Assembly (NCBI RefSeq): GCF_000019085.1
Contig: NC_010321.1
Span: 442,501-506,500 of the forward strand
Direction of reading: 5' to 3'
Length of the DNA: 64,000 nucleotides
Source of the DNA: Thermoanaerobacter pseudethanolicus ATCC 33223
GTDB lineage: Bacteria > Bacillota > Thermoanaerobacteria > Thermoanaerobacterales > Thermoanaerobacteraceae
The position numbers and the translations under genes are program-made. This document shows positions 1 to 64,000 of the stretch, piece by piece. Below the pieces are notes generated by a model that saw nothing but the letters and a program-made list of their open reading frames with translations, was not told where the DNA came from and made no database searches. Positions within the stretch are counted from its first letter, which is position 1; each line of letters starts with the position of its first letter.

Positions 1-1190
<1,190 letters not shown>

Positions 1191-1221
1191 TAAGGCTTTG
1201 TGCAGTTTTGAGGGTCTAGAT

Positions 1222-1374
1222 TTCCGGTGGCGATAGCGGAGGGGAAACACCCGTTCCCATTCCGAACACGGTCCACAAGGGGCCCCCAGACGGTCGCAAG
1301 ACCGGCTGGGGTGCTAGTTAAGCCCTCCAGCGCCGATGGTACTGCTTTCGCGGGAGAGTAGGTCGCTGCCGGAA
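1222..1374 (+). rRNA. 5S ribosomal RNA with a ~44-nt internal expansion
   Basis: Helix I is clear: TTCCGGTGGC at the 5' end pairs over 10 bp with GCTGCCGGAA at the 3' end. The conserved CCGAACACGG is normally followed at once by AAGTTAAG, but here about 44 nt (1272-1315) intervene before AGTTAAGCCC. The insert folds into a clean hairpin: CCCCAG/CTGGGG, then CGGTC/GACCG, closed by a GCAA (GNRA) tetraloop. The helix near 1341-1352 is shorter than usual, so the total is 153 nt instead of about 117. Expanded 5S rRNAs are known from Thermoanaerobacterales, so this is probably functional and not a broken copy. Confidence 0.93.
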
Positions 1375-1383
1375 TTAAAATAT

Positions 1384-1461
<78 letters not shown>

Positions 1462-1464
1462 CGT

Positions 1465-1539
1465 GGCCCCGTGGTCAAGTGGTTAAGACACCGCCCTTTC
1501 ACGGCGGCAACATGGGTTCGAATCCCGTCGGGGTCACCA
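1465..1539 (+). tRNA. tRNA-Glu (TTC)
   Basis: Acceptor GGCCCCG/CGGGGTC, anticodon loop CTTTCAC (anticodon TTC), TTCGA T-loop, discriminator A and encoded CCA. Confidence 0.97.
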
Positions 1540-1548
1540 AATAAATAT

Positions 1549-1624
1549 GGGCCTTTAGCTCAGCTGGCAGAGCGGTCGGCTCATAACCGATTGGTCCGGG
1601 GTTCAAATCCCTGAAGGCCCACCA
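1549..1624 (+). tRNA. tRNA-Met (CAT)
   Basis: Acceptor GGGCCTT/AAGGCCC, anticodon loop CTCATAA (CAT), encoded CCA. The fully paired acceptor end argues for elongator Met (or a CAT-Ile2 tRNA) and against an initiator. Confidence 0.93.
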
Positions 1625-1649
1625 TTTCAATAAAATTAAATAATAATGC

Positions 1650-1726
1650 GGCCCAATAGCTCAGTTGGTTAGAGCGCCAGCCTGTCACGCTGGAGGTCGA
1701 GGGTTCAAGTCCCTTTTGGGTCGCCA
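1650..1726 (+). tRNA. tRNA-Asp (GTC)
   Basis: Acceptor GGCCCAA/TTGGGTC, anticodon loop CTGTCAC (GTC), discriminator G, encoded CCA. Confidence 0.97.
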
Positions 1727-1735
1727 TTATGTTAT

Positions 1736-1811
1736 GCCTCGATAGCTCAGTAGGTAGAGCAAGGGACTGAAAATCCCTGTGTCAGTGGTTCGATTCCACT
1801 TCGAGGCACCA
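1736..1811 (+). tRNA. tRNA-Phe (GAA)
   Basis: Acceptor GCCTCGA/TCGAGGC, anticodon loop CTGAAAA (GAA), discriminator A, encoded CCA. Confidence 0.97.
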
Positions 1812-1840
1812 TAATTTTTTTTATGGAGGTTTTAGTTATT

Positions 1841-1915
1841 GCTGGCGTAGCTCAGTGGCAGAGCAGTTGATTCGTAATCAACAGGTCGTGGGTTCGAATC
1901 CCACTGCCAGCTCCA
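1841..1915 (+). tRNA. tRNA-Thr (CGT)
   Basis: Acceptor GCTGGCG/TGCCAGC, anticodon loop TTCGTAA (CGT), discriminator T, encoded CCA. Last tRNA of the rRNA operon. Confidence 0.96.
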
Positions 1916-1932
1916 GTATTTATGCATATTTT

Positions 1933-1964
1933 AAGGGTATCGACATTGTGTCGATACCCTTTTT
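1933..1964 (+). terminator. rRNA/tRNA operon terminator
   Basis: A 13-bp perfect stem (AAGGGTATCGACA with its complement) and a 3-nt loop, followed by a T-run: a strong intrinsic terminator just after tRNA-Thr. Confidence 0.92.
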
Positions 1965-2011
1965 GTGTGCGAAATTAAAATAAGATTTACACTTGTTAAC
2001 ATTGATTATTC

Positions 2012-2040
2012 TTGACATTGAAAATCATAGGCATTACAAT
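2012..2040 (+). promoter_or_regulatory. Sigma-A-type promoter for the HTH-TPR regulator
   Basis: TTGACA and TACAAT are separated by 17 bp. Transcription would start near 2047, giving a leader of about 120 nt. No other gene lies between it and the regulator. Confidence 0.75.
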
Positions 2041-2169
2041 GAATTGGACGGTAGTAATGGAGAGGAATCCGATTCAAGGCAGAGTATTTTACGAAAAATA
2101 TGAAGTTGACTAGTCAAAATCCAGTACAGTATTAATTTACACATTTTTTACTAAAAGGTAGGGATGTTT

Positions 2170-3456
2170 ATGGAATTTCTAACACCCGGTGAAAGAGTTA
2201 AAAAAATTAGAAAAATGCTCAAAATGAAACAAAGAGAACTAAAATCTGAAAATATTACAAGAGGCTTTATAAGTATGATTGAAAGTGGCAGAAGTACCAT
2301 GAGTAAAGAAACTGCTTCTATTATTGCAGATAAGTTTAATAAAAGAGCTCAAGAGCTGGGTATAGATTTAAATATAGATGGGAATTATCTTTTGATGACT
2401 CCTGCAGAAGAAGCTGAATATTACTGTATTCAAAAGCTAGAAGAAATTAGAAGTTTGGAAGATTTAAACGAATTAAAAGAAATATTTGAAATTGCTGATA
2501 AATATAAAATAAAGAGAGTAACTGCTTTAGCATACGTAAAAATAGGTGATATAATGTATAGTAGTTGTAATTACCAAGACGCATTTACAAACTATTATAA
2601 AGCCCTTGATATATTGCTACTTAATAATATAAAAGACCAATTGCCATATACTTACAACATGTTAGGTGCTTGTAAAGTAAATATGCTAGAATTTTCTGAG
2701 GCAATAATATATTTTGACAAAGCTATAGAATATGCGGACGAAATTAATGCTATTGATATAAAAAATAAAGCGATTTATAACAGTGCTTTGTGTTATAGAT
2801 GTATTGGTCAACCAATTATCGCAATTGATTATATTGATAAATATCTCTCAACTGGGGATAAAGAGAAGGATTTTGTACACTACATATACGCAAATTCAAT
2901 AAAGGCAAACTGCTACAGGGATATGGGAAATTATGAGAAAGCGTTAGAAATATTCAAAAGATTGGTTGGCGAAATAGTTGATGAGGAACATCATTTACTA
3001 GGCTATCTTTATACAAACATTGGAGAAATTTATATGGAGAAAAATAATTTCAAAGAATCTCTAGAATATTTCAATAAGGCTGAGAGAATTAGACGCAAGA
3101 AAGATGAAAATTTACTGGGACACACCTTAATCGAAAAAGCAAATCTCTACATAAAAATGAAATTATATGACGAAGCACGCTCTTTATTAGAAGAAGGTCT
3201 TGAAATATCATACAGAAATAGTGACATAGAATATGTAGTAAAAGGCAGTTACCTTTTGATAGAAGTGTACAAACAGTTAGGGAGTAAACAAGCTATCATA
3301 GAAATATATAAAAAGATGATAGATGTACTTCAAGGCACAAGTAATAAAAAAGAAGTTCTAAAAGTTTACATAGAATTATCACTATTGTATATCGAAGACA
3401 ACGATATAACTAATTCCAGTTATTATTTACAAAAAGCTAGAGAAATTATTAAATAA
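2170..3456 (+). CDS. XRE-family HTH regulator with C-terminal TPR repeats (RRNPP-like)
   Basis: About 428 aa. Residues 1-65 form an XRE-type helix-turn-helix (ERVKKIRKMLKMKQREL ... ISMIESGR). The rest is a chain of tetratricopeptide-like helix pairs with repeated [Y/F]xxAhxhF/Y units, such as NYEKALEIFKRL and NFKESLEYFNKAERI. HTH plus TPR is the layout of RRNPP regulators such as PlcR, ComR and Rgg, many of which bind short secreted peptides. The ATG at 2170 fits the AGGTAGGG ribosome site better than the ATG at 2164. It directly precedes the peptide/ABC/radical SAM genes and probably controls them (inference from position). A peptide ligand is not proven. Confidence 0.82.
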   Translation: MEFLTPGERVKKIRKMLKMKQRELKSENITRGFISMIESGRSTMSKETASIIADKFNKRAQELGIDLNIDGNYLLMTPAEEAEYYCIQKLEEIRSLEDLNELKEIFEIADKYKIKRVTALAYVKIGDIMYSSCNYQDAFTNYYKALDILLLNNIKDQLPYTYNMLGACKVNMLEFSEAIIYFDKAIEYADEINAIDIKNKAIYNSALCYRCIGQPIIAIDYIDKYLSTGDKEKDFVHYIYANSIKANCYRDMGNYEKALEIFKRLVGEIVDEEHHLLGYLYTNIGEIYMEKNNFKESLEYFNKAERIRRKKDENLLGHTLIEKANLYIKMKLYDEARSLLEEGLEISYRNSDIEYVVKGSYLLIEVYKQLGSKQAIIEIYKKMIDVLQGTSNKKEVLKVYIELSLLYIEDNDITNSSYYLQKAREIIK

Positions 3457-3549
3457 AAAAGCAATAAAAAAATAAAAAATATATTGTATTTTTATTTTTT
3501 ATGTTAAAATAAAATCAAACGTTTAACTAGTAATTAAAAAGGAGGGGTA

Positions 3550-3807
3550 ATGAAAATGATAAAAAAACTTAAAGCATTACTCACATTAGTGATAGGAATT
3601 ATTCTTTTTACATATATGGCTGTTGTAATTCCATTTGAAAATCCTCCTGTCTGGGTTATATGTCTTTCATGTGAATTACTTCCTTTATGCGGTGGCGGTT
3701 GCCCAGGGTTAATATTCGATAGATATGGTACATTACAAGAAGTTGATCCTCGTTGTTGTAGGAGGAAAAACAATGAAACCCCAAATAATCGTCAAAAATG
3801 TCAGTAA
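3550..3807 (+). CDS. Small membrane peptide with SPASM-like cysteine tail
   Basis: 85 aa behind a strong GGAGGGG site; the in-frame ATG at 3556 is an alternative start. Residues 8-30 are hydrophobic (one membrane helix or signal). The second half has CLSC, LPLCGGGCPG and DPRCC, a pattern very like the C-terminal cluster-binding SPASM/twitch motif of radical SAM maturases, but no radical SAM core is present. The last 35 nt overlap the following ABC gene, whose ribosome site lies in this frame. It may be a modified-peptide precursor, a small iron-sulfur protein, or an in-frame deletion joining a peptide gene's start to a maturase's end. I cannot choose between these from sequence alone. Confidence 0.6.
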   Translation: MKMIKKLKALLTLVIGIILFTYMAVVIPFENPPVWVICLSCELLPLCGGGCPGLIFDRYGTLQEVDPRCCRRKNNETPNNRQKCQ

Positions 3808-4759
3808 AACTTATAAAGTATACATAAAAGAAAATGGCATGATAAATGCAGTTAAAAGCTTTTTCAATCGTAAATACAAATACATACAAGCAGTAAAAGA
3901 CATTTCTTTTACTGTAAATCAAGGAGAAATACTTGGACTAATTGGTCTTAACGGTGCTGGAAAAACTACCACAATTAAATTGGTATCCGGCATAATTAAA
4001 GCAGATAAAGGTATTATAAGGGTATTAGGAAAAGACCCATTTTTACGCTCCAAAGAGTATAGAAATAAAGTATCATTAGTAATGGGACAAAAAGGGCAGT
4101 TAGATCCAGACTTATCCATCATTGATTCTGTAAAACTATTTGCCTCTATTTATTCTATTGACAAAAAAGAAGCAATTTCTAGGACAAAATCTATGGCAGA
4201 AGAACTTAACTTGTCAGAAATAGACCTGCAAAAACAGGTCAGAACTCTGTCTTTAGGACAGAGGATGAAAGGTGAATTAATATTATCTTTTATTCATCTG
4301 CCAGTAATCGTTTTTCTTGATGAACCTACACTAGGATTGGATTTCATCACCCAAAGGGCTATTAGAAATTACCTAAAAAATTATAAAAAGAAATATAATG
4401 CATCCATAATACTCACAAGCCACTATATAACTGATATTGAGGATTTATGCGACAATATATACATACTGCATAAAGGACATGAGCTCTACTATGGAACAAT
4501 TGACAAATTAAAAAGCATGGTACCTAATATAAGAAAAGTAAGGTTTAATGCAAGTAATTGTGCCATTGAAAGAATCAGTAAATATTATAAGGTAGAAAAG
4601 GCAGATGAAGAACAAGAATACTTCATAAGGTTTAACCCTCATGAGACGATAAATGTAATGAAAATCTTATCAAATGAAATTGAAGTTTCAAATATAAATT
4701 TTCATGACGATACTCTTGACATAATAATAGAATCATTATATAAGGGTGCAGAGAAATGA
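3773..4759 (+). CDS. ABC exporter ATP-binding protein
   Basis: 328 aa. The start ATG follows AGGAGG by 7 nt; an upstream ATG at 3725 lacks such a site. Walker A is GLNGAGKTT, the Q-loop region VMGQKGQLDPDLS, the signature LSLGQRMKGEL, Walker B VIVFLDEPTLGLD and the H-loop LTSHY. The protein resembles the ATPase of the COG4586/4587/3694 ABC-2 exporter trio, and its two permeases follow with overlapping reading frames. Substrate unknown. The context of radical SAM enzymes and a small peptide suggests export of, or immunity to, a modified peptide (inference). Confidence 0.9.
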   Translation: MKPQIIVKNVSKTYKVYIKENGMINAVKSFFNRKYKYIQAVKDISFTVNQGEILGLIGLNGAGKTTTIKLVSGIIKADKGIIRVLGKDPFLRSKEYRNKVSLVMGQKGQLDPDLSIIDSVKLFASIYSIDKKEAISRTKSMAEELNLSEIDLQKQVRTLSLGQRMKGELILSFIHLPVIVFLDEPTLGLDFITQRAIRNYLKNYKKKYNASIILTSHYITDIEDLCDNIYILHKGHELYYGTIDKLKSMVPNIRKVRFNASNCAIERISKYYKVEKADEEQEYFIRFNPHETINVMKILSNEIEVSNINFHDDTLDIIIESLYKGAEK

Positions 4760-5550
4760 AGACTTTGTATACTTTCATGGGATATTTTGAGTACTCAATA
4801 AAAAAGCTCCTGATGTACAGAATCTACATTATAGGAGAACTTCTAAGTTCATTAATCGTGCCGGTTATAATCAGTTTCTTTCTTTGGAGGGCCTTGATTG
4901 AAACAAACCCTATAAACTACAGCTTAAAAGAAATGATGATTTATATAATAATTTCCAATATAATACTTTTGTTTACACAGATCCACGCTGAACATGACAT
5001 TGAAAGAGATATAAAGACTTATAGACTTGGTCAAAAACTTTTACTGCCTATAGATTATCTTACAAGTATTTCATACAGTTACTTAACCTCAAGCCTTGCT
5101 AAATTTACAATTGTATATCTTCCTATAATTGTTATAATTTCAATTTGGGCAAAGATTGAGATTCCGGCAAACCGCCTATTATATCTACCTATTACATTAA
5201 CTTTCGGCTTTTTACTCAATGCTTTATTTTCCTTTATAATAGGCTTATTATCCTTTTGGCTGACAGAAATATGGGGTATAGCTGCTGTAAGAAACTTACT
5301 GACAGGACTTTTCTCAGGTGCTATTTTTCCTCTAGACCTTTTACCTAAGAAAGTAGAATCATTTATGCTACTTACCCCTTTTCCATATATGACCTTCATA
5401 CCTGCAAAACTCATAAGTGATGATAGCTTTGATATTAAAATAGTGAATAAAGGATTATTTATTTCTCTAATCTGGGTGTTAATACTTGGTTTAATTGTAT
5501 TTTTACTCGTAAAAAATGGGCTAAAAAAATACACCTCTCATGGGGCGTGA
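4756..5550 (+). CDS. ABC-2 type exporter permease 1
   Basis: 264 aa with about six hydrophobic segments and no cytoplasmic enzyme domain. It resembles the COG4587 permease that partners COG4586 ATPases. The start overlaps the ATPase stop by 4 nt (ATGA), which implies translational coupling. No substrate-specific motif is visible. Confidence 0.85.
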   Translation: MKTLYTFMGYFEYSIKKLLMYRIYIIGELLSSLIVPVIISFFLWRALIETNPINYSLKEMMIYIIISNIILLFTQIHAEHDIERDIKTYRLGQKLLLPIDYLTSISYSYLTSSLAKFTIVYLPIIVIISIWAKIEIPANRLLYLPITLTFGFLLNALFSFIIGLLSFWLTEIWGIAAVRNLLTGLFSGAIFPLDLLPKKVESFMLLTPFPYMTFIPAKLISDDSFDIKIVNKGLFISLIWVLILGLIVFLLVKNGLKKYTSHGA

Positions 5551-5554
5551 AAAC

Positions 5555-6316
5555 ATGCTAATTGAATCTGTAAAATTTTCAATTAAAAAAGCAATTCAAT
5601 ACAGAGCAAATTTAATCAGCTGGTTTTTGGCAGACCTATCTTTATACACTGCAATATTTTTAGGTTATTATCTACTTACACAGAGAATTACTGTCTTTGG
5701 CGATTACAGGAGGGAACAGATTCTTTTTTACATAACCTGTTTCTTTTTAGTAAACAACATATATGCTATCTTTTTTGCAGAAGCAGTTTCTAAATTTGGT
5801 CAGTCTGTTTTAACAGGATACTTTGATTTTGATTTATTAAAACCTCAGCCTCTCATAAAATACATTGTACTAAAAAACTTAAATTTCCCTGCAGCTCTTT
5901 CAACTCCACTGTTAATATTTCTAAATATATACTGTCTGAAACTATGTGGAATTAAATTGACAATACCTTATATCATTTCTATTTTTAGTGCTTCTATTTT
6001 AATGGGACTTTTATTCTTTATAGTTTACAGTTTCACTCTTTTAGGTTTAAGGTCTGAGGCAATTTCAGCAATAGTCCTGCAGCTTTTAACAATGGCAGAA
6101 AAACCCGATACAGTTTTTCCAAAAATCCTCCGCAATCTTCTCATATATGCGATTCCCATTTTCTTATTTAGTGCAATTCCTGCAAGGATTGCCCTTGGTA
6201 AGAGCAGTATATATGAAAATATATGGTGTTATTTATCCCCCTTACTATATTATTTGGTTTTAAAAATTATCCTTTGCCAAGGGCTGAAAAAATACCAGTC
6301 AGGAGGAGAATTATGA
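5555..6316 (+). CDS. ABC-2 type exporter permease 2
   Basis: About 253 aa, six predicted membrane helices, similar to COG3694 permeases that pair with COG4587 proteins. I prefer the ATG at 5555, which has a GGGG-containing site upstream; the ATG at 5540 overlaps permease 1 and has no ribosome site. The C-terminal frame runs straight into the ribosome site of the next gene, so these form one operon. Confidence 0.83.
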   Translation: MLIESVKFSIKKAIQYRANLISWFLADLSLYTAIFLGYYLLTQRITVFGDYRREQILFYITCFFLVNNIYAIFFAEAVSKFGQSVLTGYFDFDLLKPQPLIKYIVLKNLNFPAALSTPLLIFLNIYCLKLCGIKLTIPYIISIFSASILMGLLFFIVYSFTLLGLRSEAISAIVLQLLTMAEKPDTVFPKILRNLLIYAIPIFLFSAIPARIALGKSSIYENIWCYLSPLLYYLVLKIILCQGLKKYQSGGEL

Positions 6317-7512
6317 ACAAGATTTTAGAATATTTAAAATATTGTAAACACAGTAATATTATTTTAACTGGAGGGATGAAGATATTTGATACTATAACAG
6401 AATATTACATTGAAAAAGGAATTCAACCCTCATATCCTCTATATCTAAGCTTATCTGTTACATCAATGTGCAACGGACAGTGCCTTTTATGTAGCTCTGA
6501 ATCTAAAAAATTTTGGAGTGGGGAGATTGATAAGGCGAATCCTTTGTTAAAGAAACGCCTAGTTGAATTGTCAGAGAATAATCCTCCGGTTGTTTTCATT
6601 TTATCAGGTGGAGAGCCATTATTGTTTCCAACCAGGTGCAAGGAATATTTAGAAATTTTTTACGACACAAGTGTAATATTTGGGCTTTTTTCAAATTTAG
6701 CTTTGGATCTAGATTATAAACGATTAAAAATAGTAGAAATTCTTGAAGAAAGACCTTTTTCTTTCATACAAACAAGCATTGATAGTATTGACAAAAATGA
6801 ACATGAGCTGTTAAGAAAGGGTACAAATTTGGCTGTTATTCTAAGTAACATAAAGTATTTAAAGAGGAAAAATATAAAAATAAAAGTAAATACAACTATT
6901 TCTCCATATAATTATAAAAGTATAATGGATATTGTAAAGTATGTATTTAATGAAGGGATTGAAAGCTTACATATTAATCCGGTTCTCCCTTTTGGGCGAG
7001 CAAAAGACAAAATTGATGAAAGATTGTGTATTGAGATTGTTGATGCGTTGATAAAGGTAGTAAGCAGCAGGGAGTTTAATAATATTAAAGAGCATTCAAT
7101 TACATTTCCAAGTGAATTAATTCCGTTATCTTATATTGGTTCTAAATATGAAGATATTTTAGAAGTTTATGATAACAGTAAAAAAATGAAAAACAAGTTT
7201 CTGAGCCATCAATTTGTATGTGGCATTTCCCATGAAAATTGCACATGCGGTATAGGGTGGTTTCCAGAGATTTATATTTCGCTCGAAGATAAAAAAATAG
7301 AGGAAGCTTTCCGTATAGCTCTTTCCTATGGCAAAAAATATTATTACGCTACGTGCGAAAAATGCTACCAATATTATAATTGCGACTTTGAATCATCTTA
7401 TACAGGTAAATGCTTAATGATGGAACTATACAACAAAATAGAATATATACTTAATTATAATACACCACTGTCAGAGGAAGAATCTATAAGAAGAAAGTGT
7501 TTAATGAATTAG
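6313..7512 (+). CDS. Radical SAM enzyme 1 of the peptide-like island
   Basis: 399 aa; ATG preceded by AGGAGG 6 nt away and overlapping the permease stop by 4 nt. The [4Fe-4S]-SAM motif is CNGQCLLC (CX3CX2C) near residue 54, followed by LSGGEPL. The C-terminal third has further cysteines (CGISHENCTCG, then CEKCYQYYNC), consistent with auxiliary cluster ligation as in SPASM/twitch enzymes, though not the canonical seven-cysteine pattern. It probably modifies a peptide or small molecule exported by the preceding transporter (inference). Substrate and reaction cannot be read from sequence. Confidence 0.85.
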   Translation: MNKILEYLKYCKHSNIILTGGMKIFDTITEYYIEKGIQPSYPLYLSLSVTSMCNGQCLLCSSESKKFWSGEIDKANPLLKKRLVELSENNPPVVFILSGGEPLLFPTRCKEYLEIFYDTSVIFGLFSNLALDLDYKRLKIVEILEERPFSFIQTSIDSIDKNEHELLRKGTNLAVILSNIKYLKRKNIKIKVNTTISPYNYKSIMDIVKYVFNEGIESLHINPVLPFGRAKDKIDERLCIEIVDALIKVVSSREFNNIKEHSITFPSELIPLSYIGSKYEDILEVYDNSKKMKNKFLSHQFVCGISHENCTCGIGWFPEIYISLEDKKIEEAFRIALSYGKKYYYATCEKCYQYYNCDFESSYTGKCLMMELYNKIEYILNYNTPLSEEESIRRKCLMN

Positions 7513-8513
7513 AAGAGATAAGTAAAGGAATGTTTGAAGTAATTATTGGAATGACAAGAGAATGTAATGGAAATTGCAATTTCTGTCAGGTTGGGGGGCC
7601 ACAAAGAGATATCAATAAAAGGTTTGATTATAAACAACTGGTTAGGTTTTTAAAAGGAAATAATTATCATATACAAATAACAGGTGGCGAACCTTTAATT
7701 AGAAAAAAAGAACTAGCTCCATTGATTCAGGATCTCAAAGAAGATGGTCATATGATAACTTTGTTAACAAACCTAGTTCTTATCGATAAGAAGTTTATTG
7801 AACTCTTAAAAGAATCATTTTCTATATTAGATGTGGTTCAGGTTTCTATTTATGCACACAATCCACAACTTCATGAGATTATAAGTGGAAGAAATGATTG
7901 GAGCAAACTAAACGCTTTAATCACAGAGCTTATTAATAATGGTATTCAATTGAGAGCAAACTTGACTTTAACGAAAGAAAATGTAAGATATATTAAAGAA
8001 ATTTATAATTTTTACAAATCTCTGGGGGTGAAACAAATATCAATAAGTAGTCTTATTAAAAAAGGGAGAGCTTTTCATTTGGTTGACGAAAAGTATATCT
8101 ACGACTACATTTATTATATGTACGAATTCCTCGAAAAAAACAATCCTAAATTTATAACAATTTCGATACCTATTGAACTTCTCAAAACTTATTCAAATAT
8201 AAAAAGTAATTTTGGACATTATGTAAAAAATGACAACTTAATAGTTTTAGAGAAAGACAAATTATATATTCATTATGATGGAAATGTTTACTCATTGCTA
8301 ACAGGGAAATTAATTTGTGAAATTTCTGCAAATAATGCAAAGAACATAGTCATTCCTCCCTTAAAACGCAACTTGTCTAAGTCAGAGTGTGCTAGGTGCC
8401 ATGCTTTTTATCTTTGTAAAGGTCGTGAAGATTTCGAATTAATAAGAGCTAAATACGGAAACTTGAATTTTTCTCAGTGTGATTTAGAATTAGAGAATAT
8501 AAATGTACTTTAA
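7497..8513 (+). CDS. Radical SAM enzyme 2 of the peptide-like island
   Basis: 338 aa from a GTG that overlaps the end of radical SAM 1 by 16 nt; the ribosome site is weak (AAGAAAG), which suggests coupling. An ATG at 7530 is a less likely start. The cluster motif is CNGNCNFC near residue 23, with TGGEPLIRK behind it. The C-terminus has CARCHAFYLC (CX2CX5C), like part of a SPASM domain. It differs clearly from enzyme 1, so the pair is not a recent duplication. A two-enzyme maturation step acting on one product is plausible but inferred. Confidence 0.83.
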   Translation: MFNELEEISKGMFEVIIGMTRECNGNCNFCQVGGPQRDINKRFDYKQLVRFLKGNNYHIQITGGEPLIRKKELAPLIQDLKEDGHMITLLTNLVLIDKKFIELLKESFSILDVVQVSIYAHNPQLHEIISGRNDWSKLNALITELINNGIQLRANLTLTKENVRYIKEIYNFYKSLGVKQISISSLIKKGRAFHLVDEKYIYDYIYYMYEFLEKNNPKFITISIPIELLKTYSNIKSNFGHYVKNDNLIVLEKDKLYIHYDGNVYSLLTGKLICEISANNAKNIVIPPLKRNLSKSECARCHAFYLCKGREDFELIRAKYGNLNFSQCDLELENINVL

Positions 8514-9065
8514 TATTCTTATTTAAAATACCATAATTGGTAGTACATTACTATTCCAAAGACAGCAAGGGGAAATTGACCTATTATCCTGTTAATAGAA
8601 AAAACATTATATCAAGATAAGATTAAAACTTATCTAGTTTTCATAAAGAGACTCTGATTAACTTTGATTTTACATTTAAGCCTTGCAGTGATAAAAATTA
8701 ATAAAAAGTTTACAACAAAGAACTTTGTTTATTGCACAGAAAACGTAATATTCCTTAAATACCTCGGGTGAGAAGGCACATTTTCCTGTAGAGATCCTCT
8801 CCAAAAGAACATCAGGTTTAAAAGGTCATGAAAGAATAGCTCATGAAAGTAGATGAGGAACATCCTTAGATCATGACTTGTTATTTGACGAAGTAGAGAA
8901 CTATCTTGCTTTAAATACCTCGGCTGTTTATGTAAGACTAAAAATACTCCCAGTGTTAGTGTAAAATTTCAGTAGGTGACAATGCAGGAAAATGAGGTAT
9001 GAATATAGAAAAAAGACCTCACCGGGAAAAACCAAAAATCAAATCAAAGGAAGGCGAGGTCTGAT
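8514..9065. other. AT-rich gap without a recognisable gene
   Basis: I see no supported ORF here. Short inverted repeats occur (GATAAG/CTTATC near 8618-8636, ACAAAG/CTTTGT near 8713-8727). From about 8990 it runs into the left flank of an ISLre2-type element, seen by the repeated GAGGT(C/A) blocks. It looks like debris of earlier insertions. A very short precursor-peptide gene cannot be excluded. Confidence 0.5.
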
Positions 9066-9340
9066 ATGTTATTAGATATTGACACATAGTGGGTATAATC
9101 CTGCTTTTTATTCAAGGTTTAATGAGAATAATAAGGGAGAGTAAAGATTTTTATGAACTGGAGAAAGGGATACATGAACTTACACAAAAAGTATCAAGAC
9201 AACTTCTTGAGTGGGCAGCAGAAGAGATGGATAAAAAGTTGATGGAAGACCGAGGCAAAAGAGTGTGGGAAGTAGTAGGATTTAGAGCGAAGCAGGTAAT
9301 AAGCATTTTTGGGGAATTCACATATACAGAAGTTTGCTAG
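9066..9340 (+). pseudogene. ISLre2-family transposase, N-terminal remnant
   Basis: ATG at 9066 opens MLLDIDT and stops at once. A shift of frame near 9087 (two extra bases) continues as VGIILLFIQGLMRII, then DFYELEKGIHELTQKVSRQ and KVWE/VWEVVGFRAKQV-like sequence up to GEFTYTEVC. This is the start of an ISLre2 (UPF0236) transposase, normally about 450-480 aa; everything after residue about 90 is missing. The cut end joins a radical SAM remnant, so a deletion probably fused the two. Confidence 0.75.
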
Positions 9341-9341
9341 A

Positions 9342-9623
9342 GGACACCTCTTCAATCTTGATATCGAGATTACTACTCTTTGTAATCTTGCTTGCCAAAC
9401 GTGCTACAATGAACCAATTCACCCACAAGTTATGACAGTGGAATAGTTTAATCGTATTTTGCCAGATGCACGGCAACTTATAGAGTGTTTGGAGATGGAT
9501 GGGCTTTGGCTGACGATTTCTGGGGGAGAGCCGTTGACAAATGGCCACATATGGGACATGCTTCAGCTGGCTCAAGGGCAGGACTTTAGAGGCATTGCAA
9601 TTATCACTATTTACTTTCGTTAA
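9342..9623 (+). pseudogene. Radical SAM protein remnant with internal stop
   Basis: Read in the frame of position 9333, the DNA encodes GHLFNLDIEITTLCNLACQTC and then YNEP, a perfect CX3CX2C radical SAM cluster motif. An in-frame TAG at 9444-9446 interrupts it, after which LTISGGEPLTNG (the GGE motif) appears before the frame ends at TAA 9621-9623. Only about 90 codons survive of a protein that should have 300 or more. It is the third radical SAM gene of the island and is clearly dead. Confidence 0.78.
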
Positions 9624-9745
9624 TATAGATAAGACAGTTTTTAAAACTTAATTGGTGCATCAACAGAAGAAATATATACAAAGTTACCAATTTAATTTTA
9701 ACTTTATACAGGTTTAAAAGAGAACATAACTTGGGGATGATAAGG

Positions 9746-10525
9746 ATGGAGTATTTATGTTCACAAGAAGAATTAATTTCTTTTTATGAGCAATGTAATA
9801 AAATAGGACTTCCTTTTTCAATAAATAAACCACTAGTGTGTCTAAATATACAAGATTTAGAGGTAAAAATACAAAAAAACCAAAAACTGACAGATACCTT
9901 TCGCTGTTGTGCAGAAAAGAATTGGGTAAGAGGGAAATATCTATTTTTACTTGCAGATGTTGAAGGATATTTATTGGAAGTAAAATGCAGTATAGAAGAA
10001 GAAAAATATGTAAAAGACTCAGGTTTTAGGCCGGGCGTATCCTTTAAAGAAGAGAGCTGTGGGACAAATGCAATTTCAATGGCAATGAGATTAAAACGCG
10101 TAGTTTATATCAGAGCTTATGAACACTATTGTGACATATTTAAGAAATGGTACTGCATTGCTTCACATATAACGACAAAGAATGGAGAAATAGTAGGCTA
10201 TGTAGATATATCAATAATTAATGAAAAAATTGCAGATGAAATAACAATAGTAATAAAATTGTTAGCTGAAAAAATAGCAAATAAATACGAAAACCGAGTA
10301 AAAGAGGAAGAATTAAAAGATTTTAAAATTAAATTGAATGATAAGCAGATAAAAATATTGACATTAGAAGCGAAAGGATACAAAGAATTAGCTATAGCAG
10401 AGCTGATTTTTAAAGATAGTGGTCAAATACTCATGAGCAAACTCATTAATAAAGCAGTGAAAAATCCAGTAAGAAGGAAGAGCTCTAGTAATATCGAAGC
10501 TACAAAATACAAAGATGAGCGATAA
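9746..10525 (+). CDS. GAF-domain regulator, AcoR-like sensor half with C-terminal HTH-like segment
   Basis: About 259 aa. The middle matches the GAF sensor of AcoR-type regulators (FRPGVSFKEESCGTNAISM, then EHYCDIFKKWYCIASHI). The sigma-54 ATPase domain that normally follows is absent; instead a segment LNDKQIKILTLEAKGYKELA near residue 200 resembles a LuxR-type helix-turn-helix. The tail is basic and of low quality, so the protein may be truncated. Starts at 9731 (TTG), 9737 and 9746 are possible; I prefer 9746 because GGGG lies 9 nt upstream. Ligand and targets unknown. Confidence 0.6.
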   Translation: MEYLCSQEELISFYEQCNKIGLPFSINKPLVCLNIQDLEVKIQKNQKLTDTFRCCAEKNWVRGKYLFLLADVEGYLLEVKCSIEEEKYVKDSGFRPGVSFKEESCGTNAISMAMRLKRVVYIRAYEHYCDIFKKWYCIASHITTKNGEIVGYVDISIINEKIADEITIVIKLLAEKIANKYENRVKEEELKDFKIKLNDKQIKILTLEAKGYKELAIAELIFKDSGQILMSKLINKAVKNPVRRKSSSNIEATKYKDER

Positions 10526-10683
10526 TAAGATTATTGCGGAAGTAGTCTACAAGATCAGAAATTTGCCGAATTTTTCAGCCTGCATAAAGATAAAAGCTCT
10601 AAACATTGTATCATAAGAATAACCTTTACGGCCAGGACCAGAGGAAGGGAATTCAGGTATTGAAGACAGGTCAAGATTCAAGA

Positions 10684-10953
10684 ATGGAGGGTGAAAAAAT
10701 CTTGTTAAGCAAATATGTAATTAAAATACCAGTAGATAATAAAGAAACTCTTTTGTATAATTCAATTACTAAATCTTTAATATCTTTGCCTACTTCTAAA
10801 GAAGATGTAGAAATATTTATTAAAAAATTGAACCAAGAAGAATTACAATATTTAAGTAAAGAATTATACTTACAATTTGATGAAATAAATGAAGAAAAAC
10901 TTGTGGATTTATGTCAATATGGGAGTGAAAAATATTTTGTGTATTTAGATTAA
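10684..10953 (+). CDS. Orphan N-terminal domain of a radical SAM/SPASM maturase
   Basis: About 89 aa: SKYVIKIPVDNKETLLYNSI then a helical stretch and the end EKYFVYLD. The opening pattern (SKYxhxh ... LLYNSxTxxLhxL) is typical of the N-terminal domain of RiPP-modifying radical SAM/SPASM enzymes, just before their CX3CX2C motif. Here the frame stops where the cluster motif should begin and nothing of the core follows. It could be a remnant or a free-standing peptide-binding domain. The start is ATG 10684 or TTG 10702; the latter has GGAGG at a long spacing. Confidence 0.5.
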   Translation: MEGEKILLSKYVIKIPVDNKETLLYNSITKSLISLPTSKEDVEIFIKKLNQEELQYLSKELYLQFDEINEEKLVDLCQYGSEKYFVYLD

Positions 10954-11086
10954 TTTTATCCTCTTTCTCAGCAAGAATCAGTTAACATTTTTTATTTGAT
11001 CAATCTTTAGTATAACCTTTTTTCTACATCTTATGCATGAAAGTGAATAATTTTGGTTAAAATATTTAATTAGGGATACTGTAAGC

Positions 11087-11136
11087 TTTTCTCTAGAACC
11101 TTTGAAGACCCAGGGATTCAAAGGTTCTAGAGAAAA
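11087..11136. repeat. 20-bp perfect inverted repeat at the IS256 left end
   Basis: The arm TTTTCTCTAGAACCTTTGAA (11087-11106) is exactly complementary to 11117-11136 around a 10-nt loop, and T-rich sequence follows at 11141. It can act as a terminator that shields the IS from outside transcription; it lies 20 bp from the end of the transposase gene. Confidence 0.75.
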
Positions 11137-11157
11137 AATTTTTTCGGGCTTCGCCCC

Positions 11158-11816
11158 CTATAAGTATTTTTCAAGTCTTCCAGGATACATTATGATTAAT
11201 TGATTTAATACTATATCCCAGTTTTTATACCTCACTGTCCATTTCTTTAATACATTCATTGTTACTAAGTATAGCATTTTTTCTAATGCTTCATCAGATG
11301 GAAATATTGTTTTTGATTTTGTAACTTTCCTTAACTGCCTGTGGAATCCTTCAATTATGTTTGTTGTATACATTATTTTCCTTACTTCTTCAGGGAATTT
11401 GTAAAATGGACTTAATACATCCCAGTTATTCTCCCAACTCTTTATGGCATAAGGATATAGATTCTGCCATTTGTTTTTTAATTTCTCAAATTCATCCCTT
11501 GCTATTTCTTCATTAGCTGATTGATATACTGCTTTAAAATCTTTACTGAATTCTTTAAGGTGTTTATATGACACATATTTGAAGCAGTTCCTTAATTGAT
11601 GTATTATACATCTTTGTATCTCTGATTTTGGAAATGCTGCTTGTATTGCTTCTTTTATCCCTGTTAATCCATCTACAGAAAATACTATAACATCTTCTAC
11701 TCCTCTGTTCTTTAGCTCATTTAATACTCCAAGCCAGAATCTTGAACTCTCATTTTCTCCAATCCAAATCCCTAATACATCTTTTATGCCTTCTATCGTT
11801 ACCCCTAATACTACAT
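11158..11816 (-). pseudogene. IS256 transposase, C-terminal part (split by insertion)
   Basis: Codes for VLGVTIEGIKDVLGIW, WLGVLNELKNRGVED, a catalytic region with FSVDGLTGIKEAI and TTNIIEGFHRQLRK, as in Mutator/IS256 DDE transposases. It lacks the N-terminal half, found 3.2 kb away at 15031-15595. The start codon-like MRID lies in the inserted element. Joining the halves at the single copy of CTACAT gives about 405 codons in one frame, the normal IS256 length. Confidence 0.85.
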
Positions 11817-11999
11817 TGTCAATTCTCAAATTAAATCTCCAAAGATTTTCAAATTATAATGGCATTTTTTAAGTGCATAAAAGTATTTTTTCTCAAATTA
11901 TCACAGCCTGATTAAAAATTTTTTTCACTTTTTAAGAGCATAACCGCCAAAATATGTTAATATCTGTTATTGGCAATTTGGGTTAATTGAAGTATAATA

Positions 12000-12032
12000 A
12001 AAAATGAGAGTAGCGAAAGCTACTACTCTCAT
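12000..12032 (-). terminator. Terminator of the transposon operon
   Basis: On the minus strand ATGAGAGTAG pairs with CTACTCTCAT and is followed by ATTTTTTATT. It overlaps the stop codon of the ATPase gene. Confidence 0.75.
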
Positions 12033-12829
12033 AAACTGATTTCATTTTGTGCCTGGTATATTACTTCTTCATCTATTTCTCTTAGCCTTTTAGAATACGC
12101 ATAGAGAAGAGAAGCCGTTACCAGGTTATTTATTATCCTTGGCAGCCCTTTTGTTAGAGAATATATTGCTTCATATGCCGATGGTGTAAATATATCATCC
12201 ATCACTCCAGCTATTTTCATTCTTGTTTTTATATAATCTTGAATTTCTTCTTTTTTTAGCCCTTGCATTACATACTTTATAGAAATTCTTTGCCTTAGTG
12301 CACTGTTTACATTCAAGGCTAGTTTGTTTCTTATGTGTGGTTGTCCTGAAAGTATCAGTATATACGGGTTTTGAGAATCCATATTAAAGTTAAATATTAT
12401 TCTCAAATCTTCAAGAACATCATTAGAAACCAGTTGTATTTCATCTAATATTATGACAGGAGTTATCTTCTGGCTATAGTAAAGTTCTGTTATCGCTCTT
12501 TGTATCTGGTGAAAGAGCGTTACTTTTTTGTATGAGGGGGTTTCGCCTAAAATCATAGCCAATGCTTGATAGAATTCTCTCACTGTGAGTGTAGATAGAG
12601 CAAAGTAACATGGTTTAAATGTAGAACGGTTGAGGCTTTCAGCATATCTTCTTAATGCGGTAGATTTGCCTGAACCCGCCTCCCCAACGATAAGTCCTAT
12701 ACCCCTTGTTTCTTGTAAATATTTTAGCCTGGCATTTAATTCAGCAATGTCTTCACTTATATAAAGGTCATTTACACTTATCTCTTTAGAAAATGGATTA
12801 AATTTCATTCCAAAATATTGGGTAAACAT
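12029..12829 (-). CDS. Transposition ATPase, TniB/TnsC/ExeA-like AAA protein
   Basis: 266 aa. The start MFTQYFGMKFNPFS follows a GAGGTG site; the family often opens with YFGhxxxPF. Walker A is GEAGSGKST (residues about 46-54), Walker B VIILDEIQLV, with a sensor LSGQPHIRNKL and a winged-helix-like C-terminus. Such ATPases select target DNA and activate a partner DDE transposase, here encoded just upstream with an overlap or very short gap. Not an IstB-type IS21 ATPase, which is DnaC-like. Confidence 0.85.
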   Translation of the reverse strand: MFTQYFGMKFNPFSKEISVNDLYISEDIAELNARLKYLQETRGIGLIVGEAGSGKSTALRRYAESLNRSTFKPCYFALSTLTVREFYQALAMILGETPSYKKVTLFHQIQRAITELYYSQKITPVIILDEIQLVSNDVLEDLRIIFNFNMDSQNPYILILSGQPHIRNKLALNVNSALRQRISIKYVMQGLKKEEIQDYIKTRMKIAGVMDDIFTPSAYEAIYSLTKGLPRIINNLVTASLLYAYSKRLREIDEEVIYQAQNEISL

Positions 12830-12845
12830 TGTAAACACCTCTTTT

Positions 12846-14171
12846 TTAATCAATGATATCATTAAAGGATATTACTGGGGGATTAGGTTTTGCAGCAAAA
12901 TCCACAGTATCTTCATTTTCGCTTACAACCTTTCTGTCTTCGATATATTCTACAGGAATTTTAGCATTCTCATGAAAATTTACCTTATACGCTTCCCCTA
13001 CTTTTTTGCCTTCATGAAAAAGTAAAAGGGGTGTATTATCCTTAAGCCACTGCGGGTCATATCTGACTTCTAAGCGCATACCTTTAAACTTTTCTTCTGT
13101 TTCGTAAAGTATATTTTCCACTTTAAGTGTGGCATCTTTGTTTACTTTACGATTTACTCTTATGAGAAAACATTCATTCAACATATCTATGTCACCACAC
13201 ATATTTACCCTTGATATTTGAGACATGAAAAAATCTAAAGGACTCATGCCAATACTGCTATGTTCTTTTCGGTTGTAATCATCCTCCAGCCATTTAAAAA
13301 ACATCATATTGAGCTCATCTATACTCTTTATGGATGTAGGATCTATTGTGCTTAAAAATCTCATTCTCACCGTATGAAAGAATCTTTCTATTTTCCCTTT
13401 TGAATGAGGTGAAAAGGGCTCAGCATGAATAAGAGATGTACCTAATGATGCACATATATATTCAAATTGAGTGCTTCTATATATCTTTCCATTGTCAGTG
13501 TAGAGCATTTTGGGTATTCCCCTTCTTAGCACTGCTTCTTTAAATGAGTCTCTTAAAGCTAAAAAATTCTGGGTATAGTAAAAGCGAGCATAGGTACACA
13601 GCCTGGAAGCATCATCTATATATGCAATAAGGTACGTTTGTCTCTTTGTTTTACCTTCTTTAATATATGGCCCATACATGACATCAGTCTGCCACAGTTC
13701 ATTGATGAATTCATGGGAAAATCTCTTTGTTTTACCCTCTTTTTCTTTATCTAAAGATTTTACAGGAATGTTTTTCAAAAACCTATAGAATGTCGAAAGG
13801 GATACTTTATCCGGTGAGATTATTCCTTCTCCTATCAATGTCTCATAAAGAAGTTTGTTTGGCATTTCAGGATGTTCAAGCTTTTTTTGCTTTATTTTCT
13901 CTGAAAGTTCAAAGTTTATCTTTCTGTATTTGCCTCTGTCGCTTCGATAACCCGGCTTTAACGCTTCTATACCGCCTCTTAAATACTGATATAGCCACCC
14001 TCTAAGTGTCTTGGGAGTATATCTTCTCATTCCAAGATAAGGTATCTCAATAGGTTTATCGGAAAGAGCATCAAAATATTCTTTCTGATTTTTTACCTGT
14101 CCGTTTAGCACCGGACTTATCAGTGAAAATCTCTTTAATGCTATAGCTTCTCTCGCTTTTTCATCAAGCAT
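12846..14171 (-). CDS. DDE transposase, rve/Mu-type integrase core
   Basis: 441 aa. An N-terminal HTH (residues about 15-75) precedes an rve-type catalytic core with the triad in WQTDVMYGP, LYTDNGKIY and SKGKIERFF (D, D, E). A basic Mu-transposase-like C-terminal region follows. The ribosome site is GGGGGAAC upstream of the ATG. Together with the ATPase it makes a two-component transposition machine like TniA/TniB. All catalytic residues are present, so it may be active. Confidence 0.87.
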   Translation of the reverse strand: MLDEKAREAIALKRFSLISPVLNGQVKNQKEYFDALSDKPIEIPYLGMRRYTPKTLRGWLYQYLRGGIEALKPGYRSDRGKYRKINFELSEKIKQKKLEHPEMPNKLLYETLIGEGIISPDKVSLSTFYRFLKNIPVKSLDKEKEGKTKRFSHEFINELWQTDVMYGPYIKEGKTKRQTYLIAYIDDASRLCTYARFYYTQNFLALRDSFKEAVLRRGIPKMLYTDNGKIYRSTQFEYICASLGTSLIHAEPFSPHSKGKIERFFHTVRMRFLSTIDPTSIKSIDELNMMFFKWLEDDYNRKEHSSIGMSPLDFFMSQISRVNMCGDIDMLNECFLIRVNRKVNKDATLKVENILYETEEKFKGMRLEVRYDPQWLKDNTPLLLFHEGKKVGEAYKVNFHENAKIPVEYIEDRKVVSENEDTVDFAAKPNPPVISFNDIID

Positions 14172-14307
14172 TTATATGTTCCCCCTTCACTTTTTTGATT
14201 TCTTAATCGTAATTTTAGCTCATACCTGGGGGACATTAAAGGAAAAAGTTATGTTGCTAAGAAAAAATCAAAATTTTTATTTAAATCTTTCGGATTTAAT
14301 GCTAAAA

Positions 14308-14889
14308 TTATGTGAGAGAGGCCAGAAATGATTTTTGGCAATGAGCATAAAACCGTTGGGAAAAGAGTGGTACAATGCTTATTATGTCCAAAATCTCTCT
14401 GGCCCTCTCTCTTTGTGAGTCAGTCTCAGATAACTTTATGTAAGGGTCTATTTGCCTTAATCCGTATATGATAAAACTTAAATTATTCATTATCCTTTTG
14501 GTGTAAAAATATATATGCTGTCTTGAAAATAGTATGGTGGGAAAGTTTCTTTTTAAGTCACTTATGAAAGAACTGAGAGTTTTTTCTCTTGTAAGTGTCT
14601 CTTTTAAAGACTTTACAATCATATTGAAAGAATACTGAAAATGGGGAAGACAGAAATCAGGAAGGTAGGAAAGAGTTCTTTTACACACAGGACATATATA
14701 TCTTCTTATGGCTATTTTTATACAGTTAGGTCCATCTAAATAGTAACGGTAATAAAACCCGTGCTTTTTTAGTTTTACTCTACACTTGCAATCGGGATAA
14801 GGACATCTATCTGGCGGGGCAGGGAAATTGTAATCTTTGCCCTTTCGTAAATACTCTTCAATGTTATCAACATGGAAAACTATTTGCAT
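14308..14889 (-). CDS. Transposon-encoded cysteine-rich protein (DUF6431-like)
   Basis: 193 aa; the ATG at 14889 has GGAGAGG upstream, unlike the TTG at 14904. The N-terminal half has a zinc-finger-like set: CPYPDCKC and, 35 residues on, CPVCKRTL. The rest is helical and basic with no catalytic motif. It lies upstream of the transposase in the same direction and inside the element's ends, so it is part of the element. From memory it resembles DUF6431 proteins that accompany such transposases; its job is unknown, perhaps DNA binding or target choice. Confidence 0.6.
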   Translation of the reverse strand: MQIVFHVDNIEEYLRKGKDYNFPAPPDRCPYPDCKCRVKLKKHGFYYRYYLDGPNCIKIAIRRYICPVCKRTLSYLPDFCLPHFQYSFNMIVKSLKETLTREKTLSSFISDLKRNFPTILFSRQHIYFYTKRIMNNLSFIIYGLRQIDPYIKLSETDSQRERAREILDIISIVPLFSQRFYAHCQKSFLASLT

Positions 14890-14906
14890 AAGTAACCTCT
14901 CCAATT

Positions 14907-14965
14907 AAAATTAATGCTAAAGGAATCTGAAAAAAATTTTTTTAAATTCCTTTAGCATTAATTTT
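14907..14965. repeat. 20-bp perfect inverted repeat near the transposon right end
   Basis: AAAATTAATGCTAAAGGAAT (14907-14926) is repeated exactly inverted at 14946-14965. It lies between the small gene and the transposon end. It may be a regulatory hairpin in the leader of the small gene or a transposase binding array. A related word TAATGCTAAAATTA occurs at about 14299. Confidence 0.7.
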
Positions 14966-15030
14966 ATCACAAGATTATTTAATCTGAAAAATTTTATCGG
15001 TTTTGGGCTAAATTAATTTGAGAAATGACA

Positions 15031-15595
15031 CTACATAAGCTGCTCTATTGATAATATGACCGTCTGTTCTTACTTTGTAATGGATGGCATCCATAAATAT
15101 GAAAGTGTATATCTTTTCTAATGGCCTTGATTGCCATTCTTTTATTTCTGGTACTATTCTTTCGGTTATTTTGCTTACCATTTCTGCAGATAGTTCTATT
15201 CCATACAGGTCTTTTATCTGGTCATGAATATCTCTTGTTGACATTCCTCTTGCATATAGAGCTATTACTTTTTCTTCAATTCCTGATATGTCTCTTTTGT
15301 ATTTTGGAACTATTTTAGGTTCAAATTCTCCTTGTCTGTCTCTTGGAATATCAATTTCCATCTCACCAAATTGAGTTTTTACCGTCTTTTGAGTATAGCC
15401 ATTTCTTGAATTTTGAGTATCTTTGTCTTTTTTGTCATATCTTTCGTAGCCAAGTTCTGTTGAAAGTTCTGCTTCAAGCATTTCTTGAATAGTATCTTTA
15501 AAAAGGTTTTTTAATGATGTATAAAGGTCTGGAATAGATTGAATATTGTTTTCACTAATGAAATTTCTTAATTGTTCTTTTGTCAATAGTGACAT
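15031..15595 (-). pseudogene. IS256 transposase, N-terminal part (split by insertion)
   Basis: ATG behind GAAGGAGG opens MSLLTKEQLRNFISEN; then ELSTELGYERY, SRNGYTQKTVKT and IDIPRDRQGEFEPKI, all classic for IS256 transposases, up to INRAAYV. The reading frame then enters the inserted transposon and stops there. The C-terminal part is at 11158-11816. Confidence 0.88.
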
Positions 15596-15687
15596 TTTTA
15601 AAACCTCCTTCTTGGTTTTGTATATATTCTAATTCTTACCAAGAAAGAGGTTTTTAATCAGTTTACACAAAATTTTTTACAGTCTCT

Positions 15688-16480
15688 ACCAAGATTCAAT
15701 ATACTCAAATATAGCAAGTCTGGCAGTATCAAAATCATGGTAAGTAGCTAAATTTACTTCTTCCTTTTTTAAAGAAGCATGAAAAGATTCTATACATGCA
15801 TTATCATAAGGGCATCCTTTGTGACTAAATGAGTGTTTTATGTTACCTTTGGATAATATATATTCTTGAAATTTGGTGCTTGTATACTGTGAACCTAAAT
15901 CACTATGGAGTATAAGCTCTCCCTGTGGCTTTTGAGTATTATAGGCATTTTCTACAGCACGAATAGCAAGCTCTGTATCCATCGTTTTAGAAAACGCATA
16001 GCCAATGACTTTCTTGGTATAAAGATCTATTACTGTCGCAAGGTAACACCATTTATCCTTAACAGTATAAATATATGTTATATCAGTAACCCACTTTTGA
16101 TTAATCGTAGTGGTAGAAAAATCCCTATTTAAAATGTTTTCTCTTTCTTCTACTCTGTTGCTAGAACTGTAAGGTTTAAACTTTTTGATAATTATAGATT
16201 TTATACCTAATTTATTCATAAGTCTTTGGACTCTTTTAAGACTTATATTATAGCCTTTATTTACAAGCATTTTGTGAATTTTGGGAGCTCCATAACGCTT
16301 TTTGCTTTCTTCATATATCTTCATTATTTCTTCCTCATACATCCTGTTTTCTCTACTCCTTTTGCTTTCTGTTTTATGAAGATACTTATAATAGGAGCTC
16401 CTTGAAACTTTTAAAACTTCACACATTAATTTAACATCATGATATTTTTTATTTTCCTCAATAAACTCAAATATAGAGTT
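15688..16480 (-). pseudogene. IS3-family transposase OrfB, 3'-truncated
   Basis: The frame begins before the visible ATG at 16426 and would be reached from orfA by frameshifting. It shows RYGAPKIHKML, the rve core with WVTDITYIY and LHSDLGSQY (two catalytic D) and CIESFHASLKKEE (E). It ends at YIESW where IS256 starts; the usual YNRKRIHSSIG end is missing. About 30 residues are lost, so the enzyme is probably inactive. Confidence 0.82.
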
Positions 16481-16755
16481 TACTCCTTTACGAATATGGC
16501 CATGGCTTTTTTTAATATTTCATTCTCCTCTTCAAGCCTTGCCATCTTCTTTAACATAGCCTGATATTCTGCTGCTGTAATTGTTGTGCCTTTGTTGTCT
16601 ATATTTATTGGTTTTGCTTTTTTCAACCAACCTGATATTGTGGATTTTGAGATGCCATATTCGCTTGAAAGCTCTGCTAGACTTTTACCATGGTTATACA
16701 ACTCTACTATAGTATTCTTGAATTCATCATTATATTTTCTTTGTCCTCTTGGCAT
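16480..16755 (-). CDS. IS3-family transposase OrfA
   Basis: 91 aa: KYNDEFKNTIVELYNHGKS with an HTH (ELSSEYGISKSTISGWL) and a C-terminal leucine-zipper-like coiled coil (MLKKMARLEEENEILKKAM). A run of seven A followed by G on the coding strand (complement of 16507-16513) is a standard IS3 slippery site for making the OrfAB fusion. The gene itself is whole, but its partner orfB is truncated. Confidence 0.85.
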   Translation of the reverse strand: MPRGQRKYNDEFKNTIVELYNHGKSLAELSSEYGISKSTISGWLKKAKPINIDNKGTTITAAEYQAMLKKMARLEEENEILKKAMAIFVKE

Positions 16756-16811
16756 TTTGTAGACACTTCCTCTCTTTATATTTTTATTTTATCCTGTTCG
16801 AGTTAAAGTGT

Positions 16812-16946
16812 CTACAATAATATACTAACACCAGCTTTTGATATACCATATTTTCTACACACAGCAATCTTAGTAGTAGAAGAACTTTCTGCTTCTGCTA
16901 AAATAGCAAGTTTTTCTTCAATGGTAAAGTTTTTATGTGATGCCAT
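16812..16946 (-). pseudogene. IS transposase OrfA fragment cut by the IS3 insertion
   Basis: MASHKNFTIEEKLAILAEAE then TTKIAVCRKYGISKAGVSIL, an HTH of an IS3-type OrfA (about 44 codons), behind a GGGGGGG ribosome site. The frame runs into the TGTAG end of the IS3 element and stops there. The outer flank has a hairpin (CCCCTTCAAGAGAA with TTCTCTTGAGGGG, about 16967-17013) that may be the old element's end. Confidence 0.7.
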
Positions 16947-17025
16947 TGCTTTACCCCCCCCTTCAAGAGAAATTTTATCATGTTATGCGTTTTAGTCCAA
17001 TTCTCTTGAGGGGCCAGCAAGATAA

Positions 17026-17166
17026 GTTATCGTAATTGCAACTCCTTTAAACACTATATTTGGACTTAGAAATATTAATATTTATGACTGGGATATAATT
17101 ATTGCAATGTCAATTGTACCTCTTTTAGTAATGGAAGTAATTAAATTTTTTAAAAATAAAAGGTAA
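17026..17166 (+). pseudogene. Cation-transporting P-type ATPase, last ~46 codons
   Basis: The frame reads VIVIATPLNTIFGLRN, then DWDIIIAMSIVPLLVMEVIK and FFKNKR, stop TAA. This is the end of the last membrane helices of a Ca2+-type P-type ATPase (typical: hhhxPxLxxhFxxxxLxxxxWxhhhhhxhhPhhhhEhhK). The remaining some 800 codons are not in this window. The gene was destroyed by the mobile-element nest to its left. Confidence 0.72.
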
Positions 17167-17180
17167 GGTTGATTGTTGAA

Positions 17181-17226
17181 AATAATGGGGGTGGTTTTGA
17201 GAATAATTTCATCTCCATTATTTTTT
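17181..17226 (+). terminator. Terminator of the former P-type ATPase gene
   Basis: AATAATGG and CCATTATT form an 8-bp stem around a 26-nt loop, followed by a long T-run. Confidence 0.6.
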
Positions 17227-17357
17227 TTATTTTATTTATATCTTTTAATCCAATGGGGTAAGTACCAGACTATTATTTATGACTTTCTTTTAAAAGAAAA
17301 TAGTTAGTTTATAATTTTTTGTTAAATATATGTTAAATATAAAATTTTTAGAGCTTT

Positions 17358-17386
17358 TTGACTTTGGGATAAAGTTGTGGTATAAT
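17358..17386 (+). promoter_or_regulatory. Promoter of the ferritin-like/superoxide reductase operon
   Basis: TTGACT and TATAAT with a 17-bp spacer, about 130 nt before the first gene. No clear PerR or Fur box was recognised by eye. Confidence 0.75.
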
Positions 17387-17519
17387 GAAAAACAAGGATG
17401 TAGTAGAAAAAAATGCTGTATCAATATAAATAGACGGTATTTGAAGATAGCTTTAAATTCAGTTTACACAAGCTAAAGATAAAAGAATAAACTAAAAATA
17501 TGTGGGAAGGAGAGTTTAT

Positions 17520-18014
17520 ATGGGAACAAAGGGAAGAGAGATAGTGGGAAAAGAGGTTGACAAGATAATTGAATTTTTAAACAAAGCATTAGCTGATGAA
17601 TGGTTGGCTTATTATCAGTATTGGATTGGGGCAAAAGTTGTAAGAGGGCCAATGAGTGGAGCAGTAGCTGCTGAACTAAGTGAGCATGCAGGAGAGGAAT
17701 TAAGCCATGCTGAGAAGTTGGCAGAGCGCATCATTCAATTAGGTGGAACACCTATATTAAAACCAGAGGATTGGTATAAGCTTACCAATTGCGGTTATGA
17801 TACGCCAGACAATCCTGAAGTTAAAGTTATTTTGGAGCAAAATATAAAAGGAGAACAATGTGCTATAGAAGTTTACAACAAAATGTTGTCAGAACTTAAA
17901 GATGTTGATCCTGTGACATATCATTTAATTTTAGAGATATTAGAAGATGAGATAGAGCACGAAGAAGATTTAGAGAACTTAAAAGAAGACATGGATATGA
18001 TGAATAAAAAATAA
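17520..18014 (+). CDS. Ferritin-like diiron protein (Dps/bacterioferritin type)
   Basis: 164 aa. The ATG lies 7 nt after GGAAGGAGAG; the GTG at 17502 is too close to any site. Helices carry ferritin diiron ligands: DEWLAYYQYW, EHAGEELSHAEKLAERI (ExxH), GEQCAIEVYNKM and EDEIEHEEDLE. Proteins of this type oxidise and store iron with peroxide or oxygen. The gene is 21 nt before a superoxide reductase and shares its promoter, which indicates an oxidative-stress pair. It could equally be named a Dps-like protein. Confidence 0.82.
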   Translation: MGTKGREIVGKEVDKIIEFLNKALADEWLAYYQYWIGAKVVRGPMSGAVAAELSEHAGEELSHAEKLAERIIQLGGTPILKPEDWYKLTNCGYDTPDNPEVKVILEQNIKGEQCAIEVYNKMLSELKDVDPVTYHLILEILEDEIEHEEDLENLKEDMDMMNKK

Positions 18015-18035
18015 TAAAAAGTGAGGAGGATATTT

Positions 18036-18410
18036 ATGGAGAAATTTGGTTCATTATATCAAAGTGGAGATTGGAAAGGAGAAAAACACGTTCCTGTCAT
18101 ACATATCTCTGACAAGGTCAAAAAAGAAGAGGTAGTTGAATTAAGAGTTAATATAGGAGAAGAAATTCCACATCCAAATACGCTAGAACATCACATCAAA
18201 TGGATTAAAGTGTATTTTCATGGTGAAGGAGATAAATTCCCTGTTGAGATAGGTAATTACAATTTCACATCTCACGGAGAGTATGGAGTGTTTACAGAAC
18301 CCGACTTGACAATAAAGTTTAAAGTTGAAAAATCAGGGACAATCTATGCGGCAAGTTACTGCAATATACACGGTTTGTGGGAGAATAGCAAAAAGATAGA
18401 GGTTGAGTAA
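18036..18410 (+). CDS. Superoxide reductase (neelaredoxin/desulfoferrodoxin family)
   Basis: 124 aa; ATG behind GAGGAGG. The catalytic Fe site ligands are visible: EKHVPVI (Glu/His), IPHPN, LEHHIKW (His) and the C-terminal CNIHGLW (Cys and His). The N-terminal rubredoxin-like domain of class I enzymes is absent, so this is class II (neelaredoxin-like). It reduces superoxide to hydrogen peroxide without making oxygen, as anaerobes prefer, with electrons usually from rubredoxin. Cytoplasmic; operon with the ferritin-like gene. Confidence 0.93.
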   Translation: MEKFGSLYQSGDWKGEKHVPVIHISDKVKKEEVVELRVNIGEEIPHPNTLEHHIKWIKVYFHGEGDKFPVEIGNYNFTSHGEYGVFTEPDLTIKFKVEKSGTIYAASYCNIHGLWENSKKIEVE

Positions 18411-18415
18411 AATAT

Positions 18416-18460
18416 CAAAGGGCTTTCATCTTTAAATTTATCCAGATGAAAGCCCTTTGT
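18416..18460 (+). terminator. Terminator after superoxide reductase
   Basis: CAAAGGGCTTTCATCT pairs with AGATGAAAGCCCTTTG (16 bp). Confidence 0.85.
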
Positions 18461-18626
18461 TGCTAATTTAATGAAAGGAGTAAATCAAATTATAGAATCA
18501 TTCACATATTTTAACATAAAAATAGTTGCATAAAAGCCCTTTACAAATAGGGCTCTATATGATAAAATAAGCTACGTGGTTTTTCTTAAAGTTTTAGAGT
18601 AAAACTTTTTATTGTCTTAAAAATGT

Positions 18627-18712
18627 GGAGGGGTACCCAAGTGGCCAAAGGGGGCAGACTGTAAATCTGTTGGCTATCGCCTTCGATGGTTCGAATCCAT
18701 CTCCCTCCACCA
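18627..18712 (+). tRNA. tRNA-Tyr (GTA)
   Basis: Class II tRNA with a long variable arm, acceptor GGAGGGG/TCCCTCC, anticodon loop CTGTAAA (GTA), discriminator A and encoded CCA. Confidence 0.97.
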
Positions 18713-18715
18713 TAT

Positions 18716-18791
18716 GACCCATTAGCTCAGGAGGTAGAGCACCTGCCTTTTAAGCAGGGTGTCCCGCGTTCGAGTCGCGGATGGGTCACCA
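18716..18791 (+). tRNA. tRNA-Lys (TTT)
   Basis: Acceptor GACCCAT/ATGGGTC, anticodon loop CTTTTAA (TTT), TTCGA T-loop, encoded CCA. Three bases behind tRNA-Tyr, so co-transcribed. Confidence 0.97.
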
Positions 18792-18798
18792 GTTATGA

Positions 18799-18833
18799 GA
18801 AAAACAGTTATCTTTTTAGATAGCTGTTTTTTT
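18799..18833 (+). terminator. Terminator after the tRNA pair
   Basis: AAAACAGTTATCT and AGATAGCTGTTTT form a stem (one G-T pair) followed by a T-run. Confidence 0.82.
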
Positions 18834-18862
18834 ATCATAGTGTAAAATTATCCTAAAGTATC

Positions 18863-18931
18863 TTGACACTATCGGAATATGTGCTATAATGATAACGTAA
18901 CCATGCAGCAATTGATATTACGGTTTATCAT
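18863..18931 (+). promoter_or_regulatory. Promoter and 5' hairpin of the unknown gene/cstA operon
   Basis: TTGACA and TATAAT are 16 bp apart (18863-18890). Just behind, TGATAACGTAA (18890-18900) pairs with TTACGGTTTATCA (18919-18931, two bulged bases) at the expected transcript start. The remaining leader to 19116 is AT-rich and shows no riboswitch that I recognise. The hairpin overlaps the -10 region, so it could also be an operator. Confidence 0.55.
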
Positions 18932-19116
18932 GATTAGGTTTTAAAATATGGATATTAGAGCTTTAAATACGATTATAATAAAAAAAAGAAAGAGAAGTGA
19001 TTTTGCTATAGGGACAATAGGTTAAACCGAATTTTATTTTAAAATAATGAAGGAATTTCTATAACTATGTAGACTATATACATAAAGAAGATAATAATCT
19101 TGCGGGGTGTATATAA

Positions 19117-19629
19117 ATGGTTAAGGAAGAATATTTAGATTTATTGGAAAAGAAACATAGTGTTTACTATGATGTGTATAGAGACTATGAATTAAACGGT
19201 AGATTTCTGGATATATATGCAGAGTTTCATATGAGGAATGAGAGGTACTTTTTGATAGATGTGCTGGATGCATACGAGACCCATGAGTATAGGCTCGTGA
19301 AATATTATGAAAATCTAAAGCTTGATGATGCAGCAGAGTTTGGCACATGGTTGAAAGAGCAGGTTGAAGTCCTCATTAAACCTCATACGGAGCATATGTG
19401 CACCATATTGACCGGAGTAATGGTAACTGATAGAGGTATTAACAGGAATGTGGAGAAATTTATTAAAGATTACAGGTATACAAGATACTTCACATTTGGA
19501 ATAAAAGGCTGGGGAGAAATAAGACTTGTAGGCGTTGACATTGCTTCCAATAGGGTGGTGGCAAACAGGAAGGGAAGAGAGGTGATAAAGGATTTTATGA
19601 TTCCTATGCCAAAGCCCAATTATAAATAA
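19117..19629 (+). CDS. Uncharacterised 170-aa protein upstream of CstA
   Basis: Soluble and charged, no signal, no membrane helix. GGGGTG lies 10 nt before the ATG. Visible features are an acidic N-terminal half with many Tyr and Asp (YYDVYRDYEL), a histidine pair EHMC region and a C-terminal half with RYFTFGIKGWGEIRLVGVDI. I recognise no catalytic motif. The gene is 18 nt before the CstA-like carrier and shares its promoter, so a role linked to that transporter is likely, perhaps regulation (inference). Confidence 0.75.
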   Translation: MVKEEYLDLLEKKHSVYYDVYRDYELNGRFLDIYAEFHMRNERYFLIDVLDAYETHEYRLVKYYENLKLDDAAEFGTWLKEQVEVLIKPHTEHMCTILTGVMVTDRGINRNVEKFIKDYRYTRYFTFGIKGWGEIRLVGVDIASNRVVANRKGREVIKDFMIPMPKPNYK

Positions 19630-19647
19630 AAGGGAGGCAACATTTAA

Positions 19648-21288
19648 ATGAGTGCAATAATTTTACTGATAAGTGCTATTATTCTTTTTGTACTTGCTTA
19701 TATCTTTTACGGAGGCTGGCTTGCAAAACAGTGGGGTTTGCAGCCAGACAATAATACCCCTGCACACACCATGTATGATGGCGTGGACTATGTCCCTGCA
19801 AAGGCACCTGTCCTTCTGGGCCATCACTTTGCATCCATAGCCGGTGCCGGTCCTATAAACGGACCTATACAAGCCGCTATATTTGGATGGGTACCAGCAA
19901 CACTCTGGATTCTTTTAGGCGGTATATTCTTAGGTGGAGCCCATGATTTTGGTTCACTTCTTGCATCATTGAGGCATAAGGGCAAGTCCATAGGTGATAT
20001 CATACAAGCAAATGTTGGCTTGACAGCAAAGAGGTTGTTTCTTTTGTTTTCCTGGTCGACACTGGTACTCATAGTTGCAGCCTTTACAAACATAGTGGCT
20101 GATACTTTTGTCTCTACACCCCAGGCAGCCACTGCTTCACTGCTTTTTATACTATTTGCCGTGGTATTTGGATTTGCTGTATACAGAAGGAATGCACCAC
20201 TTGGCTTGAGTACCGTGTTGGGTGTGGCGGCTTTGGCGTTATCTATATGGATAGGTTATATAGCCCCGTTATCATTGCCTAAGACCACATGGATAATCAT
20301 CCTTGCCGTGTATATAGTAGCTGCATCAGTTATGCCTGTATGGATACTCCTGCAGCCAAGGGATTACTTGAACTCTTTCCTTCTCTATGGAATGATGATT
20401 GGCGGTGTTGTTGGTATACTGCTTTATAACCCGAGGATTCAACTTCCAGCGTTTACAAGCTTTAAGGTTGGTACGCAGTATCTCTTCCCGATCCTGTTCA
20501 TTACCATAGCATGCGGTGCCATATCCGGTTTCCACTCACTGGTGGCCTCCGGCACCACAGCAAAACAGCTGGACAAAGAAGGGGATGCTAAGTTAATAGG
20601 CTATGGCTCTATGCTTATAGAGAGCACCTTAGCCATAATTTCTATAATTACCGCAGCGTATCTTACTCAAGATAAGTTTGCAGAGCTTATTAAGTTTGGT
20701 CCAACCAATGTGTTTGCTGATGGATTAGGTACATTCATGGCCAGCTTTGGTATAAATCAGGTTGTAGGAAAGACCTTTGCTGCCCTTGCTGTGTCTGCAT
20801 TTGCCATGACCACGCTGGATACAGCCACAAGGCTCGGCAGGTTTGCCTTCCAGGAGTTTTTTGAAAATATATCGGAGTCTGGAGAGACAGTGGCATCTTC
20901 TAACCCTGTGGCTAAATTCTTTAGTGACAGGTATGTGGCATCTGTAATCACTGTGGTTATTTCTATTGTACTTGCATTTACAAGCTGGAAGGCTATATGG
21001 CCTATATTTGGTGCGGCTAACCAGCTCCTCGCAGCGGTAGCACTGCTGGCAGTGGCTGCATGGCTTGCCAATGCAGGTAGGAACAATAAAATGCTCATTA
21101 TCCCTATGATATTTATGTTTATAGTTACTTTGACAGCCCTTGTACTTCTGATTCAATCTAATATTGCTTCTGGTAACTATATACTGGTGTTATTTGCCGT
21201 CCTGCTGTTTATCCTGGCTATACTATTAATACTTCAAACATATGGAGTGCTTACAGGAAAGAACAGAAGAGAAGGGGTAGCAAAATAG
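19648..21288 (+). CDS. cstA: CstA-family carbon starvation / peptide or pyruvate carrier
   Basis: 546 aa with about 15 hydrophobic segments. Family landmarks: DGVDYVPAKAPVLLGHHFAS, GAGPINGPIQAAIFGW, GAHDFGSLLASLRHKGKSIG and FHSLVASGTTAKQL. CstA proteins import peptides or pyruvate when carbon is scarce. This belongs to the shorter subgroup (about 550 aa; E. coli CstA has about 700). No LytST-type sensor lies nearby. GGGAGG ribosome site; an intrinsic terminator follows. Confidence 0.92.
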   Translation: MSAIILLISAIILFVLAYIFYGGWLAKQWGLQPDNNTPAHTMYDGVDYVPAKAPVLLGHHFASIAGAGPINGPIQAAIFGWVPATLWILLGGIFLGGAHDFGSLLASLRHKGKSIGDIIQANVGLTAKRLFLLFSWSTLVLIVAAFTNIVADTFVSTPQAATASLLFILFAVVFGFAVYRRNAPLGLSTVLGVAALALSIWIGYIAPLSLPKTTWIIILAVYIVAASVMPVWILLQPRDYLNSFLLYGMMIGGVVGILLYNPRIQLPAFTSFKVGTQYLFPILFITIACGAISGFHSLVASGTTAKQLDKEGDAKLIGYGSMLIESTLAIISIITAAYLTQDKFAELIKFGPTNVFADGLGTFMASFGINQVVGKTFAALAVSAFAMTTLDTATRLGRFAFQEFFENISESGETVASSNPVAKFFSDRYVASVITVVISIVLAFTSWKAIWPIFGAANQLLAAVALLAVAAWLANAGRNNKMLIIPMIFMFIVTLTALVLLIQSNIASGNYILVLFAVLLFILAILLILQTYGVLTGKNRREGVAK

Positions 21289-21290
21289 AT

Positions 21291-21318
21291 AAAAAGCCTG
21301 CCGCAGGGCAGGCTTTTT
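21291..21318 (+). terminator. Terminator after cstA
   Basis: AAAAAGCCTGCC/GGCAGGCTTTTT, 12 bp, 4-nt loop. A group II intron remnant begins two bases later. Confidence 0.9.
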
Positions 21319-21320
21319 AA

Positions 21321-21415
21321 GTGCGCCCGGCATGGGCGATAGCTAGGCGGTGAAAGTCCGCTATGGCCATGGCGGTGGGAACCATTAGCCAAAGGCAAGG
21401 GTGTCCATCGTAATT
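21321..21415 (+). mobile_element. Group II intron, 5' remnant (class C-like)
   Basis: Begins GTGCGCCCGG, the standard group II 5' splice boundary, continues with GGTGAAAGTCC and then TTAGCCAAAGGCAAGGGTG with TCCATCG, well-conserved domain I sequence of Firmicute group II introns. Similarity ends near 21415 and no intron-encoded reverse transcriptase or domain V follows, so only about 95 nt remain. Class C introns insert just behind terminator hairpins, exactly the situation here. Confidence 0.75.
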
Positions 21416-21442
21416 GGACGTTAATTGTTTAGCTTTGTTTTC

Positions 21443-21537
21443 AAAGGATTTCCTCCATTATAAGAATTCGACAAAAAGGAGGAATTCCTTTAAAAATACA
21501 TAGCAGAACCCCTTAATTTGTGAGGATTTTGGGGTTT
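21443..21537. repeat. Two hairpins in the leader of the AGCS symporter
   Basis: AAAGGATTTCCTCC (21443-21456) pairs with GGAGGAATTCCTTT (21478-21491, one mismatch). Further on, AACCCC (21508) pairs with GGGGTT before a T-rich end (to about 21537), terminator-like. The rest of the 350-nt gap, to the AGGGG ribosome site near 21628, holds a TATAAT at 21592-21597 but no matching -35 box. Confidence 0.5.
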
Positions 21538-21638
21538 TGTAATCTCTAATGAATGTATTTTGAAAGAGGGTATATTAGGTTAAATTTTGTATATAATTAA
21601 GAAATTTATAAAAATTGAGTGTTTAGAGGGGTTATATT

Positions 21639-23003
21639 ATGGACAAATTATTGGAAATCAATAGTACTGTCAATGGTATAGTATGGGGTCCACCTATGCT
21701 TATTCTTATCGTTGGAACGGGCCTTATACTTACCATAGGTCTGGGATTCATACAGATTAGAAAATTCCCTTATGTAATGAAAAACACGTTGTTTAAAATG
21801 TTTGAAAAGTCCCAGAAGGGAGAAGGAGAAATAACTCCCTTTCAGGCTCTGGCAACGGCTCTGGCGGCGACGGTTGGAACCGGCAATATCGCGGGTGTCG
21901 CTACGGCTATTGCACTTGGCGGACCGGGAGCTATTTTTTGGATGCTCATCGCTGCTCTCGTCGGCATGGCAACCAAATTCAGTGAAGTCGTGCTGGCGGT
22001 TCATTTTAGAGACAGAAAACCCGACGGAAGTTTTGCCGGTGGGCCTATGTATTATCTGGAGAAGGGGCTTAAACAGAAATGGCTAGCGGTGCTTTTTGCC
22101 CTGTTCGGTGCACTAGCTGCTTTTGGTATAGGCAATATGGTTCAGGCCAATTCGGTAGCTGCTTCTCTTGAAACGACTTTCGGGGTCCCGAAGTTATATA
22201 CCGGTGTAGCCCTTGCAATATTGACCGCCCTTGTAATCCTTGGAGGTTTAAAGAGGCTAGCTGCAGTTACTGAAAAACTGGTGCCCTTTATGGCTGCGTT
22301 TTATATTATTGGAGCTCTAATAATAATTTTATTGAATATATCAAAACTACCCTCAGCCATCGGTATGATAATAAATCAGGCCTTCACGGGATCGGCTGCC
22401 GCTGGTGGATTTGCCGGCGCTACAGTTATGATGGGGATGCGCTATGGTGTGGCCAGGGGTATTTTTTCTAACGAAGCCGGTTTGGGTAGCGCTCCCATAG
22501 CCCATGCTGCGGCTACCACTGACCATCCGGTCCGCCAGGGTCTGTGGGGAATTTTCGAGGTTTTCATGGATACCATCGTTATATGCTCGCTAACTGCCCT
22601 TGCAATACTCACCACTGGTGTATGGGCCGAGGTGGATGCGGCTGGCAAGCAGCTTACAGGCGCTGCGTTGACCACCGCAGCGTTTAACAAGGGGCTCCCA
22701 GGACCGGGCGGCATTATAGTGGCTATAGGTATACTGCTTTTCGCGTTTTCAACCTTGCTCAGCTGGTCCTATTACGGAGAAAAGTCTGCCGAGTACCTTT
22801 TCGGCGTAGGCGTAAAGATTATATACAGAATTATATGGATACCTTTTGTGGTAATAGGTGCAGTGGGTGGACTTGAACCACTGTGGGACCTGGCGGATAC
22901 TTTAAACGGCCTTATGGCGGTACCGAACCTCATTGGTCTTATAGGTTTGAGCGGAACAGTCTTTAAATTAACAAGGGAGTTTTTTAAAAAAGAGGGCGCG
23001 TAA
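21639..23003 (+). CDS. Sodium:alanine symporter (AGCS family)
   Basis: 454 aa with about 11 hydrophobic segments. Family motifs: FQALATALAATVGTGNIAG near residue 70, GGPGAIFWM, FSNEAGLGSAPIAHAAA, and FAFSTLLSWSYYGEKS. AGCS proteins import alanine or glycine with Na+ (sometimes H+). It is a single-gene unit. Codon use is more GC-rich than in the neighbours. The exact amino acid cannot be fixed from sequence. Confidence 0.93.
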   Translation: MDKLLEINSTVNGIVWGPPMLILIVGTGLILTIGLGFIQIRKFPYVMKNTLFKMFEKSQKGEGEITPFQALATALAATVGTGNIAGVATAIALGGPGAIFWMLIAALVGMATKFSEVVLAVHFRDRKPDGSFAGGPMYYLEKGLKQKWLAVLFALFGALAAFGIGNMVQANSVAASLETTFGVPKLYTGVALAILTALVILGGLKRLAAVTEKLVPFMAAFYIIGALIIILLNISKLPSAIGMIINQAFTGSAAAGGFAGATVMMGMRYGVARGIFSNEAGLGSAPIAHAAATTDHPVRQGLWGIFEVFMDTIVICSLTALAILTTGVWAEVDAAGKQLTGAALTTAAFNKGLPGPGGIIVAIGILLFAFSTLLSWSYYGEKSAEYLFGVGVKIIYRIIWIPFVVIGAVGGLEPLWDLADTLNGLMAVPNLIGLIGLSGTVFKLTREFFKKEGA

Positions 23004-23405
23004 CTCGTCTTTACGTAGCAAGAAGGATATTATTTTCCCGCCCTGAAATTTCTTTCTAAGAGAGGGGACTAAGGCGGGTATTGTTTTTTTGGAATTATTT
23101 GAGTATAATGCTTCTATACATTATTTCATTATTTACATTACGGGTGGTGCTGTTGTTCAGTGTTGTGGGATTTGTCGTTTTTTCCGACAGCGGAAAAGAG
23201 GAGAATGGCCAATGTCAAATCACTAAAGGAAGCTATTTTAAAAGAAATATATGTAATTATATATTTCCATCCCTGGGGTTGTAGAAGGAGAGGTCTTATT
23301 GAATAAAAAACCTAAAAATACTTGATATGTTCTTTTATTTATGATACCATTTTTATTGGTATAATATTCTTAAGCTATAAAATTTATATTTGAGGTAATG
23401 ATAAT
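23004..23405. other. Gap between AGCS and mrp genes; one doubtful ORF
   Basis: A 67-codon frame (TTG at 23081, in-frame ATG at 23108, stop 23282-23284) encodes a hydrophobic N-terminus followed by a Cys-containing polar tail. It has no good ribosome site and no recognised family, so I do not call it a gene. The 3' half has an operator-like palindrome and -10 box listed separately. Confidence 0.4.
23344..23365 (+). promoter_or_regulatory. Probable mrp operon -10 box with overlapping palindrome
   Basis: ATACCA (23344) and TGGTAT (23357) form a 6-6 inverted repeat with 7-nt spacer that overlaps a TATAAT at 23360-23365. A -35 box is not obvious. It lies 40 nt before mrpE and could be an operator; the regulator is unknown. 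Confidence 0.4.
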
Positions 23406-23906
23406 ATGACGAATCTCATATATTTTTATACTGTTCTTTTCATTTTTTGGTTTGCTTCGTCTGGAAAAACAGATTTCATAAATCTATCTTTAGGGTTTTT
23501 GGCAAGTATTTTTGCAATGGAAGTTTATAAAAAATTCTTTTATATTTCAAAGATGAAGGAAATAAATCTTATAAAATTTCTTCTCTCATTCTTTAATTAT
23601 ATAGTAAACTTGATAAAAAATATTTTAATGGCAGGAATTCAGGTAACGAGGATTGTCCTGTCGAGAGAAATGAAGATTTCACCGAGGATTATAAAAGTTC
23701 GGAAAAAATTTAAGACCAATTTTGGAAGGGTTATAGCTGCTACAACAATAACGTTGACTCCGGGCACATTGACAATAGATTTTTATAACGATACTTTTAT
23801 AATACATGCTTTAAATTCCCAAAATGCTGAAGAAATGCTGGAATGGCCCCTGGAAAAAGTTATTTTGGAGTTGGAGGATGTTTTTTATGGAAATGGAAAT
23901 ACTTAA
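23406..23906 (+). CDS. mrpE: Mrp-type antiporter subunit E
   Basis: 166 aa. Two or three N-terminal membrane helices, then the family signature: PRIIKVRKKFKTNFGRVIAA followed by TTITLTPGTLTIDF and IHALNS. MrpE is an accessory membrane subunit of the multi-subunit Na+(Li+,K+)/H+ antiporter. First gene of an eight-gene antiporter cluster; its 3' end overlaps the next start by 20 nt. Confidence 0.92.
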   Translation: MTNLIYFYTVLFIFWFASSGKTDFINLSLGFLASIFAMEVYKKFFYISKMKEINLIKFLLSFFNYIVNLIKNILMAGIQVTRIVLSREMKISPRIIKVRKKFKTNFGRVIAATTITLTPGTLTIDFYNDTFIIHALNSQNAEEMLEWPLEKVILELEDVFYGNGNT

Positions 23907-24162
23907 GACTCTAGGGGGCATAATCCTATGTATTACAATAATAATATCTATTTTGGCCAGCATAAATAGAAAGGGAGTTCTTGAAAAAGTCGTAATAACA
24001 AATATAGTCAATACAAAGACGGTAGCTCTTATTTTTATTTTATCTTATATTAGGAATAAACCTGTTTTTCTTGACGTAGCTGTAGTATATGCTTTGATAA
24101 ACTTTATCGCAGCTATTGCAGTTTCCAAATTTTTTGATGGTTATCATAAGCAGGGTGATTAA
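23887..24162 (+). CDS. mrpF: Mrp-type antiporter subunit F
   Basis: 91 aa, three membrane helices (family length about 90). The ATG at 23887 has GGAGG nine nt upstream, inside mrpE; the frame is open further upstream but without a site. Contains RNKPVFLDVAVVYALINFIA, as in MrpF/MnhF proteins. Part of the ion-translocating membrane module. Confidence 0.88.
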   Translation: MEMEILKTLGGIILCITIIISILASINRKGVLEKVVITNIVNTKTVALIFILSYIRNKPVFLDVAVVYALINFIAAIAVSKFFDGYHKQGD

Positions 24163-24163
24163 T

Positions 24164-24481
24164 ATGGTGATATTATCTTATATAACCTTTTACATGGGAA
24201 TATTTTTCTTCGTTGTTTCAACAGTAGGGGTAGTACGCCTTCCCGATTTGTATTCCCGGCTTCATGCAGCTACGATATGTGATACCCTAGGTTTAGGCCT
24301 TGTTGCTCTTTCGCTGACGATGATGTACGGTATTTCTATCGAATCCCTGAAACTCCTTTTTATAGTTGTTTTGATTTGGATAGCAAATCCAGTAGCTGCA
24401 CATTTGGTTTCGAAAGCAGCGTACATTAATAAGCTGCCGACTGTTCAGGGGAAATTTGTCATCGAGGAAGGAGAAAAGTAG
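24164..24481 (+). CDS. mrpG: Mrp-type antiporter subunit G
   Basis: 105 aa, three helices. GVVRLPDLYSRLHAATICDT is the unmistakable MnhG/MrpG signature. The ATG is one base after the mrpF stop and has AGGGTG upstream. Confidence 0.93.
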   Translation: MVILSYITFYMGIFFFVVSTVGVVRLPDLYSRLHAATICDTLGLGLVALSLTMMYGISIESLKLLFIVVLIWIANPVAAHLVSKAAYINKLPTVQGKFVIEEGEK

Positions 24482-24482
24482 A

Positions 24483-24734
24483 ATGCGATGGTTGGAGGAA
24501 GCTTTTAATCTTCTTCTGCTGGTGATATTGATTCTCTGCTCCTTGGTAGTATACATTAAAAAAGAAATAATCTCAGCTGTAGTTATATTTTCAATTTACA
24601 GTTTCGTGATGGCCATTGTTTGGCTCGAATTGAAAGCCCCTGACCTGGCGATTACAGAAGCAGCCGTTGGAGCTGGGATAACAACCATTTTGTTCGTCAT
24701 TGCAATTAAGAGAATGGGTGGTCGGTGGGATTGA
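24483..24734 (+). CDS. Antiporter subunit with DUF4040 (MbhD; MrpA C-terminal domain equivalent)
   Basis: 83 aa with three helices. LELKAPDLAITEAAVGAGIT is the DUF4040/MbhD motif, found in Bacillus within the C-terminal part of the large MrpA. Here it is a separate gene, as in archaeal Mbh and Mrp modules. AAGGAG precedes the ATG, and the gene begins one base after the mrpG stop. Confidence 0.88.
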   Translation: MRWLEEAFNLLLLVILILCSLVVYIKKEIISAVVIFSIYSFVMAIVWLELKAPDLAITEAAVGAGITTILFVIAIKRMGGRWD

Positions 24735-24735
24735 T

Positions 24736-25461
24736 ATGAAAAAATATATTTATTTTATTATTTCTGTATCGCTTTTTATACTTTTGCTTTTTGTAAATTC
24801 GGAATTACCACCTTTCGGTAGTGGAGAAAATACTTCTTATCTAAATAACTATGTTGTAAAAAAATATGTCGACGATGTATTAGACGATACTGGGGTTTTA
24901 AGCTCAATTGCTGCAATCCTTTATGATTACAGAGGTTTTGATACACTCGGTGAAGCCACTGTGCTTTATACGTCTGTGCTGGCGGTATCTGTGATGTTAA
25001 AAAACGAAAAAAAATATTACTTTAGACATACTGAAAGCACTTATCTTAAAACCGTAAGCAAATTAATATTTCCATTTATATTTGTTTACGGTATCTACAT
25101 AACTCTTTATGGTCATATTTCACCTGGAGGAGCTTTCTCCGGAGGGGTTGTCATTGCAGCTGGTTTTATTTTAATAATGCTCAGCTACGGAAAAAAATAT
25201 TGTGAGTATTTTCTTGATTATTACCGGGCTTCAATGATTGAAAGCCTTTCAATGCTGTGGTACATTACAGTAGGCCTTTTCTCGGTTTTAGCAGGATATC
25301 AATTTCTCTCAAACAAAATTGCAGGGATTCCAACGGGGGTTGCTGGCAGCGTTTTTAGCGGAGGTTCAATTTTTTTATTAAACGCAGCGGTGGCCATGAA
25401 AGTATTTGGAACTATATATATACTCTTTTACTTTATTGCTCTTGAGGAGGTCGAAAGGTGA
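24736..25461 (+). CDS. mrpB: MbhE-MnhB fusion subunit of Mrp-type antiporter
   Basis: 241 aa. The first 90 residues are MbhE-like (DDVLDDTGVLSSIAAILYDY, RGFDTLGEATVLY), equivalent to the extreme C-terminus of Bacillus MrpA. The rest is MnhB: YGIYITLYGHISPGGAFSGG and GVAGSVFSGG. So part of MrpA is fused to MrpB here. Coupled to neighbours on both sides by overlaps or short gaps. Confidence 0.9.
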   Translation: MKKYIYFIISVSLFILLLFVNSELPPFGSGENTSYLNNYVVKKYVDDVLDDTGVLSSIAAILYDYRGFDTLGEATVLYTSVLAVSVMLKNEKKYYFRHTESTYLKTVSKLIFPFIFVYGIYITLYGHISPGGAFSGGVVIAAGFILIMLSYGKKYCEYFLDYYRASMIESLSMLWYITVGLFSVLAGYQFLSNKIAGIPTGVAGSVFSGGSIFLLNAAVAMKVFGTIYILFYFIALEEVER

Positions 25462-25823
25462 AGGTATTATATGGAATTTTAAATAATTATTATTATTTAG
25501 CGGCGTTTGTTCTTTTTTGCATAGGGTTTTATATAATACTTGCAAGCCCCAATTTAATCAAAAAAGTTATTGGTATGAACATTATGGATACCTCCGTTTT
25601 TCTATTTATAGTGGCTTCTGGCTATATCAAGGACGGAAAGGTACCAATTATGTCAACATCAACACCAGGGCCTACAGTTTATGTAAACCCATTAACCACA
25701 GCTTTTGTCTTAACAGGAATCGTAATTGCAGTTAGTAAGACTGCATATGCTCTTACGCTCATTACTAAGATTCACGATTTTTACGGTTCTATAGATATTG
25801 ATAATATTTATAAGTCCGGGTGA
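25458..25823 (+). CDS. mrpC: Mrp-type antiporter subunit C (NuoK-like)
   Basis: 121 aa, three helices. NuoK-type signature LIKKVIGMNIMDTSVFLF and TPGPTVYVNPLTTAFVLTGI, as in MnhC. GTG start overlaps the mrpB stop by 4 nt; GAGGAGG is 9 nt upstream. Homologous to complex I subunit NuoK. Confidence 0.92.
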   Translation: MKVLYGILNNYYYLAAFVLFCIGFYIILASPNLIKKVIGMNIMDTSVFLFIVASGYIKDGKVPIMSTSTPGPTVYVNPLTTAFVLTGIVIAVSKTAYALTLITKIHDFYGSIDIDNIYKSG

Positions 25824-27292
25824 AAATGGTTATGAATCACATTCCAATTGTATTAATAATATCCCTTTTCAGCCATGCTTTTTTAACTCCTCTGTTAAAG
25901 AAAAAATTTCGCAGCCTATACATATTCAGTCTTGCTTTATATTCTTTGTTGCTTTTTCTAACAGGTAAAACATTTTTTTACGTCGAATCGATGGGGCCTA
26001 TTAGGTACTGGATAGGAGGATGGATCCCTCCGATAGGTATAGAACTTTATGCGGATAAACTTTCGGTCTTTATGGCTACTCTTTTTTTGAGCTGCGCCTT
26101 ATTAATTCTTGTTAGCTTTGAGTCGTTTAAGTACGAGATAGGAGAAGAAAAGGCAGCATATTATTTTATGCTAGTTTCAATTTTAATTGGCGCTATGCTG
26201 GGCATAATCTTTACCAGGGACCTCTTTAATTTATATGTTTTTGTAGAAATTACAACAATTGCTGCTTGTGGAATTATATCTATAAAAAATGAAAAGAAAG
26301 CGGTGGAAGCTGCTCTTAAATATTTTATATTGAGCTCTATAGCATCTACCTCTATATTACTTGGCCTGATCCTCATATACAATATAGGTGGTTATTTACA
26401 CTACGATACATTAAAATCTGTTTTGCTAGAATCTAAGGATGTATTTCCGAAGATTATATCTGGATCTTTAGTACTTATAATATCAGGATTTAGCTTGAAA
26501 TCTGCTCTCTTTCCTTTGCACATATGGCTCCCCGATGCCCACTCTGCCGCCCCTACAACATCAAGCGCTCTATTGTCCGGATTAGTTATAAAAGTTTATG
26601 TTTTCGCCATAATACGCCTGCTAAACGATGTTTTTGGTCTAATGTATACATACACTTCAATTTTGTTGGAGGTCCTTTTAGCATTAGGCAATGTTGGTGT
26701 ATTTTCTGGGGCTGTTTTGGCGGGATTTCAAAACGATATAAAAAGAAGGTTAGCTTATTCAAGTGTATCTCAAATGGGCTATGTTTTTTTAGGTCTCGGC
26801 TTTAATAATCAGTACGGATTTGAAGGAGCATTGTTACAGGTATTAAACCATGCCCTTGCCAAAAGCGGTTTGTTTTTAGCTGCAGGCTGGATGGTCAAAT
26901 TCACTGGCACAAGAGATATAAAAGGACTAGAAAAAATCAGTGACAAATTGCCGCTGACAGCTCTTTGCTTTTCTGTATGTGCCATGTCTTTGGTGGGGAT
27001 GCCTTTTACCTTGGGATTTTTATCAAAGTGGCACTTGGCTATGGCCGCTATAGAATCGGGAAGGCCTTTACAATTAATTTTTATAATATTATCTGCCCTT
27101 TTGACATTAAGTTATTATTTTCCCATCATAGTAAAGGCCTTTACAGGCGATAAATCCTTTGAAAGAAAGTTAGAATTTGAAAAGATAAAGGGCGGTAGTT
27201 TGATTTCCATTCTTATATTTACTTTTGTTATCATGTTTTTAGGCATTTATCCTAAATTTTTGTTAAAATATTTGTTGCAGAACATGTTCTAA
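25820..27292 (+). CDS. mrpD: Mrp-type antiporter subunit D (NuoM/NuoL-like)
   Basis: 490 aa, about 14 helices. Proton-conducting-transporter motifs: FVEITTIAACGIISI (key Glu), KSALFPLHIWLPDAHSAAP (Lys and His of the channel) and LNHALAKSGLFLAAGW. It overlaps mrpC by 4 nt. The start is GTG 25820 or ATG 25826. Confidence 0.93.
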   Translation: MKMVMNHIPIVLIISLFSHAFLTPLLKKKFRSLYIFSLALYSLLLFLTGKTFFYVESMGPIRYWIGGWIPPIGIELYADKLSVFMATLFLSCALLILVSFESFKYEIGEEKAAYYFMLVSILIGAMLGIIFTRDLFNLYVFVEITTIAACGIISIKNEKKAVEAALKYFILSSIASTSILLGLILIYNIGGYLHYDTLKSVLLESKDVFPKIISGSLVLIISGFSLKSALFPLHIWLPDAHSAAPTTSSALLSGLVIKVYVFAIIRLLNDVFGLMYTYTSILLEVLLALGNVGVFSGAVLAGFQNDIKRRLAYSSVSQMGYVFLGLGFNNQYGFEGALLQVLNHALAKSGLFLAAGWMVKFTGTRDIKGLEKISDKLPLTALCFSVCAMSLVGMPFTLGFLSKWHLAMAAIESGRPLQLIFIILSALLTLSYYFPIIVKAFTGDKSFERKLEFEKIKGGSLISILIFTFVIMFLGIYPKFLLKYLLQNMF

Positions 27293-27306
27293 GGAGAGTG
27301 AAAGCA

Positions 27307-28986
27307 ATGAGCTCATTGAGCTTACTTTTTATATTGGTACTCCCAATTATAGGTACGCTGGTAATATGGCCTGCCAGTAAAAAAAATGATAAGATGGGGG
27401 AGATTTTTGTCGCATTGATATGTGGCATCTGTGTATTATTTGCAGCATTTACTCCAGCAGGAGATTTTTTGAGTATAAACACAGGTTTTCACTCAATTAG
27501 GTTTACTTTAGGTGATATAAATCGCATATTCCTGCTTTTTTCCACCTCTATTTGGTGTTTAGTTGCACTTTTTCTGACGGGCTATGTTCATCATATGGAA
27601 AATAGGGCAAGGTTCTGGGGCTTTTTCATGCTAACGTTATGGTCGGTTATATTTGTTTTTTTAGCTGGAGATCTTTTGACCTTTTACTTTTTTTTCGAAT
27701 TAATGGCTTTATTTTCTTATTTCTTAATTATACACCAAGAGTCAACTGAAGCCCTATCGTCAGGGAATTTATATATCTTTACCACATTTGTAGGGGGTCT
27801 TGCAGTTCTAGGTGCCATACTGATAATATACAATAATGTTGGAACTTTTGAGTTTGAAAAATTAAACCTTGTCATAGAACATGGGGGATTAAAGGGGTAT
27901 TTGGCCCTCGTATTATTATTTGTAGGATTCGGGATTAAAGCAGGTTGCCTGCCTTTTCATTTTTGGCTCCCAAGAGCTCATCCAGTAGCGCCGGCTCCAG
28001 CCAGTGCCTTGCTCTCTGGGGTACTTGTGAAATCAGGAGTCTTTGGCATTCTGCAGATTTTGCGATATACAAATTCGCATTATTTAGGGCTGGTCCTGAT
28101 AATTTTAGGAATTTTGTCAACATTATACGGCGGTTTTATGGCTCTGTGTGACAATTACCCCAAGCGTCTTTTAGCATATGGTACTATAAGCCAGATAGGA
28201 TATATTTTTGTAAGTATTAGTGCAACGATTTTAGCAGGGGCACATTCTTTGGTCGCTCCTTACTTGCACATATATGCTCACGGTCTTTCTAAAACAGCAT
28301 TGTTTCTTGCTGTTGGGTATATATATTTAAAGACTTATGAAATGAAACAACTAAAAAATCTTACTTTAGTCCCGCTGGCAGCAATTGCACTTGCGGGACT
28401 AAATCTCGCGGGATTCCCGGGATTTATAGGTTATACCGCAAAAATTTTAACAAAAGATTTACTTCTATGTCTTTCGACTCAAGGAATGTTTTTTCATTGG
28501 GTGGAGGTAATTTTTAGACTTTCTGGCATTCTGACGGCGGCTTATCTAACCAAGATCTTTTTCTGCTTTTATGAGTCTTACTTAAAACACAGGGTAAAAA
28601 ATCCATTGAGTAATCAAAAAGAGTTTAATATAATGATATTCGTGCTGTTTTTGTTGGTTTTTATGACAATCATCCTTGGATTCTTACCAATTGCGGCTAG
28701 CGATGTTGAAATTAATCTATATTCTCCAGCTAAAATAATTGCATCGATATTTGATATTATTACAGGTATTATAGTTTATTTGAAGTTCAAAGGTCACATA
28801 AAAAGACCTGTATTAATACCACAGCCTTCATACAGAAATACAGTTTTCAAACTTACCGGTTATTTTGGTAATTTAGTCCAAAGGTATATTCATCTTCCTA
28901 TAAGTATAGATCTCAGCATTGCGCTTTTTGGCATCTCAATTCCGTTGCTGTATTTACTGTTAATATTATACCTAAAGCCTTATTGA
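27307..28986 (+). CDS. Second NuoL/M-type antiporter subunit (MbhH-like; MrpA N-terminal equivalent)
   Basis: 559 aa, about 15 helices. Channel motifs FFFELMALFSYFLI, KAGCLPFHFWLPRAHPVAPA and HIYAHGLSKTALFLAVGY. It is too short for a full MrpA (about 800 aa) and lacks the DUF4040 and MbhE domains, which are separate genes upstream. Start ATG 27307 (AAGGAG 10 nt upstream), not the GTG at 27298. The complex thus has two NuoL-like channels, as in standard Mrp. Confidence 0.88.
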   Translation: MSSLSLLFILVLPIIGTLVIWPASKKNDKMGEIFVALICGICVLFAAFTPAGDFLSINTGFHSIRFTLGDINRIFLLFSTSIWCLVALFLTGYVHHMENRARFWGFFMLTLWSVIFVFLAGDLLTFYFFFELMALFSYFLIIHQESTEALSSGNLYIFTTFVGGLAVLGAILIIYNNVGTFEFEKLNLVIEHGGLKGYLALVLLFVGFGIKAGCLPFHFWLPRAHPVAPAPASALLSGVLVKSGVFGILQILRYTNSHYLGLVLIILGILSTLYGGFMALCDNYPKRLLAYGTISQIGYIFVSISATILAGAHSLVAPYLHIYAHGLSKTALFLAVGYIYLKTYEMKQLKNLTLVPLAAIALAGLNLAGFPGFIGYTAKILTKDLLLCLSTQGMFFHWVEVIFRLSGILTAAYLTKIFFCFYESYLKHRVKNPLSNQKEFNIMIFVLFLLVFMTIILGFLPIAASDVEINLYSPAKIIASIFDIITGIIVYLKFKGHIKRPVLIPQPSYRNTVFKLTGYFGNLVQRYIHLPISIDLSIALFGISIPLLYLLLILYLKPY

Positions 28987-29015
28987 GTTTGAAAAAACGA
29001 GGAGGTTAGAGCCTT

Positions 29016-29678
29016 ATGTTAAACTTTTGGGAAAAGTTCAAGTGGCGATTGCCCAAAAATTTTGCGAGGCTGGTGTTTTTTTTGGAAGCATTGCTGGCTT
29101 TATTCATAATTAGCGGGGTTGCAATTAGCTTTTTGGACCTTATAAGGTATTTAAACCTTATTATAAGCCAACCACCATTGCAAACTTATGAGATATTGAG
29201 GACCTTTTTAGGTCATATACTTTTACTCGTAATCGGCCTTGAGTTGGTTATAATGCTAGTTAGGCACACTCCTTCAAGCGTGGTAGAAGTTCTTCTTTAC
29301 GCTATAGCGCGAAAAATTATTATGGAAGCCAAAACCACCCTCGATGTCTTGATAGGTGTTGTGGCTCTAGGAGGTCTATTTTTACTTATTAAAATATATA
29401 CCCCAGAAAGACTTCATGCAGAAAAAGGCGCTATAGTAAGTTCAAGTATGCCAATATGGGAGGTAAATGAGATAGCAAATGTAAATATTCCCGAAAATAT
29501 GGCAAATACTATAGGAGGACTTATATCAATTTTGGCCAGCAATGAAGGGAAAAACATAGCTATTGGTCAAGTGTTTAGAATAAATGATGCAGAAATCTCA
29601 ATTTATTCTATGGAAGGAAACCTAGTAAGGTCGGTTTTTGTCAAAAGAAGCGAAGAAGCTAACGAGGTGCATTGTTGA
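29016..29678 (+). CDS. PsiE-like membrane protein with C-terminal soluble domain
   Basis: 220 aa. Four hydrophobic segments in the first 130 residues (LALFIISGVAISFLDLIRYL ... ILLLVIGLELVIMLVRHTPS, with IIMEAKTTLDVLIGVVAL) resemble phosphate-starvation-inducible PsiE proteins. The last 75 residues are soluble. It follows the antiporter genes by 29 nt with GAGGAGG upstream and so probably belongs to their operon; a direct role in ion transport is unproven. Confidence 0.65.
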   Translation: MLNFWEKFKWRLPKNFARLVFFLEALLALFIISGVAISFLDLIRYLNLIISQPPLQTYEILRTFLGHILLLVIGLELVIMLVRHTPSSVVEVLLYAIARKIIMEAKTTLDVLIGVVALGGLFLLIKIYTPERLHAEKGAIVSSSMPIWEVNEIANVNIPENMANTIGGLISILASNEGKNIAIGQVFRINDAEISIYSMEGNLVRSVFVKRSEEANEVHC

Positions 29679-29836
29679 TTATGAAATTTAGGAAAAGCCG
29701 GCGGGCTGTACAGATTTATAAACTGGGAGTGTTCTATACTTACCGATTTTATTTCCCTTTTTAAAAAAGGTTTTATGGTATAATAATATAAAGTGGAAAA
29801 AGTGATGATTTTACGATTTTGAAGGGAGTTTTTGAC

Positions 29837-31357
29837 ATGAAAATGAGAAAATTGACTCTTGAAGAGGAGAGGCTTTTAGAGAATTTTGTAACAGATGTAT
29901 ACGGACCCGTTTATTTTATACATTCACTTCCAGAATTTATCATACCGCCTATAAATTCAAAAGTGAGTAGAAGAGACACCAGCTGGAGGCTTAATATACT
30001 TGAGTCTTTGACAGATGGAGATTTAAACATAACTGACTATATACCCAAACACAACATACCTTTAGAAAAAGCAATACAAAAAGCGAAAGAATTTCACGAA
30101 AAGTGGGTGGAAAGGTTTGGACATTCTTCTATTGCTGAGCAGCATTTAATGCACCTGTGTGTGGAAGATGTGTCGAGGCTTTTGTCAGGGGATATTGAGC
30201 TTATGAACAGAAGACCTGCTTTTATAGAGTGGAGTCAGAGGTATCAAAAGCCTACAAGAGATAAAGTAGTGATACCACAAGAATTAGAAGAAAAGCCCGA
30301 TTTGAAAGAAAAGTTTTTAAAAGTCTGGAACAACTCCTATGATGCTTATGAAAAACTTGTAGAAGTTTTGACGGAATATTTAGCTAGGGCAGAAGAGAAA
30401 AAAGAGGGAGAAAGTGAAGAAAGATTTTACAATAGGATTAGTAAGATTGCCTTTGAAGATGCGAGATATGCCCTTCTTTTAGCTACTAAGACAAGTTTTG
30501 CAGTGGCTTTAAATGCCCTAGATTTACAGGATATAGTGCGAAAACTTTTTGTACATCCTACTAAAGAGGCGAAGTTATTAGCTGAAAGAATAGTCGAACA
30601 AGGGGAAAAAATTGCACCGAGTATGTTAAGACATACAGCTCCTACTGTTTATCAATTAAAAGTTCACGATAGATTAAAGAATTTAGCGAGTGTTGTAAAA
30701 GAAGATGAGCTTTCAGATTCAAATGAGGATGTTATTTTAATAGATTATACAGGGAAAGATAGCGAATATTCTCCTGTAGATATTGTAATTATGCATATTT
30801 TGTTTACATATTCAGGTAAAAATTTTGAAGCAGTGAGAAAAACAGTGAAGAATATGTCCGAAGAGGAGAAAAGTAAAATCCTGCAGCAGGCAGTTGAAGA
30901 TATAGGGGAGTTTGACCATTTAATAGAGGCATTTAAATCGATCAGATTTAAATTTCAACTGAAGATAAGTGAAGCCAATTGGCATCAGCTTTTAAGACAT
31001 AGAACTATTGTCTTTGATTACAGTGAACCGACAATTGAAAATGGCTTTGTTATTCCTCCTAATATTGAAAAAGCGAATGCTTCTGAAATTTTAATAGAAG
31101 CAATAAAGGCTTCAGAGGAATTATTTATAGAATTAAAAGAAAAATTGCCTGAAGTAAGTCCTTACGTGGTAACAAATGCACACAAACGCTTGGTTCTTAT
31201 GAATGCGGATTTATGGGCTTTTGATCATTTTGCAAATTTGAGATGCACTAATGAAGCTCAGTGGGATATACGGAATGTTTCTTTTAAGATGCTTGATTTG
31301 ATTAAGGAAGTAGCTCCCCAGTTGACAACCTTTATGGCAAGGCGAAAAAAAGCTTAA
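29837..31357 (+). CDS. Tandem ThyX-like protein (FAD-dependent thymidylate synthase family)
   Basis: 506 aa, about twice the length of ThyX. The first half has ERFGHSSIAEQHLM, VEDVSRLL and RRPAFIEWSQRYQKP (ThyX pattern GHxSxxE and SQRY). The second half has WHQLLRHRTIVFDYS and NADLWAFDHFANLRCTNEAQ with WDIR. The RHR signature is thus intact only in the second repeat and the SQRY part only in the first, so one chain may form a pseudodimer. The start is ATG 29837 behind AAGGGAG. It should make dTMP from dUMP with methylenetetrahydrofolate and FADH2, if active. A MazG-like gene follows. Confidence 0.8.
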   Translation: MKMRKLTLEEERLLENFVTDVYGPVYFIHSLPEFIIPPINSKVSRRDTSWRLNILESLTDGDLNITDYIPKHNIPLEKAIQKAKEFHEKWVERFGHSSIAEQHLMHLCVEDVSRLLSGDIELMNRRPAFIEWSQRYQKPTRDKVVIPQELEEKPDLKEKFLKVWNNSYDAYEKLVEVLTEYLARAEEKKEGESEERFYNRISKIAFEDARYALLLATKTSFAVALNALDLQDIVRKLFVHPTKEAKLLAERIVEQGEKIAPSMLRHTAPTVYQLKVHDRLKNLASVVKEDELSDSNEDVILIDYTGKDSEYSPVDIVIMHILFTYSGKNFEAVRKTVKNMSEEEKSKILQQAVEDIGEFDHLIEAFKSIRFKFQLKISEANWHQLLRHRTIVFDYSEPTIENGFVIPPNIEKANASEILIEAIKASEELFIELKEKLPEVSPYVVTNAHKRLVLMNADLWAFDHFANLRCTNEAQWDIRNVSFKMLDLIKEVAPQLTTFMARRKKA

Positions 31358-31374
31358 AAGATGGAGATGAAATC

Positions 31375-31689
31375 ATGAAAACCAGTTTTAAAGAAATAAG
31401 TTTGCCAAAGCTTAATAATTTGACACCATCACTGGAATCTACTGCCCTTAAATTAATGGAAGAAGCAGGAGAATTAGCACAAGCTATAGGAAAATTTAGA
31501 GGTTTAAACGGAGAAAATGTCACTTTAAGCGAAAAAGAGATAATGGAAAAAATTTCAGAAGAACTTTTAGATGTTGCTCAAGTGGCAGTTTCAATGATGT
31601 TTGTATTAGAGGAAAAGTATAATATAAATATTGAAGAAAAACTTAAAGAACATATCGAAAAATTAAAAAGGAAAGGGTATATAAAATAA
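31375..31689 (+). CDS. MazG-like nucleotide pyrophosphohydrolase
   Basis: 104 aa, all-alpha. Metal-binding pattern LKLMEEAGELAQAIGKF (ExxE) and, 45 residues on, EELLDVAQVAVSM (ExxD). Single-domain MazG-like enzymes split NTPs or dNTPs to NMP and pyrophosphate. It sits 17 nt behind the ThyX-like gene, so it may supply dUMP from dUTP or clean the nucleotide pool (inference). A terminator follows. Confidence 0.8.
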   Translation: MKTSFKEISLPKLNNLTPSLESTALKLMEEAGELAQAIGKFRGLNGENVTLSEKEIMEKISEELLDVAQVAVSMMFVLEEKYNINIEEKLKEHIEKLKRKGYIK

Positions 31690-31720
31690 AAAATATGCAG
31701 AAAAACTCTGCATATTTTTT
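31689..31720 (+). terminator. Terminator after the thyX-like/mazG unit
   Basis: AAATATGCAG/CTGCATATTT with a T-run. Confidence 0.85.
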
Positions 31721-31767
31721 GTTTTTGTGCACATATTAAAATTGAAATCTAAGAAGGGAGGATAAAT

Positions 31768-31950
31768 ATGCAACTTTCAACCAAAGAGTTACTTTATTTG
31801 GATGATATTTTATCATTACAGCAAAATATGACAAAAACTTTAAACGATTATGCTTCAAGATGTCAAGACCCACAGCTTAAAGCTTTATGCCAAAATCTTG
31901 CGGATAGATGTCAAAACAATTTCAATTCTCTGCTAAAACATTTAAGTTAG
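31768..31950 (+). CDS. Small spore coat-associated protein, CotF-like partner
   Basis: 60 aa: STKELLYLDDILSLQQNMTK then QLKALCQNLADRC. Short two-helix protein like those encoded beside CotF-type coat proteins in spore-formers. AGGGAGG is 8 nt upstream. It is 15 nt before the coat F domain gene. Expression in the mother cell is expected from the family; no sporulation promoter was certain by eye. Confidence 0.7.
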   Translation: MQLSTKELLYLDDILSLQQNMTKTLNDYASRCQDPQLKALCQNLADRCQNNFNSLLKHLS

Positions 31951-31965
31951 AAGGAGTGTAAAAAT

Positions 31966-32241
31966 ATGTATGGAAATACGCAAATTAGTGACAAGGATAT
32001 TATGATGAATGTACTGGGCAGTTATAAATTGGCAATAGAAATGTTCAGTCATGCAGCAGTTGAGTCTGCAAATGAAAGCATAAGAAGAGAATATATCAAT
32101 CTTTTAAATTCTACTTTAGAAGACCAAAGGACAGTTTGGAATGCTGTAAATCAAAGAGGATGGTATCCTGTCAAACCGGCTCCACCTCAGGATATACAAG
32201 AGGCAAGGAATAAATTTAGACAACCAGTTGGGATGATGTAA
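31966..32241 (+). CDS. Spore coat protein, coat F domain
   Basis: 91 aa. ISDKDIMMNVLGSYKLAIEM, then AAVESANESIRREY and NQRGWYPVKPAPPQ match the coat F domain (ferritin-like two-helix repeat; DxxhxxDxLxxxK ... RGWYxhxxA). Structural protein of the spore coat. GAAGGAG is 8 nt upstream. Confidence 0.85.
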   Translation: MYGNTQISDKDIMMNVLGSYKLAIEMFSHAAVESANESIRREYINLLNSTLEDQRTVWNAVNQRGWYPVKPAPPQDIQEARNKFRQPVGMM

Positions 32242-32258
32242 ATATAAAAAGTTTGTGA

Positions 32259-32304
32259 TATAATAATGGAAGTAGTGTTTTTACTACTTCCATTATTATA
32301 TTTT
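32259..32304 (+). terminator. Terminator after coat protein genes
   Basis: 18-bp stem TATAATAATGGAAGTAGT with its exact complement, 6-nt loop, T-run. Confidence 0.88.
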
Positions 32305-32330
32305 ATTTTCAAAGGAGGAGTGATTTTATT

Positions 32331-33245
32331 ATGTACGATCTAATTATTTTAGGAGGAGGTCCTGCGGGACTTACTGCTGGATTGTATGCTGCAAGGTCAA
32401 GGCTTAAAACGGTACTTATTGAAAAAACTTATCTGGGAGGGCAAATAGTAAATACTTATCAGTTAGAAAATTACCCGGGTTATGAAGAGATAAGTGGTGC
32501 TGACCTTATTGCCAAGATGGAGGCACAGGTGAGAAAACACGGCCTTGAGATTGTTAATGAAGATGTTGAGAGTCTAGATATTACAGGAGATGTAAAGAAA
32601 GTTAAGACTTCTAATAAAACTTATGAAGCAAAAGCTATTATTTTAGCGATGGGCGCTACACCTAAAAAGTTAGGTGTTCCAAATGAGGATAGATTTATAG
32701 GGGCAGGTATCTCCTTCTGTGCTACCTGTGACGGAGCTTTTTACAGAGATGCCACAGTGGCAGTTATAGGCGGAGGAAATACAGCAGTAGAAGACGCGTT
32801 ATACCTTACTAAATTTGCAAAAAAAGTCTATATAATTCATAGAAGAAATGAACTTAGAGCTACAAAGATTGAACAGGAAAAAGCCTTCGCAAATGAAAAA
32901 ATTGAGTTTATTTGGGATACTGTAGTAGTTGATGTAGAGGGAGAGTATGGAGTAGAAAGACTCAAACTTAAAAATGTTAAAACAGGAGAAGAAAGCACAC
33001 TAAACGTAGATGGTGTCTTTGTAGCTATTGGATATGCTCCTAATACAGAATTGGTGAAAGGCATAGTAGACCTTGATGAATATGGATATATCATGACAGA
33101 TGATGATATGAGGACAAATATACCTGGAGTTTTTGCAGCTGGAGACATAAGGCATAAATCTTTAAGACAAGTTATAACGGCTGCTGGAGATGGCGCAATA
33201 GCGGCTTATGTAGCAGAAAAATATATAGACAGCCTAAAAAAATAG
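32331..33245 (+). CDS. trxB: Thioredoxin reductase
   Basis: 304 aa, the usual size. FAD site LGGGPAGLTAGLYAARS near residue 8, redox dithiol CATC at about 134-137 (SFCATCDGAF), NADPH-binding segment VIGGGNTAVEDALYL and HRRNELRA, and the FAD-closing motif VFAAGDIRH. Transfers electrons from NADPH to thioredoxin. GGAGG is 9 nt upstream. Single-gene unit with its own terminator. A ferredoxin-dependent type is possible but the HRR motif favours NADPH. Confidence 0.95.
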   Translation: MYDLIILGGGPAGLTAGLYAARSRLKTVLIEKTYLGGQIVNTYQLENYPGYEEISGADLIAKMEAQVRKHGLEIVNEDVESLDITGDVKKVKTSNKTYEAKAIILAMGATPKKLGVPNEDRFIGAGISFCATCDGAFYRDATVAVIGGGNTAVEDALYLTKFAKKVYIIHRRNELRATKIEQEKAFANEKIEFIWDTVVVDVEGEYGVERLKLKNVKTGEESTLNVDGVFVAIGYAPNTELVKGIVDLDEYGYIMTDDDMRTNIPGVFAAGDIRHKSLRQVITAAGDGAIAAYVAEKYIDSLKK

Positions 33246-33269
33246 TCAGGATTTTTCCTGACTATTTTT
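33239..33269. terminator. Bidirectional terminator between trxB and the LysM gene
   Basis: AAATAGTCAGG/CCTGACTATTT with T-runs on both strands, between convergent genes. Confidence 0.88.
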
Positions 33270-33273
33270 CACT

Positions 33274-34257
33274 TTATTCTTCTTGCTCTTGTTCTTGTTC
33301 TGCATTTATTTCTTGTACTTCTTGGTTATAGACTATTTCTTGTGAAGATGTAGGAATTATAATTCTCTGACCGGGATAAATCAAATTAGGGTCTTTAATA
33401 TCTGGATTTGCCTTTAATATAACGTCTACTGTTGTATTGAAAGTTTTTGCTATATTCCATAAAGTGTCACCAGGTTTTACTATATAAACTTTTCCTGGTG
33501 GTGTAGGGGTAGTAACAGGAGGAGTTCCAAACAAGAGTGCATTCCATGTCACATTATCGACAATTCCTGTTACTGGAAGTCCTCTGCTTTGCTGATACGC
33601 TTTTACGGCTTCTTCTGTTTTTCTTCCAAAGATACCATCAATAGGACCAGGGTCAAAGCCCAAAGATTTTAGTCTTGCTTGGAGATTTACTACAAAGGGT
33701 CCTTTATCTCCAATCTTTAGTGTGGGATATTCAATGGGTGGCGATGTGGGACAAGGAATTATTAATGTTTGCCCAGGGTATATCATATTTGGATTTATTA
33801 AATAGTTTGCTTTAATTAGCTCCTCCAATGATACTCCAAATTTTTGTGCTATAGTCCATAAAGTATCTCCTGGCTGTACTGTGTAATAAGTTGGACAAGG
33901 CTTTTGTGCGGGAGGTGGTGAAGGTAGTGGTGGTTGTGGTGCGATTATTTTTGCTCCAGGGATGAATAGCTTTTGACCCGGATATATTGTATAAGGGTAT
34001 GTGAGATTATTTGTATAAATGATAGCTTCGTAAGGAACATTAAATTTTTGAGCAATAAGATATAGAGTATCTCCAGGTTGGACAGTATAATAACTTCCTT
34101 GTACTGGAATGACAAGCCTTTGTCCAGGATATATTAAAGATGGATTTATAATGTTGTTTCTTGTGATTATAGCGTCAACTGAGGTGTTAAATTTTTTAGC
34201 AATTGAAAATATCGTGTCTCCTGGTTGTACTACGTATGTGAATTCTAAAGTGACCAT
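33274..34257 (-). CDS. LysM-repeat protein with a peptidoglycan-binding domain
   Basis: 327 aa. Three N-terminal LysM modules (YVVQPGDTIFSIAKKFNTSV, YTVQPGDTLYLIAQKFNVPY, YTVQPGDTLWTIAQKFGVSL) separated by Pro-rich linkers, a PG_binding_1 domain (LKIGDKGPFVVNLQARLKSL ... DGIFGRKTEEAVKAYQ), a fourth LysM and a Glu/Gln-rich end. There is no signal peptide and no catalytic domain, typical of spore-associated LysM proteins made in the mother cell. GGAAGGGGG precedes the ATG. Function: binding to cell wall or cortex peptidoglycan (family knowledge). Confidence 0.88.
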   Translation of the reverse strand: MVTLEFTYVVQPGDTIFSIAKKFNTSVDAIITRNNIINPSLIYPGQRLVIPVQGSYYTVQPGDTLYLIAQKFNVPYEAIIYTNNLTYPYTIYPGQKLFIPGAKIIAPQPPLPSPPPAQKPCPTYYTVQPGDTLWTIAQKFGVSLEELIKANYLINPNMIYPGQTLIIPCPTSPPIEYPTLKIGDKGPFVVNLQARLKSLGFDPGPIDGIFGRKTEEAVKAYQQSRGLPVTGIVDNVTWNALLFGTPPVTTPTPPGKVYIVKPGDTLWNIAKTFNTTVDVILKANPDIKDPNLIYPGQRIIIPTSSQEIVYNQEVQEINAEQEQEQEE

Positions 34258-34362
34258 ATTTTTACCCCCTTCCTTTAATCATAATATGTGGATTTTATTA
34301 TTAAGTGACATATAAACTTTTTTAGATGAATAATTTTTACTAAAAGATAAGGGGATGGGGAC

Positions 34363-35043
34363 ATGGTATTTAAAAGGTGGATGATGTTTTTACTAATTGT
34401 AAGTTTAATAGTAGGGTTATATAGTTTTAAAAAAGGGTATTATATAGCTGCTTTTAAAACTGTTCCAATAATGAATAAAGTTATTGTCATAGATGCGGGA
34501 CATGGAGGACCGGACCCTGGGAAACCTGGAAAATATGGAAAAGATGAGGATGAGTTAAATCTTGAGATTGCTCAAAAATTAAGAGAACTTATTGAAGAAA
34601 GTGGTGGGATTGTAGTGATGACAAGGGAAGACGACACTTTGTCAGATAGCTCTCTTTCAAAGGATTTAAAAAATAGAGTGGTAAAAGCAAATGAAGTAAT
34701 AGCAGATGTTTTAATTAGTATTCATTTAAATAGCTTTAGTCAATCTAAATACAAAGGGGCACAGGTATTTTATCAAAACAATTCTGAAAAAGGTAAACTA
34801 TTAGCAGAACTTATTCAACAAGAGTTAAGAAATACGTTAGATCCGAATAACGACAGGATGGCTAAAAGTTCTAATAGTTATTACCTTTTGCGAAACGCTA
34901 AAATGCCGGCAGTTATTGTGGAATGTGGCTTTATGTCAAATCCTGAAGAAGAAAAACTTTTAAATGACGAAAATTATCAATATAAAATTGCTTGGGCAAT
35001 ATATAAAGGTTTAATACATTATTTTCAAAAAGTTTCAGAATAG
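34363..35043 (+). CDS. cwlD: N-acetylmuramoyl-L-alanine amidase, CwlD-type
   Basis: 226 aa. An N-terminal membrane anchor (residues 5-22), then an amidase_3 domain: VIDAGHGGPDPG (Zn His), EDELNLEIA (Zn Glu), ISIHLNSF (Zn His) and the catalytic Glu in VIVECGFMSNPEE. Size and the small anchor fit CwlD, which removes peptide side chains so that muramic-delta-lactam can form in the spore cortex. It is divergent from the LysM gene. GGGGATGGGG region before ATG serves as ribosome site. Confidence 0.9.
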   Translation: MVFKRWMMFLLIVSLIVGLYSFKKGYYIAAFKTVPIMNKVIVIDAGHGGPDPGKPGKYGKDEDELNLEIAQKLRELIEESGGIVVMTREDDTLSDSSLSKDLKNRVVKANEVIADVLISIHLNSFSQSKYKGAQVFYQNNSEKGKLLAELIQQELRNTLDPNNDRMAKSSNSYYLLRNAKMPAVIVECGFMSNPEEEKLLNDENYQYKIAWAIYKGLIHYFQKVSE

Positions 35044-35052
35044 AAAAATTTT

Positions 35053-35086
35053 TCACTTCATGTCTTGTTATGAAGTGATTTTTTTT
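35053..35086 (+). terminator. Terminator after cwlD
   Basis: TCACTTCAT/ATGAAGTGA followed by eight T. Confidence 0.85.
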
Positions 35087-35126
35087 GTATACTAAAAGAA
35101 GAAGAGAATTTATGAAGGGAGATAAT

Positions 35127-35759
35127 ATGGGGATAAAAACAGTACTTTTCGATTTAGATGGAACGATTATTGATACCAATGAACTTATTATTGAGTCTTT
35201 TAAATACACAATAGAACGGCATTTAGGATATACCGTAAAACCGGAAGACGTTACTCCTTACTTTGGAGAACCCCTTCCAATAACTTTAAAAAGATTTAGC
35301 CAAGATAAATGGGAATTAATGCTGGATACTTATAGACAATACAATGAGTTTAATCATGATAAATATACCAAAATAAGAAAAGATGTAAAAGAAGCCCTTG
35401 AATTTATGCATAAAAAAGGTATAAAAATGGGTATAGTTACATCTAAAAGGAGAGAATTGGCTATAAGGGGATTAAGGCTTTTTGACTTGGAAAAGTATTT
35501 TAAGGTAATTGTAGCATTAGAAGACACTGAAAAACATAAGCCAAATCCGGAGCCAATTTTAAAAGCTTTGGAACTACTCAATGCTAATAAAGAAGAGACT
35601 TTAATGGTGGGAGACAGTCCTTATGACATATTATGTGCTTCTAATGCTGGGGTAAAAAGTGTGGCTGTTAAATGGACAATCTTGCCCTTTAATCTTTTAG
35701 AGGAAGCAAAACCGGATTATGTCATAAATGATATGTTGGAAATTCTAAAAATAATTTGA
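35127..35759 (+). CDS. HAD-family phosphatase, PpaX-like pyrophosphatase
   Basis: 210 aa. HAD motifs: I LFDLDGTIIDT, II VTSKRRELA, III with K in KHKPNPEPI, IV MVGDSPYDILCA. The alpha-helical cap (residues 15-80) and length match PpaX, which hydrolyses pyrophosphate, and related phosphoglycolate phosphatases. Substrate is not certain. The start ATG 35127 has AAGGGAG upstream; earlier in-frame codons lack it. Next to the right lie an IS607 element and moxR. Confidence 0.85.
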   Translation: MGIKTVLFDLDGTIIDTNELIIESFKYTIERHLGYTVKPEDVTPYFGEPLPITLKRFSQDKWELMLDTYRQYNEFNHDKYTKIRKDVKEALEFMHKKGIKMGIVTSKRRELAIRGLRLFDLEKYFKVIVALEDTEKHKPNPEPILKALELLNANKEETLMVGDSPYDILCASNAGVKSVAVKWTILPFNLLEEAKPDYVINDMLEILKII

Positions 35760-35770
35760 ATATATGGTGG

Positions 35771-35779
35771 AGGTAAAAA
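35771..35779 (+). repeat. Left copy of AGGTAAAAA flanking the IS607 element
   Basis: AGGTAAAAA here and at 37798-37806 flank the element. The left copy is preceded by GGTGG, so GGTGGAGG forms a strong ribosome site now cut off from moxR. Excising the DNA between the copies restores GGTGGAGG-TAAAA-ATG at moxR. Confidence 0.75.
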
Positions 35780-35820
35780 CAGTTGAAATTAATAGTAAAA
35801 AATGATGTAATTTCAATTAG

Positions 35821-36218
35821 ATGATGACAAATGTTATTAACTATAAAAAAGTTAAAGAGCTATATGATATAAGCAGAATTACATTAATAAACTGGGAAAA
35901 GGAAGGATTAATAACCCCAGTTAGAACAGCAAAAGGAAGAAGAAGGTACAAAAAAGATATAGAGAAGTTATTAGGCATGCTGGAAGAAAAACCAAAACCT
36001 AAAGTAGTTTTGTATGCAAGAGTGTCCACAAAGAAACAAGAAGAATATCTTAAGAATCAAATTAGAAGGCTTGAAGAGTATGCTAATTCCCAAGGATGTC
36101 AGTATGAAGTCATATCCGAAATAGCAAGTGAAGTAAATGAAATAAAGAACTAGCAGAAGACTTAATAGCAATAGTCACCTCATTTGCAGCAAGAATTTAT
36201 GGACAAAAGAGGTGGTAA
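35821..36218 (+). pseudogene. IS607-type serine recombinase (TnpA), internally deleted
   Basis: Residues 1-60 are a MerR-like HTH (INYKKVKELYDISRITLINW), then the recombinase start PKPKVVLYARVSTKKQEEYL with the catalytic Ser in ARVSTK. The frame stops at 36153 after EIASEVNEIKN. The correct C-terminus appears in another frame: KELAEDLIAIVTSFAARIYG to TAA 36218. About 60 central codons are missing and the frame is shifted. The enzyme cannot work, so the element can only move in trans. Confidence 0.85.
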
Positions 36219-37660
36219 AAAACATGATAGTAATACAGGCTAAACTTATTTTTTTAAGTCAAGATGACAAACAAATAGTGCTGGATTTAATGAGAAGATG
36301 GTCTTCCTGTATGAGATTTGCATACAAGAGACTCTTAGAAGGTTATGATAGAAACACACTAAAAAGAGAGCTTCAAGGGATTTTTAACTTAAACTCAAGA
36401 TACGTAGATGATGCAATAATGAAAGCAAGAAGCACATTAGAATCCTCTAAAGAATTAGGGAATAATCCAAAGAAAGTAATTTTTGGAGGGAAAGATTTAT
36501 TTAAAAAACTTCAAAAGCGCCATATAAATGGGAAAGAATATAAAAAACTAAAAACAAAGTGGCAAGAAAGAAGAAAAGGAAACCTTTATTCAAGAGGAGA
36601 TAAAAGCAAAAAGGGGAATCTCAACACAAGAATAGAAGTAAAAGAAAATGGCACTTTCTTAAGGATAAATGTAGGGGAAAGAAAATACTTATACGCCAGA
36701 ATAGAAGCAGGTTATAAAAAGAATAAAAGCAGAGGAAAACTCCTGCAGGAAATTGCCCAATCAAACATACCCTACTCTGTAGAAGTAAAACTCAAAAATG
36801 GCAATATATATGCCTATTTTGCTATTGAAAAAGAATATCCAGAGATAAAAATAACAAAAGAAAAAGGAGTCATAGGGATAGATGTAAATGCATATCCGGA
36901 CAACATATCATGGGCAGAAACAGATGAAAAAGGGAATCTAATAAGCTATGGGAATATGCCAATGACAGAGCTTGCAAGTGGCAGTAAAGACAAAAAAGAA
37001 TATTTCAGATGGCAGTATGCTCATGAGATAGTAAATATAGCAAAAGAAAAAGGAAAAGCAATTGTAATTGAGGGATTAGACATAAAAAACAAAGGTAAAA
37101 GAGGAGACTTTTCAGGGAGAAAATCAAGAAGAATAAGACATAACTTTAGTTATAGAGCACTTCTTTCAAAAATAAAAACACTAGCAAAAAGAGAAGGGAT
37201 AGAAGTAATAGAAGTCAATCCTTCTTATACATCAATAATAGGAATGTTAAAATATTCTCCGCAGTATATGATAACAAAAGATATAGCGGCAGCCTACGTA
37301 ATAGCAAGAAGAGGATTGGGTAAAGAAGAGAAAATGCCAAATAATTATATGAAGTTTCTTAATGCATTGACTGTAGATGAATTAGAAGAATTAAAAGAGC
37401 ATGTAAAGAAAACAGTTAGAAACAAGCATATAAATAAAAAGCATTTAAAGGAAATAGATAAGGCAATAAAATTTTTACAAAGCCTTGAGAGTAAGCCAGG
37501 AAGGGTGCTAGAACCTCTGAATGGAACAAGTTTTAGTGCCTATAATTTCTGGCAAGTTCTCAAGGTAGCGGTGGTAACGCCACTCTCTCCTGAGAAGGTA
37601 CCAAGAGACTTCTCTGCCCTGAGGGAATTATTAATCCAGGGCAAATGGGGAGACCCGTAA
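36212..37660 (+). CDS. tnpB: TnpB-family RNA-guided nuclease (IS607-associated, no zinc finger)
   Basis: 482 aa. The RuvC-like triad is visible: D in GVIGIDVNAYPDN, E in AIVIEGLDIKNKG, and D in MITKDIAAAYVIARR. The Cys4 zinc finger normally between the last two is missing; the chain has almost no Cys there. This matches the TnpB-related branch common in thermophilic Clostridia. TnpB proteins cut DNA next to a short TAM, guided by an RNA from the element's 3' end. The final 50 codons (from LEPLNGTSFSAYNFW) lie in the putative RNA scaffold. Start: GTG 36212 or ATG 36224. Confidence 0.85.
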   Translation: MVKNMIVIQAKLIFLSQDDKQIVLDLMRRWSSCMRFAYKRLLEGYDRNTLKRELQGIFNLNSRYVDDAIMKARSTLESSKELGNNPKKVIFGGKDLFKKLQKRHINGKEYKKLKTKWQERRKGNLYSRGDKSKKGNLNTRIEVKENGTFLRINVGERKYLYARIEAGYKKNKSRGKLLQEIAQSNIPYSVEVKLKNGNIYAYFAIEKEYPEIKITKEKGVIGIDVNAYPDNISWAETDEKGNLISYGNMPMTELASGSKDKKEYFRWQYAHEIVNIAKEKGKAIVIEGLDIKNKGKRGDFSGRKSRRIRHNFSYRALLSKIKTLAKREGIEVIEVNPSYTSIIGMLKYSPQYMITKDIAAAYVIARRGLGKEEKMPNNYMKFLNALTVDELEELKEHVKKTVRNKHINKKHLKEIDKAIKFLQSLESKPGRVLEPLNGTSFSAYNFWQVLKVAVVTPLSPEKVPRDFSALRELLIQGKWGDP

Positions 37661-37797
37661 GGGCGTGAGTCCCTGCTTCTTGGGGCAGGGGCTATGGCTT
37701 TCCCAAATACCGCCTGCTGGGGCTGGGAAAGTCTGAAGGGCGGACTACAAATACCCCAGCTATCTAAACTGTGCAGTTTTGTACAGTTTGGGTAACC
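37545..37797 (+). ncRNA. Candidate TnpB guide RNA (omega RNA) scaffold
   Basis: A strongly GC-rich stretch in an AT-rich genome, beginning inside the tnpB 3' end. Stems by eye: GCCCTG/CAGGGC, CCCTGC/GCAGGG, CTTTCCC/GGGAAAG, CCGCC/GGCGG, GCTGGGG/CCCCAGC (crossing others, pseudoknot-like), and AAACTGT/ACAGTTT (37766-37789) at the right end. Guide RNAs of TnpB come from exactly this position; the guide would start behind the element end, with TAAAAATGGATAATATTG of moxR. Confidence 0.6.
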
Positions 37798-37806
37798 AGG
37801 TAAAAA
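37798..37806 (+). repeat. Right copy of AGGTAAAAA flanking the IS607 element
   Basis: Identical to 35771-35779. Its last A is the first base of the moxR ATG. Confidence 0.75.
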
Positions 37807-38750
37807 TGGATAATATTGCTGTAGAAAAAATTATAGAGAATATAGAAAGAGTAATAATAGGGAAGAGAAAAGTTATTGAACTTGTGGTAATAGCTTTATT
37901 GGCTGAAGGTCACGTCCTAATTGAGGATGTTCCTGGTGTAGGAAAGACTTCTTTAGTTAAGGCTTTAGCTAAATCAGTAAATCTTAAATTTAAACGAATA
38001 CAATTCACACCGGACCTTTTGCCTTCAGATGTTATAGTCATAACTATTTACAATCAATTAAAGAATGAATTTGAATTTAAAGCAGGTCCTATAATGAGTC
38101 AGATAGTTTTAGCTGATGAAATCAACAGAACTTCTCCTAAGACTCAATCTAGCCTCTTAGAGGCAATGGAAGAAAGACAAATAACTGTTGATGGGGTTAC
38201 TTATTCTTTACCTAAGCCTTTTATGGTATTGGCTACCCAAAATCCAATTGAATATGAAGGGACTTTTAGATTGCCAGAAGCTCAATTGGACAGATTTATG
38301 ATAAAAATAGAGATAGGTTATCCCGATGAATATCAAGAAATGAGGATTTTAAAAAATTTTGAGAAAGAGGACCCTTTAGAGTCTCTTTCTCCAGTAGCCG
38401 ATGCTGAAGACATAAAGGAAATGCAAATGAAGGTAAAGTCTGTCTATGTAGATGACTTGGTCAGAAATTATATTGTCACATTAGTTGCTAATACCAGAAA
38501 AAGCAAAGCAATAAGGTTAGGTGCAAGTCCAAGAGCTACTGTAAATTTAATGAGAGCTGCTCAGGCAAAGGCCTTTTGCGAAGGAAGAAATTATGTTTTA
38601 CCAGATGATGTAAAAGAATTAGCGGTACCTGTGTTATCTCATAGAATCATTTTAAAAAATGAAGAAAGATTTGAAGGATTGGACGAGAAAATGTTTATTA
38701 AAAATATTGTAGATACCACAAAGGTGCCGGTGATAAAAAGATATGCGTAA
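37806..38750 (+). CDS. MoxR-family AAA+ ATPase
   Basis: 314 aa. Walker A GVGKTSLV, Walker B LADEINRTSPKTQ, sensor ATQNPIEYEGTFRLPEAQLD and an arginine-rich C-terminal lid. MoxR ATPases act as chaperones, usually beside a DUF58 protein and a transglutaminase-like protein. DUF58 follows with an 8-nt overlap. The start ATG now has only AGG upstream because the IS607 element separates it from its original GGTGGAGG site, so expression is probably reduced. Confidence 0.9.
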   Translation: MDNIAVEKIIENIERVIIGKRKVIELVVIALLAEGHVLIEDVPGVGKTSLVKALAKSVNLKFKRIQFTPDLLPSDVIVITIYNQLKNEFEFKAGPIMSQIVLADEINRTSPKTQSSLLEAMEERQITVDGVTYSLPKPFMVLATQNPIEYEGTFRLPEAQLDRFMIKIEIGYPDEYQEMRILKNFEKEDPLESLSPVADAEDIKEMQMKVKSVYVDDLVRNYIVTLVANTRKSKAIRLGASPRATVNLMRAAQAKAFCEGRNYVLPDDVKELAVPVLSHRIILKNEERFEGLDEKMFIKNIVDTTKVPVIKRYA

Positions 38751-39602
38751 TAAAATTTTTCTTTTATTGCTACTCATAGTTTCTTTTGCTTTTGCCATTT
38801 TTACCGGCGGGAAAATACTTTATTTGCTTGTCTATGAATTTGCATTTTTTATCCTTTTGAATTACCTGTATATAAGGCATATAAAAAATTCTATAGATAT
38901 CTATGTTATATCTCACAAAGATGAAATTACTGTTGGAGAAGAGATAGCCTATGAAATAACTTTGATAAACAACAGTTTTCTTCCTGTTTTTAATCTTAAA
39001 ATTATTGACTATTCTCCTCTAAATGCTAAATTTAAATCAGAAGAATGGTATCTTATGCCTTTTAAAAATAAAAAAGTACAAAAAAATTTGTGATTTCAAA
39101 AAGAGGAATATATTTTCTTGGACCTTTTGAAGTAGAAATAAAAGATCCTTTTGGAATTTTTAATGTAGTAAAAAAATATGATTTTAAATTAAAATTTGTA
39201 GTGCTACCAAGGATTCATAATATAAATGTGGAATTGAAGGCAAGACAACAATTAGGGAATATAGAGGCGGAAAATAAAGCTTTTGAAGATTATACTAATA
39301 TATCACAATTAAGAAAGTACAATTATGGTGACAGTATTAAAAGGATTCATTGGAAGGTATCAGCAAAGAAAAGAGAATTCTACGTGAAAGAATTTCAAGT
39401 ATCCGCGATGAGTGAAGTTTATATTTTGTGGGATTTAAATAAAAACCATTTTGCTATGGATACCCAAGGAATAATGGATGAAAATTGTGCGGAGTGCATG
39501 TTATCTATAGCGAAATTTTGCCTTTTGCATGACATCCCTGTAAGTGTTATAGATTACAATACTGGTACGGTAGGTAGCAGTGGAAGAATAAAGAATTTAT
39601 AA
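38743..39602 (+). pseudogene. DUF58 protein gene, frameshifted
   Basis: Two consecutive frames (stops 39091-39093 and 39600-39602) together make one DUF58 protein. The first (116 aa) has two membrane helices and the start of the beta domain; the second has SKRGIYFLGPFEVEIKDPFG and NISQLRKYNYGDSIKRIHWK, the DUF58 signature. The break lies in a run of seven A at 39079-39085; eight A would join the frames. A further 24 codons (KRVKEKKPVTSKKN ... NKFDIK, to TAA 39675) are open in another frame, perhaps the tail of a lost transglutaminase gene. The frameshift could also be a sequencing error. Confidence 0.75.
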
Positions 39603-39661
39603 AAGGGTTAAAGAAAAGAAGCCAGTTACATCTAAAAAGAATATAAGGCTTATTAATAAAT

Positions 39662-39691
39662 TTGACATAAAGTAAAGAATTCACATATAAT
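39662..39691 (+). promoter_or_regulatory. Promoter of the USP-like gene
   Basis: TTGACA and TATAAT with an 18-bp spacer; 43 nt before the gene. Confidence 0.75.
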
Positions 39692-39734
39692 AATATTGGA
39701 AGGGAAAGTATGCACCTGAAAGGGGTTTATTAAA

Positions 39735-40148
39735 ATGGTTTTAAGTTACGAGCCTGGCGTGAAGAGCAGGATCATGGTATGCGTGACCCCGCAGAAAAGC
39801 TGCCGCAGGCTTGTGGAAAGAGGTGCTGAAAGAGCGAAAGAAACTAATGGTGAGTTCTGTGTTGTATACGTTAACAAAAACAACGATATCTCTAATGATT
39901 TAAAACAAAACAAAGTATTGCTAGAGCTCTTTGATTTAGCGCAAAAAATGGGTGGCAGAGTTTCTATTTTGGTGGGTAAAAAAATCTCAAAAACGCTGGC
40001 AGAATTCGCAAAAGAAAATAATATAACTGAGATAATAGTAGGCAAGTCTTTAAGGTCTGCTCTGGATGTTATACTTCATGGAGATGTGATAAATCCATTG
40101 AAAAAAGAAGTAGAAAAGAATGATATAAGAGTAGAAGTCATAGAATAA
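39735..40148 (+). CDS. Universal stress protein-like (USP/KdpD-type) domain protein
   Basis: 137 aa, a single Rossmann-like alpha/beta domain. RIMVCVTPQKSCRRLVERGA and AKENNITEIIVGKSLRSAL match the USP domain that follows the sensor in KdpD (nucleotide-binding IIVGxS). No KdpD kinase part and no kdp genes are near. AAGGGG is the ribosome site. Function: probably nucleotide-binding stress or K+-related regulator; uncertain. Confidence 0.72.
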   Translation: MVLSYEPGVKSRIMVCVTPQKSCRRLVERGAERAKETNGEFCVVYVNKNNDISNDLKQNKVLLELFDLAQKMGGRVSILVGKKISKTLAEFAKENNITEIIVGKSLRSALDVILHGDVINPLKKEVEKNDIRVEVIE

Positions 40149-40168
40149 CATATCCTTCTATGACTTCT
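40133..40168. terminator. Bidirectional terminator between USP and BON genes
   Basis: AGAAGTCATAGAA/TTCTATGACTTCT, 13 bp, overlapping both stop codons of the convergent genes. Confidence 0.8.
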
Positions 40169-40553
40169 CTCTAATTTTTATATGATTTATTACTTTTTTT
40201 ACCCCATTTACGCTTTGAGCTGCTTCATTGGCTAATTCTTTTTCTTTTAAATTATTTACATATCCACTTAATGTTACTGTCCCATTGTTTGCTGTAATAA
40301 CTAAATCAGGTAAACTCAAATCATAACGAGACAGCTTTTGTACTACTAAATTTACAAGAGACACATCTTTTTCTACACCTTCCACGCTTTCTGCTATTTT
40401 TTGAGCGTGATTTTTTTCGGATAAGTTATCTACTATTCCGTACAAAGTTACATGTCCATTGATACACCGAACATTTATATCTACCCCGTAAGACACCATT
40501 TCCTTTTCTAATTTTTCCCTTATATTTTTTTCTATAATTTTATCTTTATTCAT
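40158..40553 (-). CDS. Double BON-domain protein
   Basis: 131 aa. Two BON repeats, each with a Gly-centred hairpin: CINGHVTLYGIVDNLSEKNH with VEGVEKDV, and TANNGTVTLSGYVNNLKEKE with VNGVKKVINHI. BON domains bind lipids or cell-envelope surfaces. There is no signal peptide, so cytoplasmic or inner-membrane-associated. The ATG at 40553 is placed by GAGGAGG 6 nt upstream; another ATG 6 nt earlier is too close to it. Confidence 0.83.
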   Translation of the reverse strand: MNKDKIIEKNIREKLEKEMVSYGVDINVRCINGHVTLYGIVDNLSEKNHAQKIAESVEGVEKDVSLVNLVVQKLSRYDLSLPDLVITANNGTVTLSGYVNNLKEKELANEAAQSVNGVKKVINHIKIREKS

Positions 40554-40678
40554 TTTCATCCTCCTCGTATAATTAATTTTAAAGACAATAAATTTGTCTC
40601 ACTTCTTAAAAATTTAATAAAGTGCATTTATAACTGGAAATCTTTAATATTCTCATCTTGTCTAAAATCTTATCTATT

Positions 40679-40720
40679 GCCATGAATCCGTAATATTGCG
40701 CAATATGCAGGATTCATGGC
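40679..40720. repeat. Nested palindrome near the IS110 left side
   Basis: GCCATGAATCC (40679-40689) pairs with GGATTCATGGC (40710-40720), and an ATATTGCGCAATAT palindrome sits within the loop. IS110 relatives often insert in or beside such palindromes; it could be target DNA or part of the left end. Confidence 0.65.
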
Positions 40721-40758
40721 GCGGCCGTCTCATCTTTTTTCGGCCTTATTATTTACTT

Positions 40759-40786
40759 TTGAGATAACTTGTAGCATTATTATACT
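40759..40786 (+). promoter_or_regulatory. Promoter-like sequence in the IS110 leader
   Basis: TTGAGA and TATACT with 16-bp spacing; it would start transcription near 40793, at the beginning of the structured leader. Confidence 0.5.
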
Positions 40787-40789
40787 GTA

Positions 40790-41030
40790 AAGTTAATGTG
40801 GGACAGGCTTTCGTCCTCCATGCGGCTTGACCGCTCTTTTAAGTGTGGTCCCTACACCAGATTTGCCTTTTCTTACGCGAAATCTGCTTTGTCATATATA
40901 AGCCCCTGGCAGCAGAGGATTCAGGCTTATATATTAAGAGCTAATTGCGAGGTTGCTACATAATCTGGTTGCTAGGGTTATCTCAAATTAACTTTTACTT
41001 ACTTTATCACTTTTGAAAGGAGGTGTAACA
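40790..41030 (+). ncRNA. Candidate IS110 bridge RNA
   Basis: About 240 nt without ORF but rich in stems: GGAC/GTCC (about 40801-40816), GACCGC/GTGGTC (about 40829-40850), AGATTTGC/GCGAAATCT (40859-40885) and ATATATAAGCC/GGCTTATATAT (40894-40934, internal loop). In IS110 elements such as IS621 the left-end leader encodes a bridge RNA with two loops that pair with target and donor DNA. Position and structure fit; the loops' targets cannot be assigned here. Confidence 0.55.
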
Positions 41031-41033
41031 ATC

Positions 41034-42293
41034 TTGAATAAGCTTTTTGTTGGTATGGATGTAAGCCTGAATGATGTCAAGGTTCATATTCTCGACCAGG
41101 AGGGTAATGATGCTTCCTCCCGTTTTTCTGTAGAAAATAACCCTCATGGTTGTGATGTTATAGTATCACGTATCTTGGAGTGTTGTAATAAATACAATAT
41201 TCAAAAGGTCTTTATTGGTTTGGAATCTACCTCAGTCTATGGCTGGCACCTCCAGTATTATTTGGCTGATCATTCTGCTCTTAAGCCTTATCAACCTTCT
41301 ATTACTACTTTTAATGCAAATATTATTAATGCTTTTAAAAAGTCTCTCGGCAATTTACCTAAAAATGACTGGATTGATGCCTTTGCTATTGCCGAAAAAC
41401 TGAGATTCGGTAGACTCCCTAAATCTTGTTCTGTAGATTTTAGATATCTTGCTCTCCAGAGGCTTACTCGCCATCGCTTTCACATTGTTAATAGTATTGT
41501 TAGAGAAAAAAATTATTTACTCAGCAATTTGTTCCTTAAGTTTAGCGGTTTGTGCCAAAATAAAGTCTTTAGTAATAATTTTGGAGCAACTGCTACTGAA
41601 ATATTTAATGAGTTTTTCACCCTTGATGATATTGCGGCTCGACCGCTTGATGAACTTGCCGGCTTTTTGGTTGATAAGAGTAAAGATCGCTTTGATGATC
41701 CAGAAGCTACAGCTAAATTGCTTCAAGAGGCTGTTCGCAAGTCTTATAGAATTAATGCTACTGTAGATGATTCTTTAAACTTTGTTATCAAGTCTTGCTT
41801 TGACAATCTACAGTCCCTTGAAAAGCAGAAGAAAGCTGTAGAAAAAGCCATTATTAATGAGGTAAAAGGATTTAACAATGAATTTCTTTGTCTTACATCA
41901 GTAAAAGGTATTGGCCCAACCATCGCAGCCGGCTTAATATCTGAGATAGGCGGAATTTCAAGGTTTGATAATGATAATGCCCTTGCAAAGTTTTCCGGCC
42001 TTTATTGGTCAGAGTACCAGTCTGCTGATTTTAAAGCGGAGGACACATATCTCAAGCGTACTGGTAATGAGTATCTCAGATATTATTTTATTCAAGCAGC
42101 TGACCAGCTCAGGAAGTATTTACCTGAGTTCTCACAATACTATGCCCGCAAATTTAAAGAAAGCAAAACTCACAAGCATAAACGTGCTCTTGTATTGACT
42201 GCACGTAAAACTGTAAGGTTAGTCTTCGCTCTGCTGCGCGAAGAAAAACTTTATAAATCCCCAATAATGAAAGGAGATGATTGTATAAGTTAA
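41034..42293 (+). CDS. IS110-family recombinase (DEDD plus Tnp20)
   Basis: 419 aa. N-terminal RuvC-like DEDD domain: FVGMDVSLNDVKVHI (D), FIGLESTSVYGW (E) and KNDWIDAFAIAEKL (D, D). C-terminal Tnp20 domain with LTSVKGIGPTIAAGLISEIG and the Ser-containing FSGLYWSEYQS region. The TTG start is chosen because AAAGGAGG is 9 nt upstream; the earlier TTG at 41013 overlaps that site. It appears intact and likely acts with the upstream RNA. Confidence 0.9.
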   Translation: MNKLFVGMDVSLNDVKVHILDQEGNDASSRFSVENNPHGCDVIVSRILECCNKYNIQKVFIGLESTSVYGWHLQYYLADHSALKPYQPSITTFNANIINAFKKSLGNLPKNDWIDAFAIAEKLRFGRLPKSCSVDFRYLALQRLTRHRFHIVNSIVREKNYLLSNLFLKFSGLCQNKVFSNNFGATATEIFNEFFTLDDIAARPLDELAGFLVDKSKDRFDDPEATAKLLQEAVRKSYRINATVDDSLNFVIKSCFDNLQSLEKQKKAVEKAIINEVKGFNNEFLCLTSVKGIGPTIAAGLISEIGGISRFDNDNALAKFSGLYWSEYQSADFKAEDTYLKRTGNEYLRYYFIQAADQLRKYLPEFSQYYARKFKESKTHKHKRALVLTARKTVRLVFALLREEKLYKSPIMKGDDCIS

Positions 42294-42514
42294 CATATTA
42301 CCCCATAACCATATTTTACATTAATTTCCATTAGCTTATTGCGTGATGGTTAGCTTTGCTATACCCTTTTTTAGGTTATTTTATTAAATTTTTTTTGAAT
42401 TTTTTTTACCACCCTCTTGACATATTACCGAAATACTTATTTTTTGCTAAAATAATTTTTCCACTTTAATTAAAATTTAATTCAGTTTAAATTATTTTTT
42501 ATTCAAATTTGTTG

Positions 42515-42520
42515 TATAAT
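42515..42520 (+). promoter_or_regulatory. Likely -10 box of the cdaA operon
   Basis: TATAAT with a weak -35 (TTATTT, 17-bp spacing), 47 nt before cdaA. The IS110 element has been placed just upstream. Confidence 0.4.
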
Positions 42521-42566
42521 TAATATGTACACACAATTTACCACAAAGCCTTGAGAGGTGAATTTT

Positions 42567-43400
42567 TTGTTTAATGGACTTATAGATATCATAAAAACAA
42601 TGCGAATTAACGATGTAATAGATATTTTAATAATAGCTTATGTCCTGTACCGCTTAATTTTGGTAATACACAAAACACGAGTAGAGCAGTTGCTTAAAGG
42701 GCTTGCTGTGTTAATTGTAATTACCAAAGTGAGCGAATGGCTACAAATTAGGACAGTCAATTATATATTGCGAAATGCTATGACTGTAGGAGTTATTGCG
42801 CTTTTAATTGTTTTTCAACCGGAGTTAAGGCGTGGATTAGAGTCTTTAGGTAGGAGTGGCTTCTTAGGCAAGAATTTCTTCTTTTTTAATGAAGAGGAAA
42901 AAGATATGTCTGAGGTTTTGGGAGAGATATGCGATGCAGTGCAATTTTTGTCTCGCTCAAAAATAGGAGCTTTAATTGTTTTAGAAAGGGAGACAGGCCT
43001 TAATGAGCTTATTGAAACTGGCATAGCCATGGATTCTAAAATTTCCAGTGAGCTTTTAATAAATACCTTTATACCTAACACGCCTCTTCATGATGGAGCT
43101 GTCATAATTCGTGGAGATAGGATTATGGCGGCAGGTTGTTTTTTGCCTTTAACAGACAACCAAAATCTAAGTAGTGAATTAGGAACACGCCATAGAGCGG
43201 GAATAGGTGTCACTGAAATATCTGATGCGGTAGCGATAATTGTTTCTGAAGAGACAGGCACTATATCTCTTGCACAAAATGGCAGGCTTTCAAGGCATCT
43301 AGATGCAAAGACTTTGAAAGAGGTATTGTCCAGCATCTTTGAAGTAAAAGAAAACAAGAAGCCTGTATGGAAAAAATGGGGGAACAAACATGCTGACTAA
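42567..43400 (+). CDS. cdaA: Diadenylate cyclase CdaA (membrane-bound, c-di-AMP)
   Basis: About 277 aa. Three N-terminal membrane helices, a short coiled coil, then the DAC domain with catalytic PLHDGAVII (DGA) and GTRHRAGIG (RHR). Makes cyclic di-AMP from two ATP, controlling K+ and cell-wall homeostasis. Start: TTG 42567 has GAGAGGTG 6 nt upstream; GTG 42558 is possible. Overlaps cdaR by 11 nt. In Bacilli cdaA-cdaR-glmM-glmS are adjacent; here glmM comes 11 kb later. Confidence 0.93.
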   Translation: MFNGLIDIIKTMRINDVIDILIIAYVLYRLILVIHKTRVEQLLKGLAVLIVITKVSEWLQIRTVNYILRNAMTVGVIALLIVFQPELRRGLESLGRSGFLGKNFFFFNEEEKDMSEVLGEICDAVQFLSRSKIGALIVLERETGLNELIETGIAMDSKISSELLINTFIPNTPLHDGAVIIRGDRIMAAGCFLPLTDNQNLSSELGTRHRAGIGVTEISDAVAIIVSEETGTISLAQNGRLSRHLDAKTLKEVLSSIFEVKENKKPVWKKWGNKHAD

Positions 43401-44580
43401 AGATTTTACAATTAAATTGCTGTCACTGGTGTTGGCTTTTCTGCTATGGCTTTATGTAATGGGAGAAGAGAATCCAGAAATTCCTTATGAAATAAACGAT
43501 GTGCCTGTCAAATTGATTAATAGCGATACTTTAGAGAAAAAAGGGCTTATTGTTTTAGATGAAAAAAATTATACGGTGAATGTAAAAGTAAGAGGAAGAC
43601 GCAGTGATGTTTTAAATATAGCAGCTCAGAATATATCAGTTTTTGCAGATTTAAGCAGAGTAAATTCTAAGGGGACAAATGTTATTCCTGTTACAGTAGA
43701 AGGATTACCTAGAAATGTCTCATTAGTTTCAATAAATCCGCCAGAAATAAAAGTAGAAATAGATAAAATTGCAAAAACGCAAATGCCAGTTACTGTAAAA
43801 ATAATTGGCAATGTGATGGATGGCTATGCTATGCAACCTGCTGTCTCCACGCCGGGAGAGGTATTAGTGATTGGGCCAGAAAGTAAAATTAATCTTATAA
43901 AAAATGTGATAGCTGGGGTCAATGTTTCTTATAAAAAAGAAGATATAAAAATCTCTGTTCCAGTGGTTGCTGTTGACAGAGAAGGAAAAGAAATAAAAGG
44001 CGTTACTATTACTCCTAATCTTGTTGAAGTGTATATTCCCGTAAATAAATCTATTCGTGTGCCTGTAGTTCCTAAAATATTTGGAAAACCAATGGAAGGA
44101 TATATGATATCATCTGTAAATGTACTGCCAGAGTACGTGTATATTACTGGTGATGCGACTATCCTAAATACGATAAAATCTATAAGCACTAAGCAAATTG
44201 ATATTTCTGGGAAAAATGAACCTGTTACTGAAAGTGTACCTCTTGACTTGCCAGATGGTGTGAAACTTGTTAAAAGCGATATTAATGCAAAAGTATATGT
44301 GGATATACAAAAAATATCGACTAAAGAGATTACAATAAACAATATAGATATAAAAGGAGCAGACAACAAAAATGTTGTAATTCAAAATCCAGAACTACTC
44401 ATTACTGTATCTGGCCCAGAAAATGTAGTTAATGGAGCGAAAGCTTCCGATTTTACCGCATATATAGACGTAACAAATCTGCCAACAGGTATTCATTCTT
44501 TAGCTGTAAATATAAGTACTGACTTGAACTTGCAAATAATTAGAATTAAACCTGACAAAGTAACTGTTAATATTCAATAG
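43390..44580 (+). CDS. cdaR: CdaA regulator CdaR, YbbR repeats
   Basis: 396 aa: one N-terminal membrane anchor (residues 8-25, LLSLVLAFLLWLYVM) and four YbbR repeats of about 80 residues, each with a PxxVxVxG/GPE-like motif (for example PPEIKVEIDKI, PGEVLVIGPES, PEYVYITGDAT, PELLITVSGPE). Extracytoplasmic; binds and modulates CdaA. Coupled to cdaA by overlap. Confidence 0.92.
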   Translation: MLTKDFTIKLLSLVLAFLLWLYVMGEENPEIPYEINDVPVKLINSDTLEKKGLIVLDEKNYTVNVKVRGRRSDVLNIAAQNISVFADLSRVNSKGTNVIPVTVEGLPRNVSLVSINPPEIKVEIDKIAKTQMPVTVKIIGNVMDGYAMQPAVSTPGEVLVIGPESKINLIKNVIAGVNVSYKKEDIKISVPVVAVDREGKEIKGVTITPNLVEVYIPVNKSIRVPVVPKIFGKPMEGYMISSVNVLPEYVYITGDATILNTIKSISTKQIDISGKNEPVTESVPLDLPDGVKLVKSDINAKVYVDIQKISTKEITINNIDIKGADNKNVVIQNPELLITVSGPENVVNGAKASDFTAYIDVTNLPTGIHSLAVNISTDLNLQIIRIKPDKVTVNIQ

Positions 44581-44675
44581 GCGGGTACTTCCTGCCTATT
44601 AATTTTGCTAAAAATCTATCAATTCCACAAAATATAAAATCCTTATAAAAAAATTTTAAATTAAAAGAAGGATTT

Positions 44676-44704
44676 TTGACAAATATGTAGAATTAAAATA
44701 TTGT
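44676..44704 (+). promoter_or_regulatory. Promoter of the branched-chain acid gene cluster
   Basis: TTGACA and TATTGT with a 17-bp spacer, 72 nt before buk1. No sigma-54 type -24/-12 element was seen, although such clusters are sometimes sigma-54 controlled. Confidence 0.65.
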
Positions 44705-44775
44705 AAGGTTAAAAAATTTTTAATAACACTCAAAAATTGTAATAGAACATCATATTATGTATTAAGAAGGGGCAG

Positions 44776-45846
44776 GTGAACCTGTTGAAAGTTTTAGTTA
44801 TCAATCCGGGTTCTACTTCTACTAAAGTGGCGTTGTATGAAGAGGAAAGAGAAATTGTAAAAACAGAGATTGCCCACGACATTGAAGCGCTTAAAAAATA
44901 TAAGAGTATCATTGAGCAATTTGATTTAAGGTTAAATGCTATAAATGATTGGATAGAGCAAAACAACATAAACTTGAAAGAAATATTTGCAATTGTGGTA
45001 AGAGGTGGACTTATAAAGCCGGTCCAAAGTGGTACTTATCTTGTAAACGATATTATGCTTGAGGATTTGAGAAAGGGAGTTGGAGGTGAACATGCTTCAA
45101 ATCTCGGTGGACTAATTGGAAGAGCTATAGGAGATAAGTATAATATTCCCGTTTATACATTAGATCCTGTAGCTGTTGATGAAATGGAAGATGTTGCAAG
45201 AATTTCTGGCCTTCCTGAACTTCCAAGAAAAAGCCAATCTCATGCTTTAAACATAAAAGCGTGTGTTCATCGATATGCAAGGGAAAATAGCATTAATGAG
45301 GAGAATTTAAATCTTGTTGTTGCTCATATGGGAGGAGGTATTTCAGTAGCGGCGATAAAGGGAGGAAAAATTGTAGATGTAAATAATGCAAATCAAATGG
45401 GGCCCTTTTCTCCTGAGAGGACAGGCAGCCTGCCATCGATGAAAGTTGTTGACCTTTGTTATTCTGGTAAATACAGTTTTGATGAGATGAAGAAAAAAGT
45501 TGTAGGTATGGGTGGAATGGTAGCCCATCTTAGGACAAATGATGCGAAAGAAATAGAAAGACGCATACAAAATGGTGATAAAAAAGCTAAATTAGTTTTT
45601 GAAGCTATGGCTTATCAAATTGCAAAGGAAATTGGCAGAATGGCGGCAGTATTAAAGGGGGACGTAAAATCAATTATTTTAACTGGTGGACTTGCTTATT
45701 CTAAACGACTAATAGAGATAATCATTGATATGACCAGCTTTATTGCACCGATAACTCTTTATCCAGGGGGAGATGAAATGGAAGCCTTAAGAGATGGTGC
45801 ATTAAGGGTTTTAAGAAATATTGAAAAGCCCAAGATTTATAGCTGA
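44776..45846 (+). CDS. buk: Butyrate/branched-chain fatty acid kinase 1
   Basis: 356 aa. ASKHA-fold acetokinase family: [60 protein letters not shown]. Converts acyl phosphate plus ADP to acid plus ATP, the energy-yielding end of branched-chain amino-acid degradation. Start GTG 44776, or TTG 44785 with AGGTG upstream. Fourteen nt before ptb1. Specificity (butyrate or isobutyrate/isovalerate) is inferred from the operon. Confidence 0.9.
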   Translation: MNLLKVLVINPGSTSTKVALYEEEREIVKTEIAHDIEALKKYKSIIEQFDLRLNAINDWIEQNNINLKEIFAIVVRGGLIKPVQSGTYLVNDIMLEDLRKGVGGEHASNLGGLIGRAIGDKYNIPVYTLDPVAVDEMEDVARISGLPELPRKSQSHALNIKACVHRYARENSINEENLNLVVAHMGGGISVAAIKGGKIVDVNNANQMGPFSPERTGSLPSMKVVDLCYSGKYSFDEMKKKVVGMGGMVAHLRTNDAKEIERRIQNGDKKAKLVFEAMAYQIAKEIGRMAAVLKGDVKSIILTGGLAYSKRLIEIIIDMTSFIAPITLYPGGDEMEALRDGALRVLRNIEKPKIYS

Positions 45847-45859
45847 TGAGGTGTAGGAT

Positions 45860-46756
45860 ATGAGAACATTTGAAGAAATGTATAACTATGTAAAAGATTT
45901 ACCGCCTAAAACAATAGCAGTAGCGCAGGCAGCCGATGAAGATGTATTGGAAGCGATTAAAGAAGCTCATGAAAGAGGCATAGTAAAAGCCATATTAGTT
46001 GGTGATAAAGAAAAAATAGAAAGGATAGCATCTTCAATATTAATGCCTTTAAAAGAGCACGAAATAATAGATACAAAAAATAACTTAGAAGCTTGTCGCG
46101 AAGCTGTAAAGATTGTGAGTGAAGGCAAAGCGGACATATTGATGAAAGGCCTTGTACAGACGGCGGAGATATTAAGGGTTGTTTTAGATAAGGAAATTGG
46201 TCTTCGAACTGGTAGAACGTTAAGCCATGTGGCTGTTTTTGAGTCTCCTTATAACAGGCTTATACTTTTGACAGATGCGGCAATGAACATTGCCCCTGAT
46301 TTGAAAGTGAAAATAGACATAATTTTAAATGCAGTAGACGTTGCAAGGCAAATTGGAATTGATGCTCCAAGGGTTGCAGTTTTAGGAGCTGTCGAAACAG
46401 TTAATCCTGATATGCAAGCTACATTAGATGCAGCAATACTTTCAAAAATGAGTGAAAGAGGTCAAATCAAAGGGGCTATAATAGATGGGCCGTTGGCTCT
46501 TGATAATGCTTTATCAGTAGAAGCAGCGCGGCATAAAGGGATAATAAGCCCTGTTGCAGGTAATGCTGACATTCTTTTAGTTCCAGATATTGAAGCTGGT
46601 AATATGCTGTATAAAGCTATAACCTATATAGCAGAAAGAAGGATAGCAGGGATAATAATGGGGGCAAAAAGGCCGATTGTCTTGACTTCAAGGGCAGACT
46701 CCAGTGAAGCTAAATTTAACTCTATAATGTTGGCATCTCTTGCTTCTAATGTTTGA
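45860..46756 (+). CDS. ptb: Phosphate butyryltransferase 1
   Basis: 298 aa, PTA_PTB family: IAVAQAADEDVLEAIKEA, DILMKGLVQTAEILR, FESPYNRLILLTDAAMNIAP, IIDGPLALDNALS, GNADILLVPDIEAGNML. Turns acyl-CoA and phosphate into acyl phosphate and CoA, feeding Buk. A second, more distant copy is at 52390. Confidence 0.92.
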   Translation: MRTFEEMYNYVKDLPPKTIAVAQAADEDVLEAIKEAHERGIVKAILVGDKEKIERIASSILMPLKEHEIIDTKNNLEACREAVKIVSEGKADILMKGLVQTAEILRVVLDKEIGLRTGRTLSHVAVFESPYNRLILLTDAAMNIAPDLKVKIDIILNAVDVARQIGIDAPRVAVLGAVETVNPDMQATLDAAILSKMSERGQIKGAIIDGPLALDNALSVEAARHKGIISPVAGNADILLVPDIEAGNMLYKAITYIAERRIAGIIMGAKRPIVLTSRADSSEAKFNSIMLASLASNV

Positions 46757-46781
46757 TTATTAAAGAGGGGGGAAGATATTT

Positions 46782-47849
46782 ATGAAAATATTTGACATAA
46801 TGGAAACTAAAGATTATGAAAATGTGATTTTATGCCATGACAAGACTTCAGGTCTTAAGGCGATAATTGCAATTCATGACACAACTTTAGGTCCTGCTTT
46901 AGGCGGATGTAGGATGTGGACTTATGACTCAGAAGAGGATGCAATAAACGATGCATTAAGGCTTGCAAGGGGAATGACTTACAAAAATGCTGCTGCTGGT
47001 TTAAACTTAGGTGGTGGCAAAACAGTTGTAATTGGAAATCCGAGAAAAGACAAATCAGAAGCATTGTTTAGAAGTCTTGGAAGGTATATAGAGTCCCTTA
47101 AAGGAAGATATATAACTGCTGAGGACGTGGGAACAAACTTAAAAGATATGGAATATATACGTTATGAGACAAAATACGTTGCAGGGCTGGCTGAAACCAG
47201 CGGGGATCCATCTCCTTTTACAGCCTATGGCGTATTTAGAGGAATACAGGCAGCTTGTGAAGAAGTTTTTGGGACTTCAGATCTTAAAGGTTTGAGAATT
47301 GCAATACAAGGAGTAGGAAATGTAGGATACAATTTAGCAAAGTATCTATATGGAGCAGGGGCAAAGTTAATTGTAACAGACATATTTGAGGACAATGTAA
47401 AAAGAGTAGTGGAAGAAGTCAAAGCCGAATATGTAAAGCCAGATGAGATATACGGGGTAGAATGTGATATATTTGCCCCTTGTGCCTTAGGAGCGATAAT
47501 AAACGATGAAACGATTCCACAGCTTAAGTGCAAGATAGTAGCAGGTTCAGCTAATAACCAGTTAAAAGAAGAGAGGCATGGGGATATATTACAAGAGAAA
47601 GGGATCCTCTATGTACCAGATTATATCATAAATGCGGGTGGAGTTATAAATGTAGCTGATGAGCTCAATCCTTCTGGTTATAACAGAGATAGGGCTATGA
47701 GAAAGGTTTCAATGATATTTGATACAGTGAAAAAGGTGATACAGAAGTCCAAAGAAGAGAACATTCCGACATATGTTGCAGCTGACAGAGTTGCGGAAGA
47801 GAGGATAAAAACTATTGCTGCCGTAAAAGACAATTATATTGTTAAATAA
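46782..47849 (+). CDS. Leucine/branched-chain amino acid dehydrogenase
   Basis: 355 aa. Glu/Leu/Phe/Val dehydrogenase family: [32 protein letters not shown] (catalytic Lys), [13 protein letters not shown], and the NAD-binding [18 protein letters not shown] with D in LIVTDIFED, suggesting NAD+. It deaminates leucine, valine or isoleucine to 2-oxoacids, the entry step for the enzymes encoded around it. Ribosome site GAGGGGGG. Confidence 0.93.
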
Positions 47850-47872
47850 TGAGCAGGATCTTCCTGCTCATT
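47848..47872 (+). terminator. Hairpin after leucine dehydrogenase
   Basis: AATGAGCAGGA/TCCTGCTCATT, 11 bp, 3-nt loop; only a weak T-run, so attenuation or RNA processing is also possible. Confidence 0.6.
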
Positions 47873-47975
47873 CCTTAAAATTTTGAAATAACATTAATAA
47901 ATTTTTGAAAAAACTTTAATGTAAAAACGAAGTGTAATATAATATAAATTGAGGAAATAGACGGAGGGGATTGTT

Positions 47976-49043
47976 TTGTTTTTGATTCTCGTAATAAATC
48001 CCGGTTCTACATCTACAAAAGTTGCCGTGTTTAGAGACAAAGAGCCGGTTTTTACTGAGACTTTGAGACACAGTACTGAAGAACTTAGCAAATACAAAAG
48101 TATTATTGACCAGTTTGAATTTAGAACTCAGGCGATTTTAAATATGTTAAAAGAAAAAGGCATTTCTCTTTCAGAAATTGATGCAATAGTAGGGAGAGGC
48201 GGACTTTTAAAGCCAATAGAAAGTGGAACTTATATTGTAAATGAAAAAATGATAGAGGATTTAAAGAAGGCTGAAAGAGGAGAACATGCTTCCAATTTAG
48301 GGGGTATAATTGCTTATACTTTAGCTAAAGAACACAATATTCCAGCTTATATAGTAGACCCTGTAGTAGTAGATGAATTAGAGGATATAGCAAGAATAAC
48401 AGGAATGCCTGAGATTGAAAAATCTAGTATATTCCATGCTTTAAATCAAAAAGCAATTGCTCGCCGTTTAGCTGCTGATTTAAACAAAAAATACGAAGAA
48501 GTAAATTTAATTATTGCTCATTTAGGTGGCGGTATATCTATTGGGGCTCATAAACACGGCAGAGTAGTAGATGTAAATGATGCTTTAAATGGGGAAGGGC
48601 CTTTTTCTCCAGAAAGAGCGGGAGGACTTCCTGTACTTGACTTAGTAAAATTATGTTATAGTGGTAAATACACCTATCAGGAGATGAAAAAGAAGTTAAT
48701 AGGACAAGGGGGAATAGTGGCACATTTAGGCACTAACGATGTAAGAGAAGTTTATAAAAAAATTGAAGAAGGAGATAAAAAAGCAGAATTGGTCTTAGAA
48801 GCTATGGCCTATCAGACAGCTAAGGAAATTGGAGCGATGGCAGTGGTTTTAAAAGGCCATGTAGATGCAATAGGAATTACAGGTGGAATAGCGTATAACG
48901 AGGATTTTGTAAAAAGGATAAGTGAAAGGGTAAAATTTATAGCTCCTGTTTATGTATATCCTGGTGAGGATGAGATGTTAGCTTTGGCGCAGGGGGCATA
49001 TCGGGTGCTTAGCGGTGAAGAAAAAGCTAAAATGTATAGTTAA
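47976..49043 (+). CDS. buk: Butyrate/branched-chain fatty acid kinase 2
   Basis: 355 aa; TTG start with GGAGGGG 6 nt upstream. [57 protein letters not shown]. Same family as buk1 but clearly diverged. Buk1 has VVRGG where Buk2 and most relatives have VGRGG. Why two copies are kept is unknown; chain-length preference may differ (inference). Confidence 0.92.
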
Positions 49044-49057
49044 AGGGATGATAGATA

Positions 49058-49732
49058 ATGGATTTTAAAAGATTGACAATTGTAGTAGGGCATTACGGTA
49101 CAGGTAAGACGGAAATTGCGATAAATTATGCTAAGCTTATAAGAGAATCAGGAAAAGAGGTAGAAATAGTCGATTTAGATATTGTAAATCCATATTTTAG
49201 GTCGAGGGAAGTGAGAAAAGAACTTTTCGATAAGTGGGGAATACGAGTAGCAGGAGTAGAAGAGAAATATATGAATGCAGATGTGCCTGCTATTTCTCGT
49301 AACATCTATGGGGCATTATACAGCAAGGATAAATATGCAGTCTTCGATGTTGGAGGAGACGATGTAGGAGCAACTCCATTAGGTCAGTATCGGCATATAA
49401 TAAAGGATCAAGATGTAGAAGTATTATTTGTGATTAATGTAAACAGGCCACTAACAAAAGATGTAAAATCGGTAATTGAATATCTTAAATCGATTGAAGA
49501 AGCAGCTAAAATTAAAGTGACTCATTTGGTAAACAATACCCATTTATCTTATGAAACAACAGTAGAGGATATTTTAAAAGGTCAAAAAGTGGTGGAGGAA
49601 GTCTCGAAAATTACAGGGATACCTATTAAGATGGTTACTGTAAAAAGAGAATTACTCAACCAAGTTCCTGACTTAGGATATCCAATATTTCCAATTGACC
49701 TTTATATGAAAACTCCGTGGGATAAAATGTGA
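49058..49732 (+). CDS. MinD/ParA-like P-loop ATPase in the vor cluster
   Basis: 224 aa. P-loop VVGHYGTGKTEIAINYA (G-x4-GKT), then EIVDLDIVNPYFRSRE and VFDVGGDDVGATPLGQY, as in deviant-Walker SIMIBI ATPases. Not a chromosome-partition ParA by context; relatives travel with ferredoxin oxidoreductase genes in Clostridia, perhaps for enzyme assembly or cluster maturation (inference). Overlaps no kinase; 14 nt after buk2. Confidence 0.78.
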   Translation: MDFKRLTIVVGHYGTGKTEIAINYAKLIRESGKEVEIVDLDIVNPYFRSREVRKELFDKWGIRVAGVEEKYMNADVPAISRNIYGALYSKDKYAVFDVGGDDVGATPLGQYRHIIKDQDVEVLFVINVNRPLTKDVKSVIEYLKSIEEAAKIKVTHLVNNTHLSYETTVEDILKGQKVVEEVSKITGIPIKMVTVKRELLNQVPDLGYPIFPIDLYMKTPWDKM

Positions 49733-49746
49733 GAGGAGGAATTTAT

Positions 49747-49959
49747 GTGGCAAAAGTTATTTTTAATGAAGAGTTATGTAAAGGTTGCGAATTGTGTGTT
49801 AATGCCTGTCCTAAAAATATTATTGAGATGGATTTAAGTAAAATAAATGTGAAAGGATATCATCCTGCTACTGTTAAGCCTGAAAATATGGACAAATGTA
49901 TAGGTTGTGCATTTTGCGCGATGATGTGTCCTGATACTGTTATAACAGTTATAAAATAA
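49747..49959 (+). CDS. 2-oxoacid:ferredoxin oxidoreductase, ferredoxin (delta) subunit
   Basis: 70 aa, two [4Fe-4S] sites: CKGCELCVNACPKN and CIGCAFCAMMCPD. GTG start 7 nt behind GAGGAGG; upstream in-frame GTG 49729 has no site. Passes electrons from the catalytic subunits to ferredoxin. First of the four-subunit enzyme genes (delta, alpha, beta, gamma). Confidence 0.9.
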   Translation: MAKVIFNEELCKGCELCVNACPKNIIEMDLSKINVKGYHPATVKPENMDKCIGCAFCAMMCPDTVITVIK

Positions 49960-49974
49960 ATGGAGGGGAGTAAG

Positions 49975-51042
49975 ATGGCTAAGGTATTAATGAAAGGTAA
50001 TGAGGCGTTAGCGGAAGCAGCTATTCAAGCTGGGTGTAGACATTACTTTGGTTATCCTATAACACCTCAAAATGAGGTTACGGCTTACATGGCAAAAAGA
50101 ATGCCAGAGGTAGGTGGCGTATTTTTACAAGCAGAAAGTGAAGTTTCTGCTATAAATATGGTATATGGGGCAGGTGGAGCAGGAGCTCGTGTTATGACTT
50201 CCACCAGCAGCCCTGGTTTGAGTCTTATGCAAGAGGGTATCTCATATCTTGCAGGTGCTCAAATACCTTGTGTAATTGTGAATATAATGAGGGGTGGCCC
50301 AGGATTAGGGGATATTCAAGGAGCTCAAGGAGATTACTTTCAATCTACAAAAGGAGGAGGCCATGGAGATTATAGATTGATTGTCCTTGCTCCTTCTACA
50401 ATCCAAGAAATGGCAGATTTAGTCCAAGAAGCTTTTGACATTGCAGATGAATATCGAAACCCTGTTGTAATATTAGGGGATGGAATGTTAGGTCAAATGA
50501 TGGAGCCGGTAGATTTTGATAATATTCAGAAAAAGACAAGGAATATTCCTGAAAAAATGTGGGCTACTACAGGCAGAGGAAATAGAGAGCATAGAAACAT
50601 AATCAACTCTTTATATATCGATCCACCTGTATTAGAGAAATATAATTATGAATTATTTGAAAAATATGCAAAGGCTGAAAAGAATGAAGTTAGATATGAA
50701 ATGATAAATTGCGAAGATGCGGATATTATTTTAGTTGCTTATGGTACTATTGCCCGCGTAGCAAAGAATGTAATGAATATTGCAAGAAGAGAAGGGTATA
50801 AAGTAGGATTAATAAGACCAATTTCTCTATGGCCTTTCCCGAAAGAGCCTTTCGAAAAGACAGTTAATACCGCAAAAGCTTATTTGACTGTAGAAATGAG
50901 CATGGGACAAATGGTAGAAGATGTAAAACTTGCAGTACAATTCAAAAAACCGGTCTATTTCTACGGAAGGCCGGGTGGTATGATACCAGAACCAGCTGTG
51001 ATGCTAGAACAAATTAAGAAAATAGCAGGGGGTGTGAAATAA
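49975..51042 (+). CDS. vorB: 2-oxoacid:ferredoxin oxidoreductase alpha subunit (VorB-type)
   Basis: 355 aa. [76 protein letters not shown]. Matches the pyrimidine-binding alpha subunit of 2-oxoisovalerate (VOR) or related oxidoreductases. Start ATG 49975 with GGAGGGG upstream, inside the longer frame beginning 49960. With the neighbours it makes branched acyl-CoA, CO2 and reduced ferredoxin. Confidence 0.9.
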
Positions 51043-51791
51043 TGGCTGTTGTATTTCAAAAAACAAAGGGATTAACAGATACGCCTTTCCATTATTGTCC
51101 CGGTTGTACCCACGGTATAATCCATAGGCTGGTAGCTGAAGTTATGGAAGAATTAGATGTTTTAGATAAAGCAATAGGAGTTGCTCCTGTAGGATGTGCT
51201 GTATTTGCATATGAGTATTTTAATTGCGATATGCAAGAGGCTGCTCATGGAAGGGCTCCAGCAGTTGCTACAGGTATAAAGAGAGTTCATCCTGATAAAA
51301 TTGTGTTTACTTATCAAGGAGATGGAGACTTAGCAGCTATTGGAACGGCAGAGATTGTTCATGCGGCTGCAAGGGGAGAAAATATAACAGTTATTTTTGT
51401 CAACAATGCTAACTATGGAATGACAGGAGGACAAATGGCTCCTACTACATTAATTGGTCAGGAAACAACTACTACTCCTTACGGAAGAAAGCCAGAAATA
51501 AATGGTTATCCCATTAGAGTGAGTGAAATGCTAGCAACACTTGAGGGGACAGCGTATATTGAAAGAGTAGCGGTTTATGATGTGAAACATGTAATGCAGG
51601 CTAAAAAAGCTATAAAAAACGCATTTTTAGCTCAAATACAAAAGAAAGGATTTGCAATGGTAGAAGTTCTATCTAGTTGTCCTACTAACTGGGGTATGAC
51701 ACCGATAGAGGCATTAAATTGGATAAAAGATCATATGGAACCTTATTACCCTTTGGGTGTGTATAAAAACACCTTAGAGGAGGTTAAGTAA
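51042..51791 (+). CDS. vorA: 2-oxoacid:ferredoxin oxidoreductase beta subunit, TPP-binding
   Basis: 249 aa. [15 protein letters not shown] (cluster/TPP-binding Cys), [12 protein letters not shown] and the thiamine diphosphate motif GDGDLAAIG ... [11 protein letters not shown]. Stop and start overlap by one base (TAATG) with the alpha gene. Substrate likely 2-oxoisovalerate and kin because of neighbouring leucine dehydrogenase and Buk/Ptb; 2-oxoglutarate is a less likely alternative. Confidence 0.9.
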
Positions 51792-51793
51792 TT

Positions 51794-52351
51794 ATGGAAG
51801 AAAGAATAATCTTTGCAGGCTTTGGTGGTCAAGGAGTTTTGTCAATGGGGCTTATAATTACCTATGCGGGAATGTTTGAGGGAAAAAATGTGTCTTGGAC
51901 TCCTTCTTATGGTCCTGAAATGAGAGGAGGAACAGCCTACTGCAATGTCACAGTATCAGATGAAGAGGTAGGCTCTCCGGTTATTACAGAGGCTACTTCT
52001 GTAATTGTAATGAATAGGCCTTCTTTAGACAAATACGAATCTTATGTAATACCAGGTGGTAAATTATTCATAAATACTTCATTAGTAGACAGAAAAGCAG
52101 AGAGAAAAGACATAGAAGTGTATGAAATACCTGCTAATGATATTGCTAATGAATTGGGTAATTTAAAAATTGCTAACATGGTGATGTTAGGAGCTTTCAT
52201 AGAAGCTACTAAAGTTGTAAAATTGGAAACAGTGTTAAAAGCTCTGCCTGAGGTCTTTGGCAAAGGTAAGGAGCATTTGATACCTATAAATGAAAAAGCC
52301 TTAAATAAGGGAGCAGAATTAGTAAAAAATCTCATTACAACTAAAAAATAA
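51794..52351 (+). CDS. 2-oxoacid:ferredoxin oxidoreductase gamma subunit
   Basis: 185 aa. IIFAGFGGQGVLSMGLIITY near the N-terminus, PSYGPEMRGGTAYCNVTVSD, NMVMLGAFIEAT; standard gamma subunit (POR domain). Two nt behind the beta gene stop. Terminator follows directly. Confidence 0.92.
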   Translation: MEERIIFAGFGGQGVLSMGLIITYAGMFEGKNVSWTPSYGPEMRGGTAYCNVTVSDEEVGSPVITEATSVIVMNRPSLDKYESYVIPGGKLFINTSLVDRKAERKDIEVYEIPANDIANELGNLKIANMVMLGAFIEATKVVKLETVLKALPEVFGKGKEHLIPINEKALNKGAELVKNLITTKK

Positions 52352-52372
52352 CCTCTTCGGAGGTTATTTTTT
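52343..52372 (+). terminator. Terminator after the vor genes
   Basis: AAAAAATAACCTC/GAGGTTATTTTTT closed by a TTCG tetraloop. Confidence 0.9.
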
Positions 52373-52389
52373 CTACAGGAGGTGCTAAT

Positions 52390-53280
52390 TTGAAAAAATT
52401 AAGTGAAATTGTGGAAAGAGCCAAAGGAGTTAATAAAAAATTTACGGTGGCAGGGGCAGAAGACAGTGAAGTGCTTTTAGCTTGTGAAGCTGCGAAAAAA
52501 GAAGGCATAGGACAGCCTGTATTGATAGGTTCAAAAGAAAAGATAGAGACATTATCTAAAGAATTGAATATTAATATAGAGGATTATGAAATAATTGACG
52601 AAGCAGAAGAAGTGCAAAAATGTAAAAAAGCAGTCATAGAAGTTAAAGAAGGTAGAGCCTCTTTTGTGATGAAAGGCCTTGTTCCTACTGCTACTCTTTT
52701 AAAGGCAGTTCTTGACAGCGAATACGGCATTAGAGGAGAAGGTTTATTAAGTCATGTAATGGTTTACGAAATTCCAAATTATCATAAATTATTACTTTTA
52801 ACCGATGGAGGAATGAATATAAGTCCTACATTAGAAGAGAAAGTGCAAATTTTAAGAAATGCTATCAAAGTAGCAAAAGCTATAGAAATAGAAAATCCTA
52901 AAGTAGCCTGTTTGTCGGCGGTAGAAGTGGTAAACCCTAAAATGCCTTCTACTGTTGAAGCCGCTAAATTAAAGGAAATGAACCAAAGAGGTGAGATAGA
53001 AGGAATAGTAGATGGTCCTTTAGCATTTGACCTTGCCATAAGCAAAGAGGCAGCAATTCACAAAGGAGTAAAAAGTGAGGTTGCAGGAGATGCAGATATA
53101 TTATTAGTACCTTTTATAGAAGTTGGAAATGCTTTGGGTAAAAGCTTTACTTACTTTGCGAAGGCAAGAAGTGCGGGAATTGTGGTAGGAGCAAAAGCAC
53201 CAATTGTCTTAGTGTCAAGAGCTGATTCCCACGAAGACAAGTTCAATTCCATAGCTTTTGCATGTGCTGTCTCTGTTTGA
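52390..53280 (+). CDS. ptb: Phosphate butyryltransferase 2
   Basis: 296 aa; TTG start 6 nt after AGGAGG. FTVAGAEDSEVLLACEAAKK, FVMKGLVPTATLLKAVLDSE, LLTDGGMNISPTLEEK, VDGPLAFDLAISKEAA, GDADILLVPFIEVGNAL. Parallel to ptb1 but divergent. It sits between the vor genes and a destroyed ior remnant, so it may once have served aryl-acyl-CoA from that enzyme (inference). Confidence 0.92.
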   Translation: MKKLSEIVERAKGVNKKFTVAGAEDSEVLLACEAAKKEGIGQPVLIGSKEKIETLSKELNINIEDYEIIDEAEEVQKCKKAVIEVKEGRASFVMKGLVPTATLLKAVLDSEYGIRGEGLLSHVMVYEIPNYHKLLLLTDGGMNISPTLEEKVQILRNAIKVAKAIEIENPKVACLSAVEVVNPKMPSTVEAAKLKEMNQRGEIEGIVDGPLAFDLAISKEAAIHKGVKSEVAGDADILLVPFIEVGNALGKSFTYFAKARSAGIVVGAKAPIVLVSRADSHEDKFNSIAFACAVSV

Positions 53281-53308
53281 TAAAGATAAATTAAATGGGG
53301 GGAAATGA

Positions 53309-53630
53309 ATGAAAAAAATAATGATGGGGGATGAAGCAGTAGCCCGTGGTATTATACTTTCTGTACTCATGGGCAAAGAAGAATAGCCTAAAAACTTGAT
53401 TGAGGAAATATCAAAAAGCACAAAGACAATTGCAGTAGAAGCAGATAAGATAGCAGAAAGCCTTGGGAATGTAAAAGCGCAAAATGCAAAATATAGTTCT
53501 TTTAGGAGTACTTGTTAAATATTTAGGACTATAAGACATTGATTGGGAAGAGGTAATAAAAAATAACGTGCCACAAAAATTTGTTGAATTAAATACAAAT
53601 GCCTTTAGAAAAGGGCTGGAGGTAATCTAA
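53309..53630 (+). pseudogene. Indolepyruvate:ferredoxin oxidoreductase remnant (IorA start fused to IorB end)
   Basis: GGGGGG precedes ATG 53309: MKKIMMGDEAVARGIILSVL matches the IorA N-terminus, then a TAG. The DNA goes on in the same frame as LIEEISKSTKTIAVEADKIA and ESLGNVKAQN, shifts frame to IVLLGVLVKYLGL, meets a stop and ends DIDWEEVIKNNVPQKFVELN then TNAFRKGLEVI, which is the C-terminus of IorB. A deletion of some 2 kb plus point lesions explain it. The enzyme would have oxidised aromatic 2-oxoacids. Confidence 0.75.
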
Positions 53631-53751
53631 GAGGGGGAGATAATTTCCTCCATTTTTTATTAAAAGAAGGATTGTTAAAGATTGTGGCGAATATATCTTA
53701 TAGCGCTGACTTTATTGAATTTGTCATTAAAGGAAGGGAGGTATTATTTTT

Positions 53752-54351
53752 TTGTTATATAGAATTTTCCGGCTTATTGCTAAATTGATTCTTAAGATAT
53801 TCTATTCCTTTGAAGTAAAATATGAGAAAAATTTGCCTGAGGGAGCTTGTATTTTTGTTGCAAACCATCAAAGTTTGCTAGACCCAGTTGTGGTAGCCTG
53901 TTCTGTAAAAAGACCCGTTATATTTTTAGCAAGTTCTGAACTTTATAAAAGGCGTTTTTTAAAATATTTTTTAAAAATTGATAAAGCAATTCCCATAAAG
54001 AAAAATTCGCCTGATTTAAATGCCATAAAACAAGCATTATCTAGGTTAGAAGAAGGACACACAATAGGATTATTTCCAGAAGGTAGGATATCGCCAACTG
54101 GCAAAGTAGAAAAAATGTATGAAGGGGCTATGTATCTAGCATATAAATCGGGAAAGCCCATTGTGCCAGTGGCTATAAAAGGCACAAGAGAAATACTACC
54201 TTTTGGCAAATATTTTCCCAAATTTAGGGGAAAAATTGAACTAAAAATAGGGGAACCAATTTACCCAAATCTGAATATTGATATAAAGATGGAAATTGTT
54301 GAATTGAGAGACAAAGTCATGCAAAATATATTAACAATGTTGGAGAAATAG
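53752..54351 (+). CDS. plsC: 1-acyl-sn-glycerol-3-phosphate acyltransferase
   Basis: 199 aa; TTG start behind GGAAGGGAGG. PlsC motifs: FVANHQSLLDPVVV (NHxxxxD), IPIKKNSPDLNAIKQAL, GLFPEGRISPTGKV (FPEGxxS) and KPIVPVAIKGT. Makes phosphatidic acid from lysophosphatidic acid at the membrane. It is followed by glmM after its own promoter. Confidence 0.9.
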   Translation: MLYRIFRLIAKLILKIFYSFEVKYEKNLPEGACIFVANHQSLLDPVVVACSVKRPVIFLASSELYKRRFLKYFLKIDKAIPIKKNSPDLNAIKQALSRLEEGHTIGLFPEGRISPTGKVEKMYEGAMYLAYKSGKPIVPVAIKGTREILPFGKYFPKFRGKIELKIGEPIYPNLNIDIKMEIVELRDKVMQNILTMLEK

Positions 54352-54357
54352 TGTAAA

Positions 54358-54386
54358 TTGAAATGTAGTTTTCACTGTGATAAAAT
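54358..54386 (+). promoter_or_regulatory. glmM promoter
   Basis: TTGAAA and TAAAAT with a 17-bp spacer, 34 nt before glmM. Confidence 0.65.
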
Positions 54387-54419
54387 ATTATCGTATGATT
54401 TATTGAGAGGAGATAGAAA

Positions 54420-55763
54420 ATGGCAAGGTTGTTTGGTACAGATGGTGTTAGAGGTATAGCTAATTATGACTTGACTCCACAACTTGCTTTTGAACTAGGG
54501 AGAGCAGGGGCTTATGTGTTGACTCACGGGACTCATAGGCCTAAGGTTGTGGTTGGTAAAGACAGTCGTATATCTGGTGATATGTTGGAATGTGCCTTAA
54601 CTGCAGGCCTTACCTCTGTAGGGGCAGAGGTCATAAGTGTGGGGATAATTCCTACACCAGCGGTAGCTTACCTTACCCGATTATATCAAGCAGATGCTGG
54701 AGTTATGATATCGGCATCTCATAATCCCGTAGAGTACAATGGGATAAAATTTTTTGATAAAGATGGGTATAAATTGCCAGATGAAGTAGAAGATAGAATA
54801 GAAAATATAATAAAAGAAAAAATTGAGTTGCCTTCTCCTATTGGGACGGGAATAGGTACCAGGAAAGAATACACAAATTCTCATAGAGATTACATAGAGT
54901 TCTTAAAGTCTACTATTGATGGGGATTTAAAAGAAATGAAAATTGTAATTGATTGTGCTTATGGAGCTAGCAGCACAATAGCGCCAATTCTATTTAAAGA
55001 ACTAGGGGCGGAAGTCATATTACATGGAGCAGAGCCTATAGGGGAAAAGATAAATGTCAATTGTGGGTCTACTCATCCTGAAAAATTGCAACAACTCGTC
55101 ATAGAAAATGGGGCCGACATCGGTTTAGCCTTTGACGGAGATGCTGACAGGCTTATTGCAGTTGATGAAAAAGGAAATGTTGTTGATGGAGACCACATAA
55201 TGGCAATATGTGCTATAGATTTAAAGAAAAAAGGTAGGTTAAAAAATAACACAGTTGTGGCAACAGTTATGAGCAATATCGGTTTTGAAATTGCACTTAA
55301 AGAGCAAGGGATTAATCTCATTAGAACAAAAGTAGGGGACAGATATGTTTTGGAAGAAATGACAAAAGGTGGATATTCTATTGGTGGCGAACAATCAGGC
55401 CATATTATTTTCCTTGATGACAATACTACGGGAGATGGGGAAATTACTGCTTTAAAGCTTTGTTCTATTTCAAAAGAAAGTGGTAAAAAATTGTCAGAAT
55501 TAGCTGCCTGCATGATTACTTACCCACAAGTCCTTATAAACGCAAAAGTAAAAAATGAGTTAAAAAATGCCTATTTAGAGGATGAAGAAATTAAGAGGGA
55601 AATTGAAAACTTAGAAAGGGAAATGAGGGGAGAAGGTCGAGTACTTATAAGACCATCAGGTACTGAGCCCCTTGTGAGAGTTATGGTAGAAGGAAAAGAT
55701 TATGATAAAATTAGTCAAATGGCAAAAGAACTTGCTGAATTAATAGAAAGAAAATTAAATTAA
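54420..55763 (+). CDS. glmM: Phosphoglucosamine mutase
   Basis: 447 aa, the usual length. [14 protein letters not shown] at the start, phosphoserine loop [17 protein letters not shown] (Ser about 101), metal loop [13 protein letters not shown], sugar loop [10 protein letters not shown] and phosphate-binding [15 protein letters not shown]. Converts glucosamine-6-P to glucosamine-1-P for cell-wall synthesis. GAGAGGAG ribosome site. In Bacilli CdaA and GlmM interact. Confidence 0.96.
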
Positions 55764-55845
55764 ATAAAAGTACGAAAGGTATTATTTGAAAGGGGGGATG
55801 CCTATTGAAGAAGAGTAAAAGAAGGTAAGGATTAAAAATTTAAAA

Positions 55846-56010
55846 AGCGCCTGGGCTTAAAGTGTATACTTTAAGCTGACGAGGACAGGGTTTATCGAGT
55901 TATCGGCGGGTGCCCTGCGGTTTCCTGCGACCGATAAAGGACTGGTAAAACCACAGGCGACTGTGGCATAGAGCAGTCTGGGCAGGGAGGAATCTTTATT
56001 ACAAAAGTGA
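55846..56010 (+). ncRNA. glmS ribozyme (GlcN6P-responsive)
   Basis: In the glmS leader, about 165 nt: AGCGCCTGGGCTTAAAG with cleavage expected between A55846 and G55847, then pairing elements CTTAAAGT/ACTTTAAG, GACGAGGACAGGG, TATCG/CGATA, GGGTGCCCTGCGG, and AGGCGACTGTGGCATAGAG near the 3' side, ending GGGCAGGGAGGA. Layout and sequence match the glmS ribozyme, which cleaves its mRNA when glucosamine-6-P binds, lowering glmS expression. Confidence 0.93.
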
Positions 56011-56023
56011 GAGGAGACCGAGT

Positions 56024-57850
56024 ATGTGTGGAATTGTAGGATATATTGGCGATAAACAGGCGACGCCAATACTTTTAGAAGGATTGACAAAATTGGAGTA
56101 TCGAGGCTATGATTCAGCAGGAATTGCCATTTTAAATGATGGCAATATAAATATAAAGAAAGCAAAGGGAAGATTAAACGTCCTAAAAGAGCTTGTTGAA
56201 AAAGATAATATGGTAGGGACAATAGGCATAGGACACACAAGGTGGGCTACGCATGGTGAACCATCTGATACAAACTCTCATCCTCATTTATCCCAATCAG
56301 GGCTAATTGCAGTAGTCCACAATGGCATAATTGAAAACTATCTTCCACTGAAGAAATGGCTGTTAGAGGAAGGTTATACCTTTAAGTCTGAGACTGATAC
56401 AGAAGTTGTAGCAAATTTGCTGGAGTATTATTACAATGGCGATATAGTAGAGGCTGTGAAAAAAGTTTTAGACAGAATTGAAGGTTCTTATGCCTTAGGC
56501 GTTTTGTGCAAAAACAATCCCGATATGATTGTAGCTGCAAGAAAAGAAGCACCTCTTATAGTTGGAATAGGCAATGGTGAAAACTTTATTGCATCTGATA
56601 TCCCAGCTATATTAAAACATACAAGAAGTGTATATTTTCTTGATGATCATGAGATTGCCATAATTAAAAAAGACAGCGTAGAGTTTATAGACATGTTTGG
56701 AAGGCAAGTAGAAAAATCGCTTTTTGAAGTAAAATGGGATGTAGAGGCGGCTGAAAAGGGCGGTTATGAACATTTCATGATAAAAGAAATTCACGAGCAG
56801 CCAAGCGCTATAAAAGATACGTTAAGAGGCAGAATAATTGATGATTCAGAAATAGTTTTAGATGATGTGAAAATTACAAAAGAAGACCTTGAAAAGATAG
56901 ATAAAATTTTTATTGTAGCCTGTGGAACAGCTTATCATGCAGGTGTTGTTGGGAAATACGTCATAGAAAATCTTGCGAGAATACCTGTTGAAGTAGATGT
57001 CGCTTCAGAATTTAGATATAGAAACCCCTTAGTAAATGAAAGAACTCTTACAATTGTAATAAGCCAGTCAGGGGAGACAGCAGATACTATAGCTGCGTTA
57101 AAAGAAGCTAAGAAAAAAGGGTCAAGAGTTATAGCCATTACAAACGTCGTTGGAAGTTCTGTCTCCAGAGAAGCAGATGATGTACTATACACATGGGCAG
57201 GACCTGAAATAGCTGTAGCTTCTACCAAAGCTTATACTACGCAACTTATAGCCCTTTATCTTATAGCTATGGACCTTGCAATAAAAAGAGGGATAATAAC
57301 TAAAACAAAGGTTATGGAACTTTGCACAGAATTAAAGAAGCTCCCAGAAAAAGTTCAGTATTTACTTGACAACAAAGATGTAATACAAAAATTTGCCTCT
57401 GAACACTATAATGCAAAAGACGTATTTTACATTGGAAGAGGACTGGACTATGCCGTTGCTATGGAGGGTTCTTTAAAACTCAAAGAAATATCCTATATTC
57501 ATTCAGAGGCTTATCCGGCTGGTGAATTAAAACACGGTACTTTGGCCCTTGTAGAAGAGGGAACACTTGTGATAGCTCTTGCAACACAAGATGACCTTTT
57601 TGAAAAGATGCTTAGTAATATAAAAGAAGTAAAAGCAAGAGGTGGTTTTTTAGTCGCCTTTGCAAAGCAAGGTAATTTGCAGCTGGAGGGCGTTGTAGAT
57701 AAAGTAATATATATACCTGAAACGCTTAAAGAGCTTACTCCAGTATTGACAGTTGTGCCTTTGCAACTTTTAGCATATTATATGGCAGTAGAAAAAGGAT
57801 GTGACGTAGATAAACCGCGTAATCTTGCAAAGTCAGTAACTGTAGAGTAA
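56024..57850 (+). CDS. glmS: Glutamine-fructose-6-phosphate aminotransferase (isomerising)
   Basis: 608 aa. N-terminal glutaminase with catalytic Cys directly after Met (MCGIVGYIG), GHTRWATHGEPSDTNSHPH; two SIS domains with SQSGETADTIAAL and ASTKAYTTQ; C-terminal DKPRNLAKSVTVE closing tail. Makes glucosamine-6-P from fructose-6-P and glutamine. Controlled by the ribozyme upstream. GAGAGGAG region is the ribosome site. Confidence 0.97.
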   Translation: MCGIVGYIGDKQATPILLEGLTKLEYRGYDSAGIAILNDGNINIKKAKGRLNVLKELVEKDNMVGTIGIGHTRWATHGEPSDTNSHPHLSQSGLIAVVHNGIIENYLPLKKWLLEEGYTFKSETDTEVVANLLEYYYNGDIVEAVKKVLDRIEGSYALGVLCKNNPDMIVAARKEAPLIVGIGNGENFIASDIPAILKHTRSVYFLDDHEIAIIKKDSVEFIDMFGRQVEKSLFEVKWDVEAAEKGGYEHFMIKEIHEQPSAIKDTLRGRIIDDSEIVLDDVKITKEDLEKIDKIFIVACGTAYHAGVVGKYVIENLARIPVEVDVASEFRYRNPLVNERTLTIVISQSGETADTIAALKEAKKKGSRVIAITNVVGSSVSREADDVLYTWAGPEIAVASTKAYTTQLIALYLIAMDLAIKRGIITKTKVMELCTELKKLPEKVQYLLDNKDVIQKFASEHYNAKDVFYIGRGLDYAVAMEGSLKLKEISYIHSEAYPAGELKHGTLALVEEGTLVIALATQDDLFEKMLSNIKEVKARGGFLVAFAKQGNLQLEGVVDKVIYIPETLKELTPVLTVVPLQLLAYYMAVEKGCDVDKPRNLAKSVTVE

Positions 57851-58191
57851 TGGAGGTCAAAAGGCTGAAGAGTTGTGTATTTCTCATTTATACCTTTTCC
57901 CCATGCGAAAAAAGTGGTTCCGTTTGGGGAGGAATAAGGGAAAAGGATTAAGTCTTTACAGAATAACAAAGGGATAAGTGGTAAGACCTTGAAAAATTCG
58001 GGATTTACGCCACTTATCCCTTTTTTCCTTGATCCATAATCCTCTCCTACGGAACGACTTTTTTCAACTATTAATATTGCTACTTTTTCCTTCCTCAAGT
58101 ATAATGAAGTTAAAAGGTTAAGACGCAGTAGTAATTGAAGTGAGACGTAAAAATAGTTAAGTGTAAAAATTGCATTGAGGGGATGTTTATT
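57851..58191. other. glmS 3' region with hairpins and terminator
   Basis: No gene. CCTTTTCCCC (57892) can pair with GGGAAAAGG (57939). A strong terminator lies at 57971-58026, and a T-rich EamA leader follows. Confidence 0.6.
57971..58026 (+). terminator. glmS terminator
   Basis: GGGATAAGTGG/CCACTTATCCC, 11 bp with a 28-nt internal region, followed by six T. Confidence 0.8.
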
Positions 58192-58608
58192 ATGTGGAAA
58201 TTATTTGCAATATTATCAGCTTTGTTTGCTGCTTTGACTTCAATTCTTGCTAAAATTGGTATAAAAGGCGTGGATTCTAACTTGGCTACAGCTATTCGTA
58301 CAACTGTTATTATATTTTTAGCGTGGGGTATTGTATTTACAACAGGGGGACAGTATGGAATTAAAAGTTTGACAAAACAAAATTGGATCTTTTTGATTCT
58401 CTCTGGACTGGCGACAGGTTTGTCCTGGTTATTTTATTATAAGGCAATATCTATAGGTGAAGTATCAAAGGTTGCACTTATTGATAAATCCAGCATCGTC
58501 CTAACTTTAACTTTATCTTTTTTTATCCTAAACGAGCAATTCACCGCAAAAACGTTAGTTGCAAGTGTACTTATTACCGCAGGTATATTTATGATGATAT
58601 GGAAATAA
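58192..58608 (+). CDS. EamA-family small transporter (half-size DMT)
   Basis: 138 aa, four or five membrane helices, a single EamA repeat: LFAALTSILAKIGIKGVDSN, GLATGLSWLFYYKAISIGEV, LDKSS-like IDKSSIVLTLTLSFF. Half the size of ordinary 10-helix EamA proteins, so it would act as a dimer. Start ATG 58192; the ATG at 58183 directly abuts the GAGGGG site. Substrate unknown. Confidence 0.85.
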   Translation: MWKLFAILSALFAALTSILAKIGIKGVDSNLATAIRTTVIIFLAWGIVFTTGGQYGIKSLTKQNWIFLILSGLATGLSWLFYYKAISIGEVSKVALIDKSSIVLTLTLSFFILNEQFTAKTLVASVLITAGIFMMIWK

Positions 58609-58713
58609 ATGTTGCATTTTTGATTTACTTTTTTATAATCCATGTTGACATGCCATTAAACAATTTGCTATTATAAAAAGCAAATCCAGAAAACAAAAAA
58701 TGGAGGAGTCGTT

Positions 58714-59103
58714 ATGGTTGTTTTGGAGATAAATACACCGACAAGGGAAGTTATGGTGGATATTACTGATATGGTAATGCAAGAAATTAAAAAATCTGGC
58801 GTTGTTGATGGCCTTTGTGTTATCTTTGTGCCCCATACAACAGCGGGAATTACAATAAACGAAAATGCAGATCCAACTGTAAGAGAAGATATAATGGCAG
58901 CCTTAGAAAAAATAATTCCTAATATGCGTTTTAAACACATGGAAGGCAATTCTGATGCCCACATCAAGGCGTCTCTTATGGGAAGTTCAGTAACTTTAAT
59001 TATTGAAAATGGAAGGCCACTTTTAGGAACTTGGCAGGGTATTTATTTATGTGAGTTTGATGGTCCAAGGAGAAGAAGAGTGTATATTAAGTTTTTGAAG
59101 TGA
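58714..59103 (+). CDS. YjbQ/UPF0047 family protein (secondary thiamine-phosphate synthase-like)
   Basis: 129 aa. VIFVPHTTAGITINENADPT, MEGNSDAHIKASLMG and GTWQGIYLCEFDGPRRRRV are the YjbQ signature (conserved His, Asn, Glu, Asp). Family members have weak thiamine-phosphate synthase activity; the true function is debated. GGAGGAG ribosome site. Confidence 0.92.
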   Translation: MVVLEINTPTREVMVDITDMVMQEIKKSGVVDGLCVIFVPHTTAGITINENADPTVREDIMAALEKIIPNMRFKHMEGNSDAHIKASLMGSSVTLIIENGRPLLGTWQGIYLCEFDGPRRRRVYIKFLK

Positions 59104-59105
59104 GT

Positions 59106-60029
59106 TTATTCAAACCTGCACTCTTCTGGTTTTACGTTATACTCAAATTGAATAAAAGAAGGTGCCCTCATCTTCATGTTTTCAGACCATTCCATAAATC
59201 TCACTTTACATGTTAGCAAGGGTTTTAACCACTGCACATTTTTTTCTTTAAAGTTATAATAATTATCTGGGGCTTTTATCTCCTTGGCAACTTCATAGAA
59301 TGCTTTTAATTCCTTCTGGGATAGGCCTGATTCACAACTTCCTATGTTTATTAAATTATTTTCCTCATCGTAAAGCCCCAGTATGAGGGCTGTTTTGTCA
59401 GTTCTGTACCCTATAATAACAGCATTTATTACAATAAAATGTTTTGACTTAAGCCAGAGTTTACTCCTTTTTCCTATTAAATATTTTGAATCTGCTTTTT
59501 TGGCAACAATTCCTTCAAGTCCTTTTTTCCCTGTCTCTTCAAAAAGCATTTTTCCATGTTCAAATATAAAATCTGATATTTTTATGATCTCATTTTCTTT
59601 AACTGTTTTTCTAAGGATATCTTTTCTCTCTATAAGTGGCAATTCTACAAGAGACTTGCCGTTTAAGTATAATATATCCCATGTTATGAAAATTACGGGC
59701 ATTATCTTGCTTAAAAGATTTATTTTTACTAAATTTTGTTGATGCTTTCTCGACATAATGCTTTTGTAACTGGGCTTGCCGTTTTTTAAAACTACAAGTT
59801 CACCGTCAAGTATTGCTTCTTTTGCTTTTATTTGCTTATAAAGTAATGCCAAATCCGGAAACTGGTGGGTTATATCAACAAGCCTTCTATCTTGAAGTCT
59901 TGTTTTATTTGAAAGAAAGGCAATAGTCCTTGAACCATCCCATTTGATTTCATATATCCATTCGGGGCTATCAAAAGGGTCACTGCTGGATGCCAGCATA
60001 GGTGATATTTTTTCTTCTATCATAGACAT
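59106..60029 (-). CDS. ligD: ATP-dependent DNA ligase, LigD ligase domain only
   Basis: 307 aa. Adenylation site KWDGSR (Lys nucleophile in YEIKWDGSRTIAFL), ILDGELVVLKNGKPS, EGIVAKKADSKYL, WLKSKH, then an OB domain. The polymerase and nuclease domains of large LigD proteins are absent. Start ATG 60029 (GGAAG upstream), 13 nt after the ku stop. With Ku it performs non-homologous end joining, useful for repairing DNA breaks in spores. Confidence 0.92.
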   Translation of the reverse strand: MSMIEEKISPMLASSSDPFDSPEWIYEIKWDGSRTIAFLSNKTRLQDRRLVDITHQFPDLALLYKQIKAKEAILDGELVVLKNGKPSYKSIMSRKHQQNLVKINLLSKIMPVIFITWDILYLNGKSLVELPLIERKDILRKTVKENEIIKISDFIFEHGKMLFEETGKKGLEGIVAKKADSKYLIGKRSKLWLKSKHFIVINAVIIGYRTDKTALILGLYDEENNLINIGSCESGLSQKELKAFYEVAKEIKAPDNYYNFKEKNVQWLKPLLTCKVRFMEWSENMKMRAPSFIQFEYNVKPEECRFE

Positions 60030-60042
60030 ATTCAATCTTCCT

Positions 60043-60855
60043 TTATGCGCCTTTTCTTTTGCGTCCTTTTTTTGCTTTTTCTTCATTCTTTACAGATTCA
60101 ATACTCGCTTTTAATGCACTTACTAAATCAAGAACATTATCAGCTTCAGGTGCTTTTTGAGGAATTTCTATATCTTTGTCCTGTATCTTTGACTCAATCA
60201 TTTCGATTAACGTTTTTCTGTAGCTATCATCATATTTTTCGGGTTTAAAGTCGGAGGTCAAAGTATCAATAAGTTGTTTGGCCATTTTTATTTCATTTTC
60301 CTGTAAGCTGACTTCTCTTAAGGGAGGAAGCTGATTTGTGTTTTTTATTTCATCAGGAAAATGCATTGTTTCCATGACCATGTATTTTTCCTCATACACT
60401 CGTATGCATGCGAGGTTTTGCTTTGACCTAATTACCACTTTCGCTATTGCAACTCGTTTTGTTTCTTTCATAGAATCTCTTAAAAGTACATAAGGCTTTG
60501 TACCAATATCTTCGGGTACAATGAAATATGTTTTATCATAATATATGGGGTCTATTTGTCCTATATCGGTAAAATCTACTATATCAATGGTTTTAACTGT
60601 TGGCATAGGTATCCTTTCCAAATCTTCATCATCTATAATGACAAATTTACCTGGTTCGTATTCATACCCTCGAACTATTTCCTCATCTGAAACGGGTCTA
60701 TTACATACAGGGCAAATTTTTTCATATTTTATGGGGGATTTACATTCTTTGTGGAGTTGCCTAAAATGTATGGCATGGTCTTCTGTAGCGGTATACAGTT
60801 TTATGGGTATACTTACAAGACCAAAACTTATTGCTCCTTTCCACATTGAGCGCAT
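60043..60855 (-). CDS. ku: Ku protein (bacterial end joining)
   Basis: 270 aa. MWKGAISFGLVSIPIKLYTA, FRQLHKECKSPIKYEKICPV with CNRPVS (Cys pair), GYEYEPGKFVIIDDEDLE and LRDSMKETKRVAIAKVVIRS: the bacterial Ku core ring that threads on DNA ends. The Lys-rich C-terminal tail (EEKAKKGRKRKGA) binds DNA or LigD. Operon ku-ligD on the minus strand, divergent from the serine hydrolase gene. Confidence 0.95.
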   Translation of the reverse strand: MRSMWKGAISFGLVSIPIKLYTATEDHAIHFRQLHKECKSPIKYEKICPVCNRPVSDEEIVRGYEYEPGKFVIIDDEDLERIPMPTVKTIDIVDFTDIGQIDPIYYDKTYFIVPEDIGTKPYVLLRDSMKETKRVAIAKVVIRSKQNLACIRVYEEKYMVMETMHFPDEIKNTNQLPPLREVSLQENEIKMAKQLIDTLTSDFKPEKYDDSYRKTLIEMIESKIQDKDIEIPQKAPEADNVLDLVSALKASIESVKNEEKAKKGRKRKGA

Positions 60856-60948
60856 TTTTAAATCACCTCATATTTAATATTCCCATTAAGAAACTTTTTA
60901 TTTATAAAAACATATATATAAATTGGTATATATGGATATATATATTTA

Positions 60949-60977
60949 TTGAAATATGATATTATATACAATATAAT
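60949..60977 (+). promoter_or_regulatory. Promoter of the LysM/serine-hydrolase gene
   Basis: TTGAAA and TATAAT with a 17-bp spacer, directly before the gene. Confidence 0.7.
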
Positions 60978-60987
60978 ATGGAGTTGA

Positions 60988-62256
60988 ATGGGGGGGATAA
61001 AATTGAAGAATATAAAAAAGATACTTTCATGGATTCTTATTATTGCTATTGTTGTATTGATACCTATATTTTCGTATGCAAGAAATCTTCCAAAATTCAC
61101 TTTTGGGTCAAGGCTTTTATATAGCGGGACGTATGGGACTGATGTAGAAGAATTACAAGCTATGTTAAATAAAGCGGGATTTGATACAGGTACTGTTGAC
61201 GGCATATTTGGTAAAATGACATTAAATGGAGTTTTAGACTTTCAAAGGTCCAAAAATCTTGTACCCGATGGAATTGTAGGTCCTAAGACATATGCTGCTC
61301 TTGAAACTGTTTCCTGGGCTGACCCGATAGTTTACTCTGTCAAACCAGGGGACAACTTATACTTTATAGCAAAGCGCCATGGAACGAATGTCCAAAATAT
61401 AATAGATGCAAATGGATTAAATGATGGGGATAGTTTATATGTTGGGCAAAAGATTTTAATTCCTCATCCGCCTGTTGAAGTGCCGCAACAATTGAACAAT
61501 GCTACAAATTATCAAGAACTTAAAAATAACATTCAGGCATTAATATCTCAATATCCTGGCAAATACGGAGTTTACTTTATTGACTTAAATACAGGGCAAA
61601 CTTTTGAAATAAACGGTTATGATTCGTTTATTGCGGCAAGCACTTATAAAGTACCTCTTAACTTTTACCTTTATACTCTTATAACCGATGGAAAAATAGA
61701 CCCTAATATGAAAGTGCAATACACTCAAGCTGACTATGAAGGGGGTGCCGGTTCTATACAGGCAGACCCTGTTGGAAGTTATTATACCATAAGAGAGCTT
61801 TCAAGACGCTCCATTGAAGAAAGTGACAATATTGCATCAAATATGATTATGAGAATTGTAGGAAGGGATAATTATATAAAATTTATGGAAAAGTTAGGGG
61901 CCTATGTAATACCCTACAGTAACAATGTCACTTCTCCAAGAGATATGAGCATGTATATGAAAAATCTTTTAGATTATGTAAATGCTCATCCGGATACTGC
62001 AGGAGAATTGATGTATTATCTTAAAAATACCATATATAATGATAGAATATCTTATCCTATACCAGATGGAATAGAGGTTGCACACAAAATAGGTAATTTG
62101 TCCAATGTAGTAAATGATGCAGCGATAGTTTTCCATCCTACAAGGCCATATATATTAACTGTACTTGCAAATAATGTAGACGGTTCTGACGACTCTTATG
62201 CTTATACTGTAATAAGGCAGATATCAAAAATGGTATATGACTTTCAAAATAGATAA
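60988..62256 (+). CDS. PG-binding/LysM protein with class A beta-lactamase-like domain
   Basis: 422 aa. Membrane anchor or signal (residues 10-30), PG_binding_1 (YGTDVEELQAMLNKAGFDTG ... FGKMTLNGVLDFQ), a LysM (YSVKPGDNLYFIAKRHGTNV), then a serine-hydrolase domain with the class A triad STYK (AASTYKVPL), SDN (EESDNIAS) and KIG (AHKIGN, KTG position). The general-base Glu of the omega loop is not evident, so a cell-wall peptidase or esterase is more likely than a lactamase. Start ATG 60988 or TTG 61003. Confidence 0.87.
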   Translation: MGGIKLKNIKKILSWILIIAIVVLIPIFSYARNLPKFTFGSRLLYSGTYGTDVEELQAMLNKAGFDTGTVDGIFGKMTLNGVLDFQRSKNLVPDGIVGPKTYAALETVSWADPIVYSVKPGDNLYFIAKRHGTNVQNIIDANGLNDGDSLYVGQKILIPHPPVEVPQQLNNATNYQELKNNIQALISQYPGKYGVYFIDLNTGQTFEINGYDSFIAASTYKVPLNFYLYTLITDGKIDPNMKVQYTQADYEGGAGSIQADPVGSYYTIRELSRRSIEESDNIASNMIMRIVGRDNYIKFMEKLGAYVIPYSNNVTSPRDMSMYMKNLLDYVNAHPDTAGELMYYLKNTIYNDRISYPIPDGIEVAHKIGNLSNVVNDAAIVFHPTRPYILTVLANNVDGSDDSYAYTVIRQISKMVYDFQNR

Positions 62257-62291
62257 AAGTTTAAGCCGGGTTTTCCGGCTTAAACTTTTTT
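62255..62291. terminator. Terminator after the serine-hydrolase gene
   Basis: AAAAGTTTAAGCCGG/CCGGCTTAAACTTTT, 15 bp, with T-runs on both strands. Confidence 0.9.
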
Positions 62292-62349
62292 ATAGCAGAG
62301 ATTCCAATCTGTGAAGTTATATCTTTCAACATTGTGTAAAAGCTAAAAA

Positions 62350-62979
62350 TTAGAACAAGGCTTTATAAGCTATTATAAGTAAAATAACTCCACTTATAAT
62401 TGTGCCAAATTGTCCAATGGTAAAAGAGCCTATTCGTATATTAGCAACTTTTGTCCCTAATTGTACTCCTGTCCATACAGAAACAAAGCTTCCAATTGAT
62501 GTAGTGAAAGATATAGCAAAGGGAGAAAAACCCAAAAGCCCTGCTCCTAGTCCGTTTGTCAGAGCATTTGCTGAAAGGGCTATTCCCAAAAGGATTGCTT
62601 CCCATAAATTGATTTCTCCGGATTTGTCCAAATCTACAATTTCGGGATTTTCCAAAATTTCTTTTATAGAAGTAGTCTTTGATGATACTTGTTGTATATT
62701 TTTGGTAAAAGATTTACGAGGGATAGCCAGCAAAATAATTCTAAGTCCTATTATAAAAAGCAGAAATGCTCCTACAATTATAGGTAATGATCCTGGAAGG
62801 ATTTTGTTTAACCATTTACCAAAAAATATCCCAGATATGCTAAATAAAAAAGAGATTACTGCAATAATTGTATTGGAAAAAAGACTTATTCGTATATTTC
62901 GTATACCATAGGAAATGCCTACTCCAAAATTATCTATGCTTGATGATATTGCAAAACCTAAAATGATTAGCCATTTCAT
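62350..62979 (-). CDS. ytaF: Sporulation membrane protein YtaF (MntP-like)
   Basis: 209 aa, six helices in two halves: LGFAISSSIDNFGVGISYGI and LLGIALSANALTNGLGAGLL, the MntP/YtaF repeats. Between them lies DLDKSGEINLWEAI, an EF-hand-like DxDxSGxI loop found in YtaF. Start ATG 62979 with GAGAGGAG upstream; the open frame further upstream lies in the next gene's promoter. Role in sporulation from the family; ion substrate unknown. Confidence 0.88.
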   Translation of the reverse strand: MKWLIILGFAISSSIDNFGVGISYGIRNIRISLFSNTIIAVISFLFSISGIFFGKWLNKILPGSLPIIVGAFLLFIIGLRIILLAIPRKSFTKNIQQVSSKTTSIKEILENPEIVDLDKSGEINLWEAILLGIALSANALTNGLGAGLLGFSPFAISFTTSIGSFVSVWTGVQLGTKVANIRIGSFTIGQFGTIISGVILLIIAYKALF

Positions 62980-63041
62980 ATGTTCACACTCCTCTCTATC
63001 TACCTTTATAGTACGCATTAGATAGAGAAGATGTGATTTTA

Positions 63042-63071
63042 TTGAAAAAACATAATATTGTAAGGTATAAT
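63042..63071 (+). promoter_or_regulatory. Promoter of the DUF503 gene
   Basis: TTGAAA and TATAAT with an 18-bp spacer, between divergent genes. Confidence 0.65.
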
Positions 63072-63116
63072 TATATTGTAAAAATTTTCTGAAGGAAATT
63101 AGGTAAGGGGATATAT

Positions 63117-63404
63117 ATGATTGTATCTTATTGTAAAATATATTTACGTGCAAATTGGGTTCATTCTTTAAAAGAAAAAAGAATGATTGTAAAAAGTATT
63201 GTAGGTAAAGTAAAAAGTCACTATAATGTTTCTATATGTGAAATAGAAAATCAAGATTTACACAAATCAATTGTCATAGGTTTTTCGGTGTGTGGCAGTG
63301 ATGCTGTTTTAACAAATAAAATAGTTCAAGAGGTTGTAGACTATATTGAAGAAAATACAGATGCTTATATAGAAAATATAGAAATGGATACAATAAATGT
63401 CTGA
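63117..63404 (+). CDS. DUF503 (YlxP-like) protein
   Basis: 95 aa: CKIYLRANWVHSLKEKRMIV then KSIVGKVKSHYNVSICEIEN, the DUF503 hallmark HSLKxKRxhhxxhhxxhxxxxNVSxxE. Small ferredoxin-like fold protein, in other bacteria often encoded near rbfA or nusA; function unknown. TAAGGGG is the ribosome site. Confidence 0.9.
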   Translation: MIVSYCKIYLRANWVHSLKEKRMIVKSIVGKVKSHYNVSICEIENQDLHKSIVIGFSVCGSDAVLTNKIVQEVVDYIEENTDAYIENIEMDTINV

Positions 63405-63440
63405 CTCCAAATGAATTATGTTCATTTGGAGCTTTTATTT
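63405..63440 (+). terminator. Terminator after the DUF503 gene
   Basis: CTCCAAATGAA/TTCATTTGGAG, 11 bp, starting right after the stop codon. Confidence 0.85.
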
Positions 63441-63456
63441 TGTGATTTTTATCACA
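63441..63456 (+). promoter_or_regulatory. CRP/FNR-type operator before hcp
   Basis: TGTGATTTTTATCACA is a perfect 16-bp palindrome of the TGTGA-N6-TCACA type, 66 nt before the hcp start. hcp genes are commonly controlled by CRP/FNR-family regulators such as HcpR in response to nitrosative stress. The regulator gene is not in the window. Confidence 0.65.
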
Positions 63457-63521
63457 GATTCTTTTGAGTTTTTAGCTTATCATAATTTGTGGACAAGAAC
63501 TTAGAAAAAGGAGGAAGTAAA

Positions 63522-64000
63522 ATGAGTATGTTTTGTTATCAATGTCAAGAAGCCTCTCAAGGCATAGGATGTACAGTGAGAGGTGTATGCGGTAAGACAG
63601 ACGACGTTGCAAATCTGCAAGATTTGTTGATTTTTACATTAAAAGGCATATCTTTTTTGAACTTAAAGGCAAGAGAGACAGGAGTGAATAAAGAGAAGAC
63701 GGACAGATTCCTTTTTGAGGGATTATTTTCCACAATAACTAACGTTAATTTTGACAGAAACTTCTTTATTAACAAAATAAAAGAAGCTGTTGCATTAAGA
63801 GAAGAAATAAAAGAAGACCTCAAAAAGGCAGGAATTGAAGTAGACGAATCCTGTGAGGCAATACACTGGGTTTATGATACAGATGAAGATATAGAAGCAA
63901 TAGCAGCTGAAGTAGGAGTTTTATCTACGAAAGACGAAGATATAAGGTCTTTGAGAGAGCTTATCACTTATGGTGTAAAAGGTATGGCGGCTTATGCATA
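63522..64000 (+). CDS. hcp: Hybrid-cluster protein (hydroxylamine reductase), 5' part
   Basis: The frame runs out of the window after 159 codons. [23 protein letters not shown] gives the N-terminal cysteine set binding the [4Fe-4S] cluster (CX2C, then CX7-8C near the start), followed by the first helical region of Hcp. Hcp reduces hydroxylamine and acts as an NO reductase. AAAGGAGG lies 7 nt upstream of the ATG. Confidence 0.93.

Follow-up and report, generated by a model that had tools for sequence, protein, structure and literature searches.

The seven genes at 2164-8513 of the window (a 64,000-nucleotide stretch of the Thermoanaerobacter pseudethanolicus ATCC 33223 genome) probably derive, by a deletion, from a pheromone-controlled radical SAM locus. 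Judging from sequence comparisons, this would be a locus that is real in kind and partly broken here. The sequence-only reading had proposed a quorum-controlled modified-peptide locus. The quorum part of that proposal is well supported, and the modification and export cassette is plausible, but no intact precursor was found and the locus looks like a deletion derivative.

Frame reading and domain searches identified seven open reading frames on the + strand, as had been described (Table 1). Five pairs of adjacent genes share between 4 and 35 bases. The single gap in the row, which is 93 bases long and lies 3' of the regulator, contains a promoter. The frames, the overlaps, the gap, and the domain matches all agree with the proposed row of genes with overlaps or short gaps. 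A row of long frames with homologs, in this order, is not due to chance.

Table 1. Features of the locus (positions within the window).
Feature	Position	Strand	Basis
RRNPP-type receptor/regulator, HTH + TPR, 430 aa	2164..3456	+	Pfam HTH_19, TPR_12
Candidate operator, imperfect palindrome AGCAAT-N17-ATTGTA	3460..3488	+	Promoter alignment; putative function
Peptide-gene promoter, -35 TTGTAT (3484-3489), -10 TAAAAT (3505-3510), 15-base spacer	3484..3510	+	Sequence comparison
Small ORF, 85 aa	3550..3807	+	Chimera of two unrelated parts
Pheromone pro-peptide part, MKMIKKLKALLTLVIGIILFTYMAVVIPFENPPVWV	3550..3657	+	Identity to intact 35-aa peptides
Fused C part, SPASM tail, ICLSCELLPLCGGGCPGLIFDRYGTLQEVDPRCC..., overlaps ATPase start	3658..3807	+	TIGR04085 match, homologue positions
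ABC transporter ATPase, 328 aa from ATG with Shine-Dalgarno	3773..4759	+	ABC_tran, 1.8e-23
ABC-2 permease 1, 264 aa	4756..5550	+	ABC2_membrane_6, 3.6e-17
ABC-2 permease 2, 258 aa	5540..6316	+	ABC2_membrane_6, 1.5e-62
Radical SAM protein 1 (rSAM1), 399 aa	6313..7512	+	Radical_SAM, 1e-12
Radical SAM protein 2 (rSAM2), 338 aa	7497..8513	+	Radical_SAM, 6.7e-17

The receptor and its pheromone-type peptide

The identification of the first gene as an RRNPP-like regulator holds up. The protein matches HTH_19 (1.8e-12) and TPR_12 (1.6e-25), both above the Pfam cut-offs, and it thus has the HTH and TPR domains by which RRNPP receptors are recognized. Its best sequence match in PDB is the quorum sensor NprR (4gpk; phmmer, 6.2e-11). 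The AF2 model of the regulator (mean pLDDT of 88.6) aligns to NprR 5dbk with a VIA-align Z of 26.3 and an rmsd of 7.5 over 343 aligned residues; unrelated TPR proteins, LGN among them, match equally well. Orthologs from a sister genus are 49-57% identical, and a whole-phylum search found no orthologs beyond that genus.

RRNPP_detector looks for an adjacent gene that encodes a pro-peptide of 10-100 aa with an export signal (PMC10075063). The small ORF, 93 bases downstream of the regulator, encodes 85 aa and contains KK and a hydrophobic stretch; the export tag was judged by eye, and the ORF is a fusion here. Residues 1-36 correspond to an RRNPP-type pro-peptide. They are 50-56% identical to intact 35-aa peptides from the same genome (G000, at 898 kb) and from a second species (G005:C30), both of which end in ...IPLENPPIWVG followed by a stop codon. 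One intact ...PPIWVG peptide is encoded directly behind a regulator remnant that is 69% identical to the window regulator. Peptides beside the regulator orthologs in the sister genus carry ...PLEDPP... or ...YEDPP..., so that the motif E[ND]PP is common to them and to the window pro-peptide. The intact homologs are 35-51 aa long and are encoded beside or near related regulators.

Regulator-peptide pairs that are homologous to the window pair are found in the second species and, as two types, in the sister genus. In one of the sister-genus types, the peptide gene precedes genes for a SPASM radical SAM protein, a PqqD-like protein, and an MFS protein, which is a RiPP-like cassette. Overall, sequence evidence gives good support to the view that the HTH-TPR receptor and the pheromone-type small ORF are a quorum module of the RRNPP kind.

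The promoters of the peptide genes share a block with a palindrome across two genera. The operator consensus is TGCAAT-N16/18-ATTGCA, which 5 of the 8 homologous peptide promoters match perfectly. The window palindrome has two mismatches to this consensus; 5 of 300 dinucleotide shuffles came as close. Also, the window promoter is weaker than those of its homologs (TTGCAT-N16/17-TATAAT). We rejected the bare palindrome as a marker for the regulon: a genome scan for TGCAAT-N13/19-ATTGCA gave several matches per genome, many of them with no visible link to such loci, and the exact form also misses the window site.

The fusion within the small ORF

The final ~38 residues of the small ORF correspond to the cysteine-bearing tail of a radical SAM enzyme of the SPASM type. 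The C part matches positions 60-93 (of 93) of TIGR04085 (2.3e-5), with a score of 24.7 bits that is just below the curated cut-off of 27. Nearly all of its best matches in 299 genomes are inside open frames of 280-550 aa. Nine of these matches were checked, and they lie 35-65 residues from the C-terminal end of proteins with CxxxCxxC. Compared to the tail of a maturase from the sister genus, the C part is 34% identical (E = 1.2e-5) and has identical cysteine spacing. The two-part make-up of this ORF was missed in the earlier reading.

The simplest cause would be a deletion after codon 36 of the pheromone gene that brought the 3' end of a SPASM maturase gene into the same frame. The rest of the maturase gene would have been lost, and probably the true precursor as well. 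None of the genomes compared has this exact locus in a complete and intact form, so it is the tail alone that points to the lost maturase gene. A sequencing error at the junction is conceivable, as this is the sequence of one assembly.

The sequence-only reading listed this "tiny membrane peptide" among the parts of a putative modified-peptide system. Could the entire 85-aa product be a genuine cysteine-rich RiPP precursor, with the hydrophobic N half as the leader and the cysteine-rich C half as the core, on which rSAM1 and rSAM2 act? The ORF is intact and in frame, it is where a precursor would be expected, and it has a good Shine-Dalgarno sequence; it is the sole frame of 12-90 aa on the + strand with a Shine-Dalgarno-like sequence in 3400-8600. 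However, sequence, cysteine spacing, and position in the homologs all mark the C half as a SPASM tail; the homologs of the N half stop before the cysteine region; and the full-length form was found in no other genome that we searched. We consider this explanation to be quite improbable, and since each half has relatives of its own, we rejected it as the first choice. It gives way to a pheromone pro-peptide joined to the tail of a lost enzyme. Given that the only small ORF with a Shine-Dalgarno sequence is a chimera, we found no intact precursor gene on the + strand of 3400-8600. The DNA on the 3' side of rSAM2 offers only a frame of 14 aa at 8576 and fragments that lie within decayed genes.

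Alternatively, the fused gene might still be a pheromone gene, if proteases free the ENPPVWV region from the longer product, which would give a functional quorum circuit in this strain. The fused gene has kept a promoter, an operator-like site, a Shine-Dalgarno sequence, and the PP-W motif, and the regulator gene is intact and under purifying selection in the comparison with G007. There is also a precedent: QspB of Clostridium acetobutylicum is active despite a seven-residue extension after the conserved core (PMC7376267). But the extension here is 49 residues instead of 7, the promoter has a spacer of 15 bases and TAAAAT in place of TATAAT, and there is a separate intact peptide gene at 898 kb. 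A working fused pheromone is therefore possible but rather unlikely. With a deletion derivative, signaling in this strain would depend on cleavage inside the fusion or else on the intact orphan pheromone gene at 898 kb.

The transporter and the radical SAM proteins

The ABC ATPase has copies in five other species of the genus (88-97% identical), with dN/dS of 0.06-0.10; the other ABC genes are also under purifying selection. The ABC trio is specific to the genus, as seen for permease 2 at E = 1e-25 in a sample of 398 genomes from the phylum. In the five other species, the ABC trio does not have the regulator-peptide module directly upstream, and the upstream DNA differs right up to the Shine-Dalgarno sequence. 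Homologous loci without a conserved small peptide are thus found in part, which counts to that extent against the sequence-only reading.

These observations would also fit a stand-alone exporter for drugs or immunity, which came to lie between the pheromone module and the radical SAM genes through chance recombination beside an rRNA operon. The G002 trio is in the same rRNA/tRNA neighborhood as the window copy. On the other hand, the start of rSAM1 (GGAGGAGAAATATGAAC) still follows permease 2 in both G007 and G005, and in G007 a broken copy of rSAM1 comes after the ABC genes. This implies that the linkage of the ABC genes to rSAM1 is older than this genome and that the trio has been linked to rSAM1 more than once. 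A stand-alone exporter remains a minority possibility.

rSAM1 and rSAM2 are 25% identical over their core. rSAM1 contains CNGQCLLC and, near its C-terminus, CEKCYQYYNC; rSAM2 contains CNGNCNFC and CARCHAFYLC. Both C-terminal motifs are incomplete SPASM-like sets. The unusual C-terminal cysteines that had been noticed are confirmed as Cys-x2-Cys-x5-Cys, with the fourth SPASM cysteine absent in the alignment. Both proteins lack the standard Cx2Cx5Cx3C...C set, and the profile searches listed no TIGR04085 or Pfam SPASM match for either. None of the seven proteins of the locus matched a PqqD/RRE domain, whereas the sister-genus loci have one. The AF2 model of rSAM1 has a confident core and no usable C-terminus, and its alignment is shallow and distant.

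Relatives of the pair are few. For rSAM1, we found only the broken copy in G007 among the genomes of the class, none at 1e-22 in the 398 genomes from the phylum, and none in plasmids. For rSAM2, 37 genomes of the class gave no further match at E = 1e-15, and a scan of genome contigs gave one weak match (26%), in a Muribaculaceae MAG.

Neither protein matched a named family. The best NCBIfam match of rSAM1 is to the heme b synthase AhbD (2.8e-15), and both proteins match the NirJ, viperin, and W_rSAM_matur models. This could point to some known pathway that does not involve peptides and is unrelated to the quorum module: heme or heme d1 biosynthesis as by AhbD/NirJ, a viperin-like pathway, or tungsten cofactor. 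However, the scores reach only about 10-25% of the curated cut-offs (56.6 vs. 500; 43.7 vs. 180) and stem from the core that radical SAM proteins have in common, and no other gene of such a pathway is in the operon. rSAM1 did not reach the equivalog cut-offs for AhbD (56.6 vs. 500 bits) or NirJ (51.0 vs. 500 bits). Nor did rSAM2 reach the cut-off for HxsC, from the His-Xaa-Ser HxsB/HxsC pair (66.4 vs. 267.9 bits). We regard a non-peptide pathway as unlikely. The operon does have the radical SAM enzymes and transporter by which RaS-RiPP loci are recognized. A bolder proposal is that rSAM1 and rSAM2, with their second Fe-S domain reduced, are a pair of RiPP-modifying enzymes of an undescribed kind that acts on the pheromone-derived peptide itself, and that the in-frame fusion is a working hybrid whose enzyme tail is now part of the signaling or precursor peptide. 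We think that this combination is very unlikely.

A possible mechanism and related systems

In an intact locus of this kind, the receptor would sit on the palindrome, which overlaps the -35 box in front of the peptide gene. After export, the pro-peptide would be cut down to a short peptide around E-N-P-P-x-W, which would be re-imported and bound in the TPR groove of the receptor, so that the operon is switched. The two radical SAM enzymes would modify a peptide or another small substrate, and the ABC trio would export the modified product or protect the cell from it. The binding of the palindrome or of a peptide by the regulator, and the action of rSAM1 and rSAM2 on peptides, are putative and are predicted from sequence. 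It is doubtful that the window locus makes a finished compound.

This locus adds a family of pheromone receptors in thermophilic anaerobes, with a common promoter palindrome and the peptide motif E[ND]PP. The family adjoins exchangeable cassettes: a SPASM enzyme with PqqD and MFS proteins; a secreted C70-like protease; or ABC, rSAM1, and rSAM2. The window copy shows how such loci may decay, through the in-frame fusion of a pheromone gene with the tail of an enzyme. Such a fusion can mimic a novel cysteine-rich precursor, which is a trap for genome mining. Our literature search found no paper that names both RRNPP and Thermoanaerobacter, and the families in a published screen of quorum-controlled biosynthetic clusters do not include Thermoanaerobacteraceae (PMC10075063).

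The arrangement is similar to that of Qsr/Qsp from C. acetobutylicum (PMC7376267) and NprR/NprX, where the gene for an HTH-TPR receptor is directly followed by a gene for a small exported hydrophobic pro-peptide (35-50 aa) with proline and tryptophan (and leucine) near its C-terminal end. In C. acetobutylicum, the precursors are 39-50 aa with conserved L/P/W near the C-terminal end, and the active heptapeptide is AEPTWGW (PMC7376267). In contrast, the window ORF is 85 aa and runs on into a SPASM tail, its E[ND]PP motif is its own, and its cargo is ABC and two radical SAM genes.

In the Rgg/SHP-controlled RaS-RiPP clusters of streptococci (wgk/tryglysin, PMC8092268; reviewed in PMC13361665), a peptide-sensing RRNPP receptor and a peptide gene also adjoin radical SAM and transporter genes, and some subfamilies encode two such enzymes of the radical SAM kind. 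Unlike those clusters, the locus here has a different receptor and lacks both a separate precursor gene and an RRE/PqqD gene, and its radical SAM proteins score 38-50 bits against WgkB (cut-off of 650).

The sister-genus g2 loci with SPASM maturases (L061, L063, and L065) differ from the window locus in having MFS in place of ABC, a PqqD-like gene, no orthologs of rSAM1 or rSAM2, and the regulator as the last gene instead of the first. They share with it an orthologous regulator (56-57% identity), a homologous pro-peptide (with PLEDPP in these loci), a similar promoter palindrome, and a SPASM enzyme tail with the cysteine spacing of the window fusion.

Setting and composition of the locus

The sequence-only reading described seven genes in a row with overlaps, and all seven frames are present on the + strand, overlapping as it stated. 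According to Pfam, they encode an HTH and TPR regulator, an ABC ATPase, two ABC-2 permeases (PF06182 family), and two radical SAM proteins (rSAM1 and rSAM2); the small ORF had no match in Pfam. The genome is a single contig of 2,362,816 bases, of which the window spans 442,501-506,500. Upstream of the locus are the end of an rRNA operon and six tRNA genes, and downstream are decayed genes and transposases. The run of transposase-like genes suggests a recombination-prone site adjoining the rRNA operon.

Features of the window and of related loci (window coordinates unless a locus is named)
Feature	Coordinates	Strand	Remarks
Regulator	2164-3456	+
Small ORF	3550-3807	+	85 aa
rSAM1	6313-7512	+
rSAM2	7497-8513	+
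UPF0236 transposase fragment	9089-9340		adjoins decayed radical SAM core
Decayed radical SAM core	9309-9623		CNLACQTC and GGEP; in-frame stop near 9444
115-aa ORF	10606-10953		no family match; similar, by eye, to N-terminal part of a peptide-maturase radical SAM protein
Transposase-like genes	11158-16426	-	series, typed by eye
Orphan pheromone gene, intact (MRGKLKVLLTSLILLAYVYGAFILIPLENPPIWVG)	L009 8042-8149		genome 898 kb; transposase gene upstream, apparently in place of regulator
18-aa ORF (MKKSPIIRQMVVGCDNVH)	L063 4149-4259 (oriented)		also in L061, L065, L066; strong Shine-Dalgarno; between pheromone and SPASM genes
Secreted C70 (AvrRpt2-like)/C39-like cysteine protease	L069 7567-8133 (oriented)		PF12385, 1.4e-10; 3' of same-family pheromone gene

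The small ORF and its relatives

Judging from its homologs, the 85-aa small ORF is a chimera. Residues 37-69 align with the final part of TIGR04085, the SPASM model of NCBIfam (2.3e-5). Each of the next best NCBIfam models represents a radical SAM peptide maturase, and here too the match falls at the C-terminal end. When we searched 299 genomes of the phylum with the C part alone, nearly all of the matches lay within open frames of 280-550 aa. In nine of the top matches that we examined, and in two from another search, the match lay 35-65 residues from the C-terminal end of a protein that carries a CxxxCxxC motif. The first 36 residues match short frames at G000:898,038 (the window's genome) and G005:C30:148,229 (another species of the genus), which encode 35-aa peptides ending in IPLENPPIWVG. 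At the nucleotide level, the window and these peptide genes have in common a promoter block and the stretch that encodes ENPP; immediately beyond this stretch, they diverge. Because the N part matches these peptides and the C part matches SPASM tails, the homology partner switches at codon 36/37 (base 3657/3658). In G005, a regulator remnant that is 69% identical to the window's regulator precedes the peptide gene.

Six other genomes of the family hold regulator orthologs (49-57% identity), and the regulator-peptide loci of the sister genus have two layouts. In type A (L061, L063, L065, and partly L066), a 44-aa peptide containing IPLEDPP is followed by a very short ORF, a 384-aa SPASM radical SAM enzyme (PF13186, 4.1e-10; intact in L063, with interruptions in other loci), a 91-aa PqqD-like protein (2.3e-4, slightly below the cut-off), an MFS transporter, and the regulator. 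In type B (L069, L072, and L055), the regulator is followed by the peptide MKKNILKAIGFVLIFISLSTLVIKIKTYEDPPSIGLNVVITKNVM and, in L069, by the secreted protease. The 18-aa ORF of the sister genus is a possible minimal precursor. In the same genus, L011, L012, L015, and L071 contain a second family of HTH-TPR regulators (MVCKKMDGFYYDLEAF...), in the vicinity of cassettes of the radical SAM/SPASM and S41-peptidase-like kinds.

The type A enzyme ends in a tail (KCNKCKIFNMCMGGCRAYAYYTTGFLNGFDNRCW) whose cysteine spacing is identical to that of the window's fusion, with which it aligns at 34% (1.2e-5). A deletion running from the pheromone gene to the end of an adjoining SPASM gene would thus explain the 85-aa frame most simply. 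We infer this deletion; no intact version of the locus with the ABC genes and rSAM1/rSAM2 was found.

We also compared eight peptide promoters, scoring a palindrome against 300 shuffles of each. A perfect TGCAAT-N16/18-ATTGCA, its right arm lying partly over the -35 box TTGCAT, occurs in five of the eight, and no more than 3 of 300 shuffles equalled it. The palindromes of the window and of G005 each have two mismatches (equalled by 5/300 and 29/300 shuffles, respectively). The 898-kb copy is at chance level in the shuffle test, even though right arm and spacer there consist of the same block of DNA. The window's -10 box is TAAAAT with a 15-base spacer, versus TATAAT and 16-17 bases in the other peptide promoters. 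Since the palindrome as such is frequent in the genomes scanned, the case for it depends on its position, not its rarity. We infer that the window's regulator binds this candidate operator.

Exporter, enzymes, and regulator

Five other species of the genus also carry the ABC trio (ATPase 88-97% identical), none of them with the window's pheromone module directly upstream of it. No other genus of the class matched at the threshold used, and a permease query against 398 genomes of the phylum matched the window's genus only. The ABC genes are under purifying selection (dN/dS 0.06-0.20); in another species of the genus (G007), the two permeases form one reading frame. The Shine-Dalgarno sequence and start of rSAM1 lie 3' of permease 2 in both G007 and G005; G007 retains a broken rSAM1, and G005 nothing beyond the start. 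Therefore, the linkage of the ABC genes and rSAM1 is old, with repeated loss of the enzymes. A search of the class found no second rSAM2. rSAM1 and rSAM2 are 25% identical over the core, both lack the fourth SPASM cysteine, and neither reached any curated family cut-off.

By sequence, the regulator's closest solved relative is NprR (6.2e-11). NprR also ranked first when the AF2 model (pLDDT 88.6) was compared with VIA-align (Z 26.3), but level with unrelated TPR proteins. Comparison with the split copy from G007 (dN/dS 0.06-0.10, with dS near saturation) indicates that the regulator has been under purifying selection.

A putative receptor-pheromone switch

The most likely reading of the locus is a receptor-pheromone switch that controls an exporter together with two radical SAM enzymes. 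The gene content, the peptide homology, the fusion, and the linkage are established here. Beyond these, the regulator would sense the peptide and bind DNA, rSAM1 and rSAM2 would act on a substrate, and the ABC trio would export. With its pheromone gene joined to the tail of an enzyme and no precursor remaining, this copy is expected to yield no finished product. The intact peptide gene at 898 kb might still supply the circuit.

Quorum-controlled radical SAM clusters are an already known kind: PMC10075063 has 196 candidate RRNPP-controlled clusters, and its family list lacks Thermoanaerobacteraceae. The receptor-peptide family, the cassette exchange, and the orphan enzyme pair appear to be undescribed in the literature that we examined. 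As a switch over an exporter and radical SAM enzymes, the locus resembles the streptococcal Rgg/SHP RaS-RiPP clusters (PMC8092268, PMC13361665). The receptor-pheromone module resembles the C. acetobutylicum pairs of receptor and peptide; the heptapeptide active there, AEPTWGW, shows a Pro-x-Trp pattern similar to that in ENPPVW of the window's peptide (PMC7376267).
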